A stretch of DNA of 64,000 bases from Chloromonas sp. AAM2 (Eukaryota; Chlorophyta; Chlorophyceae; Chlamydomonadales; Chlamydomonadaceae). Positions 1 through 64,000 of this stretch are shown piece after piece. Under the pieces are notes generated by a model. It saw nothing but the letters and a program-made list of their open reading frames with translations. It was not told the origin of the DNA and searched no databases. A program made the position numbers and the translations under genes. The DNA lies in assembly GCA_004335635.1 (NCBI GenBank), contig QAXH01006743.1, positions 20,116-84,115 on the forward strand, read 5' to 3'. Every line of letters begins with the position of its first letter. The first letter of the stretch is position 1.

Positions 1-2209
1 CCGCTTCCACCGGTGTTGCGGGAGCCGCCCCCACGGCCCCGCTCCCGCTCCCAACTGTCACTGCGGCCCCTGTCCCGGCTGCGGCTCCTGCTGCGGCCTC
101 TACCCCGGCTGTGACTGCGTCTCCGCCACCTGCGCCGCTCCCGGCTACGGCTACGGCTGCGGCTACGCCCTCTGTCCCGGTCCCGATCGCGGCTGCGCTC
201 CCGCCGCCGCGCTTCCTGCTGCTGTCTGCAAACACAACACAATCACGCACCCGCACTTGCATAAGCGCTGGTATCCTTCGTCATATCAACAATCATTGCT
301 TATGCAGTTGCTATAGCCCGAACTGAACGCGCACATCCAGTGGTTACTGCTCAGATACTGGCGTGCTTCAACAGCAGCAGCAACAAAGTGCAGCGCACAC
401 CACTACTAGGGCCAGAGCTGCTTGCAACTGCTGGGGCGCACTGTCTTGCCTAGAGGACGCACATGATGTTTTGCAGGGCTGTGGCGGCGGGGAAGACCTG
501 CGCGCCTTCCAGCGCGGGGTCGGGCATGTCGGGGAGGACATCCATGATGTCATCCTCCCTGCAGGTCACGGCCGGGGGGTGGAGAGCCTTCAAGGGTGAA
601 CAATGGCTGAGGCATGCGAGGGAGGAACTGAGACGTTGCCAAAAAGGCAGCTGTGAGTAAACTCCTGGGCAGAAAAGGATGCTGCACATGGCTCAAGTAC
701 TTGATTGTGCACATGCTCGCCCTGTCATGTCAAGTAGATAGTCATACAGATGTCATGTGCTGCACTCATACGGCTGGCTGCTGTCCTTGTAGCCGCTGGC
801 TGGTGGAACAAGGTTGTGCTAGTTCGACCACCTTTGGAACGCCTTCCTGTCTATGTTGGATGCCTTGACCGAGGGCAGCGCTTGCAGCAGGGGCTGCCTG
901 AAGGAGAAAGCACAGCACAACAGGCAGGCATTCAGACAGGCAATTGCCACCTGCCTGCCTGCCTGGCCCAGTACACTACACAATGTACTACACATTGGGC
1001 CACGTTTGCTCCAGGCAACCCAGGCCGCTTGCCATACAACAGGTCTTGGTGCCCTGGCAGATTTCAAACATGAAACGGCAAGTCCTTGTAAAGAACTCAA
1101 TCAAGCATGATTAATCCAGCGGCTGTTTGATTGTCTATTTATTGACTGACATTGACTGACGAGAGGAACACGAGTTTGTGCCGCCAAGCCTCTTTCCTGA
1201 TTTTGCTGCTTGGGCTATCCTGACGTCAGTTCCCAAGTCCCCTCCCTGCCCACCTGTGTGTGGGTGATCTAGAGCGCGACTCGCTGTCACGCCTCTCCGG
1301 GCTGGGCCGACGGGGCCTGCGGGCATGCATGCACACACGGCGCAACATGCGCACGGACGTCAGCGTAATGTACAACATGAAACAAACAAAAGTCTGGCCA
1401 ACCAGCTCCAATCAGTACTGCTGAAGCTCTTCGCGGTATGGACTTGCGGTGTTGCAAGCAACTCTGCGTACCAGTAGGCCGTGTGTGGCCTATGCTATGG
1501 CACCCATCACTACGAGGCACACACATGTCATCGGCTGGCAGCTGCGTCTGCCTTACTCAATCCAGCATGACCCCTGCCCACCCGCACACACGCCCCGCTT
1601 ACATGATTGTGTGCGCAGAGGGTGCGTTCATTGCCACGGGGTCCCTCCAGTCTCGCTTCAAAGAATGACCCTTGGGGTTCAGACCCTGGCCCGCCATGCG
1701 CCGCGCTCGCTCCCGTGCGGCTTTGCGGCCCGTGCGCTTCCTAGCAGCACAGCACAGCACAGCAGGTGAACGGCTTACTGGCCCGACTGGGTCGGTCTTA
1801 CTACACGAAATATTTGTACGCTCTGTAAACCATCACTCAGTGACGGGTCAGCTGCTGAGACCACCCAACTGTGCCATCTACACATGACACCAGGTAACTG
1901 ACCAAGCGCCACATACTCCATCTTGTGCTGTCCTGTCCTGACGCAGTCGTGATCCCGTCTTGTCCTGGATGCACACCGTGTCCGCCACATGGCCCTCCAT
2001 CCCGCTGCAGGCCAGGACACTGCGAGTGACCCTCTGCGGCCCCACCTATCCTCTCCCTCTGCCCCTGTACCTGGGTTTCCATCTCCACGCTTCCTCCATG
2101 TCGCCCTCTGCCAGCTGTGCACGGTGCATGCGGTAGCTGAAGTCGTTGACCCCGAAGCGCTCCGCCAGCACATCCATGCGCTCAAGCTCCTGGTCACCCT
2201 CCTCACCCT

Positions 2210-2254
<45 letters not shown>

Positions 2255-3834
2255 TCACACACCATGCAGATGTGCATTCACTTGCAGGTCACGGAAAGCC
2301 GGCGTAGCACGTACATGGCTTTAGAAATGGGGTTTTGACACGGGTTTTCAGACTTAAGTAGTTGAGCTTGTCACCAGATGCACGGCGTCTCTGAAGGTTC
2401 AGTTAATCATTCACATGTGGGAAACAGCCCAGGGTGCACCTTGTAACGCCTTCCTTGCACGTTGATGAAGACGAACTGTCTATCAGTGCCAAGTACCGAA
2501 GGACATCGTTCATCGTGACGATAACCTCCCTGGTGTCTGTACCGAGCATTGTTCAGTGTGCTCCTGTACAAGTCCAACGCCGTGCTACAAATACACACTC
2601 CATACGCCAGGACTGTGCAGCAGACCCCATGTCAGCGGGCGAGGCTGCACTGCGCATGAACCTTTTGACACAGCGACTGTTCAGTGCAGTGCATGCGCTC
2701 CCCACCTGCGCGCCTGGTCCTTGGGTGTCGTTCCCCTCCTCGTCCCCACTGCTGTCGCTGTCGCTACTGCTGCTGAGGTCCGCGCCTGTGGACCCCCCAG
2801 GGTACTGAAACCCAACTGCACTGTAGGTACCCATGCCTGTGGGGCACAACCAACATGCAAGGCCAGGCATGATGAATGATGAATTGGCATCATGAACGGG
2901 CATCATGGGTACTCAGCACCACCAACAGGGGCAGCAGCTCACACTTAATCACGCCTTAACCTTGCTGGGCAAGCCGTTTTGCTAGTCAGCTTGCCGCACA
3001 AGACAAGGACTTGGAAGCCTGGCCATGTGCGCCCATGCCATGCATGTATGGTCTGATTTTGCGCTCCATGTGACAGGGGCAAATAAACAAGCATGCGGCC
3101 ATGCGGACCACTGTGCGTGAGCCAGGCCAAGCATGTACCTGTTGCTGTGACTTCATCCCCAGCCTGTGGTTGATGGCTCTGCACGCGGAATGCTGCCGCT
3201 GCTGCACCCCGGCGCTGTGCCCTGACTTCTAGGTTATCAGCTGCAGTCTTCTTCAACGCTGCATCCTCGGAGAGACCTTGTGCTAGCAGCCGCACCAGGT
3301 CACGGTAGCTTTCAAAGATCAGCAACTGCACATGCATGCGCCCAATCCTCAAACCTTGCTGACATGCAGAATTGCCTTGGCCGATGTGATGGCACACATG
3401 TGGACTAAGAGGCATGCAACAAGAACCAGGACTGGATATGTGGTATGTGAACAGCAAGGGTTGTTGCTATCTGGTACGCAAGGTACACCCACCTCGTCCA
3501 GCTTGGCTTCCTGCGACGAACGAGCGCGTTGCGCATTTGATGGTGGCTCTCTATAGAAATCTAGCAAAGACCTGACATCAAATCGATCAATCAGGTTTTC
3601 AGGGTCGCCGGCCCATGGAATCAGACTCTCTGCCCGTTCAAGGCTGGCGTGTTGCTCGGCGTTCCTGTAAATTTTGCAACCTCGTCCATCAATTGTTAGA
3701 TAGTTAAGAGGATGTTCTACGCCTGAGTCCTCGAGCCCAGCCTCTTGCCTCTTGACCCTATTTCTCTTATTCTGATCTGCTACGTCTTTGAGGTCTTTCT
3801 TGGCCTGCCTGGCGCTATGGTAATAGTTGGCCAT
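1..3834 (-). CDS. CLASRP: CLASRP/SFRS16-like SR splicing regulator (partial, 3' end beyond window)
   Basis: Seven exons join in phase: 3834-3493, 3325-3139, 2836-2706, 2207-2071, 1740-1603, 558-463 and 225 to beyond base 1. The first exon carries the conserved N-terminal block of the alternative-splicing regulator (SWAP N-terminal) family, including GRGCKIYR and LIPWAG followed by LIDRFDVRSLLDF, close to the plant form. Exon 2 has FESYRDLV, exon 3 a Ser/Asp/Glu run, and exon 4 an ERFGVNDFSYRM motif like the YGMADGDFVRML motif of animal CLASRP. Exon 5 is Arg/Lys rich and the last exon is a typical RS domain (ERSRDRDRDRGRSRSRSRS). The family acts in the nucleus with CLK kinases on splice-site choice. 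Exons 5 and 6 are supported mainly by phase and composition. Start is the first Met before the conserved block (MANYYHSARQ). Confidence 0.85.
2211..2251. repeat. (CA)n microsatellite
   Basis: About 20 CA dinucleotides on the + strand. On the coding (-) strand of the CLASRP-like gene this is a (TG)n run that ends directly at the TCAG acceptor of exon 4 (exon begins at 2207), so it takes the place of the polypyrimidine tract. Confidence 0.95.
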
Positions 3835-4426
3835 GTCTGTGCCTACACTGGGTTGCAGGGAAGAGCACTGCAGTAGTGTCACTGTTTGTGTGATCACATC
3901 ATATATTACACACTTCAAGAGGACTTTCAGAGAGTTGAGGTTTTGAGCAGCTTTACTCTCTCTTGACAAGCTTTAACCTTTCTGAAAGTTATCAGGAAAG
4001 GGCTCATATTATGAAGCGCCTTCTACACAAGGCCACATTTGGACAAGGGCACCTGCCAGAGGTTTCTTCAGTCTGAAAACTTTTTACACACGACATATCA
4101 GGCGCACGTGAAATTACAGCTGCGTATTGACGCCTGTCCAAACAAAATAATGTATGACTGTGCAGTAAGCAACCTACAAGTGAGTGAACAGGTCACAGTT
4201 AGAATCGTCAGAGCGTAACAAGCAGCACAGCCAAAGCTGAGTCAGGAACTGTCCGTGTTGCCCGTTCTCACGGGACTGTCACATGGAAACGAACCGTGGC
4301 AAGTTCATGAATCCACAAAAAAAACACCCACCAGTCTTCACAGCTTGATAGTACTCCATCAACCAACTCATCAAGCGTTCAACTCCTTACATACAAAGCC
4401 ACCCTGGTTCGATCACTGGGATGCGT
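3835..4426. other. Intergenic, between CLASRP-like 5' end and FtsH 3' end
   Basis: This should hold the promoter of the leftward CLASRP-like gene and the 3' UTR of FtsH. It is AT-richer than the flanking exons. I see no gene in it. Confidence 0.5.
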
Positions 4427-8739
<4,313 letters not shown>

Positions 8740-8789
8740 TCTCTTGAAAGTGGTAGTGAATGCGGGGGTTCAAGCGTTGATTGAACGAC

Positions 8790-8801
8790 TCGATATATAA
8801 G
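8790..8801 (-). promoter_or_regulatory. Candidate TATA box of the FtsH gene
   Basis: The (-) strand reads TTATATATCG about 55 bases before the FtsH start codon. A TATA box roughly 30 bases from the transcription start would leave a very short 5' UTR. Position and sequence fit, but there is no transcript evidence. Confidence 0.45.
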
Positions 8802-9279
8802 ACGCGTATGTAATATGGAGAGTCTGGAGCGAAATGAAGCTTCTGTGGGAACTCCGGGATTTATCTCAGGTTTCAGTGACAGTGTGTGGCCAAGATTGAC
8901 GTCATCACACATCCTTCTGGTGGTTGCGTGTGGCGCTTTAACACATTCTCTCTTTTGACTGGTTGCATACAGTGTTTGCAATCGTTCTCCTGCCAACAAA
9001 CACCGCCCTGTATTGATCCTGACTGCGAGCTTGGACTGCTTCAAGCTTGCCTGGCTACATCACCCACAGACATGCAATGTGAGGCTACAGCCGACAATGT
9101 GAGGCTTTACAGACCGTGTGTGCAATTTTACAATCCCAGCAAGTATGAGGGCTAGACAAGTTTGGTGGGCGTCTCAACTTGTGCCCGAAGTGGATGAGCG
9201 CAGTGGGCACGGATCACCTGCCCACAGCCAACCTACTTTGGTCCGCCCTGCTGCAGTGCTGGTGATACAAACAGATGTT

Positions 9280-9330
<51 letters not shown>

Positions 9331-10466
9331 CAATTGTTCAGGCAGGGCGAAGCCATGACATCGGTAGGGTATCACATCCTCTCAACCTTCCTCCGGCATG
9401 CAAGCTGCGATGCACAGAGGGTCTAAAAGCTTCTACTGAACATTGCGATACACTGCCTCACAGGCCTACAAGTTGTAGGGTTTGATAGGGTGAGACCATG
9501 TGGGAGCTGGCTTGTTGGCTGTGTGTTTGGCGTGGAAGCTGTGATCTGTGGCGTGGCGATCGTCTGTCAGACAGGCTAAAGCTTGCGTGTTCATCCGACC
9601 TCTCTGTACAGTCACTGAGTGGTTTGAGTTGCTAACAGCACCTCACTTGCCATGCATGCCTGTAACAGCAAGGGTGACAACAGCGCAAGCCAAGCCGTCT
9701 CAACTTCCGATTTGGGATTGTTGATTGCTGCCAGGTTGATGACTGGCGTAGCGTGCACAAGACTCATCTGAACATTTCAACTGTCCCGATTGCACGTATC
9801 AATTTGCCTGCCAAGTTAGCTGCCTGCTGCCTTATGTAGATGCCCATGCTATGGTGCAGTGCTCGCATGGTTCAGTCCTTGGATGGCTTGGCCCGTAGTT
9901 CAACAGCCTAACCTGTGCCACTCAGCTATCAGCAGTGGAACAAGTCTCATTCAACCTTGAGCATTCCTGTGTAGCCTAGATGCAGGGGACCATCCCACAC
10001 CCATGGCAACCCTCACTAAGACCAGTTCTTTGACAACCAGCCTGTTGTAGATGCCCGTGATATGGTGGAGTGCTAGCATGCTTCACTGCGTGAATAGCTT
10101 GCCCTGAACTTCAACAGTCTAGGTAGGCTGCGACCTCAGACGAGCTCACACCCATGTCAACTGTCACAAAGACCTGGCATTCAACAGCTAGACCATGCCG
10201 CCGTTACATTGTCGGTGGTTTGGCTCCTGCAGCCCTTCTGCATACACACTACTGATGACAGCGCATCAAGCAAGAACGAGAGCTTTGCTTGAATAGCAAT
10301 AACTGTCAAGAAAACGAGAATTAGATTTGATACCGATTAGGATGAGTGCGGGTGAAGCCACTGGGGTTCACAGCAGCAAAAACTCTTGCACCACGTGAAG
10401 GTTTTCAAAAACTTCAAAAACTATTAGTACATGTGAATATGATGAGATGATACATTAGGGCATCGT
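8802..10466. other. Intergenic region with simple and duplicated repeats
   Basis: No coding exon is supported here. It contains a (GA)23 run at 9283-9328 and a diverged direct duplication of about 75-90 bases (near 9836-9912 and 10047-10121; both begin TGTAGATGCCC and share ATGGTG-AGTGCT and TTCAACAG blocks). The Ser/Leu and Glu/Arg reading frames over the GA run are artefacts of the repeat. Confidence 0.6.
9283..9328. repeat. (GA)23 microsatellite
   Basis: Uninterrupted GA dinucleotides, 46 bases, between the FtsH and DUF1279 genes. Confidence 0.97.
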
Positions 10467-11480
10467 TCAGCTGGACTCCTTGCCCAGCCATTTGGCCACG
10501 ACCGGTGTGAGCGCCACTGTGGGCGGGAAGCGCACGGGCGACAGCGCCTTGTGTGCGGCGTAGGCAAGGGCAAAGGTGCCCACTGACTCGCTGGTGGTGC
10601 TCACATCAATACCCAGCTTGCCTATCAGCGCAGCAACGTCAACTCCTGCACAACAGCCAAGCATGGAGACAAATGGTATGCATTTGCCTGAGCGTGACGA
10701 TGTACTTACTGGACGAACAGTTGATGAGCAGGTTCATTTCGTGCCCAGCAAATCAGCTGCCCCATTGTGACAAAAGGGCGACTGGAGACTTACCAAGCGC
10801 CTGCTGATGACCAAGGTCAGTTTGCATGCAGTGGGTTGGCTGTGCACCATGTACAGGATGCTAGCTACGCTTACACAGCGCTGCGTCCGTAGGTGTTTGC
10901 GAGCTGACAGCCGCACCTGAATCCACTGCCAGGTAGCAGATGGCAAATGACACTATAGCGAAGGTTATGGAGGTGATGAGGTACGCGGAGCCGTACTGCT
11001 TGAGTAGCTGCTTGGCCTGCTCCGTGCGGCTGGGCTGCCCCTCTTTATCCTTGGAGGTCATCACCTGCACAGACACTGACAGGGCACCGGTTCACTTCCT
11101 GCAAGCAGTGGCACCACAAGAGTTGTTGCGTACAGCCTACAGCTCCCTTGGCTTGCTGGCTGGCAGTTGATATGTCTGCTCAGCTGTGCTGCTGTTGTCA
11201 AAGGTAGCATTACAAGAAGCAGTGCTGCTTGGTGCAGGTTTGCTCGGTGTTGCTGCTGTTGGTGCTGGCACGCTTGAAATCTTTTGCAGCCAGAGCAATG
11301 CCCTCAGACTAGACGCTTGCAGCACGCTGTGCGCCCGGTCCATAACTGATCCTGCTGATGCCTGTCAAGTCGGCTGCCTTGCACTAGTTGCTGAAACAGA
11401 TCAAGCGCGCCGACCTTGAACAGTCCTGCTTCAAGGCCCATCTTCTCTGTCGTAACCTGGGCATCTGTCTTGGCCTTGGC
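10467..11480 (-). CDS. DUF1279 (FAM210-like) organellar membrane protein, 5' exon(s) unresolved
   Basis: Three exons join in phase: 11480-11415, 11064-10917 and 10645-10467, coding for the last 130 residues. The protein shows EKMGLEAGLFK, then a hydrophobic segment after LKQYGSAYLITSITF, and the strongly conserved end GTFALAYAAHKALSPVRFPP. This is the DUF1279 domain of FAM210A/B and its plant and algal homologues, small membrane proteins of mitochondria or plastids. The biochemical role in algae is not known. An N-terminal targeting exon must lie upstream, but I could not choose between candidates in 11481-11820, so the listed end at 11480 is the first supported exon and not the start codon. 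Confidence 0.85.
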
Positions 11481-12458
11481 CTGCAGGTCAGGCAGTGCAA
11501 CATGCAAAGCAACTGTGGTTGTGTGCTTGGCGCCTCCCACTCGGTCACACAGTGTTTTGGTTGGTACGTTCTGCCTTGACAGTCACAAGCTAGAAACCAG
11601 TGCGACAGTGTTCCTGGGAGTGGGACCACTATTGGTCCCACTTGGTATTTGTTGTTGCCGGACTGTGTGCTGTCGTATGAAATACTGAACAATCTGAACT
11701 CCCGAGTCCCAAAGATCCTGATGTCCTGAGAGACCCTCAGTCAAGCTGAGTGCTGTCTGTATTTGGCTTGCACAGTAGCTTCCACTACCCATCCTCCTGA
11801 TCTTTGTCGAAACCATTTGAACAGTAGCAATGCATAGGCTCGACAGTTGCGTACCGCATTACACGTGGTTGACTGGCAATGGTTGCAGGCATACGTGAAC
11901 TCCCGCATGCTACACACCCCAGCCCGCGTGCAGGCATTCTATCCGATTTGTGTCTCACCTCTTCTGTGTCAGTTGCTGCACAAATGCGCCGAACTCTTCG
12001 TAGGTGGCAGGCTGGTTGCTGATGTGGCCACCTGTGCGTGGCAAGACGACCAGTGAGAGGCTATCTTGCACACATCAAGCGCTGTCCAATTGCAACCCGC
12101 TATACCTGCAGCGATTCTCCGCCGCATTTGTGCCAGTTAGGCGAGACAATGATCGAGAGCAAAGCATTTTGTGACGTGCGGCGCAAAAAGCGATACTGCG
12201 GTGCCAGCAGGGCTTGCTGATGCTTTTCTCCGCTTGTACAAGCAAGTGATATCCGCAATGTGATAGCAGCAATGACGGTGTGCTTTACAAGAGCTCGGCA
12301 AAAGGAAACTTCTCGACGGTTGGCCCAAACCACCCATGACATCCGTCACTGATACCTCCCTGGCCCAATCTACTGCTGCTATCTTTTGCCTGTCAATTCC
12401 CAGTCAGTTCCATTCCATAATCTGCTGCCATCTCTGGCCTCCTGGCCTGCTAGCTTGC
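11481..12458. promoter_or_regulatory. Divergent 5' region between DUF1279 gene (-) and ankyrin gene (+)
   Basis: It should contain the missing 5' exon(s) of the DUF1279 gene and the promoters of both genes. No core promoter motif is clear enough to place. Confidence 0.4.
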
Positions 12459-14100
12459 ATGGCTGCTGCCGCCCCCACAGCAGAGGAGCTGGCAGAGTTC
12501 TTCCTCGACTCTGCGCGCTATGGTGACCTGGATGATATCAATGCTGCTGTTGCGGAAGGCGTGCCTGTAGATGCTGCTGATTCTTCAGGGCGCACAGGTA
12601 GGTGTTGGTGGCTGATCCCTGCAATAACCAACGTGCCACAGCCGATCCATCTGTGCACCTGGAGATGCTTTCATGAATCCTGATTGCAGCGCTGCACATG
12701 GCTTGTGCAAACGGGCACCTGGAGTGCACGAGGCGGCTTCTCAGTGCGGGCGCGGTGAGGACCAGCCGGGGATGGGCACACATTAGCGATTACACTCTGA
12801 ATGCAATAGGGACGTGGCGCTGCAGCAAGCTCTGTGGTCTCATGTTAACACCAGCAAGTGCACTGCTCCAGCTCTGTACTGCAGAGCACTTGCATTGCTC
12901 CAACCGATCATTTTGTTGCTGCACCCTGACTGCCCATTGTGAAGTCCAGCTCTCAGCGGCAGAGTTGGCAGGGGCCCACAATGACCTGAAGCAGCCGACA
13001 TCCTTTGCCGTGTTGCAGAACGTTCATGCTAAGAACCAGGAGGGCAACACACCCCTGCACTGGGCATGTCTGAACGGCCATACCGAGGTCAGTCGCATGG
13101 GCTGTGGGTCCAGGTACCGATAATGCTGGGATAGAAAAGAGTTCCATATGGTTGGGCCATACTGCAGGACACGTTGGCATGTTGCAGACCTTGCCATCAT
13201 TTAGCTGGCCGCTGCTTGGCAGCATCTTCGCCCCCTGAGCCCGCGTCGTTGCACTGCTGCTGCATGTCCACTCCGCGGTTGACGTAGACACAGCACGCTC
13301 TGGTCCCATGTGTGCAGGTTGTGAGGGCCCTCCTGGAGCAACAAGCCAGCGCATCTGCCCTCAATAAGTGAGACCACAACCAGGCCTGCCATTTGCGCAT
13401 TGGCGAGGCCAGCAGGTTCTATCAACTAGCACCTGGCTCATCTCTGGTTGCCAAAGTGCGCTCTCACTGCGTCACTTGCTTGGCCGTTTCCTGCAGTAAC
13501 AGTCGCACACCAGTGGATGAGGCGCTGGGCAGGGACCATCAGGTTAGGCTCGCAGCCTAGGCTGGCCACACGCATCCTAGAATCGTGTAAATGCCTGCCT
13601 GATGACAGCGCACACACCATCATAATGTCAGCACACACCAGGAACCGACGGTTTGTTGTGGTTTGAGATGTACCAACGACACTGCTGTCCGCCTGCCAAC
13701 CTTTCCTTCCACCGCCCACTCATCGTCACACATAAGAGTGGCGGCCAACTCGCACCTTGTGACTTGCAGTGGTGGTCCAGGCAAGAGCTCAATTCCAGGA
13801 CTAGGCCATCCATAAATCACTCTGGTTGTTCTGCTGCTGTGCATGTCTAAAAGCGGCTTGTCGACAATTGCAACTGCGATCAGTCCTCGCACGTGCTGTA
13901 TGTTTGTGCAGGAGGTGATGGAAGTGATCAACAGCTTTCATGGCGGGTCGGTGCAGGACGTGACAGGCGATGACATAGAGGAGGAAGAAGAGGAGGAGGA
14001 GGAGGCAGGCCAGGGGCAAGCATTGGATGCGGTGGAGGTTCAGGAGGCAGCGGCAAGGGAGCCTGTCAGCAGACCTGCACCAGCAAATGAGAGTTTATGA
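12459..14100 (+). CDS. Small ankyrin-repeat protein (YAR1-like architecture)
   Basis: Six exons close in phase: 12459-12597, 12690-12754, 13019-13087, 13318-13367, 13497-13542, 13912-14100, giving 185 aa. Two clear ankyrin repeats are seen (TALHMACANGHLECTRRLL and TPLHWACLNGHTE), preceded by a helical ELAEFFLDSARYGDL segment that starts a first repeat and followed by a third, SRTPVDEALGRDH. The C-terminus is a Glu-rich run (DDIEEEEEEEEEA) and a short tail. Length, three to four repeats and the acidic tail resemble yeast YAR1, a chaperone of ribosomal protein Rps3. That function is inferred from architecture only. Start is the Met of MAAAAPTAEEL. Confidence 0.85.
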
Positions 14101-14328
14101 CAGTTGAGACAGTGCGCTCACCTGGGTAGTTGATCACTGGTTACAGTTCGTCAGACTAGCGCTTCCAATGCCACATGGCACTTAAGACAACCCTGACTGC
14201 AGGCTAGTCGCCTAAAACGTACATCTCTGCTTCAGTGATTGTCGCGATGACATGAACGTGCAGGACCCGACTGCTCAAAGTTTGTTTGTACATTCTTGTC
14301 CCTGTTCTGCCAGTTTGGCAAAAACAAT

Positions 14329-14487
14329 GTTTGCCAGCTCTGGGACAATTCCTTTGTCTGGTACTGGGACAACATATCGACTTACCTGTCCTAACGTCGT
14401 CCATCCGGTGGTGATGGGACAGTATCCTGGTGTCTGTGGTTGAATATCCTGTTGGCGGTGTTCCCAATTGTCCCAGAACTGGCAAAC
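14329..14487. mobile_element. MITE-like element with 22-bp terminal inverted repeats
   Basis: The left end (14329-14350) and the reverse complement of the right end (14466-14487) share GTTTGCCAGYTCTGGGACAA plus TT, with one mismatch in 22. The element is 159 bases and has no coding capacity. A short A-run precedes the end at both sides, which also holds for other copies of the end in this window. I see no clear target-site duplication. Confidence 0.7.
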
Positions 14488-15105
14488 TCCTTTTTTGTGG
14501 TCAGGTTGCTCCGAGGCCTGTCGTGGTCACTTGTTGTGCTCAGTCACAACTGGGCTCCTTCAAAGCTTTTGACGTCAGCGTGCAGATTGACACGAGTTTA
14601 GCTTCGCTAGCCCTAAACAGGCTAACGGGGTTGAGCAAGGCTGGTAACGTCCTGAACAGAAGAGAAGATTTTGAGAGGAAAGCCGACCAGATTCCATTAC
14701 AACATGTGGCTTGGGACGACGCCCACCCTCTGTTGGGTGATACGCAGCGGAGTGGTCATGCCTGTACTCAGTTGGCATGGCAGGCTGGGAGTCATACTAG
14801 GTTGTTGTACAGCAACTGCACGAGCAGCGGGGCATGGCCCGGTATCAAATAACAACAAACTGATTAACAAATGGTTTTTGAAGGTGTGCCAGCAAACAGT
14901 AGTCTGCCTAGCCAACACCACAGGCATGGGTCGAAGTGTTGGCCCGGGCTAAACTGTAACATGTAACAAAACGCAGCCAACTACCACAGACCACCTGTCA
15001 GCTGTGAAAGGGACGCAAACAAACCGCGTAACGTGGATAATGTGTCTGTCAGATAGAGGTCCACCTCTAAACCCAGGCTGGGGGGTTCTTGGTGCCAGCA
15101 GCAAA
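14488..15105. other. Intergenic with a copied fragment of the SSB exon
   Basis: 14708-14734 is identical over 27 bases to 15194-15220, which lies inside the last coding exon of the SSB gene (coding for EGGRRPKPH). No further gene is supported. Confidence 0.6.
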
Positions 15106-16209
15106 CTAAGGCTGAGGTTCTGAGTCGAATCCGCCTTGATGCGCAATACCCTTGTCCACAATCTTGATGTCTGAAGCTTGGAATAAGTAATGCGGCTTGG
15201 GACGACGCCCACCCTCTGTTTGTGGTTGTATTTCCCCCTCGCGTGGTTTATCCTCCCGGACGAACGATGTCACGATCACCTTCTGTCCCCTGCGCACTTG
15301 AGCCAGGACAGCGTGGGCCAAAGCCCCTGTCACTTGAATCTGCACGCGGGGGGGAAAAGCATGGTCTGCAGGTTAACAAGGAAATGCCTCAGGCTCACGC
15401 TGCCTCAAGTGCATGCAACCCAGAGCATGACTCTCGGCCGTTTTTTTCATCGCAGCTTGGCAAGGCCTTTGACAGTAACGACCAATAACTCTGGAAGAGA
15501 TCTCTCCGCCCGTTCACTTTCCAGGAGACGATGACTTCTCAACAGAATTCTCTGTAAGTGGGTTCTTGCACACGTAGCATAATTTGCAAGGTCAACCCAC
15601 CAGGCTCTAGCATGTGAGCACACGCCAGAGACCCTGAGCACGCTATGCATGGCGACGCATGCGCAATTGTCTCAGCATGTTCATTGTTTAGCCACTTTTG
15701 AGGCCACTTTTGCCGTGTCATACATGTGTGAAGCAGAGTTGCCCGATGATCCTGGAACAGTACCTTTCCATGCACATGCTTGGCAAGATATGGCCTTCAA
15801 CGGCATGGAGGCATGAGCAACTCACGTTGAAGAAGTCAGAAGGCAGCTTCTCTCCTCGATATGACCTGTTCCTTGCCACCGTGAGGGTAAGCCTGGGTGT
15901 GCCCCTCTGGGTGACGCTCAGATTTGGCTGATTGCAAACGTTTCCAGTTAGGGTGAAGGTGTTGTTTTGCCACAATTCCCAAGTCTGCACGGTTTGCAGG
16001 ACGATGTGGTCCTGGGGCTCATGGCGGCGCTGATCGGGTTGTGGCGTGTCAATTTCTTGACTGGGTGCCTGATCTGTCCCTTGGCTATACACACGGTCTT
16101 CTGCGGAGGAACTGAATTGGGCGTTAGATTGGCAGATCGCACGCGCAGCCGATGGGTATGTGGAGGAAACCCTGAGCGCCCTAACAACGCCCTGCAGCAG
16201 ACTGGCCAT
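15106..16209 (-). CDS. Organellar single-stranded DNA-binding protein (mtSSB-type OB fold)
   Basis: Two exons, 16209-15826 and 15339-15106, join in phase to give 205 aa. Residues 1 to about 35 are rich in Ser, Arg and Ala and look like an organelle presequence. The OB fold follows: NTFTLTGNVCNQPNL (strand 1), RGTPRLTLTVARNRSYRG, SDFFN joined across the intron to IQVTGALAHAVLAQVRRGQKVIVTS, and the closing strand HYLFQASDIKIVDKG. This is the bacterial-type SSB fold used in mitochondrial and plastid DNA replication and repair. The acidic DF-type tail of bacterial SSB is missing, as is usual in organellar forms. Mitochondrion versus plastid cannot be decided here. Confidence 0.88.
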
Positions 16210-17203
16210 TTCTTTGAAGATACTACTCTTCTTTGAAGATACTTTGAAGATACTGTCTCGTAACCCTAGTCGTGTAACGTGTCATCGGACCACATGTGCA
16301 CGCACGTGTACTATGGGGCATGGTAGCTGGCGAGTGCTGGCCTTGGCAAAGCTGTTTGCCCACTACATGTGGTTCTGTGCTGTTGACCCAACGTCAGCCA
16401 GGTGGCCGTGGATGGGCATGAAGGTAGATGCACCTCTGGGCAGCACTGTTAATTGGTGACTGTTGCCATCCACCATGACGCAGGTGAACTCAAGTCCTCC
16501 TCTGGACAAACCTGAGCAGAGAAGGAATCTGAGAGTTCGAGGAGTGCACACCGGGAAGCATGTCCAACGTCTACCGAGGCTTGCGGACAGGATAGTACCT
16601 CGAGGGGTGACCACCACCATTACTACCGAACTAGTCCCTGTCAAGAAGCAAAAGATGGTATTAGTCCAATGGGCAGCCGCCCTAACGTTGCTTGTCACAT
16701 GCCCATGGCAAGATCTGAGTCAAGGCGGATGTACATGCTGACGACTCATGTTCAGCATGTTGCATGAGACGCAGCAACGCTGTGCAGTCCTGACAATATG
16801 TGAAATTCGAGGTGATGCGCCACGCCATGTGAGCCACGCCACGCCACGCCACGCCATGTGAGCCACGCCATGTGAGCCACGCCACGCCACGCCATGTAAG
16901 CATGCGTGCAGGCTCATGCGCAATTGCAGCTGACTACGGAAGAAGTGTTATACTCAAACCAGACTAAACATCATCAAAATAGACTGGCATTGCACAGCTT
17001 CGCACGGCTGTTTGCGAACGGGCCTAAATTGGAACGGCCTAGTGACCTTAGCTGTAAGGGGAATCGCACCCCAATATGTTAACCACCAAAATAGGGAGCA
17101 AGCACTCAACCTGCTCTCTTCAGTGGGTTATGGATCGATAGCTACCTCTAGTGCAGTATCTGCAGCCGCGCCCTCAGCAATCGCCTCCAGCACTTCCAGC
17201 TCT
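16210..17203. other. Intergenic, repeat-bearing
   Basis: Holds a TTTGAAGATACT short tandem repeat near 16212-16256, partial copies of two dispersed repeats (16540-16569 and 16584-16624), and a GCCACGCCACGCCATGTGA-type tandem repeat at 16819-16897. No gene is supported. Confidence 0.6.
16819..16897. repeat. GCCACG/CCATGTGAG tandem repeat
   Basis: Irregular tandem array of GCCACGCC and CATGTGAGCCAC units. Confidence 0.85.
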
Positions 17204-17416
17204 TCAAAAGCTGCAGCACCGTGCCGGTCTGCCTAAGGCCGCAGGACTTGCCTGGCCAGCCGCCACGCACTCCAGCAGGCATCTCATGTTGCGTGCAGCG
17301 TTGACATCGCGATTCCACACGCTGTGGCAATGTGGGCACTCTGAATTACCTACTGAAAAAGCACTTACTAAACTAAATACTTCAACCCCAATTGAAGTGT
17401 TGTTGTTGTTGCACTT
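17204..17416 (-). pseudogene. Relic of Fanzor/TnpB-family nuclease C-terminus (zinc finger plus RuvC-III)
   Basis: An open frame of 70 codons on the (-) strand reads ECPHCHSVWNRDVNAARNM at 17341-17285. This is the C-terminal signature of TnpB and its eukaryotic relatives Fanzor: the second CxxC pair of the zinc finger followed by the RuvC-III Asp in RDVNAARN. The WNRDVNAARN form is the one I associate with Fanzor proteins. The frame begins just after a stop codon, continues about 25 residues past the motif, and no RuvC-I or RuvC-II region is visible upstream (up to 17879). I read it as a truncated, inactive copy. A spliced upstream part cannot be excluded. Confidence 0.6.
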
Positions 17417-17879
17417 CTACTTTGAGTACGCCTCGCTGGCGCCCTTCTTCACAGCGTCCAAGGTGCTGCCCGTGCAGCGGGGCACAGAATATTCAAAGGC
17501 AATTTGCTACCTAAGTGTTGAGTATCCTGTGCCAGTCATGATCGTTTAAGAGGTCCACGCAGACTGGCGTACTTCAGGCTGAGTGCTATTTACCGCATGC
17601 AAGAACGAAAGCGCCTTCAAAACACGACCGCGCTTCTGTAGTGATGGCTTGCATGGCGGGGTCATCACTCGTCTTAAGTGACACGGCCAGTATACCTTGT
17701 AGTGTAGTGGAATCTGGTCGGATAAACGGACCGTCGTCACTCTACTTCACACAAGACGAGCCAGCTAACCTGTTGAGCCTGGCCTAGTCTCCAAGCAAAG
17801 AAGGCTGTCTCTGTCTCGGTGCGACGAAAACAATTTCAGTCCATGTCAGCTTCAGTCGGTGGTAGCTAGTACCACTAGT
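17417..17879. other. Intergenic upstream of the Fanzor-like relic
   Basis: A region where the rest of a Fanzor-like gene would be expected on the (-) strand. I could not find conserved RuvC-I or RuvC-II motifs. Otherwise 3' flank of the importin gene. Confidence 0.4.
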
Positions 17880-20800
17880 TCACGCCAGTGCATGTTGTTG
17901 TGTGGGCGGCAGGGCAGCCAGTAAAGGGTCCAGTTCAGCGGCATGGCGTGCCCTCAGCCCGTGTATGGTCTCCCTGATGAGGGTGCGTGTGGCAGGCGGC
18001 AGCTGGGCCTCAACTGACGCAGCGCCCAGCGCCCTGATCACTGTGGGCACATGGGCTGAGACGCGCGCCAGGGCAGCATCACCTGCATGTGCGGCACACA
18101 AGATGTCTCTTGGCACAAGTGTCAAGTCAAGCAACAGCCATTAGTGCTGGCCCAGTGCTGTGAATACGTATTGATCCGCTATAACGCTAACCAAGAACAG
18201 TGCGACCCAGTAGTGTTGACGCACAGCCACAGGGCGGCATCACGTTCACACCATGGTCCCATTGTGCCATTCCGGTCGCATTGTCCGATTCCGGTCGCAA
18301 ACGGAGCGCATCCACACATCCCTGATCTCCCTAGCAACTTGCGTCCAGGCCCTGTACAGTTCAGTACCCAGCTGTCAAAAGGTGCCTCACCCGACCCCAC
18401 AAGTTGGCACAGTGCGCGGTACGCAGGCCCTGCCTCTGCCCAGTCCTCAGAAGGCGGCAGGGCGGCGCACATGGCGGGGATAACAGCGTCCAGCGGCACC
18501 AGCGGCGACTCAGGCGGGGCGCACAGGACCATGCGCGCCACACAGCCCACTGCGTTGTCACGCGTGCCGGGTGACTGCACACAAGCACAGGCAGACTGCA
18601 AGCTCTTCTAGGCAAAATTGCATGGTCTGCACTAATCTGAGATACACCATACAGGCATAAAGGGCGCGCATGCCCAGCTGCGCACCAATGGCTGCCATGT
18701 TCGCCGAAGACTCGATATAGCATGTTTGGTCCTGGCCTCACCTCCTTGGCACCGAACAGGGGGTGCAGGCCTTGCAAGAGCTGGGGGATGAAGGGACCAG
18801 CGGCCTGCGAGCCAGGGGTATTGAGAAATCAACGGAGCTGTATCAGTAAGGCAGGCCCACTGCAGCTCAAGGCAGCTCGAGCGCGTCTGCTTTGCTGGAG
18901 CATTTGAGAAATCATTGCCACCATGTGAACCTCACCGCCTAGATCATACGAATGTCGCCTGCTTAAGGCACACTGATAGACGAGCGCCATCATCCAAGCA
19001 CAGTGCAGATAGACAGAGAGAGGCAGAGCCATTCGTCGGCATCAGGGCGAGGCAATCCCTGTACAACGCGCTGCACTCAGGGCGCAGCATGGAGTAGCAC
19101 GCCTGCCAAACCGTCCCTCACCTCCGCCCCACACCCCTCCACCAGCACGCCGATGGCGAATGCTGCGTTCTGTCTGTTGATGGGGTCCGATGTGCGCAGC
19201 TCTTTGAGCAGCACGGGAAACAGTTTCCGCAGATGCGGAGACATGTGGGCCTGCGCGCACGCCGCCACAAAACAATACCGTCACATGACCATAGCCTTGA
19301 CCCTACAAGCAGACGTGCAGGTCTGATGACCGCAGTGATTGCTTCGTGCTATTTCTGCAGTTCTGTTGTGCGCCCTGAGGTGGCTCATCTGACAATGCCT
19401 GTTGTTGTCAATCGCCATGCGTCCCAGCGGCGCTGCGACCGTACCAATCACAATCCCTCATCATGCTGATGGTTTTCTGCAAAGGTACGTTAAAGCGGGC
19501 CTGAGACCCCTGCTTGTTTGCCGAGAGCTGATTGTTCCATCCCATCACATGGGCAATGCACTCACACCCATACGCCCTGATACTGCGCCTCTGACAATGT
19601 CTGTGGTTGAATGTGCCTACCACCTTCAGCCCGAATGACGTTCCACATGGTTCTCACCCACACCTGCATGCGCTCTGCCACCTCTGCCAGCGCTCCCAGT
19701 GCCACCCCCCTAACGCCCTCCGGCTGCCCCGGCCCCAGTCTGTGCAGAAGCGCGGGCAGGTGCGAGGCTTCAAGCACAGGCGCGTAGGCCCCGGCCCCTG
19801 CCGCCCCCGCCATGACGGGCAGCAGGTCTGCCGCGGCCGTCAGAAGCTCCTCGGCAGCATCACCCCCATCATCGTCATCATCCGAAGTGTCCTCGTCCTG
19901 AATGTACCTGAATGAACCACCATCACAAATCACGCAGGTTTGGACATCTGGTGCGTAACCTGCTCACCTCCTTGTAAGCGGGCCCAGCACATGCGAGTGA
20001 AAGGGATCAATACCACTGCCTTCCTTCAACCGCAAGACAAAGGCATTACCACCGCGCCTTTATGATGCTCTAGGATTCTCATGCCATGAAACCTGCAACG
20101 TGCTGTGTGTGATGCAGTCTGTCCACTCACTGGCAGCAGGGTGCTTTGTCGAGCAGGGCAGCAGCCACCATGTCGCTAAGGGGCTGCAGCCATGTGGCCA
20201 ATGGCGCCGCGCCCCAGGCGCCCAGCAGCTCCCGCCACGCGTTGAGCGCAGCACACGTGACGTGACGGTCCGGTGAGCTCAGGCGCTCGAGGAGGGGCGG
20301 GCAGGCCAGCGCCAGCGCTTGGTGCACGGCTGCGGAGGGCGGGGCACCGGGGCCGGCGGGAAAGCATGCGGCTGTGCAGACCACCAGGCGCGGCAGCGCC
20401 TCGCATGCCTGCAAACAATAACCATCAGAACAAGCAACACTGGGTTTCACAGCTTGTGAAAAGTGATCACAGAGCAACAATATCTGACCAGGCTCACCTC
20501 GCTACTGCGCTGCACTACCAACTGCGTGTCGGCTGCGTGTCGCGTCTTGCATGGCTTCTTGTGGCTCCCGTTATGTACATGCACGTCTGCACGTTGCTGC
20601 ATGCACATGTGTGCCTCAGCGCTGCCACACTACCTGTATTTGCAGTTCCTCGTGCCATGCGTCCTCTGCCATGTGCACGGCCCGCCTGACCGACTCCTCC
20701 AGCTGCGGTGCGAACAGTGCACCCGTGTGCTGCGCGTACAGACCCAACGCCTGCAACAACACGCAGCAGCGCCTTGACGGGAAGCAATGCATGTTCATGC

Positions 20801-23800
20801 CTGGTGGCAGCTGTTAGTGAGACAAGTCTGTTCGTTGTTGGTGCCACCCTACCGGTAAGGAGACTGTATGGCAGGTCCGTAGGCAATCCATCTTGCTCGC
20901 ACCTCCATCTCTGCCTCTCTCGGCTAAGTGCAAAGCTTGCTGGGAACAAGCAAGCGTGGCACTGACCACCTGGTCTAGCAGCAGAGGAGTCGTGAGCCAA
21001 CGTACCTGCACCGCCATGCACTTTTCATCCAGTACGCCTGACCGCACGTGCATGTTCCTCGCTCCCAAGCCCTCCTCATCATCGTCCTCACTAGTGATGT
21101 CCTCGCTGGCCTGGCCTTGCCCAGCCGCGCCCCTGTCCTCCTCAGCTTCCTCCGCCTCCCCACCCTCGCCCCCGTCCCCGCCCACCACCACCTCCCCCTC
21201 GTCCTGGTCAAGGCTCTGGAAGGCCAAGGGAACAACCACTGGAATGAACGGACCAAAGGCGGCGCCAAGGCCCTGCAACACATCACGTCAAGTACACGTT
21301 TACTGAGTGCGTTACTTGGGGCTCAGGGTGCGCATCGGCCTATGCTGGAATGCAACATGAGTGAGCAGCAGCACTGCTGTGGTGTCAGAACGATGTTGGC
21401 GTGCCCTGCACTCCCTCAGCCCCCTGCTGTGCTCTTCTCCTTGCCACCGCTTCCGTTCCTTGGTCGGCCCCTGTCTCCAAAGTGCATCAGACCACAGCTC
21501 CTGCTGCACACAGTTGCATTGGGGGAATGGTTGCGGTAAAAGGTTGGTGTTTTTACCTTGGCGCAGCTTGCCCACATTCCGTGGCTGTACTCCCTCAGCT
21601 CGCTGTGCCCCATGTGCCACCCTGCCATTGAGGCCTCCATCACCCCCGGCACCAGCGGGGACAGGCCGCTCTCGGGCACTGAGCCCAGGTGCTCCAGCAG
21701 CACACCCATGACCTCAGTGGCGCGACATCTGATGCAGCAGACAACACCAAGCACAACCTCTCATCATCATTGCATGGCGTCGCAGATTTGCCCAAAGCAT
21801 CGTATTTGGTAACGATAGCAGGTGGGCCCTTCTGCAAAGCGCACCGTGCCTGCCTGGTAACGATGTCTGATTGATCAACGCTGCATGCTGCACGTCTCAG
21901 GCAAGGCTGTCTGTTGTTCAAGTGGTCTGCAGCCGCTTGTTGTGCATGTAGATGCGTACACCATCGACATTAATTGCATTGGTACCCCACCACCCACCCA
22001 CCTGCAGTTGATCATTTCCTTGCTGTTTGCCGCCATGAAGTGCGACAGTGCGGGCAGCACCGTGTGCACGTGCGGCAGGAAGTCTTTCCCGGCGGCCGCC
22101 GCGGTGGAGGCTATCGCGGACAGGGCCACCTCCTGCACACCCGCATGCGACACGTGCGCACCCCGGGCCAGCACACGCACTAGCTGCTCCATCACCTGCA
22201 CAAACGGCACAACAATCTCACCCGCTTACGCAATGTCCTGCTCCACTGCTAACACGATACAGATCTGAGAGCTTGCACAGCAGCTGCCCCATTGCCTACA
22301 TACAAGTGACAGGCGAAGTAACACACAGCAACATGACAAGAAGCGCCAGCAACACCTCTGCATGCAACCAGCACACCAGCCACGTACGACACGCATGCAG
22401 CACACGCATGCAGCACACGCATGCAGCACACGCATGCAGCACACGCATGCAGCACACGCAGTACCCAATGGTAGACATGCCATGCTGTCAACCCTCTCAG
22501 CCCTGTAGTAAAGCTCCAAGCCGAATCGTGCTTGCCTGTCTCCTCCCGTGCTCGTATATAGAGTCCACCAAAGCTTACCAATCCGGATTGTTCACTCTGA
22601 CTGGTACCTCCCCCTTACCGTAGCCAGAGCGCACCAACTTTTGGACGCGCCTGCCCTGATTTCCATACCTGTCCCATGTACGGCGCTATCTCCTGTGGCT
22701 CCAGCGCCTCACAGAAGGTGTCCAGTGCGTAGCAGGCGCGCTCCTGGAGGTCGGGGTCGCTCTCGCCCGCCATGACGGCCAGCACCGCGGGCAGTACCTC
22801 CGCATGGTGCTCTACCTACACGCGCTTGACATGGGCACGCACACGTCGGCTTCCAGCAACAGTCAGCGTCAAGCCAATCTCCTCCTGTTGCTGCTCCTAC
22901 TGCTGCTTCACATGGGAGCTATGGACAAGCATGTGCCTTGGCCCACAGCAAATGTTGGGTAGCACATTTCACCCCTGGGCATATATCCGTTCGTAGCTCA
23001 GCCAGTTGTCAGGAAGGGTTTGATCAGTGCAATCAGCATGAAAATGCTGTGACTTGATGACATGTGACAAGCACTTGTCAGCGTGCGTTGTGCAGTCAAT
23101 ACACTGGCCGAGCAGCCATTGGATTAGCTTGTGGAGGTGTGTGCATGCGCAGGCCGCTTCTCACCACTTCTGTAGGCATGGACTCGGACATTTGGCCTAC
23201 TGCAAAGGCCGCGGCTGCTCTCACGTTGCTGTTGCCATCCTGCAGGCCAGATAAGGCAGTGGTGACAGGGCTGGGACTGCAGTGGTGCCCAAACCTTGAA
23301 GCAGCCAGCAGAATTGCTTGAGGTTGCAAGGCAAGGCAGCCCGGCACCACTGTCGTACTCTCATACCTGCTCAAGCCCACCTCTGAAGAGTGCCCACTCA
23401 ACATTGACCAGATGGCCAAAGCAAGGCAAGCACGGCCCTGGCTTGCCACCATCAGCTCACAGTTTGTACATACACGGCGGTAGGTGAGAAACGACTCAGT
23501 CTGTTTTCGCCTCCATGCCCACCTTAAGCCCTGCCATGACCAGCGGCAGGAGATCGTCCAGGCGCTTGCGCAGCCATGCGGCCCCACCTTCGCACAACAC
23601 CGCCAGCGCAGTCATTGCGCCGCACCGGTGCCCGGGCGACTCGGACTGAAGGGCGGTGCGCGCAAACGTGAGCACCTGCATGGGACGCATGCACACCGGT
23701 GCATGGGCGGTGCGTCATGGGTGTGCGTGCCGGGCAGTGAACGCTGCAGTGGCCGTGTGGTGCCCACGTGGGCTCGCCATCAATCCTGGCCCCTCCTGGC

Positions 23801-26800
23801 TTTACTTCTCGCTTTGATCATCTACAACCACTGTCGTTACTCTGCAGGTGACCTAGCCAACGCCCAGACCCTGGCCAACGACAACAGACCCTGGCCAACG
23901 CCCAGATAAGTTGAAGTGCTGTGGGAACTGAGACAACGAGCCTGCTCTGTGCAAATTAAGTAAGGGGAAGCGCAAGGGAGCGCACCGTGTGTGGGGGCTG
24001 GGTCGAGCAGACATGACAACCTGCTCTGAGTACGCAGGTGACAACCGGCCCTGCAGTGGCTGCACCTTGCACCGTACGGAGCATCTACATGCGCAGGCGT
24101 ACCTGTGGTCCAATGTGCTGTGTGGGCAGGCACAGCGCGAGCCCGTCCAGCGTCTGCCCCGCCATGGCGCGCGGGGTCCTGACGCCCGCCTCCCGCTCCG
24201 CCCGCTCACCGCCCGGCGCGTCCTCACATGCCATGGCGCACAGACCCGACACAATCTGCAAGTGTGCAGCCAGGTGCTCACATTCAGCAGGACTAATAAT
24301 GGCAGGGCACGGGGAACAGTGTCCTCGGGCAGCGCTTGGCTTGCCTACACTCAGGACGCTTGACGCGGCATGGTGAGCTGAAGGCACACTGCTGACATGG
24401 GGTCATCTGGCTACACCAGGCATCAACAGGCAGACGCGTGCAGGACCAAATTCACCTGGTGTGCATCGCTGGCATGGGTTGCCGGCTGATGGCTGTATCA
24501 TGTTGCATGCCAACATGACGTGTGCGCGTGTGTGTGTGTGTGTGTGATTGCTTGACCCACCTGAGTGACCAGCTCCTTGTGTTTTGTCAGCTGCTTGGGC
24601 TTACAGCTGCGCGCGACACATGTGCACCACGAGCACACCAGAGGTCAGCAAGGTCATCACCACTGCACTGCAACAAATGTCATTCTGTAGAAAGTGAGCC
24701 GTATAAGTCTTCATCCTAAGCGGCGAGGCTGTCTGGTTTTCAGCACCCAGGCAAAAGCCATCTAACGCTGATGATGAAAGCTTACAACTTCAATTGCTCA
24801 GTCCAGAACGTTGCAAGCCGCTGGTGCACACGTCTCTCCAGGCACACTCGACCCGCTGCCACACTGCCCGTCCACGTGCCACTGACCCTCCACAGCCCAC
24901 ACGCAAGGCGGGAGACGTGCACGGCTTGTGACTAGGGTACTGTTGCCACACTCTGCTCAACCCGATTGAAGCATGCTAGAAGCGCATGTGCCTCACCTTG
25001 CCAGTACCGTGATGACCTCCAGCGCATGCGCCTCACCTTGCCAGTACCGTGATGACCTCCAGCGCATGCGCCTCACCTTGCCAGTANNNNNNNNNNNNNN
25101 NNNNNNNNNNNNNNNNNNNNNNNNNNNNNNNNNNNNNNNNNNNNNNNNNNNNNNNNNNNNNNNNNNNNNNNNNNNNNNNNNNNNNNNNNNNNNNNNNNNN
25201 NNNNNNNNNNNNNNNNNNNNNNNNNNNNNNNNNNNNNNNNNNNNNNNNNNNNNNNNNNNNNNNNNNNNNNNNNNNNNNNNNNNNNNNNNNNNNNNNNNNN
25301 NNNNNNNNNNNNNNNNNNNNNNNNNNNNNNNNNNNNNNNNNNNNNNNNNNNNNNNNNNNNNNNNNNNNNNNNNNNNNNNNNNNNNNNNNNNNNNNNNNNN
25401 NNNNNNNNNNNNNNNNNNNNNNNNNNNNNNNNNNNNNNNNNNNNNNNNNNNNNNNNNNNNNNNNNNNNNNNNNNNNNNNNNNNNNNNNNNNNNNNNNNNN
25501 NNNNNNNNNNNNNNNNNNNNNNNNNNNNNNNNNNNNNNNNNNNNNNNNNNNNNNNNNNNNNNNNNNNNNNNNNNNNNNNNNNNNNNNNNNNNNNNNNNNN
25601 NNNNNNNNNNNNNNNNNNNNNNNNNNNNNNNNNNNNNNNNNNNNNNNNNNNNNNNNNNNNNNNNNNNNNNNNNNNNNNNNNNNNNNNNNNNNNNNNNNNN
25701 NNNNNNNNNNNNNNNNNNNNNNNNNNNNNNTGTGCCTCACCTTGCCAGTACCGTGATGACCTCCAGCGCATGTGCCTCACCTTGCCAGTACCGTGATGAC
25801 CTCCAGCGCATGTGCCTCACCTTGCCAGTACCGTGATGACCTCCAGCGCCTGGTCCCTCGTCTCCAGCTCCAGCTGCGCAGCGCCTGCTGTCTGGCAAGC
25901 CAGCTGCACCACCGCGGCCATGTGCGGTGCCAGGAGCGGTGCGGGCGCCTCACACGCGTCCACCACCAGCTGGAAGCAGCGCACCGCCTCCTCCTCGTGG
26001 CCCATGCGCACGGCACTGGCGGCACACTGCATGGGGACACAGGATGAGTACGTAAAGAGACAAGCCAGGTGCAATGCATGCAGGTTGAGCGAGTTGTGTT
26101 GCTCCACATGGCCCACTCACTGCTGATCAGGGGCACTCCACGCCTGCACCCTTGCCTATGGCCCACGCATTATAGAAAGTATCCGTTGATCAGTACGGCT
26201 TATGGATAGAAAACAGATCAGCGCACCGTCGGAGCCAACAAGCACCGCTGCAACTCCTGTAGAGGTGTCATCTGATCAGTCACGTCCTGTCCATCCAGCC
26301 TGCCTACGGATGACCCCTCCTAACTGTGCATGTCCATCCAGCGTCAACAGACAACCCCGTCTAGACCAGTACTGTGATATCTCATATTCATCTCACTCAA
26401 CACCGGCTGATCCGCTCCCTGTTTAGCCCAAACATGCTTCTTGCCCAAACTGCTCAGCCCAAACAAGCCCTAACCCTGAGCCCTTCAAACCACCGCCTAT
26501 TCTGGCCTGGACAACCCTGCGCACCCACTCACCTCCAATAAATTTGCTACCAGCCCATGGAACGCAGTCACGTGCTCCTCCTTCTCTATCAGCTGCACGA
26601 GTTGCTCCACAGCTCTCAGTGCGGCCAGCCGCACCCCTTGGTGGCCGTCCCCCAGGGCCCCCGAGATGATGCTGATGAGGGTGGAGAGCGCAGGGGACAT
26701 GTACTCGCCTAGGCGCCAAGGGTGCACGGACAATGCCATGATCAGATACAGAGGTCAGGATTACATGACGGCCTCTTAGGCACAGGTGGGCTAGAGTAGG

Positions 26801-28084
26801 AGTATTGGTTGCATATAATTTGCAACCAGTGCCATGTTGAGCTCAGCCATGGTCTGCGCGTCTCACCTATAATTTCTGCCAGAGAGCTGAACAGGATGAG
26901 CGCCAGCTCGCGATGGTCTGCACTCGCACCCTGCAAGGGCGCATGAGTGCATGAGGGTGCGGGGCAAGGGGTACCTTCATTCCACCTTCTGTAAAGCGTG
27001 ACATAGAAGGCATTTGCTGCCGCCCAATACGCAACAAACGCTTGCTTTTTGCTATGATCCAGCCCCAGAGGTTCAGCAGGCTGTAGCGAAGAGAGGCAGG
27101 CGTGCCCTTCTCTCAACTTGGAGCCGTGTTACTAGTGATGACATTCGTACTGTGCACCCTGCTACCAGTGAGCTCTCTTGGCTTGATGATTGTCAGGCGC
27201 ATAATTATAATGAATACGCTACAGATATGTGAACTCTTGGCCATGATATGGTATCAACTGCTGTGGATCCCTGGTGCGGTCAACTGCCAAACAACAACAC
27301 ACTCCAGAAGTGGAGTTGTTAACAGGATGTTGCCTTGCTGGCATGTTCCTGATTGATTGCATGGGCTGCGCACAATCAGCCCTGGACAAGCAATGGTGGC
27401 GAGGCATGCTGCACGAACACTGATCATCACCCAGTGCGTCACGGACCTGTGACCATTGCTGGACGGTGCCCAATAGCTCTGGCCATTGATTCTTGGGCAC
27501 GGTCTGCTTGGCCACAACAGCCGCCACATCTGCTACAGCTCGTCGAACAACATGCATGGGCTCATGCGCCAAACTTTGCAGCAGGACGGTCTGGGTAGCT
27601 TTGTGTGCCTGTCATGTGGGGCATGCGATCAAAAAGTCAGGGAATGAACGAAGCAAGGTCAATCAACATCATGCATGGGGCTGGCCGGTTGGCGGCTCAC
27701 TGCTGCATGGCGCGACGCCCATGCTTTTGATGGAGCGAGCTGATGCCATCAGGCCGCCACACCATACTGCATGCTCACACCTCAGGCGACAGATGCTGCC
27801 AATGCTTGGCGATGCGCTTTCTGAGTAAGACGGCTCCGAGGTGTCGCACTTGCGGATCATTCGCATGTTGAATCCGCTGCAGCAACTCCGGCACAACCTC
27901 AGGCTTGCTGCTGAGCGCCTTGACAGCATCCTCTGCTGGCTTGCGCACCTGGCGCGCATAGCGAATGCGAGGACTCCTGTATGCCTGAAAATTTGGATTC
28001 CGGCTGTCAGCTGACGATGCAAGTTGTTATGCCTACCTGATTGTCATTGCTCAAGCATGCTGCCAACAGACCGTCAAGGTCCAT
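17880..28084 (-). CDS. IMB4: Importin-4-type karyopherin beta (plant IMB4)
   Basis: Twenty-one exons close in phase to 1094 aa: 28084-28037, 27984-27781, 27608-27447, 26930-26867, 26708-26533, 26026-25821, 24606-24561, 24255-24103, 23675-23523, 23239-23165, 22815-22669, 22195-22002, 21728-21557, 21272-21006, 20750-20634, 20408-20131, 19907-19664, 19250-19122, 18804-18742, 18574-18391, 18082-17880. HEAT repeats run throughout. Alignable landmarks with Arabidopsis IMB4 and human IPO4 are RHLGAVLLRKRI, DHRELALILFSSLAEIIG, ELREYSHGMWA, the acidic loop before VRSGVLDEK, NRQNAAFAIGVL and the end LLAALPPTQQHALA. The protein carries cargo such as histones and ribosomal proteins into the nucleus. The sequence gap lies wholly inside intron 6, so no coding sequence appears lost. 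Confidence 0.95.
22388..22460. repeat. 13-bp tandem repeat ACACGCATGCAGC
   Basis: About five and a half near-perfect units in intron 11 of the importin gene. The unit contains the palindrome GCATGC. Confidence 0.9.
24981..25850. repeat. 40-bp minisatellite spanning the exon 6 splice donor of the importin gene
   Basis: On the coding strand each unit has 29 bases of the end of exon 6 followed by 11 bases of intron (GTGAGGCACAT), so each unit repeats the exon end and its 5' splice site. About 2.6 units are visible left of the gap and 3 right of it. The functional exon is the rightmost copy. The array length inside the gap is unknown. Confidence 0.9.
25087..25730. other. Assembly gap (644 N) inside the minisatellite
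   Basis: The run of N is bounded on both sides by the same 40-bp unit, so the gap is most likely a collapsed repeat array. Confidence 0.97.
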
Positions 28085-28629
28085 TTGAATTCCTCCTTGT
28101 TCTGGTCTCAACGGGCTGAGCATGCACACGAACGGCTCTTACAATACAGACGAATCAGGAGTGAGAATGAATGAGAACCCTACATGAGGGGCTAACCGAA
28201 TCAGAGGCAATCGCCTACATGGCTAGAAGCCAGCAAATAACAACAATCAAAACGCTGAGACCGGTCCATGTATGTCAAGCACTCGGACAACGTGCAGTGC
28301 GCACGCATAAATGAGGCTCAGTGTCAAGCTGCTGGTCAAAGTCCGGATGTCAAGTGTCCTAGCATACACTCACGCGCTCGCAAACAACTCTCAGACTTGC
28401 TTCAGATCGTCGCACGAACACAATATGAGTAAGCTGCACCAACCACACTTCATGTGGGGCATCCTCACATAAACATGGGCGTACAACTGCCTCGAAATCG
28501 GGTTAGAGTTTCATCCCCACTCACTCTCGCAATTCCGTTGAGGACCAAGTACCAGAGGTACTGCTGCACATGTCAACTGTCAAGGATATCACAGGGGCTT
28601 GTCACGTATTCACGGTGCCGCTGCTGTGC
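28085..28629. other. Importin promoter region and ribonucleotide reductase 3' flank
   Basis: No gene seen. It holds the promoter of the importin gene transcribed leftwards. Confidence 0.45.
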
Positions 28630-30536
28630 TTAGAAGTCATCGTCCATGCTGAACGACTGGACCTTGCCACTCAGGCCGTTCATGACACCATTCTTCTGGT
28701 ACTCGCCCACACGCTTCTCAAAAAAGTTGGTCTTGCCCTGCAAGCTGATGATCTCCATCCAGTCAAAGGGGTTTTGGCTCTTGAAGTGCTTTTCACCGCC
28801 CAGGGCGACCAGGAGCCTGCAGGACAGAAAACAGCAGAGCAAACCGTAAGGGTCAGGTATCACATGAGGATGCCAAAGAGACAAAGTAGCTGATAATTGA
28901 AGGATTGCAACAAACACTGCTTGGCTCAGCTACATGCGAGCCATGCACAGAGCACTACTGCCTTGAAGGCCACTTGCCTGTCCGCCACAAACTCGATGTA
29001 CTGGACCATGAGCTTGCCATTCATGCCGATCAGGTCCACAGGGAGGGCATCAGTCACGAACTCAGCCTCAATGCTCACTGCCTCCACAATGATGTCACGT
29101 AGGCGCTCAGGGGTGAGACGGTGGTTCAGGTAGCTGCAGGAACAGGCAACAGTGGACCCAAGTCAGGAATGTGGAAACAGAGGAACTCGAAGATGACCGC
29201 TTGCTTGCAGCCAACAGCAGAGCAGACATGAAAGCAAACACAGGTGCTCACCTGTACAGAAGGCATGCAAAGTCGCAGTGCAACCCCTCGTCGCGGCTGA
29301 TCAGCTCGTTGGAAAATGTAAGACCAGGCATGAGGCCCCGCTTCTTCAGCCAGTAGATGGAGCAGAAGGATCCAGAGAAGAAGATGCCTTCCACGCACGC
29401 AAATGCCACCAGACGCTCGGCAAAGCTACCAGCACTGTGAACATAGACAGCAGACGCATGTGTGTCTTAACAGCCTTGATTTAAGCAGGGCAAGTGAGCC
29501 AACTTGCTACAACGTGCAGAATAATCAGTGTGCCAACACCTTGCTGCTTACCTATCAATCCACTTCAGCGCCCACTGTGCCTTCTTCTTGATGCATGGGA
29601 CCGTCTCGATGGCGTGGAAGAGTCGGTTCTTTTCCACAGGGTCCTTGATGTATGACTCCAGCAACAAGGAGTACATCTCGCTGTGGATGTTCTCAATGAA
29701 GATTTGGAACCCATAGAACGCACGCGCCTGCGAGCCGTGGGTGAGGGCAGATGCAATGTGATACAAGGATTGCATGACTTGGCTATGGTCAACGGAGCGA
29801 CGTGGCAGCAACGTGGTCCACCCCGAGATACGCACCTCCGGGATTTGCACGTCTTTCATGAAGCGACCGGCAAGGTTCTCGTTCACAATGCCATCAGATG
29901 CCGCAAAGAAGGCCAAGATGTGAGAAATGAAGTGCTTCTCGTCAGCGGTGAGCTTCTCCCAGTGCTTCATGTCATCACTCAAGTCCACTTCCTCAGCTGC
30001 AAGTCATGGCAAAGGCATTCATGCCAAGATGGGCAGACGAAAACAAGTAGCAGCAAGTCCAAACTTTTATCAGAGTTCGTAAATCAAAGCACGCGCAGCG
30101 CGGGCTGTGGACCGTGTCCTCGACATGATTTTCTATCTGCCCTATAGCCTTAATACATACCTGTCCAGAAGCTTGCCTCGGCCTTCTTGTAGAACTCCCA
30201 GATGGGCTTGTATTTAATTGGAAACATGCAAAACCTAGGGAGGCGGGACAGACAAGCAGGATTAATGCAGCTGCACGTTGACCATCAAGAAGGTCATGCA
30301 TAGAGTGCTTTCAACCTCAGCGTGCTGAAGCAAACGTACCTGTCGGGGTTTTCTCTCAGCAGCGGCTCGTCTTGCAAGTTCTGCTCTTGCTCGGGCTGTG
30401 TGCTGGCAGGCAGTAACTCCGGCTTGCTGGCAGGTTTGGCTGGCGCTGGCAAACCCGGCTTGCTTTGGTCCTTGGCGACAGTCAAGTCCTTGTTAACCAG
30501 CTCGCCCAGCACAGCCCGGCTTGTGGGCACTGCCAT
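28630..30536 (-). CDS. RNR2: Ribonucleoside-diphosphate reductase small subunit (class Ia R2)
   Basis: Seven exons: 30536-30340, 30234-30161, 29996-29836, 29727-29552, 29434-29252, 29133-28978, 28816-28630; 377 aa, normal for the family. Iron ligands and the radical site are all present: D95 in AEEVDL, E156 and H159 in [11 protein letters not shown] with the tyrosyl radical Y163, then the EGIFFSG and [10 protein letters not shown] glutamates and histidine. The C-terminus FSMDDDF is the peptide that docks into the large subunit. The enzyme makes dNTPs in the cytosol. The first 55 residues are a poorly conserved N-terminal extension. Start [10 protein letters not shown] is preferred; the frame is open further upstream to 30728. 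Intron 6 has a GC donor (AG|GCAAGT). Confidence 0.96.
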
Positions 30537-31464
30537 GGCAATATGCGACTGTTGGCTTGATAACAATTGAGAGTATTGACTTCTGGTGGACGGATTGTGT
30601 TCGGCAGTGGCCAAGTACGCATTCAAAGTCGGGTTTGAAAACGAACCACATGGCAGTTTGAAATTTCGTGAGCTTTGCGTAAGCTTGGGCAATGCGAATT
30701 CAAAAGCCCCGGGAGCAGTCATGAGCACGACTTGATTGTAGGATGGTGCACCAAGATTTCATGACTGCCGCAGCCTGCCCACACAGCAGGAACCTTTCAT
30801 AAACTTGTACATGAGGCGTTGGTTTTGTGATGATGTGATTAGCACACCACAACACAGGTGGCATGCACAGCCGAGCAGAGCATGTGTGTGCATGCTGAAC
30901 AACGAGGATGACGCAAGGTACCCATGCGTGCGTGCGTGTACATAGCCCGTACTGATGGCCACCTGTTGTTGGCAACATCCCACTACGCCAGTTACCTATC
31001 GGTTGTGCACGGTTGACCAGCTGTTCCAGCCGTCTGGCCCCATCCCTGCTGCCATGTCTCTGTACTGCCTTTAGCATGTATATAATAGACGTTCTGCTCT
31101 GCTCGTCAAGGTTCAATTGAGTGCAGGCGTTTGTTTCCGGCTGTAAAAAGCAACTCAACTCACGAACCAACAAGCAACCCACAAAAATGAAACCAGTTTT
31201 TCATAGCTCGTCCACTCCGGAAGCAGACAAGACTACAAACCAGTGCTCTGGCCTTCTATTCCCAATCAACTACTGTCCCAGGAACACCTGCTACTAGTGC
31301 AACACGCCCAAACTGTAGCACATGGTCATCAAGAGCAAATGACGCGAGTCGCGGTTAGAGGATACCAAAGTCGAAGGGTATGCAGTCAGCTTTGCAAGGA
31401 AGTCAATCGCGTACGATACGCGGTCTCTGAAGGACTATCAGCAGCTCAGGCCCTGCTATTCAGT
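30537..31464. other. Intergenic between RNR2 and TFIIE beta
   Basis: An exon-like (-) strand frame lies near 31150-31005 (DEQSRTSIIYMLKAVQRHG and following, ending at a GTAACT donor), which may be an untranslated or upstream exon of RNR2 or a small unknown gene. Nothing else is supported. Confidence 0.35.
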
Positions 31465-33780
31465 TTAGGTGTCTATATTCTTGGGCTGAACGCCAGAAAA
31501 CAACGACGGAAGATGAGCATTTGTGGCCTTGTCAATGTTAAACCTCTGTGCTCTAGGTTTCTTAGCGCGCTCCCTTTTGGCTCCAGGCAGCATGCGCTTG
31601 ACAGGCTGGTTTGCCAGGGCAGACCGCAGACCTGCAAGCCACAGCAGCCAGCAGCACGATTTGCAAAACCTGCTCGCAGCGACCAACAGGGCACTCACCC
31701 AGGGGCGAGATAAGCAGTGGTACGCAGTGCAGCGCTCGTATCCAATGGTTGCAAGAATGGCGTGCCCACCTGCTTTAACGACTGCTGTTTGCAGCTCCTG
31801 CATGCCGCGCGGCACATGGTCCTTGACATGCTCCTCGCACACGTCAAACCAGAGGGTGCGCACGTCGTCCTGTATGCCCTCCTGCCCAAGCATGTCCCGC
31901 ACAAACACGGTTTCCTGTGCAACACGCGGCATGTTAAGTGTACAAGGCATTGACCCTGAAAGCAAGGTCATCGCGAGCAGAAAGCGAACCCAAAAGTGAA
32001 AGCACAATGAGGGCGAAACTGGCCTGCAGGTGTAGAAAAGCGAGGCATGAAAGCCAGGAAACGGGGCCCTGTGCATGCAATCTGTCCAGACCTGGCCAGG
32101 AACATCAATCCAGTTGACATGGCAGGGTAGAGCCTGTATGAGGAGAATCCGACGCCTCAGTTGTGCCATGAAACAGTATTGACCCTTAACACCAGGCTGT
32201 CCGTAAGCATACAGAGCTACCGAGTGTGCTATGATTGCACACATCCGTACAAGAATGTGATGACTTCAACTATCAGGCCTCCTTGCCCTGTAACGCTCTT
32301 TGTGTTATAACTGGTAGCAACTGCAAGGCTGCTGCTGAACCTTCATACAGTCCTGTGCATCAAAGCTGCGGCATTCTCTACTCTCACTTTAGTACTCAGC
32401 CGTTGTCCAAAGCTTTGCTTCATTGAATGGCTGGACAGGTTGCCGGGTGACAGATGATCATGATTTTTAGCCAGGCGGACGTGCCGATGTATGTATCAGA
32501 TGCCCCGCTAGGAAGCAAGAGAAAACTCAAGATCGGCATGTTTGCCAGAAGCAGTGGCAGCAGGCTTTCCGATGATACTGTGCCGCTTCCAGTTCCCCTG
32601 CCTGAAAGCAACTGAAAACCGTTAACCTAGTACAGCTCCTGGCTGGTTGCTGGCTTGAGGAGGGTTGCCAGTGCTGACAAGTTCAGAATCACCTTGCCAA
32701 GCACCGCCCCTCTCCAGTCTTTGACTCCCTGGCCTGTGAACCCGGCTTATCCCTGCCTACCTTCTCTGCATCTGGATGTCCTACTATGAAGATCAAACCC
32801 TCCCTTCTGAGTTCCTTGAGGTCTTCAGGGGCTTTCAGATAGCACTGCCTCAACGCCTCCGCCGGCACAGCCTTGCCCTTGTTGTCTCGCACATAGGTAA
32901 GCAGCCCGTGCTTGTTGGTGATGCCTGGAATCTCAGGATGGTAGGTGTACCACTCAGCCGCAGTGCTGGGCGCGCTGGCTGCTGGGCCAGCGGGGCCGTG
33001 AGGGGCACCCTTGTAGGTGATGCGGGGATGCCGGTGCAGCTCCCGAAGGAGAGGCAAGTCTGTGTCGACGTTGAGGCCTGTGATCTCACGAAGCTGGGCT
33101 GGTGTTAGCTGGCTGCCGTTGCGCTGCTGCAGGCAATCGAGGACGTCCTTGACGCGCTTGCTCAGGGCGGCGGTGGTGGGGTCGTGGGGGGTGGCGCCAG
33201 GGGCAGAGGCGGCTAGTAGTGCTGCGGCCGCTGCGGGAGCCGGGGGGCGAGCGGGGGGAGCCTCGGCAGCGGCCTGTTAGCACAGACACGCGGATGGTCA
33301 CGCAGTTGGGTCAGGAAGTGTGGGATGGGCCTGTGGAGCTCCCGCTATAAGTATCAAGTGCATGCTAGTTGAGCAACTCTGGAGGACCAATAACCATATC
33401 TTGCAAGTGTCTTGGTGCATCGATGGCTGTGCATGTAAGTCGTTTAGATTCATGATGCGGATGCGATGTCCATGCCATGCCATGCCATGCCATGCCATGC
33501 CATGCCATGCCTGACATGCATGCCCCTGGCTCCAGGCTATTGTTGCGCAAAAGAGCGGGTCGTCCTTTGGTGGTTAGCCATCCCACGCATAGGTTGCCAC
33601 AATCAACAGGCCTGGTACACCTTATGACCAGCATACACCTGCCTTGGTCCTGCTCTTGGCACCCGCTGTGGCCTGACTGCGTTTGGTTGCCGGCTTCTTT
33701 GGCTCCTGCTTGGCTTCTGCAGGCTTGTTTTTGGCAGCGTTCAGCTGAGCCACGATGGCGCTAAGATTGGCATTCTGCAT
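31465..33780 (-). CDS. TFIIEB: Transcription initiation factor IIE subunit beta
   Basis: Exons 33273-32761, 31914-31770 and 31631-31465 join in phase and a first exon 33780-33639 is likely; about 320 aa. The core exon has a winged-helix domain (SKRVKDVLDCLQQRNGSQLT then RITYKG) and a second one, HGLLTYVRDNKGKAVPAEAL. The last two exons give DDVRTLWFDVCEEHVKDHVP, then AGLRSALAN, and a basic tail ending in the hallmark TNAHLPSLFSG. TFIIE beta with TFIIE alpha recruits TFIIH to RNA polymerase II. The first exon (MQNANLSAIVAQL, Lys/Ala rich) ends in phase 1 while the core exon begins in phase 0, so either a small exon is missing between them or the donor is different. A (CATGC)n repeat sits in that intron. 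Confidence 0.88.
33471..33512. repeat. (CATGC)n pentanucleotide repeat
   Basis: About eight CATGC units in the first intron of the TFIIE beta gene. Confidence 0.95.
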
Positions 33781-34000
33781 GGTGCCCTTGTGCTCAGCTC
33801 TGCGCCCTGAGGGCGCAGGATGGTAGATTGTCCTGTGCAGATAAACTTCTGCCACGTGGTCAACCTTGCTTCCTGATGTGTGCGGGGGCAGAGGGCTGGC
33901 CATGCAAACTCTGAGCCACGTGCTGGGCGTTGCACCCCAACCCTAGAGAGCGTCGCCGGGAGTTTCGGACCTGCATGCCGTAGCTTATTGAGTCTGCAAG
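33781..34000. promoter_or_regulatory. Compact divergent promoter region, TFIIE beta (-) / STEEP1-DUF167 (+)
   Basis: Only 220 bases separate the two start codons, so both genes probably share a bidirectional promoter. No TATA box is obvious. Confidence 0.6.
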
Positions 34001-36264
34001 ATGCCGAAGCGGACGACCCTAACGTTCACGAGCGAAGACGCTCCACAGACCAACGAGGAACGTTTGTTCGTCTATTACTGTAAATTCACTGGCAAGCACG
34101 CTTTCACAATAGGTGCGTATGCTGTCCAAGAGAAGCCATCAAGTGGCAGTGCTGGATAAGAGCAGGGTGCATGAGCTGACCCTGTCTGCCCATGCGCCAA
34201 CAGACTGTGACATCAACAAGCTGCCTCGAAGGAGGACAGATGGATCCAGGATTGTGAACACAGAGGAGCACACCATGAAGTTATATACCACATCTGGTGG
34301 AGTGAAACTCATCCGAAGGTGGGGCTTGTTGAGCAGGGACTGCTTGCAGCAGCAGCAGCCTGCAGAGCAGTAACTCGGTTTCAGGTAACCTTTATGTCAA
34401 AGGCCCAGGGCAGGTAGTTTGCTTGCAGCCGTTTGCTCTCAGCACTGGATGTGGTGCACATGTGCCCATAGGTGGTTGTTTGCTTCATACCCGCACTGCA
34501 CCCATGGTTGCACGCAGGCACAACGGCAATATAGAGCGCCAACATCGGCTCCACGTCGGAGTGCTGCCCATTGGTTACATGTCAGTGAATCAAGCGTGCG
34601 TCCATCAAGCGTGCACATGCACAAGCATGCATGAGCACACTGGCAGCCATGACAGCCAGCATGTGCCAGGCCAGAAACGCCTTGGACGTGTGGCGCATCG
34701 TTTTTGGCGCTAGCAAGCAGAAGGGGTTCAGCATGCAGAACCCAGTGGTGTGGTGCCGCAGGCTTCCATGTGCAGTGCTACAGCAAGCGGCACCCCACGC
34801 AGGCAGCCCAGACGTACGTCAGAAAACGGCCCATGGGATAGTTGCTGACTTTTTCCGGCTTTGTTTGGATGTGGTTTCTGCACAGATGTGACCCTGACTC
34901 TCCGTACGTCTACGTTCTGGGTGATGCGGTGGAAACCTACGTCAACCAAGCAGTCATTACAGGAGTGAGTGGCTACTGGCATCGTTTGTTTGCTGGCATG
35001 CCAGGTCTCAGCATCTCAGCCTTGGATCACGTGAGGGGATGAACTCCAGCCCGTCCAACCTATGAGGGAAGGGTATTGCGACACATGATAGTAATGGTGG
35101 TGGTCACTCCTGGTCTGGTGTGTCAGGATGACGCTGTATTTGATCAGCCTTGGATCACATGCCTGTCATTGCATGGCCTGGTTCAGGAGGTGTCCCTATT
35201 ACGAGGACTGGGCGTGTGGCCAGCCCCCAATTCCCGCACATACCGTGAACACAACACCACTGCAATTGATTGCATTGTCTGGGGCTTTCCTGTGGCAGGT
35301 GGTTTTGACAGCTGCCTGTGAGCAGCACATGCGAGCACACTGGGGTGGCGTGTTCTCCATCCCACTTGTGTCATCGAGCTTGAAGAACCACCTGTTCCAT
35401 GGGGCACTCCAGTCTGCTGCTTCTTGGCACTGTGTGCCCACACGTTCATGGCTTGCCACGCCACACCCCATTCTCCTCACACGGCGATTGATGTGGCATA
35501 TTGTGTAGGACAAGGTGCTTGTGCCGCCCTGCATCCGGGCCCATGCCGCATCCGGCGGCACGGAGGTGCGGCTGGAGATTGAAGACCGGGTGCATCGGCC
35601 CGCTCTGGTCAAGGTCAGCGCGGACCATGTGCGCATTCACATCACCTCGAATATTGCTTCGGACACCGTGCAAACGGTGAGCACAGTGTGTGCACCGGTC
35701 ACTGGCTCAGCAAAGCAGCAAACAAGGCCGGGGTTGTGGTAATGGAGTTAGTTTGGTGTAGGAGTAGTTACAGTTACTGTGTTTCAACTGTCCCGGGCAC
35801 GTCACGTCACTGGTGAGGCGCAGGGTAGGCAGGGTAGGCTCATCTTGGTCGGCTCATATTGGCTAAGCCAGCAGGGCAAGTGTTGTAGGCAGGGCGGCCT
35901 TGGCACAATTTGATCATCAAAGCCCGCAGCACAAGCTTGCATCAGTGTAACTCACATTTGCATCAAGTGCTCAGGTGCAGTGCTTGAGACACACACACAC
36001 ACACACACACACACATGGCGCCCAACTCATGAGTTCCTTGAATGATGTCCATGCCTGCAGGAGATCTTACAGATGATGGCCAAGGCCCTGGGGGCGCGGT
36101 TGATGCAGCTGTCGCTCCACAAGGGCAACCGCAGCCGGTCGCGCTTCCTGGTGGTGGAGCACCTCACACCGGCAGAGGTGTTTGAGAAGCTGCAGGCTAG
36201 TGTAGGACGCATCAACACAGCGACTGAACAAGAAAACAGGACGTTGGTGGGCCTCAATCGGTGA
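34001..36264 (+). CDS. UPF0428 (STEEP1-like)-DUF167 fusion protein
   Basis: Six exons join in phase: 34001-34112, 34204-34318, 34721-34813, 34886-34964, 35509-35676, 36061-36264; 256 aa. The start MPKRTTLTFTSEDA, VYYCKFTGKHAF and INKLPRRRTDGSRIVN match the UPF0428 family (human STEEP1/CXorf56 and plant homologues). The second half (KVLVPPCIRAHAASGG, VKVSADHVRIHITS, LQLSLHKGNRSRSRFLVVE-like end) is a DUF167/YggU domain. The same fusion is found in Arabidopsis At5g63440, so this is a plant-lineage architecture. Human STEEP1 helps STING leave the ER; the role in algae is not known. Exon 3 is the least certain because only the CxxxxC spacing and phase support it. Confidence 0.87.
35989..36015. 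repeat. (AC)n microsatellite
   Basis: Thirteen AC units in the last intron of the STEEP1-DUF167 gene. Confidence 0.95.
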
Positions 36265-37719
36265 CAGACGCAAATTACATACTGTTAGTCAGGTTGAAGG
36301 GTGAATTGGTAGCCACTCTCCAAGCCACCCTACAACACAGTCAAAGCTTCTTTGTTTTGGGTGAAGGTGCCTGTGTCTTGGAAGGTGTGATTTGGGCGCA
36401 CCAGCTGTGGCGCTGACCAACCAGTTACCCTGCCCAGACAGTTCATCTTTAAGATGTGCATTACGTTTTGTTTTGGACTGTCTTCATAACAGGCTGGATG
36501 GAGGTGAGGAAGCTTTACCCGCTTCAACTGGTATTGAATCGCTCCAGCGTGGCTGAGGGCAGCCTGGTGTGCTGATGCTGTCTCTGACTTTGACTCGAGA
36601 TAAAAACGTTGGACCTGCCAGCAGCATGTTAAACTTCAACATCCTGTGTCATGAGCCTTTCAAAGGCTCCTTCAAAGTTTGTGTTTGGGTCTTTTGTTTT
36701 GTTTGATCAGGTGGGAGACTGGTTACCATTCAAGCCCTATAAGGACAAGCGATTTGTTTCCTTGCTTTAACATATCATGCCTCGTCAGAAATGATCTTTC
36801 AGATTTGCCAGAAATGTTTGCTTGCTTTCGCATATCATGATCGGTCAGAATCAGCCCAGCTTACAATTCAGCACCTTCAATCACGTTTTCAGTTCACCAC
36901 CAGAGCTGTAAGCCTGTCCATCCTCGTCTGTGCTGATCATGTTGGTGCAGTGAGAATAATCTTTGGCTGTCCGACTGCTGTTGGTACTAGTCACATGTGC
37001 TTGCAGACTCTGCACACCGCCAAGGCCTGCCGACAGCTGCACATCACACCTGTTGACCTGTACAACAGCCTTGGGTCCACCAATCACAGTGGCTGCCGTG
37101 ATCGTCTCTCCCGGATACGTCAGTCAGTGCCATCACCATTACTATCGACTGTCACTGATGTTCAACACAGAAGAATGCTTGGACGAGATTATTTCATTTT
37201 CGGCACAGGGAGTGTCCAAGGTTCACACCAATGCTGCGTCGCTTAAATTAGACCGGTGGCTCGCTCATTCCACCATGTAACATGTCCTGGTCCAGCATAC
37301 CAACTACTTTTTTTGGTGGAAAACTCGCTGTAGATCAGTTGTGCTCGTCCCTTGACGGGTACGGCAAATTTGGAATACAACGCCAAGCTGCACATTGGCA
37401 GCTCGATTCAGGCTCAGGTCACCAGCGTGACAGCATTGGCAGCTGAACTCGATCTCCACGGTCAACCGACTCAGAAGTTTGGCCGTTTTCTTGGAATGGA
37501 TTTCACGACACGGCCTCTTTACAGTGTGGAGTACAACGGCTGTCGATAACAATTTCGCTGAGCCGAACGCGTATCAACGGCACGCAACCGTGCAGTTGCC
37601 CCCCGGAAGCATGGCCATGGAGAAGCCGAAGAGTCCGACAGCACTGGATCGCACAAAGAAGCTGAAAACTCAAGAGGCGAGTAGCGTTGTGGTTGCCAGC
37701 AGTCGTGAAGAGCACCGCC
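36265..37719. other. Intergenic, with no confident gene
   Basis: Between two (+) strand genes. Frames near 37352-37549 and 37604-37690 (KPKSPTALDRTKKLKTQEAS) have coding-like composition and may be upstream exons or 5' UTR of the next gene, but I could not join them in phase. Confidence 0.4.
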
Positions 37720-39301
37720 ATGAATCCTCAAGCGCCAGGGTTCATCACCATGCAGATGGAGGCAAGCTTTGTGAGATTGATGAAGGAGCTTAAATTCAAG
37801 CAAGCATTACGAGCAGCAGAGACGAGTGAGTGCTGCATGATATCAGAGCCCCAGCCTCATGTTACGACCCACTTATTTCTCAACATGTGTGACCCTTTGG
37901 AGCTTGCATATCTCTGCGCTGCTTTAATCCCTAACAAGTGTCTCTGAGTGAATGAATGAATTGAAGTGAATGCCTGAATGTGCATGGATACCGCTCAAGG
38001 TGCCAGGCAACAGGGTACCCTTGTTAAACCTTAGGTAACAGGGAGCCTTTAGGAATCATGAGATGACTTGTGATTCATGAGAGCGAATGAACGGTTTGCC
38101 ATGAGCAACTGTTGCAGTGCCCCACCACGGAGGCAAACACGTTCATGCTCGCATTGCAATGCATGCCTCCTGACGCTGTGCAGTTTTGAGCCTAGACCCA
38201 GGCAATGCTCGTGTCAAGGAATTCATCCCACTGCTTGAGGAGAAGGTGGCTATGGGTGAGTGATCATGAATTCTTCCATTGTGGAACTGGCCACATTCGC
38301 GCGGGTTGGCTTTAATTTACGCATGGATCATCCTGTCAGCACGTCCGGTGCCAGTGTACCGCTATTGAATAGGGCGCCTGTGCCGGTTGGCTTGCTTCTG
38401 AAGATGTATCATCGTGCCATTGCCGGCAGCAATGACTTGTTGAATTGAGTGTAACTTGCAGTCTTCTGGAGCCGTAACCATCGCGTGCACTCAACCTCAA
38501 CCGTCATGGTCGTGTCACAACACCAAAAATGTGCCAGTAACCGATTGCACCACTCAGGCTTGCATCAGTGGCAAGGTTATGGCTCTTGCTGTATGCTCAT
38601 GTCGTCTGCAGATGAGGATGAAGAAGAGGCTAGTGATGATGTTGAGGATGAGCAGGGTGAGGCAGGGACAGCTGATGCAAGGGAGCAGCCAGAGACAGGG
38701 TCGCAGGACCAGGACGAGTCAGAAACGTCTACTAGTGATTCAGATGAGGAGGAGGAGGAGGAAGAAGAAGCGGACGACGAAGATGGCAGCACAGCACATG
38801 CAGGGGCGGCAGCAGCTGACACCATTCCTGCCCATCCAATCGTGCGGCGGCGATGGCTTCATGACAATGCACTGGTGGGAACCATACTAGCCATAGTGCA
38901 CTAGAACTGCTCTCACATACGTGAGTGACTGAGCAGTCGTGTACGGTTTACTTACTGTTGCTGGCTGCACAAGCACATTCTGGTAGTCAGACAGCCACAT
39001 GCTGTGGATCCTGTGGATCAATCCCGAATGCTCTGAGAGGCCATCATGAAAGCATCTACCGCTGTTAACCTTGCCCTCTTTTTGCGTGTGCCAGGGTGAG
39101 GCTGGTGTCTTGGACCAGGGCAACGGGGCAGATGCTGTGGCGGCTGGCATCACGCAGATGGCCTTGGATGCCAGCAACAGCCAGCTCTCCAGCCGGCAGA
39201 GGCTGCGCATACGCGATGACCTGGCACGCAGCATTGCGGGCCTGAGGGCACAGGAGCTGGCTAGACGTGTGGCACAGGAAGACCCGCTGCTGGGGGCCTG
39301 A
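37720..39301 (+). CDS. ERICH2-like glutamate-rich protein
   Basis: Four exons in phase: 37720-37825, 38184-38255, 38612-38874, 39095-39301; 215 aa. Residues 1-60 form a short helical-hairpin unit, FVRLMKELKFKQALRAAET joined to ILSLDPGNARVKEFIPLLEEKV, TPR-like and similar to the conserved part of animal ERICH2 (glutamate-rich protein 2). This is followed by about 80 residues that are mostly Glu, Asp and Ser, then a helical C-terminus (RQRLRIRDDLARSIAGLRA). ERICH2 is expressed in ciliated and male germ tissue; its function is unknown, and I do not assign one. The start has a good plant-type context (CACCGCCATGA). The gene could have a further upstream exon. Confidence 0.7.
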
Positions 39302-40388
39302 AACTTGCACTGGTACATGAATACTGGCTTGCTGTGGAGGCAATGAGTTGGCATGCAGCAACAGTCTTGGGCGCTGTTACCAAGAGAAGGCTGTTGGTTG
39401 CCGTCAAGATCGTTCACCTTGAGGCAAGCCAGGATGATGTGTGCAGGAGATCAAAGGGTTTCAACTGCCGTGCCACAGCAGAAGCCTGCATTCCACTGTG
39501 TCCTTTCTATGATTGTCATTTTTTGCTAGAAGAACAGGGAATACGTTTCTGAGGGGCGTGCTCTTAGAAGGAAACCAGAACGAGCGGAGGATGGTCCATC
39601 ATGATGTTGATGTGCCGTTTCACCTGCACCTGCCAAGTTAGGCTCTAGCAAAATGTGGGTCATGAGGCCAATACAACACATGTTCAGAAGCTGCGATGCA
39701 GTTTTGTGTTGGCAAGTTGCGCCTCAGTAGCTTTGCTCGAGGGCATGTTCACATGTCCATCCGAACGTCCTGGCGCAGGCGAGCATGCTGGTGATGGATG
39801 CACTGAAAGCAACCTTCGTGCCTGCCTGGATTACAGTTTTAAGCACAGCGATATCGTTAGGCCCTTAAGATGCGCTCGGGAACCAACATTTTCCATTATG
39901 CATGCAAGGCGTACGTGATTCAAATGGTTGACCCTTGATGAAGCGGATTACCCGCCTTCCTGCGATCAACTGCCCTTTCAATTTTGCGAATGAGTGGGCA
40001 TCTTGTTGGGCAGCAGCTTTTCCCTGCCCAAGCCGGGTGGTGTTTGCAAGTCGAAACTTGCCCTTGGGTAAAGTGAATCTAGGGCAAATCTAGGGCCTGT
40101 CTAGGGCTCAGCTGTGCTTGCGTGATGATGTTATGATCGTAAGCCATGCCAAACACTGCCTTGCGACTTTTGTAATCAACCACCCCGCGGCTCGATTGTC
40201 AAGGCACCACACACACTCGGCACGTTCAACCTAGTTGTGCTTTATGAAAGTGGCCCGCCCTTGATGTGTTCCTCTGCCTCCCACAATTCCGCAGGATTTG
40301 ATGCCAGTTTACTGATTTGTACGCTCAGCCAAGCATGCTTGATGCACAGCGTGCTTGGCATGAACAGCAATGCCTGTATCAAATACAA

Positions 40389-40473
40389 GGAGGGAGTGCA
40401 CACCAGGAAGCACGTCCAACGCAAATATCCCATCATTTGCGCAAATTGCAGAAATTTTCTCCCAGTGAAGGTT
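40389..40473 (+). repeat. Dispersed repeat family C, best copy
   Basis: About 85 bases beginning GGAGGGAGTGCACACCAGGA. Related copies are at 54051-54141 (opposite strand, next to an assembly gap) and, as the first 30 bases only, at 16540-16569. Confidence 0.75.
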
Positions 40474-40606
40474 CGTTGTGGCTATCACACTTTAGTAACG
40501 TGTAATTGCACCCTTTTCATGTCCAGCAGCATAATGCCTGCACTCTTCTGCCAGCCAGGTGTGCTAATCGGGTCCCTGTGTCAAATGTACATTCACATGA
40601 CGGAAG

Positions 40607-40705
40607 GAACTCCAGCCCGTCCAACCTACAAGTGAAGGGGATTGTGAGACACCACGATAGTAATGGTGGTGGTCACCCCTCGAGGTAACATCCTGACCAC
40701 AGACC
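40607..40705 (+). repeat. Dispersed repeat family B, best copy
   Basis: About 100 bases from GAACTCCAGCCCGTCCAACC to CATCCTGACCACAGACC with core ATAGTAATGGTGGTGGTCAC. Other copies: 35041-35111, 53411-53510, 58387-58490, and partial copies 16584-16624 (opposite strand) and 47543-47583. Confidence 0.8.
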
Positions 40706-41161
40706 TGGTTAGAATGAGAATGGCCTGAAAATTGAAAGTCATGTCAAGACACTGCAACACCATGAACACTTCTGTCGGAATTGACTGTTAACCGTCTCTG
40801 CCAAGCTCTGCACGAGTTGTCTTTGCCAACTCAACAACTTAAACTATGAAATTTTTGCTTAAACTAATCGACCCTTTGTCTTTGACGCCTTGACAATACC
40901 TTCCCTGCAGGTGCATGATGCGACAGCATAGGCAGAAAAATTGCCACTCACCAACGCCCTCAAGCCAGCCGAAGTCCTCCGGGGCGACAAGGACGAGACA
41001 AGAGCAATGGTGTCGATTCATAGCCACGGATTGACAGGTCACAAGCGTTACTCTCAATCTGACAGAGATACCGCTCAATCTGACAGCGGTACTCTCAGAA
41101 TGTTGGACTGATTGCGTAGAGCCACTCTTCAACATCTTCCTGGCCACAGCAGTTGAACCGA

Positions 41162-41249
41162 GCACAAGCCTGTGCTCTGTATTGCAGTACTGTCCCAGAA
41201 CTGGCAAACTTCTTTTTTTTGCACAAGCATGTGCTCTGTATTGCAGTAC
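41162..41249. mobile_element. Solo TIR end bracketed by 29-bp direct repeats
   Basis: A 30-base segment (41191-41220), the reverse complement of the TIR end of the MITE at 14329-14487 with its A-run, sits exactly between two 29-base direct repeats (41162-41190 and 41221-41249; one mismatch, GCACAAGCCTGTGC versus GCACAAGCATGTGC). Confidence 0.65.
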
Positions 41250-41409
41250 GTACACTGCAGCTAAACCCTCGGAATGACTAGGGAATGGGCATTCCTTCAC
41301 AATCAGGGCCGTGGCTAACTGCCAGGACCATTAAGTGACACCGGCAGTAGGTCAACCACCGTTGCATGAATTCAAAACTGGGGTTATGAGTTAGTTTGTT
41401 CTCAAAAGT

Positions 41410-44400
41410 TCAGTCTGACTTCACCGCCCGGAAAATGGCATGCACGAACAACCAGCTTGAAACAAAGCCGACTGTACCCATGGCAAAGTACACGCCCAGG
41501 ATCAAGATGGTCATGTAACACAGGTATATGAAGATGGGGATGAAGCCTGTGAGCGACTGCAGGGACGACAACATGAAGCCTAACGCATAGATGGCCACGT
41601 ACACAGCCACTGCGCCACCACGACGGAAGGACGCCCACCTGCAGTGCCAGATGAACCAGGTTTGTAACTGCTGATGAAAGACAACACGTTCCAGTTGCGA
41701 GTCAGGTAGGCTGTGCAGCTTGTTCAGATGTTCACGCGCGTCAAGCAGGAAGCTAGCCACACACAAAAATCAAGCAAAACGCAGTCTAATCGCTTGCGGC
41801 TGAAGGTGCCCAATCAGTTTTGGGCCACAGGTAGCATGATACTCTGCCCACAAACATTAGATGGTTGTGATAGCAGCACGTGGTTCCCATTGGGGTAGGT
41901 GCAAGGCTGCAGCACCTGAGTTTACGCATCTGACTCACCACCATGAGTAGTCCTCGGCACAGAGTTGTACATACGTGCACAGCACGCTGATCTCTGCGTT
42001 GATGATGACTGTCAGTGTCCCGATCAGGAACACAAAACCAAACAGGTAGTAGAAGTACCCGAGCCACAGGGATGTCATGGCAAAGTAGAGCTCAATGAAG
42101 ATGGTGCCAAACGGCAGCACGCCAGCTGCGTACCAGACAAACAGGTGTGAAAACAGTCTGGATTTCATCTTGGATTTGCAATGGTGGTCAGACAGAGGGG
42201 AGCCTCGGACTGTTGACAGCGAGCATACAGGCATTCAATGGGCCCTGAGCAGGGATAGTGCTCATCTGTCGCCGTTTGAAAGGCGTTCATGAAAGTGCTA
42301 GTGCCCTTTGCAGGCTGGCTTTGTAATGCTTGCCCTTCTGTTAGCTGTGTCATCTGCTGCATCTTTCTGCCCTCCCCTTACCTGCGAAGAAGAGCACAGT
42401 TGGGTTTGCTGCCAGGGGTGGGGGCGGGATATGCCTGGGTATCTGGTTGGTCTTGGTTGGGTTCTCCCTGATGGGCACACGCAGCGCCAGGAAGCCACCG
42501 ACGAACGTGAGAGGGATGGACACCACAAACCACACTGCGATGATGCTCAGGTACATGCCCAGCGGGATGGCGCCCGTAGTGCCTGGAAAGAAGGGAAAGG
42601 CAGGGATGTAATCAGGGCGCACATTATCCACATCGGCTTCACGGATGCACATGACAATGCCAACTTGTTGAGAGGCAAGGAACATTGCGACAAATGTGTG
42701 TGCGGCTATGGCCGCAATATGGCAGCCTGCCACGTGCATCAGGTGTTACTGCTTGTTGATGATAGTGCAGAGCTTCGTGACATGCACAATAAGGCATCAA
42801 GCTGTGTGCAAAGGTCACCTTAGGGCAGCCAGACCAACCACTAACTGCCAGCTGACTTGCAGCCTGGGCTTGACTCGCGATCCATTGTACCTGACAACTT
42901 GAGCGCATTTTCAGTTCTGTCACTGACTGTGCTGTACCTGTGTGCCTGATGACGATGTTGAGCAGAGTGAGGATCCCCAGCAGGATGCCTGGGTAGTAAA
43001 TTGCCACGGCCGTGCACACTGCTGGCCAGCCCTGGTACGTGCGCTCCATGGCGCCCCACAGGTAGACTGCGCTGAAGCCCGCCACCAGCGCCAGCCACAC
43101 GAACAGCACGATGCTGGTGGTGAGCAGGGCGCCGCGGGACGCGGGAGACAGGAACCCTAGGGCAGCCAGGGCCATGGTGACCGTGGCGGTGGTGATGATC
43201 TGCACGCCAGACCCAACCTGCAACAGGAACGAACAGTGAAAGGCCAATCAGCCAGGTTGGTTGGTTTGCACACTTAATAAACACACAGTTGCATGGAAGG
43301 CTGTGACGTGGACTGTACGAGGTATGGCAGCCTGCATTCAGCCCACTGGCACAGGATGCATGTAGCAAAGCAGTGTTGACAGCCCTTGCTAACAGCCATG
43401 CTTTGTTCCCGTTCTACACATCCACACAGAGGCAACCCCATCCCACGACGAGCAGAGACGTTCTATGACCACTCTTCAGAGGCTCTGTCAGCTGCCTCTT
43501 TTTCTATGACCAAGCAGGCTGAAGGCCCGGGTTTGCAGCCTGCCACACGCTTTTCCGCACCTGCACTGCCAGGCTCTTGGCCGAGTTTGGCGCTCGAAAT
43601 GCGTCCCCTGTCAGCAGCTTCCACCCCGCTTCGTCCTTGAGGTCAGCAGTGTTGCCGCCATCCATCATCAGCTGCTCGTACTTTGCCAAGTCGCGGCGCA
43701 CGGTGCGCACAAGAATCGCTGCCACAATGGAGGCCATGACCAAAACTACCAACAGGCTGTTCACAATGCTGAACCAGTGCACGCGACCCCCAGGCATGCG
43801 CAAGTACGCGTCCCAGCGAGACGCCCACTTTATTTTGCTGTCCTGCCAGTATACATCATATGTGTAGACGATCTTGGCCCCCTCTACAATTTCTTGAGGC
43901 TTGATGCGCGAGTCGTCATCATCCAGGCCACAGATAACTGACTCCACTGGTTTACCGGCCTCCCGCTGGATGCTGCAAGGTGACACTTCAAAGCCGACCA
44001 CCATGTAGTAAGGATCCTCGTCATCTGCAGCACCATCTACAGGTGTGGTAGCGGGAGAGCCGGCGGTTGCTGCAGCAGCAGCAGCTGCTTCCTCCAGCTG
44101 CCGAGCACTACCTGCTGCCCAGCTGAGAACACGCTTGGCACCCAGGCTGCGTCGCTTGTCAATGGCCTCTACCCCTGCCAGGCCCTGGTAGTTCTTGCTG
44201 GCTGCTGTGTATTCGCCGTGTGTCTGGTACACCAGGATGTTGAACACAAGATGGTTGTTGATGTAGTACTTGCCATCCTTTATGAACCCCAACTCGAAGC
44301 CAGGGCGGACATAGTCTTGATCCTGTTCAAGTAGAAAGCGCAACCATACACAAGTAAACCAATCAGGCCAAGTTCAAGATTGGTTGAGTGCACAAACAGC

Positions 44401-45363
44401 CATGCAGCATCGCATCTTGCCGAAGTTGATTGATCATGCAGGTAGGCTGAGCCAGATGTTAGGTTCTGCTAGCCATTGACGTGCATTGAAGAGATTTGCA
44501 TAGGTTAGCTCACACACCAGCTGCAGTCATGTATAGTTCTGAAGTCACTTCTAGCTGGACACACACAGTCTACCTCGGGATTCTACCCTTAGCCAGGCAC
44601 ACGTACCTCATCCAGCAGGTCGTACACAGTGACAGGCAAGTTGTCCAGCACCATGTTGACTCGATACCGATTGTTAATCTTGTGTTTCAAGTTCTGCGAG
44701 CAGTGCGGAGAGCTCATACTGTAAAGCCATAAAAAAAAGGTTTGCCAGTTCTGCGCGTAGTCGTTGGTATCGTTTGCATGCTTGTGCACCTTGGGTGAGT
44801 GAATATGGAAAGCCGTACCTGGACTTCCTTGGCAGTGAGTGGCTCACGGTAACCTGTTGGCACACAGGCGAGTTGAGACGTTTGCTTGACCTGCACAGCA
44901 TGGAGTACCCACCAGGCAGCTCAGACTCAAGGGTGCATGCAGCTGAACGCGTAGTGTCATGGCATTCTACCTGCCTTCATGGTGAAGTTGTAGGGAGAGT
45001 TTTCAATCCTGAGACCCTGGAGCAAGGTACCCGGGTTCGCGGTGTTTGCAACGCGCTCCACTCCCTCGGGAGGTCGGCAAAACGGCATCGAATAGTACTC
45101 AAAGGGCAACTCGGTGTCAAAGGATGTCAAGGAGTTGACTGCCGCTGCGCGTGGTCCAGTGAGAAAAATGTTCGACAATCAACCGGTCAATCAAAAGAGT
45201 AGATCTCCAGACAGAGGAGCTGCATGCTACTCACTGCCTCACCATTCAACACTTGCCCAACACGGAACTCTTGTGGATAAGTTCCGGGAACGTAGTAAGC
45301 ATGCGCCACCGCAACTAGCGAGCAGAGAGCCACGAGCCAAGGCAGCACTCTCTCGCGCTTCAT
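41410..45363 (-). CDS. Transmembrane 9 superfamily (TM9SF/EMP70) protein
   Basis: Nine exons: 45363-45243, 45144-44975, 44890-44819, 44693-44607, 44322-43561, 43217-42938, 42582-42382, 42125-41939, 41638-41410, giving 702 aa. A signal peptide (MKRERVLPWLVALCSLVAVA, cut after AHA) precedes a lumenal domain (YYVPGTYP, LPFEYYSMPFC, IENSPYNF, YRVNMVLDNLPV, INNHL). Nine membrane spans follow, starting WFSIVNSLLVVLVMASIVAA after VH, with family blocks GSGVQIIT, TGAIPLGMYLSIIAVWF, PFGTIFIELYFAMTSLW and GTVGFVSSWLF. The C-terminus VKSD fits the KXD/E signal that binds COPI and keeps these proteins in the Golgi. Exon 5 has a non-conserved Ala-rich loop before DDEDPYYMVVGFE. Intron 2 appears to use a GC donor. 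Confidence 0.93.
44731..44754 (+). mobile_element. Solo TIR end (fragment)
   Basis: An A-run followed by GGTTTGCCAGTTCTG in intron 3 of the TM9SF gene, matching the end of the MITE family. Confidence 0.5.
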
Positions 45364-48300
45364 CTTGAACTTGATTTGAGCGATGGTAGCACCGCTTGCA
45401 AGAGATATGTCACGGATGCAGTGACACTGGTGCAATGACCTCGGTAGTGTACAAACTTGGTATTTCAGATGCTAGCGTTGGTCACACCGGCCATGCCTCA
45501 GAGGCTTTTGTTGGCCACAAAGAGACGGTGCTGGGAGATGCAAGTGTGGCCTCCAATCGCAATTCGCGGAGTAACTACATTGGCAGATTTAAAACGCCAT
45601 ACGTTTTGGTGGCTGCATTATTGAGGGCTGCTACACGGCTACATGCACATGGTTCCTAGCACATGGTTCACCAGGAACGCTAATTGTTTTTGTTCGTGGC
45701 GGACCGGAGGGCGTCTGCTTGAGACTTGAAGCTGGGCGCCTGCATCAGCATGGAGTGAGCACATTTGGTCTTCCATGCACATGATGCTGGAGCAGGTGTA
45801 TGCCGCAAGACGCACCTTCAAAGAAGGGCGTATGCTTGAAGCTGGATGCCGCTGTTCTGCCAGCTGCCAACTGCTTCTTTATATCTGTTACACGGGGCGA
45901 TGTGCCAAAGACAAACATGAAGCCAATGTCAAGTGGGCTTGATACAGTCTACTGTGTAGCTGGTGCCAAACATTGGCCATTGCTGTCCTCTACGGTTGTC
46001 CGAGCCATTTGCCTCCTTGACCCGTCACTAACTATTGTTTCTAGGCCGCAAGGACTGGGTTGGATTTAGCAGCCTCCCTGCAGGCAATCATGTCTTGTTG
46101 CTCTGCAGTGCGCTGGTCTGGTACTGTGTTGTAGACGTGCTGGACTGTGGGCCCCCCAGCCGCTATCCCAGCCTCTATGCAGGCAATTATGTTGTGTTGC
46201 ACTGCAGTGCGCTGGTCTGGAAGTCATCGTGAGAACCGAGACAGCTACGACAGGTAGTAACGATTCAAGGCCCTACACGCAGATGCGATGGCCACGGTTG
46301 ATCGTGACACTGCCAGGGAAAGGTCAGGCTGTGTGGGCCTGCGAGCTTGTTCAGCGTCCTGAACCATGCAGACCAGGCTCCATGCGTTACTATTCAGTCT
46401 ATCTCTGTCGTTTGCAAAGAACAAGCACTGGGAGTGCATGGATTGTTTCATGGACTAGGGAGCGAAGAAAGCGACCTCACTGTGATGAGGACTGGCATGC
46501 TCGGAGCTGCAGGTCAGCAGGTCAAGCATCCGAAGCTGCCACAGACCTAGGTCTTGCTGGCCTGCTGAACGCATTCTATGGCCTATGGCAAACACTCAGT
46601 AGCCCTTACAAACTCTTTACAAGAGATTCCTGGCCTGGTTGACATTAGGTGAGGCAACGATCGCTACACACGGCAGAAGCATGGTGTTTGAACGTGGCAA
46701 ATGCCCTCGTGGCGTCTTCAAGACTCGTTCCGAACCGTCCTGAAGGAATCTGTCGTTCATCAGCTTGTGAACTTTGCTGGCGATGAACGGCACAAACGCA
46801 ACACTCTGGACTGAACTTGAACTGAATGCTGTGGGCTGTTGACCGGTACCTCTCCAGGCCCAATCTGACACGCAACACCACTTGTCATAACCTTGTTACG
46901 AAACATGACAAAACAACAAATGACAAGACAAACAAGGATGTTTGCCCGTTCTGGGACATTTCTTGCGTCCTGCACTGAAACCAGTGGTAGTGCCCTTCTG
47001 TTGTGTCTGATGTGTCTGTGTGTGCGTGTAAACGAGTTGATTTGGCCTGGGGTGAGTGATCACCTGGCCTGGGCTGAGTGATCAGCCTTTGTGGTACCAC
47101 CCTCTTTTTGTCAGCCTGACCGCATTGCATACCCTGATGGTTGCGCCGCAGGTAGGCCATACCACGTGCTGTTCCCAGCCTTTCATAACCTCAACATCAG
47201 ATAAGCAAACAACATACGATGCTGGCCGGCTGCCTGGCTGAGTACCTGGCTGAGTGTTGGTTGTCCGAAGCTCTCAGTCTGTCGGTGTGGAGATCGCATG
47301 ATGCACAACAAGTAAGGAGACTTCCCACCCAGTCTGTAGGGAGTCCGCGTGGGAACCTACCGGAGACAGCCTGCAGGCTACTTAATTCAAGAGGTGTCCC
47401 ACATGTGAATAGCTGGTTGCATCGTACTCCCGGAGCGTCCATAGTGTCGATGGCAGACACCCGGGCACCTTGTTGTTTGAGAGTGCAGATGGCTGAACAA
47501 GTTGAACAAACAAGTGAAAAGACCGAAAAGACCGAAAAGACCGTCCAATGGTGGTGGTAAACCCTCGAGGTACTATCCTGTCCGCCAAGAACAGAGGGTG
47601 CCACAGGGTTGACAGGTCACAGTCGTTATTCTCACTCTGACGTCACAGTACAGTCACAGGAGGCCGCAAGCGGCGGTGAGCTCTATCAAGAATGTTGGAC
47701 TGATTGTGAGCTGGTTGAGTTGGCGCTGCTCTGCACGTCTTGGCGGCAAAAATCTGAGTAGATTGAAGTGAACGCACACATGGCAGGGAAGCTGCTGTCC
47801 AGCTCGGTCACTGAGTGGTCTCTTGGCGCACACTAAAAGCCATGTTGACTGGTGCAATCTGTGACACGTGCGATTGATCAAACGACGCTGTACCTCTGCT
47901 GCTGAGTGCCCTGAGAAGAAGCATTGATTTAAGGTATTGGAAAAGCATTTGATGGAAATAAGAGCGCAATACACCCCTCTGTATGGCATTCTCTTCTGAT
48001 GTATATCCTTTCACCATGTTACATGAACATCAACAAAACAAGCAACTGAAGCCCAGTTGGAATGGGACCAAAAGCAGTGGCTATCTGCTGGCTTTCCTGC
48101 CATTTTGAGTTAACCTCACTGATGCCAGCAAGTTACGCTATGATGCGAATATGCAAAAAGGCTGGTGGTTGAGGACATCACACAACAACTGAGGAACAGA
48201 TCAGCACATGATTAAAAAAAAGAAGCTTGCCAGTTCTGGGACAATGTCACTTGTGGTAGTGTGACTGGTTGTAATGGTGGTGATGAGCCAGTGTCATCTG

Positions 48301-48815
48301 GCACTGAATGGTGGTGATGGTGCATGTTGGTAGGCGGTGGCGACTGCCAATACAGGGGTATTTGTCTAGGATAGATGTGGAGCTTTTTTAGTGAAACACG
48401 GAGCTGACACACTGTACGGTATGGCAAGCACTGAGTCACACGCCAGTAATGAGTTGGTTGCATCGCAGAGCATCACACACGTCATACTACCCAACGTCGA
48501 TTGTAAACGCATGCTGGTTCAAGGCCATGACAGCAAGTACAAGGAGGAGTAGCAATTGCAAGCCAGTAGACAATTGGTTGCATTGCACAACTGGCACACA
48601 TAACAACACAAACAGGCTCAAAGCATTTGCCTGTCCATGAGTGATGCTGTTCAGATGCCGTGTGTCAGGCTCAGGCTGGTACCGTGTGTACAGCGCACGA
48701 CAGACTAACAGGTCGGACAACAATGGCATATCAGGCTCTCAAAGCAACAGTGGTCATTGAGCAATTAGGTAATTGCATATGGTGTCTATTGGCAGCTTAG
48801 AAACAGCCACTCAGA
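45364..48815. other. Gene-poor, repeat-rich interval
   Basis: No confident gene. Contents: a diverged ~45-base direct repeat (46079-46123 and 46174-46218), segments shared with 52.4-52.9 kb (45901-45940 with 52820-52861), the diverged PIERCE-like segment, and solo TIR ends at 46937-46960 and 48214-48244. Confidence 0.5.
46645..46920 (-). pseudogene. Degenerate PIERCE-like copy
   Basis: On the (-) strand this parallels 54451-54790: both share the ATGTTTYG start region, GEVPVN and the closing SKVHKL, but here the middle of the domain is lost. The upstream flank (about 47110-47200) also matches 54990-55080, so the duplication was at DNA level. Confidence 0.5.
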
Positions 48816-49145
48816 ATGTTTATACTGGATCGCAACTCAGCTCATACGTCAGCCATGCATCGCAATCTAGCCAGGCAGCGATCCGGCTGTGCTAGCAAGC
48901 ACAACTGGTCTTTGTGGGCCAGCATCCCCGCACCAGCCCGAGCAGAGAAGCTTGTGTTCATACGGGGCAACAGCCGGCAGGCCTCAGTATCTGATGACAA
49001 TGTGATGCTAGAACTGCTGGATAAGGTGGCTGAGGCAGATGAGGCAGCCCAGATGGTTGAGGAGGCAGAACAGCCAGCTGGGAAACAACCAGAACAGGGC
49101 TGTATAACAGGCTTAGTGGTCTTGACCGATGACTGTGCCGGGTGA
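48816..49145 (+). other. Unassigned open frame
   Basis: A 109-codon frame with an acidic second half (ELLDKVAEADEAAQMVEEAE). Composition is coding-like and the frame may be an exon, but I recognise no family and see no partner exons. Confidence 0.25.
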
Positions 49146-49160
49146 TTGAAATGAGCTTGA

Positions 49161-49223
49161 AGGCATAGAGCCATTAGAGCCATAGAGCCATAGGGCTTAG
49201 AGGCATAGAGCCATTAGAGCCAT
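49161..49223. repeat. 23-bp direct repeat pair
   Basis: 49161-49183 and 49201-49223 are identical, built from AGAGCCAT units. Confidence 0.85.
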
Positions 49224-49512
49224 GGTGGCATTGCAGCTCGTCGTTTGCGATTGTTTTGAGCTTGTGGCAATGTCTTGAGTGGTGTGGCGTCTTCAGTTTT
49301 CTCTAAACAGGTCTGACATGGGGCTGGCATGCCCTTTTGTATGCACCCCTCCGCGGACGGGCTGGGGACAATCATGTGATGAAATGTAGTGGCAAAACAT
49401 GTCAGATGTGCACAAGGCTTGGCAGGGCATCTGCATTATATGTAAGGATATCACTGGCGAAGTTTCAAGCCAAACGAAAACCTGGAAGGGGTAGTAACGG
49501 TCACGTGTAATT

Positions 49513-49585
49513 TTCGATACGCATTTCGATACGTGATACGCAACCGATACGTACCGGATACGTACCGGAGGGTCTTTCGATACGC
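49513..49585. repeat. CGATACG-rich repeat cluster
   Basis: CGATACG, GATACGTACCG and TTTCGATACG recur at irregular spacing over about 70 bases. Confidence 0.8.
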
Positions 49586-50114
49586 TTTGGCGCAACCCTA
49601 TACATGATCAACTGCAGCGCCTTTGTACTGCAATCATGTCATTCGTCATTGCTTGCCACTTCGTTGATCACATGATATGCAGAAGCTGGGCAACACATCA
49701 ACCAACCAGTCAGGTGCAACACTTCAGTGGCCAGCACATGCGAATTGACTGTATGCTGCACATGCCAGTGCAAGCCGAGGGCTTTGTGTTTCTTCAAGTT
49801 ACTCAACCCAGTTTACCACTTTCCCAGGCTTTTGCAGGGTGTTCCAACTGCATCGTCTGTCCAGGATGCACCATGCAACGTCTGTCCAGGCCTGGTTGAG
49901 TGAGAAAGTTCGACGACACCTTGCCCTCCTTTGGCACCTATGTTGAGCAATTCCACTTGTGTCGGACGTGGGTAGGCACCTTGCTGCCTTTGGATAGCAG
50001 CATACTGGGTTGAGACACCTTACTTCCTTTGGCTCCCATCTGCCATGTATCCAGACCACAGAAGTTGGGTGTTCTCGCAGCACCCCATTCAGGCATTGCC
50101 TCTGTACAGTCAAC

Positions 50115-51884
50115 TCAGCTCTCGTTTTCCATCTCTGCTTCCAGCCACTCAAGCAGGCAGTCTCTGTGCTGGTCTGGTGAGCTGTGCACGTCCCACTCTG
50201 CCTGTGATTCCACACCCGTCAGAGCCGCTGCACGCACAGTGGCAAGGTCACATGCTTCGCAGGCGTGCAGGTCAATCAGTGGACTGCCAAAGCCATCCTC
50301 GTCCCAAGGCTCTGGTGCAACTGCAGCCCTGTGCAGGCCCTGTCCCTCTCGGTTTACGGGCACGGGCCATGCACCGCCCAGTGGACTAGCCAACACTTCC
50401 CCATCCCACAGCGCTGCTGCCAGCCTCACACCAAGAGGCTCCGCCTTGTGCACATGCTGGGTGTGCGTGCGCCTTGAGCCTGACTGGAGCTGGGAGTCTT
50501 TGAGGCCCATACTCCAATTCTTAGGTGGCAAGGTTCTCAATGGGCGCCCAAAGTCACTGAGCTGCAGTGCCAGGGACGCGCCTGTCGCCGCACCCGCTGC
50601 CGCCGGCTTGCAATGAGCTGGTAGGGGCTGGTGCGAGTTGGGAGCACGAAGCTAACATGAACTGCATCTGGTGAGAGGCTCCTCGTACCCAGGCAAGGCA
50701 AGATGTGGCCCTGCTGAGCCTGCAGGTCAGTGCATCTTGAAACATATGTGCGTGGCCACAGCAACATTAAACACAAGAGCTGCATGTGTGCATAAACCTG
50801 TGTCGTACTGCGTGCCTGGCTCACCTGTTTGTCCTCCCTGAGGACACACGTGAACTTGACTCCTCCGTTTACTGTTATTGTTGCCACGAACATGTGTTTC
50901 AAGATGCACACAGTCACCCTGTACATTTCGGCCCTGATCTGCAGGCTCGGCAGGGGCCAGACCCTGCCTTCCCTAAGCATGAGCCCAGCACCCTGCCACT
51001 CCATTGACGGTCAGGAGGTGGAGGACGACAGCGAGGCACGTGCAGCTCTGGGACATCGGGAGGATAAACAGGTGAGCCAGGCACGCAGTACGATACAGGT
51101 ATATGCACACATGCACAGGCAGTGGTTCTGAGGCTGCCATTGAGGGCACACGTGGATTTAACTCTTGCGTTTAAAATTACTGTGGCCACGCACATATGTG
51201 TCAAGAAGCACACGTTCAACCTGTACATTTCGGCCCTGGCCTGCAGGGCCAGACCCTGCCTTCCCGGGGCATGAGCCCAGCACCCTGCCACTCCATTGAC
51301 GGCCAGGAGATGGAGGAAGACAGCGAGGCACCGCGTGCAGCTCTGGGACGTTGGCCACGGCCGCCTCAACACTTGGGAACCACTGCCTATGCATGCATGG
51401 GTGCATAAACCTGTGTCGCCTGGCTCACCTGTTTGTCCTCCCGCTGTCCCAGAGCTGCACGCTGTGCCTCGCTGTCCTCCTCCGTCTCCTGGCCGGCAGT
51501 CTCTAGTATTGATGACATAGGGTTTGTGGCTTGTGGTAGCAAGGGATGCCTGTATGTAGCTGGCGCTGGACCCAGTGTCGCGATCCTATCGTTGAATTCA
51601 ACCATCGAGAGGCCAGACTCCAGGAGTCTAGTGTAGTTGTCGCTGTACCACACGCTTACAGTTGTCATCACCGAGTGGTAATTGGCCTTCCATTTGCGCA
51701 CCTCCTCCTCCTGAGCGGGCGTCAGAATGGCGTCCTGCGGTTGATGTAGAGATCGGAATGTGAAGTGCGTGTCCCGATGCGAAAGGTCAAACTGGAGATC
51801 ACGATGCCTTGGGCTGGCTGTGGCCGGCGGCATACATTCAAGTGCGCCACAACAACAACCCATTCTTGCGCACAATTGCCACAT
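50115..51884 (-). CDS. Unrecognised multi-exon gene with amplified exons (tentative)
   Basis: The (-) strand has coding-like blocks: DAILTPAQEEEVRKWKANYH near 51730-51560, an acidic block ending ALGQREDKQ with a GTGAGC donor near 51435, two related exons (ARAEMYRLNVCFLTHMCVAT at about 51244-51140 and IRAEMYRVTVCILKHMFVAT at about 50945-50830), and a long terminal frame (LSDFGRPLRTLPPKNW to LLEWLEAEMENES, ending 50115). The two middle exons are clear copies of one another. I do not recognise the family and cannot join all blocks in phase, so boundaries are approximate. It may be a gene damaged by the local rearrangement. Confidence 0.4.
50650..51510. repeat. Local array of direct and inverted duplications
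   Basis: About 250 bases at 50816-51073 are repeated in direct order at 51120-51355. Flanking parts occur inverted: 50780-50838 against 51058-51117, 51300-51351 against 51448-51500, and 50650-50765 against the direct units. Confidence 0.75.
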
Positions 51885-52907
51885 TACACTGGCGTACTCT
51901 CCATGGTCCGCAGCTGTCGGGCATGCAGCTCACCTCGGTTGCGCCGCGTACTGTAGATTGGTCTGAGCTTCCGTGTCTCATGAGCGCCAATGACTGCAGA
52001 CAAACTCGCGCCCGGGGGTAATGGCGCGGGCCCTACCATTCTGCACGGTACCAAGTTTTGAATTTAGTCAGCCTCAACCAAGGCAGACATCGTGGTGGCA
52101 GCCCTTGTTAAAAGCAGTTGCACAGCAAGGAAGCTGCAAGCGCACACCTGCGGCCGTGGCCCTCGCCGAGGTGGGCTTGGCTTGTCATTACGACCCAGCC
52201 CAAGCGAACTCAGTGATCAAGAGACCGAGCTACTGGCAGCCTGTGGTAATGTGGCAATCTGGTTACTGCAATTGCTGTCCAAGAAGCTCCGAGGGAGACG
52301 CCGGAGCACTCCGTGGGAATGGCCGCAGTGAAAACTTTCAAACTTGACAGACTGCGGAGCGCGCTAAGGTCAGCACCTTGAGAATGTCCTGAATCGCAAT
52401 ATAAGACTGAGCACATACTGCTCTGTTCTGCTTTTAGTAGTCCACCCACGCCATCACACTGCCAAGGCCAGATCACACAACGGTGACAAGCAGCAGCCGA
52501 TGGCAACAGGCCAGCAGCCCTGTTGCGATAACTCTCGTTGTTCTGATCACAAGCGTGTTTACATTATCCGAATGATCCTAAAGGCTGCTGGGCAACAAAA
52601 ACGCTCGAACCCCAGCCGAGCCTTCGGCAACATGGGTGGGCCGTGAGGAGCGTAGTGTGCGAAAGCAATCACGGGCCAGGGAGCAAAGAACGCAAACAAA
52701 GCGATCTTATCGATGTGGCGAGGACTGGCATACTCGGAGCGTCTGTGGAGTCTGTCTGTGGAGAATCAGCCCAAAGATACAGCGTCAGAAGGTTGGGCTT
52801 GTAAGTCAGATGTAGGTCCGGTGTGCCAAAGACAATCATGAAGCCAATGCAAAGTGGGCTTAATGCCACTCGGAACAACATTTCCAGAAGGACAGTTGTG
52901 TCTTGCC

Positions 52908-53706
52908 ATGGTGAGGCCCTGGCGTTTCAAGATGTGCAATTACTTGGTTTTCAGTACAGGCGAACAATGGCATGCTCAAAGCATACTGTGCATACTGGGC
53001 ATGTAATCTGGTTATTATAACAGGCGTATAATGGCATACGTGCACATGGGTTGCAGCTGATTGGCTGTATATAACCAAGCGTACTCAAAGCTATCTGCCC
53101 ACACCACCTGTTGACTCCAGGTCAATGCACGACAAAAGGCATGGACTGCAGCTGAAAAAGCACTTGGCTTGGAATTTGAGCTGTAGATTGAGTCTGCATC
53201 ATTGATCGCCTGGGCAGCTGGAAGCAGCTTGAATTGGCACACCGATGAGAACAGGTGGGGCCAACAGACTTCGTACTGCTTTCTGACTTGTCAGCCTGTT
53301 CTCATCTCTCCTTTGTTCGCATTGCTCCTGAATGATGCCCTCAAAGTGTGCTTGCCTGAACAGAGAAAGTAATTCGTGGTACAATTCAACAGCAGTGTCC
53401 CAAATGAGGGGCGGGATTCCAACCTGTCCAACTACAATTAAGGGGGATTGCAACACACCGGGATAGTAATGGTGGTGGTCACCCCTTGAGGTGCTATCCT
53501 GACCGCAGACCTCGTTAGACCCAAAAAGGATTCAGCAAGAGCTGTCACCATGGACTCTGCGCAGGGATTACCTGAAACAGCGACACGTCTCTGCAGTATG
53601 CTACTTGAACCAGGCGGGAACGGACTTTGAAGGTGGCAACCTGATGTTCAGAAGCCCAGCAGAGGAGGTTGCCTTGGCTCCTGGGCGGTTGGTGTGTTTA
53701 TTGGCT
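52908..53706 (+). pseudogene. Truncated copy of the 2OG-Fe(II) oxygenase gene
   Basis: About 800 bases match 57892-58682, introns included. The copy starts at the intron 2 donor of the parent, keeps exon 3 (53121-53254) and the first part of exon 4 (53565-53706), and breaks off before the distal iron-binding His and the 2-oxoglutarate Arg. Exon 3 has a TAG at 53184-53186 where the parent has Tyr codon TAC. Both facts make it non-functional. Confidence 0.92.
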
Positions 53707-53954
53707 ACTGTGTGTTTCTTGGCTCAGTCAAACAAGAGGTGTCACCTCCTATGCCAGCATATATTCATGCACACTGGCGCCAATCCTGTGGCTTGCTGAT
53801 TGTTCAAGAACTTCTGATGTGACACGGCACCCATGTTCCTTCGTGCAAAGCCCATGACTGAGGCGCCTCCTGCTTTGTGCCTGTCAACAGTTGACATTGT
53901 GAGGGTTGCCATTTCACTAGCGCTGAAACTGACCTTGACCCGGACAATCTTTCA

Positions 53955-54007
53955 NNNNNNNNNNNNNNNNNNNNNNNNNNNNNNNNNNNNNNNNNNNNNN
54001 NNNNNNN
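53955..54007. other. Assembly gap (53 N)
   Basis: A run of N next to a copy of dispersed repeat family C. Confidence 0.97.
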
Positions 54008-54450
54008 GGCCACAAGGGCCTCACCACCCCTTGCTGACACGGTCAGATTCCCCTTTACTAGGAGAAATTTTTGCACTTTGCGCAGATGATGGATATTCAG
54101 TTTGCGTTGAACGTGCTTCCTGGTGTGCACTCCCTCCTTGTATGTCCGACCAGACCCATGTTAACCAAAGAATGCCAACCCTGGAGCTAACTGAAGCTTG
54201 TGTCAATGCATAAATCACTGGGTACCTTTCACACTGCCAGCCCGGTGGGCCTATTACATTCATGATCACTGTGCTGAAACAAAGATTATGCAGGGTCTCA
54301 TTGCCAAGCCTGTTGGACTTGATCCATCCTGCGGCAACCACAGTGACCCACAAGTGTGCTGCATCAGCTGAAATTCAGTCCAAAGGGACTGGTCTGTTTG
54401 AATGTGGAAAATGCCCTTGTGACGTGTTCAAGGCTGGTTCCGAACCATCT

Positions 54451-54790
54451 TTAGAAATCGTCCAGCAGCTTGTGAACCTTGCTGGTGGTGAGGCTAGTGA
54501 TCAGGCCCCTCGCCTTGTACGGGGCTGCAAAGGTCTTGGTGAAGTGGCCGGTGCTGCCGGCGTACACGTCAGGCATGTCCATCTGCTGGGGGGCCAGCCT
54601 GCCGACCTCGTTGGCTGTGGTCTCATAAACTGGGTGCTGTTGTTTGGGATTGTGCCTGTGACCAGGGGGCAACGGTAAACACGCTGAACTGGGCGTGGGC
54701 AGTTGACCGGCACCTCTCCAGGGTCACCATTGCCATCGCCCAGCTTGTCATGCACACGGCTGGTCATCATAACCTTACCGCAAAACATAA
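54451..54790 (-). CDS. PIERCE-like (DUF4490) microtubule inner protein, frame-broken or mis-joined
   Basis: The (-) strand frame ending 54451 reads NPKQQHPVYETTANEVGRLA, then MPDVYAGSTGHFTKTF and GLITSLTTSKVHKLLDDF. Spacing of NPxY-TT, the P-x-Y block and the FTxxF block fits the piercer of microtubule wall family (PIERCE1/2), small proteins inside the doublet microtubules of cilia. An upstream frame (MFCGKVMMTSRVHDK to GEVPVNCPRPVQRVYRCPLVTG) is continuous with it but shifted by one base near 54655. Either there is an unrecognised splice, a sequencing error, or the gene is decayed. A more decayed relative lies at 46.6 kb. Family call is from motif spacing only. Confidence 0.45.
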
Positions 54791-55128
54791 CAAAACAACA
54801 AGAGTATCTGGACCGAACATTGGCCTCAGCTACATAGCGTGCACGGCTTCATCGGTAAGCTGGAATACAGCAGCATGTGTGTGAGGCTGTAAGCCCGTGC
54901 TAACACCTTAAGTCTATGTGTTTGCCAGCGTGAGGCTCCCTTTATGTCGTGCTTTCACATGCATCTGTGGCATGTCGCATGTCCTGGGGTTTGTGCGGCA
55001 GGTGAGCAATTCCACTTGACATTGCATGCTGCTTCCAACCTTTCATTCCCTATCCAACAGATAACCTCAACACCAGCACATTGGCCTTTGCAACTGGCCC
55101 AAGGCTGAGTGTGCGGTCCACACCTCAC

Positions 55129-57291
55129 CTTTGCAGGCTGGCATCTGCTAGGCGAATTGGTAGGTCCTTCAAGCCAAACCTGGCTGCTTGTGGCTGCCTG
55201 TGTGACGCCGTTGCCTCTGCTGCCATGCGCTGCTCTGCCAACGCATCAAACCTGAGCAGGGACCGCTTGGCTGGTGACACTGACTGCATCAGCTGCTCCA
55301 CCGCCAGGTGCCCCCTGCTGATGGTGGCATTCTCCTGTGCAATGGCTGTCACCTCATCCAGGGCCTGAGCAGCCGGGCCACGCTTCTGAAGAGCGTCTAT
55401 TTCTTCCTGCGGCTAGGTACAAATGGCATGCTATGCACCCAGGCCAAGCAGATCCCTTGCTCAGGCGCTGTGTACTGCATCAGGGGTGGAAGAAGCCTGG
55501 AGCACTTGGGCATTCACGGCTGAGGATTCAGAGCAGACATCTGGTGATGTGGCAATTGTGGCACACTTGACTCTCAGACTGTCTGCACACCACCCACAAC
55601 CATACGTGTTGATTTGCCCCCCACCCATCCCCACTACCACCACACAGACACACATACCTGGAAGAACCTGATAAACGCTGACGTGTATGCTTGACCATAT
55701 GCACTGCTGCAGTCGATGGCCATGTCAAGCTGCATGGCATGCACAGGCTTGGCCGCCTCGAGCAGGGTGCTGAACAGTATTCCTAGCTGTTTAGTGCCTG
55801 TTACCGTGGTCTGCACTGCCAGGTCTGCTACCATGGGCAGGGTGTAGGGCCGCAGGAGGGCCATGGGCGCCAAAGCAGCAGTGCTGACGCCATCAGCACA
55901 GCCACGGGGCTGTAAATTCAGGCCTTGGACTCGTGGGTTGACATCTGGGCCTGCCAAGAACACCTCTGTCTGCTGCTCCATGTCACGGTTTGGAGGAGGG
56001 ATTGTGTAAAGGAGCGTGTCCTTGCCTCGAATGATGGAGTGCTCCACGAACCGTTGAAGGTCCAGGTTGGAGCCCAGGAAATGGTCCAGACTGCAGCAGA
56101 CGTGCGTAAGTAGTGGTCAGGGTAGACGCTCCTGGAACTGGTTCATAAATGAGACGTGAGGGGGAGTCAATTGTCTCACACAGCTGGCGGTGCACAACTC
56201 GGGCAGTGGCATAGGGCACTGCATATGCGCGTCTGCAGCCAATGCCTTCAAGAATGCTGTAGAGTTGACGGTACCAGAGTGTGACATCTTCTACTCCCTT
56301 GACCACTCCAGTCCCCCATGTGAAGCATCACCCTGCTGTTTACCGGCTGCTTCAACCTGGGCCAATGCTATGATAAGGACATCAAGCCCAACAAGTTGGT
56401 AGACAGAATAAGCTGTACTTTCAGACGGTCAAGTGCCAGAGCAGGCAGGCCTCACCTGGCAACCACCACCCAACCATCCTGCAGACTGGGCACCACCTCC
56501 AATGCAAACTGCAGCTCGTTCAGTGGCGCTGACTCGCCCGTTGACTCGGTAAACTGGATGAGGTTGCTCACGTGGAACCCGCCCATGGACAAGTCCCTGT
56601 TGCTGGCCCAATCGACAAATGCATCATGCGTGCTTGGGCTTGTGACAATGAAAACCTGTGCGTGGCATGGCATGCAAGCGCTGTATAAGCCCATAGTGCA
56701 TGTGGGCGTGTGATGCTTGGCTGGGTTGCCTCAAGAGCCTCACTTTTGCCTGCATGTTCTGCCGACCGAGAAGAGCAATCTCACTGCATGAAACTGAATC
56801 TCATGTGCGATGTGCATGAAGCTGAAGGCATTTTAAGAGTCGATCACGTGTACATGCAGCCAGATGGAAAGGCACCGAGCATCACGTGTCCCTACCTTGT
56901 CGTGTGGTGGCAGCAACCTCGCACAATGTTTGAGCGAATTCAACCAATAGTTAAGGATTGAATGGCCGCCCACAGGGACGAGGGCAGGGCTGATGCCTGT
57001 GAGCAGGGTGAGGACAGTGTGATGAACATGCATTGCTGGCCACCAGGGCAATGCCATGGCAAATGAACAGGACAAGCTTCACCTTGATAACTTTCAGATG
57101 TTGCAAGAAGCACCAGCTTGACCTGCAGCATCCGAGTACAAGTTGATGTACAGCGCGCTGTACACCCTCGAGCGTGAGTGGTAACTGTGTAATGATTGCT
57201 GTAACGGTATGCATGGTTCACCTACCGAGGCGCCCATCTCCACCCCTGGCTGAGTTATGCGTCTCCGTACCCAGTGTACGCCCCGCTCCAA
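55129..57291 (-). CDS. Unrecognised multi-exon gene
   Basis: Several (-) strand blocks have clear coding character and good splice sites: about 57291-57228 (LLERGVHWVRRRITQPGVEM), 57127-57085 (VKLVLLATSESYQ), 56655-56456 (VFIVTSPSTHDAFVDWASNR to LQDGWVVVA), about 56295-56110 (LYSILEGIGCRRAYAVPYAT), 56090-55658 (LDHFLGSNLDLQRFVEHSII to TSAFIRFFQ) and 55406-55129 (EEIDALQKRGPAAQALDEVT and on). The last block ends at a GTGAGG donor, so more coding sequence may follow. I could not identify the family. The protein looks soluble and mixed alpha/beta with no signal peptide or membrane span in these blocks. It is at least 350 residues. Confidence 0.55.
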
Positions 57292-57570
57292 GAGCCTTTC
57301 TGGCAGCGCTTGAGCTGTTTGTCAGTTGAACGCAGCCCAGCTAGATTAATCGCGACACCCTGTGATGAATTGCCAGGATATGTCGGTTTCTGAGCCGTAC
57401 ACGTTACGTCGGCTCCAGACCCTGTCACACCACTTGCTCTGCCGATGCAACCTGGATGGTGCGGATGCATCTTGAAGCCTGACAAATACACCTGCTGAGT
57501 ATGCTCAAATTAAAGAGTTCTTGGGCATCCGACTCAATCCAATCCAGTTGTTTACTTCTGACGGCTGGCT

Positions 57571-59617
57571 ATGGCTGCGGGCGTTCAGCCTTCTCAACCG
57601 GCACAGCAATCAAGCAGATGCGTGGTTGATGCTGTGCTCAGTACAGAGGAGTGCGCCCAGTTGAAGTTCGTGCATGGTGCCTTGGCAGTCCTTGGATATA
57701 GGTACAGTTGGATATCACAACATTACAGGATGGGAGCTGCCATCCGAACATGTGATCATCATCACGTCCCGCGCAACTACAGGGGCAGTAGCAACAACCG
57801 CTAATCTGATGGTCTTGCATGCGTTGCAGAACACAAGTCACCAGCCTCACCTTGAGCGATGTGCTGTGCAGCTACCCCGAGTTTCTGATTCCCATGGTAA
57901 GGCCTTGGCGTTTCAAGATGTGTAATCAATTGGTTTTCAGCACAGGCAAATAATGGCATGCTCAAAGCATACTGTGCACACTGGGCATGTAATCTGGTTA
58001 TTATAACAGGCGTATAATGGCATACTTGCACATGGGTTGCAGCTGATTGGCTGTGTATAACCAAGCGTACTCAAAGCTATCTGCCCACACCACCTGTTGA
58101 CTCCAGGTCAATGCACGGCAAAAGGCATGGACTGCAGTTGAAAAAGCACTTGGCATGGAATTTGAACTATACCCTGAGTTTACATCATTGATCGCCTGGG
58201 CAGCTGGAAGCAGCTTGAATTGGCACACCGATGAGAACAGGTGGGGCCAACAGACTTCGTACTGCTTTCTGACTTGTCAGCCTGTTCTCATCTCTCCTTT
58301 GTTCGCATTGCTCCTGAATGATGCCCTCAAAGTGTGCTTGCCTGAACAGAGAAAGTACAATTCAACAGCAGTGTCCCAAATGAGGGGCGGGATTCCAACC
58401 TGTCCAACTACAATTAAGGGGGATTGCAACACACCGGGATAGTAATGGTGGTGGTCACCCCTTGAGGTGCTATCCTGACCGCAGACCTCGTTAGACCCAA
58501 AAAGGATTCAGCAAGAGCTGTCACCATGGACTCTGCGCAGGGATTACCTGAAACAGCGACACGTCTCTGCAGTATGCTACTTGAACCAGGCGGGAACGGA
58601 CTTTGAAGGTGGCAACCTGATGTTCAGAAGCCCAGCAGAGGAGGTTGCCCCGGCTCCTGGGCGGTTGGTGTGTTTCTTGGCTACTGAGGAACACGCAGTT
58701 CAGGCCATTGAGTCCGGCGAACGCCAAACACTCACCCTCTGGTTCACCCGCAATCAGCAGGCTTGTGAGGATTTGCAGGTGAGCTGGGCGGACTGAATTG
58801 TCCAGCGCAGCACTGGGCAGATCAGGGTCACGCTTCCCAAACTGGTCAATGGTGTGCTTCCACGGGCTGACGGTCACTCAACCAGTGGGTTTGGTACCAT
58901 TCAGAACTCTCTATATAGAGGGACAGTTGCGGTGCCATGCTAGAACGGGCGCCCTGGAGATGTCCCTGACAAAGGAGGATGGGTTCAGCTTCACAGACGG
59001 ACACAACTGCAGTAATGTGACAGCACTCACACAGTGGGGAGTGACTGCCCATGCGACCTACCTACCCACCAAGTGCCCACCACTTACCACAACACATCTG
59101 AGGCACCTTCAGTAACCCTGAACATCCTCATGATCCCACTGAAGCTGTGTTCTTGCAGGTGCTCAGACGGCTAGGGCAGATTTCCTCTCCCCCTGGCTTG
59201 CCCGAGTCTATGTACTTGGTGGACGGAGGCGATGATGTGCGCTTAATGCGCCTTCGCAGCCTTGGCATTGATGCAGGGCAACTGGCGTGTGTTGCATCTC
59301 AGCAGGCGGCTGGCACAGGAGGGCTGTCTCAGGCACCGCTGGCCCAGGCACCTCATCAACGTGCAGGAAGACATGCATGCATGATGAGCGATGCGGCTAT
59401 GTCATGGATCTGCAATGCCAGTTGCCTCGAACATGCATGCTTGCGTGCCCATTTTTTTCGCCGATTGCTGGATTGTCAAGAACACACCTCAAACTGGTCA
59501 GTAGAGGACTGGAAGAACGCCCTGAATCTGCATTTAGCATCACTGAAAGCCCAGCTGGTGCGGAGTGTACCTTGTTGGACTCATAATGGTCTTCTTTTGT
59601 GTGATACGGTCAACTGA
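57571..59617 (+). CDS. PKHD-type 2OG-Fe(II) dioxygenase (plant At1g22950-like)
   Basis: Five exons in phase: 57571-57701, 57830-57896, 58107-58240, 58541-58778, 59159-59617. The protein begins MAAGVQPSQPAQQSSRCVVD, then ECAQLKFVHGALAVLGYR and LTLSDVLCSYPEFLIPM. The catalytic double-stranded beta-helix has LYPEFTSLIAWAAGSSLNWH with iron ligands H106 and D108, YLKQRHVSAVCYLNQAG, distal H162, and R172 (GERQTLTLWF) for 2-oxoglutarate. After this comes PESMYLVDGGDDVRLMRLRS, also conserved in the plant homologues. These enzymes are related to prolyl and lysyl hydroxylases; the substrate is not known. The C-terminal 80 residues are not conserved and the last exon may be shorter or spliced. Introns 2 and 3 are the source of the copy at 52.9 kb. 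Confidence 0.9.
58387..58490 (+). repeat. Dispersed repeat family B copy in oxygenase intron 3
   Basis: Matches 53411-53510 almost exactly (duplicated together with the gene segment) and 40607-40705 more distantly. Confidence 0.8.
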
Positions 59618-60042
59618 GAATTATAAGAGAAGTTTGCCAGTTCTGGGACAATTCCTGGGACTGGCATTGAAACCGATGTGTTTCAGCACATACACGCGTG
59701 TCCCACAACTTTGGCCTCCTGGTCAGCTGCTTATCGTGCCAGCTTTTGCTTCCCATGACACATGATGCTTTGTAGACGTGGGCATTCTTTGTGGTCACCT
59801 CCTGTAAATCATCCCAGGGCAGATAAAATTGACATGGCAAACGCGTGTGAGGGTGACTCTACTCAAACCGGCTTCCTCAAACTGGTTACAGTGGGGCGGG
59901 TTGGGGTAGGACAACTGGGAATCATGCATATGCAAATCTCTGGCCGTTCCTTCAGTAACGTCAACGGCTTTTCAATGCCCAGAGCGCGTGCAATCTGCAC
60001 GTCTCGTCTCACATTCAAGTTGATCGGAAGCAGACGATCAAG
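59618..60042. other. Intergenic, oxygenase 3' flank and MDH promoter
   Basis: Contains a solo TIR end of the MITE family (about 59628-59660). No gene seen. Confidence 0.5.
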
Positions 60043-62105
60043 ATGTCAGGCCCAACCTCCCGTGCGATGGCTCAGTGGGCTCTGGCTGCCTCCCGCGGGT
60101 TTGCATCTGCGGGCTCCACTCCCAGCCGCAAGGTTGCAGTGTTGGGAGCAGCAGGTGGCATTGGTCAGCCGCTGTCTCTGTTGCTGAAGGTGTGTGACTG
60201 CTGCAATCAACATGAGAGGCCAAGCAAGGCGTGCACTTGAACGATCATCAACACCAAACATGCGCCCTGGATTACGGCTGCAGCTGAACTCTCAAGTGAC
60301 TCAGTTGTCGCTTTATGATATTGCGGGCACCCCAGGCGTTGCAGCGGACATCAGCCACTGTAACACGGGAGCCCAGGCGAAGGTGGGCAATCAAAAACGT
60401 GGCTCAAACTTTTGCAGACATCTCTCCTTCCAACGCTGGCTGGCGAAGTTTGCTCCCATCATTGATTCTGCAGGGATATAATCAGGACCAGCTCGCAGAG
60501 GCTGTCCGAGGCTGTGATTTGGTGATCATCCCCGCCGGTGTGCCTCGTAAGCCTGGCATGACCCGCGATGACTTGTTCAAAGTAAGAGATGCATTGTCAA
60601 TGCAATTTTACAGCGCAACGTTGTTGCAGTTGGAGTTGGCCTTCTGGTACAAGTATCAACAGTTGTGTCCGCATGTGGCACGCAGATCAATGCCGGTATT
60701 GTCAAGGGCCTGATTGAGGCTGTGGGCAAGCACGCACCTGGGGTGAGTAATGGAGCTCAAGCCTATCTCATGAAGTGTCCAGCATCTCTGCCTGGGTCAC
60801 TAATCCAGACATCCGAGTGTGATGTGCAGGCGCTCATCAACCTCATTTCCAACCCGGTCAACTCCACTGTCCCCATTGCGGCAGAGGTGCTGAAGGGCAT
60901 GGGTGTATATGACAAGCGCAAGGTTATGGGCGTGACCACCTTGGACGTGGTAAGTGGTAACTCACAGGCTGTGCGCAGAGTGATATCATGTACCCCACAC
61001 GCTAAGTGTCTACCACAACTACAACGTTCTGCTGGTGGACTCATCCCGGCACCCACATACGTTGCAGGTTCGCGCCAAGACCTTCTATGCAGAGAAGAAG
61101 GCTCTGGACGTGTCTCAGGTTGACGTTCCCGTGGTCGGTGGGCATGCTGGCATCACCATTCTGCCCCTCTTCTCACAGGTGTGTCTGGAACCTATCTGAA
61201 ATCTACCTGAGGCTTACGCCAGGGGCAAGTGTGTACTCAAGCGCCTGCATGTTGCTTTGCCACTCGTCGCAGGCAACACCCAAGGTGAGCATGACCAAGG
61301 AGGAGATTGACGCGCTTACCAAGCGTACTCAGGACGGCGGCACTGAGGTCGTGACGGCAAAGGCTGGCAAGGTGAGGCAAACAGCACCTACGGCGCGTTG
61401 AGCGGCTGGGCTGGCTGCACTAGAAGGCCAATTTGGAACTAATCTGCAGCAACAATTCGATTGCATCGGCTTGCTTGTATTCAGTCCAGCAAGATTTCGT
61501 GCCTGTAATGCTTGCAGGGCAGTGCAACCTTGTCCATGGCTTATGCTGCTGCGCTGTTTGCGGATTCCTGCCTTCGTGGCCTGAATGGTAAGCGAACTGA
61601 GGTGATCAAGCTGATGAAGCTACCAGAGCGTGTGTACAACGTGCACTCTGTTGGGCAACTGCTTCAGTAGATTCTTGCTGGCAACAACACCATGGCATCG
61701 TTGCACGATTGCCAGTATTGCAAACCTGCAGTAGATCTGTGCTGCCCACCATGTCAGCTGGCCAAGCCGCTATCAACATCAGCATTTGTGCATGGCCACA
61801 CGTGCAGGTACACCAACGTATGAGTACACATATGTGGACTCCAACATCACCGAGTCACCCTACTTTGCCAGCAAGTGCAAGATCAGCACTGAGGGTGAGT
61901 GCACAGCATATTCGCCACTGCTTAACTCCTTGTCGTCTGTCACGTTGTGCAACAAGGCAATCAGTCTGCCTACATGTATGCAGGTGTTGAGAAGGTCTAC
62001 GATCTCGGTACCCTTTCTGACTACGAGAAGGAGGGCCTGAAGAGTATGATGAGCGAGCTGCATAGCTCCATCCAGAAGGGCGTGGATTTTGTCAAGTCCG
62101 CTTAA
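60043..62105 (+). CDS. MDH: Malate dehydrogenase, mitochondrial type
   Basis: Ten exons close in phase: 60043-60189, 60284-60382, 60474-60581, 60686-60742, 60830-60949, 61068-61178, 61273-61371, 61518-61587, 61808-61894, 61984-62105; 339 aa. An N-terminal presequence (about 28 residues, rich in Ala, Ser and Arg) precedes the NAD site [13 protein letters not shown]. Substrate and catalytic blocks are [15 protein letters not shown], the [11 protein letters not shown] strand, and [13 protein letters not shown] with catalytic H203. The end [20 protein letters not shown] is typical. The enzyme interconverts malate and oxaloacetate with NAD. It belongs to the mitochondrial/glyoxysomal/plastid NAD-MDH clade; the mitochondrion is the most likely site, but the presequence alone does not rule out plastid or peroxisome. 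Confidence 0.95.
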
Positions 62106-63169
62106 TTTTAATGATGCTGACAGACGCATCTTGGCATAGGCTTGTAACGACTCTGAGCAGACTGGTCATCCAGACACGTCATCCTAAATCACTTGGCCAC
62201 GAGCCTGCCTTTAGGTGACGAAACGCACAATTTTTCATTGACGCAGTTGCATCTTCACGGTGAAGCTGTGGCCTGCTTACTCATGATGCTTCTCACCAAG
62301 CCGAATCTTGTGTTGTGTGGCGGCCAAGTTGCACGGGCTGACGCTTAGATGGTGCGAACCAGTGTGATGTGGGTTCATTTCTTCAAACCACTTCATCATG
62401 TTCTTCTTCAAACGATTTGTCAAACCACAGCATCTGTTAAGTAGAGCCACTGGTTGACATGCAGGCGCCAGATCATCTCTTCTCAGGTGGTATGTGTTGC
62501 CAGTGTGCGGATTGGATCGGTTCCATCCCAAACCCAAGTCCGCTTGTGTCTGGATAAACCATCTGGCCACAGATTCACAGCCTGGCCTTTCAACAGCATG
62601 CTTGACACATTCAGCTACTGCAGCATGTGCAGCATCAACTGCACTATCATCGGGCCACACGACTCAAATTACAAGCGTAGCCTGACAAGTATGGAGGCCT
62701 GACTTGCTCGCTCAACTTGCTGCTGCTATCCTCATGACCTGCTGTTTCCAGACACGATCCTTCATTCAGGTGTGCAGAAGCACAAGTTGAGGTCCCGGTC
62801 TTCAACATGGGTTGGATGAGGCCTGACTGTAGGCCAAGGATAACTGATCAGACTACAACCTCTGCTTACTACAAGCCAGCAACTGCAAGCGTGTTGGGCT
62901 TGGTATTCAGCCTGTGCCTCATCTCCTTGGCACACAATAGCGCTGCAGGCATCAAACGAGTAGTGCTTCAACGGCAACCAAGCAAACCTGCAAACCTGGT
63001 CCAACCTGCGAAAACCGACCGACAAATGCACGTGACGACGAAACTGGACAAACCTTGTGCATTGAGGTTAGCAATAGCGCGTTAGTGAATCAAAAGCAGC
63101 ATCTTTGATATGGCGTCCGAAACCGCGGACGAACACAAAGGGTTGTGACGAGCGTGCAGCTATTACAGC
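62106..63169. other. Intergenic between MDH and the next gene
   Basis: MDH 3' UTR and promoter of the rightmost gene. No coding exon is supported. Confidence 0.5.
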
Positions 63170-64000
63170 ATGGCCGATTTGCGCCGGTTGGAATGGGTCA
63201 GGGACAAGGTTGCCTGTGCCCTTGAGGTAGACGCGCAGCTGGTCAATGAATTGTATGAGGACCAGCAAGCACAATCGACCATTCTCAGTTTCCTGGATGG
63301 CGGTAAGTAGTGTCACTTGGCAAAATATGCACAACCGGCATCAAGAAGCATTGCACGGGTTGCTGTTTGAACTCCTCCGCGCCTCGGACGTCAGTTTGCG
63401 ATGGACATGTTAAGAAGTCAGAAGTATGACCACGCCCTTCTGCAGAAGTTCTGGCCTCTTCCACACTCTTGTTCACATTGGAACAAGCTACAATCCAAGT
63501 GGAGGAAATACGTGAGGTGCCCAGGTGAGTACCGCATGCCAAGGGCATGCAAGGCAGCCAAGCAGCTGCCGAGGCTGTGCTGGTTTTGCCCCTGCATAGC
63601 ATGACATGTTACAACGTGCACTGGTTGCAGGGCCGACAGCCCCCAGCCTGATGCAGATGCATTTGAAGAGGGTGAAGAGGCTGCCACAGATGCAAAAGGG
63701 GACGGTGACGGCAATGAGGATGGCGCAGACACAGGTGCGCAGGCGCATATGCTGAACTCATCTGTATCACAGCATCCCAGCGGCTCTGTACTCTTCCAGT
63801 TAATGAGCCTTCACCCACTGAACAGGCACAGGTAGCTTTGCATGCATCAGCTCCATGTGTAGCACACATGGAGCACTGGCTGGCACGGCGTGTGTACTAT
63901 AATGTGCTGCTGCTGATGCAGGCGTAGAAGCTGGTGAGGTTGCTGAACGCCAGACAGCAGCAGAACCCACCATGGTTGGCGAGGCCAGTGCAGCAGCGAC
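63170..64000 (+). CDS. 5' end of a further gene, possibly a dynein heavy chain (partial)
   Basis: Four exons join in phase: 63170-63302, 63446-63524, 63631-63734 and 63922 to beyond the window. The product starts MADLRRLEWVRDKVACALEV, then LVNELYEDQQAQSTILSFLD, STLLFTLEQATIQVEEIREV and a stretch rich in Asp, Glu, Ala and Gly. The first 45 residues resemble the extreme N-terminus of some axonemal dynein heavy chains, which begin with a similar RLEW-type helix and a short xxFL end. That is a weak similarity and the acidic insert is not typical, so the function is open. Confidence 0.55.

Follow-up and report, generated by a model that had tools for sequence, protein, structure and literature searches.

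A decayed transposon copy on the minus strand

The stretch of DNA analysed here (the window, 64,000 nucleotides) carries on its minus strand a remnant of ~735-750 bp, whose parts follow one another in the order AAGTA word, left end, unmatched interior, Fanzor relic, shifted-frame tail, scaffold relic and right end. The AAGTA word, a family-wide motif and the predicted target-adjacent motif (TAM), lies at 17743..17747 (-) directly beside the left end (flank read as GTGTGAAGTA|); of the two TA copies that make up the presumed target duplication, the word contains the left one. The damaged left end, or left terminal inverted repeat, occupies 17700..17742 (-) and falls outside the span of the initial annotation. 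From 17742 onward its resemblance to the family is a fuzzy match; four family left ends were tried, and the 36 bp at 17735-17700 are 83-89% identical to every one of them and for each are the top match in the whole window (E 3.7e-6 to 7e-9).

Between the left end and the coding relic lies an interior (17342..17699, -) that matches no part of the family among the copies compared; a deletion junction, an insertion or captured DNA are candidate origins. An open plus-strand frame that spans part of it (FYFEYASLAPFFTASKVLPVQRG) gave no Pfam match, and with that search empty a captured gene was rejected. We link the left end and the relic by their position and orientation across these unmatched 358 bp.

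The 70-residue minus-strand frame described in the initial annotation is present as an ORF translation at 17204-17416 (-), and family sequence within it is limited to 17341-17205. Its first 25 residues (17416-17342) have no counterpart in any other copy among the loci compared. The relic proper, 17205..17341 (-), reads ECPHCHSVWNRDVNAARNM... and does hold a zinc-finger CxxC and the RuvC-III Asp, as had been reported, but the CxxC is the second one only. The C-terminal tail of the protein continues in a shifted frame at about 17128..17214 (-) (FEELEVLEAIAEGAAADTALEVAIDP, stop), as judged by eye from comparison with the tails that other copies have. Further on, alignment and folding identify 17008..17090 (-) as a relic of the conserved 3' untranslated and right-end region, the predicted guide-RNA scaffold; stem 2 is retained and the 3' arm of stem 1 is gone. 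The decayed right end is placed at 16995..17018 (-), partly by inference from the family right end: the last aligned bases, CGCAAACAG, stop at about 17008, and neither the boundary nor the right TA is recognisable. The window copy is thus an internally deleted, decayed and dead remnant.

The frame had also been considered together with a nearby MITE, and the question raised whether one transposon family carried both. The MITE, 14329-14487 (159 bp), ends in GTTTGCCAG...CTGGCAAAC and has no TA at its edges. There are six matches to GTTTGCCAGYTCTGGGACAA in the window, the MITE family being represented at 14329-14487 with further matches at 41190, 46940, 48225 and 59632, and these ends are unlike those of the Fanzor element. 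With both ends and edges different, the proposed link was rejected. Elsewhere in the genome MITE ends lie near some Fanzor copies (L035, L040, L057), as neighbours. Two other small traces were seen in the window. An 18-bp stretch at 14683-14700 (+) recurs unchanged within two of the four Fanzor left ends that were compared (E 1.6e-4), and is possibly a trace of another copy of the element. The translation AWDDAHPL occurs twice, at about 14700 and 15190 (+), perhaps marking another small transposon end.

The relic belongs to a Fanzor family

Profile searches of the 70-residue frame, as the initial annotation had proposed, agree with its reading as a Fanzor/TnpB C-terminal relic. PF07282 (Cas12f1-like_TNB) matches frame residues 23-44 with profile positions 39-60 of 60 (E 1.3e-5), the score of 25.7 bits being slightly under the curated cut-off of 26.3. 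Three NCBIfam TnpB models match the frame at E 4e-4 to 6e-3, all far under their cut-offs, the guided_TnpB match being at the C-terminal end with E 3.8e-4. A search of the 74.4 Mb genome from which it comes gave 19 matches to the frame, itself included, and at least 40 to its DNA, so the frame is not a chance one. By our count by eye, 18 of the best 40 DNA matches extend no further than query base 121, which confines them to sequence 3' of the zinc finger.

The fullest copy read lies on contig C43 (Met at 1388, stop at 3961). It too is broken, with stops and frame breaks (five stops within match 162-400), and its left end is not visible because the bases before 1242 are N. The copy carries FISTDGVGASV, GVDPGINDF with the RuvC-I DPG that is absent from the deleted window copy, and IIDEYKSSQ with the RuvC-II Glu; its finger and RuvC-III region read CSDC-x16-CHHC-x6-D, ending in NRDVNAARNM. 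A candidate phase-0 GT-AG intron of 255 nt separates IIDEYKSSQ from CSDC. Read across it, with splicing inferred, the Glu stands six residues ahead of the zinc finger (E-YKSSQV-C). The acceptor ahead of GTGTGCTC is conserved in L044, L036, L024 and L021, and a second candidate intron, of 260 nt, lies upstream. The protein joined by hand would have the spacing DPG-x156-E-x6-CxxC-x16-CxxC-x6-D, which fits the Fanzor residue pattern printed in the accessible portion of PMC10711439, and its C-terminal part matches PF07282 at E 2.3e-11.

A search of protein databases, with 7997 candidates scored, found five relatives. The closest are P0001 for the N-terminal part (59% identity over 33% of the query), whose start residues are nearly identical to those of the C43 copy, and P0002 for the C-terminal part (37% over 39%). 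Against solved structures, the C43 piece alone places a TnpB-type transposase on top (E 3.9e-4), and none of its 14 hits is a chain named Fanzor. P0002 alone finds SpuFz1 first (7.7e-5) and Parasitella Fanzor1 second. A profile of C43 and P0002 gives SpuFz1 at 2.2e-9, Parasitella Fanzor1 at 4.2e-7, a TnpB-type transposase at 2.4e-3 and Guillardia Fanzor1 at 0.038. When P0001-P0004 are all added to C43, three Fanzor1 proteins lead (4.4e-18 to 2.5e-10, SpuFz1 at 4.4e-18), and Cas12f and TnpB trail at 1e-3. The surrounding element is likewise a eukaryotic transposon with terminal inverted repeats and TA, and not an IS607. Together these comparisons support assignment of the family to Fanzor1 rather than Fanzor2, an assignment that depends on the relatives since the C43 piece by itself does not point to Fanzor1 in particular.

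The genome holds further pieces and other Fanzor-like genes. At a contig edge, G000:C383:3-440 is a piece of the window's family with a 156-residue frame without stops, 78% identical to C43. Locus L054 (G000:C499:2259-5486; frame 61-1860, +) is a different Fanzor-like gene with an open frame of 600 residues; its PF07282 match (E 2.5e-4) is under the cut-off, and positions 1248-1367 of that contig match the DDE_3 transposase family. Another, L048 (G000:C1181:21065-24262), has a PF07282 match above the cut-off and stands beside an IS630/Mariner-type transposase.

Ends, edges and deletion derivatives

The element has CAGTGACWGTCCC inverted repeats (CAGTGACWGTCCC.../...GGGACTGTCACTG) of ~24 bp with a few differences between them, and TA at both edges: the left end reads TA|CAGTGACTGTCCCTTTATCCGACC and the right end CCGGTCGGAAATAGGGACTGTCACTG|TA. 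By these ends and edges it is a Mariner/IS630-like element. The initial annotation had asked for relatives in the genome with matching termini; a fuller if broken copy is there (C43), but the element termini are unlike the GTTTGCCAGYTCTGGGACAA ends.

Of the 30 left-end loci among the matches listed, 12 lack a right end that could be recognised within reach. From the remaining left-end loci and the Fanzor-bearing loci we chose 17 two-ended copies, excluding L067, L074 and L082 for poor right ends. TA adjoins the left end in 16/17, the right end in 17/17 and both in 16/17. These copies span 83 to 1031 bp and are internal deletions, which retain between ~20 bp and ~250 bp of the right part; Fanzor coding pieces lie inside both ends in L056 (1031 bp), L024 and L039. 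In the four shortest (83-91 bp) left-end-like sequence amounts to ~60-90 bp and right-end-like sequence to ~20-50 bp, by an ungapped measure in which the parts can overlap and which fails for L024 and L039 owing to indels.

No transposase with these ends was found, and none of the three DDE_3 matches of the genome could be tied to such ends. Two of the three are on contigs with other Fanzor-like genes. The third, G000:C1963:189-470, has a ghost copy of the window family (2559-2824) ~2 kb away, a closeness that may be chance.

We searched the joined flanks of the 17 two-ended copies for uninterrupted relatives. Only L065 found any, at two places and with 78-81% identity; for the remaining 16 the flank search gave no empty site, nor did comparison of the joined flanks with the collected loci. 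The filled L065 site joins GATGTA to TAAAGAG; one empty site has GAAGTG/TGAATGAG and the other GAAGTG/TAAATGAG-like sequence, each alignment having a one-base gap within ~5 bases right of the junction. The pair fits insertion beside a pre-existing AAGT with duplication of TA; given the GATGTA of L065 itself, the identity of 78-81% and the one-base gaps, it cannot alone fix the size of the duplication. The GAAGTG of the two uninterrupted relatives argues against assigning AAG to the element instead of the target.

A polar five-base word at the left end

The bases ahead of the left end are conserved. In the best 40 of 67 candidate left flanks AAGTA stands in 29/40, AGTA in 34/40 and TA in 35/40, which puts AAGTA at 29/35 of the flanks with TA. 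As background, AAG precedes 60 of the 3630 TA sites of the window (1.65%), which sets the expected share at ~1.7%. The first left-end query itself began with AAGTA; a second without it returned 38 identical places among its best 40. Four further copies outside the 40, found through their Fanzor frame (the window copy, L039, L041 and L024), have AAGTA too.

Right ends were drawn from all collected loci and are not those of the same 40 copies. Of 49 rows, 23 were dropped by eye as left ends read backwards, leaving 26 true right ends. TA adjoins 25/26 of these, and the mirror word TACTT occurs in 1/25 (L017). The contrast between 29/35 on the left and 1/25 on the right has a Fisher p of 7e-10, which overstates the evidence because the copies are related by descent and not independent. 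We therefore predict AAGTA, found at the left end only, as the TAM of the family, by analogy with Spizellomyces, where flank bases agree with a measured TAM.

Two copies, L068 and L072, keep at most ~22 bp of the right end and have no RNA scaffold, and their flanks are AAGTA and AAGTG. Their own guide RNA cannot have maintained the word, so that it was probably fixed at insertion. Since such tiny copies without the RNA region retain it, the transposition machinery seems to choose AAGTA. The word was probably set at insertion by a transposase oriented through the left end, or else by Fanzor with other guides acting in trans.

A predicted guide RNA at the right end

About 105 bases separate the stop codon from the TA. 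One sequence from each of two subfamilies was folded, and both give the same three stems: TGGYGG/CCRYCA as stem 1, GGGG/CCCC as stem 2, and a third that forms a long arm. At the foot of this arm UACA pairs with UGUA, or UGCAGU with ACUGUA, which draws the terminal bases of the repeat and the duplicated TA into the pairing. Fold z-scores are modest (-1.4 and -1.7). Over 19 right ends 87.3% of cells pair, as against 34-42% in slid versions, although the structure is favoured over these by construction, being taken from a family member. Cells changed on both sides number 8, compared with 3.9 in shuffles (2/500 shuffles reach 8), and are confined to three pairs. The percentage paired is reached by 101/500 shuffles and the covariation score by 135/500, making covariation weak, and an alignment-based consensus fold contains stems 1 and 2 only.

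The 3' end of the family is thus predicted to be a guide-RNA scaffold, in keeping with Fanzor1 guide RNAs that, in the accessible text of PMC10711439, take in the repeat and the target duplication. The conserved non-coding stretch 3' of the frame that the initial annotation had suggested looking for, as a guide RNA, stands as a prediction for the family, on the folds and the 19 right ends, but the stretch is broken in the window copy, where one arm of stem 1 is lost and 166/200 shuffles fold as well. An Rfam scan returned two rows only, far below cut-offs, and a tRNA scan of the window returned none; with no useful result from either, we gave up the idea that the GGGGTGCGATTCCCC hairpin is tRNA-like.

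Discussion

We consider it highly probable that the window remnant, decayed and with its interior deleted, comes from a family of Mariner/IS630-like DNA transposons that bear a Fanzor1 gene and move as follows. The reading starts from what the copies themselves display, namely the protein signature, Fanzor pieces between the ends, inverted repeats, edge TAs, deletions of 83-1031 bp and AAGTA on the left only. A transposase supplied in trans would cut at the CAGTG ends and insert copies at a TA that follows AAG. The guide-RNA scaffold would come from the element's 3' end, whose last stem pairs the TA duplication, and the DNA right of the insertion would be the guide. Fanzor with that RNA would then cut the empty sister site (AAGTA plus right flank), and the cut would restore or spread the element. 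With most of its protein gone and its scaffold broken, the window copy is now capable of none of these steps.

How the word came to stand at the left end admits another account, which we take seriously while leaning against it: AAGTA may be the transposase's own preference, made polar by a longer left-end sequence, with Fanzor uninvolved and a TAM that may differ. L068 and L072, which kept AAGTA and AAGTG without a scaffold, speak for this, as does the greater share of left-like sequence in the four shortest copies; against it, in the published Spizellomyces example the CA before the left repeat and the element edge agree with the experimental TAM CATA (PMC10432273, in its accessible portion). 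A bolder idea, which we hold to be unlikely but state for its interest, is that one polar word of five bases serves twice: AAGTA would be recognised by the machinery that transposes a TA-inserting element and would also be the TAM of the element's passenger Fanzor. The scaffold-less copies that keep the word would then mean that transposase and nuclease evolved a shared word, as in IS200/IS605, or that Fanzor helps to pick targets in trans.

Other doubts concern the window copy itself. It is improbable that the left end at 17742 and the relic at 17341 are unrelated old fragments brought 358 bp apart by chance, even though the interior has no match among the copies compared and 14 other loci of the window's subfamily, when searched, showed no clear left end (L031 has a weak piece of 18-19 bp): the two share orientation, stand in the correct order beside an AAGTA flank, and have no superior left-end match elsewhere in the 64 kb. 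The many 3'-only DNA matches (18 of the best 40) and the 12/30 left-end loci in which, among the matches listed, the right end went unrecognised within reach might suggest one-ended (Helitron-like) or 5'-truncated spread, as in Chlamydomonas Fanzor families; two-ended copies with inverted repeats, TA on both sides and internal deletions make this very improbable. That the frame is a chance one or comes from another CxxC protein family, a possibility the initial annotation had itself named, scarcely deserves credence: taken alone it is short and slightly under the Pfam cut-off, but its same-genome relatives, longer copies included, bear the rest of the Fanzor signature. We thus retain the reading as an internally deleted Fanzor1-carrying transposon.

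Much of this arrangement is already known. In the accessible text of Bao and Jurka 2013 (PMC3627910), the Fanzor1-carrying Mariner elements PGv-1, PUl-1 and PUl-4 have TA duplications, some of them without a transposase. The window family resembles their description in having Fanzor1 within Mariner-type ends and TA duplications; it differs in its host, and that text names no flank word for them. Chlamydomonas CRe-1, 2 and 3, in the same source, are also Fanzor1 repeats with many partial copies, but theirs are Helitron-type ends inserted after TTTT, and here the site is TA. Ghost copies and a flank word are likewise on record: the available part of Saito 2023 (PMC10432273) describes Spu-1 elements of Spizellomyces punctatus, with SpuFz1 and ghost loci, whose flank bases fit the measured TAM CATA.

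The family here shares with Spu-1, as presented there, a Fanzor1 gene between inverted repeats, conserved bases ahead of the left end, copies that lack the gene but keep related ends, and an RNA region between stop codon and right end; SpuFz1 is also the best-scoring solved structure for the window family's relatives. Compared with that account, the flank word here is AAGTA instead of CATA, the ghosts are many different internal deletions, some without the RNA region, and the Fanzor copies read are broken or partial. The SfAV Fanzor1 guide RNA (Yoon 2023, PMC10711439, accessible text) similarly has a three-stem scaffold including the inverted repeat and target duplication, but theirs is backed by RNA sequencing and ours is predicted from sequence. 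Among green algae, a preprint on Auxenochlorella (PMC12633428, in its accessible portion) reports that no repeat there is more abundant than a Fanzor element. Our search of the open-access literature, which was not keyed on 'AAGTA', returned no paper on this Fanzor family or on the AAGTA word. To this known kind the family adds a member with a clear prediction of its TAM and with deletion copies that form an unusual set.

These findings bear on the role that Fanzor nucleases, RNA-guided DNA cutters akin to CRISPR enzymes, play for their transposons. The relatives of the window remnant reveal the insertion word and the probable position of the guide RNA, and the family yields a sharp and cheap prediction, a TAM of AAGTA with a guide beginning directly after the TA. 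Its natural deletion series sets apart what the guide RNA and what the transposase contribute to the choice of insertion site.
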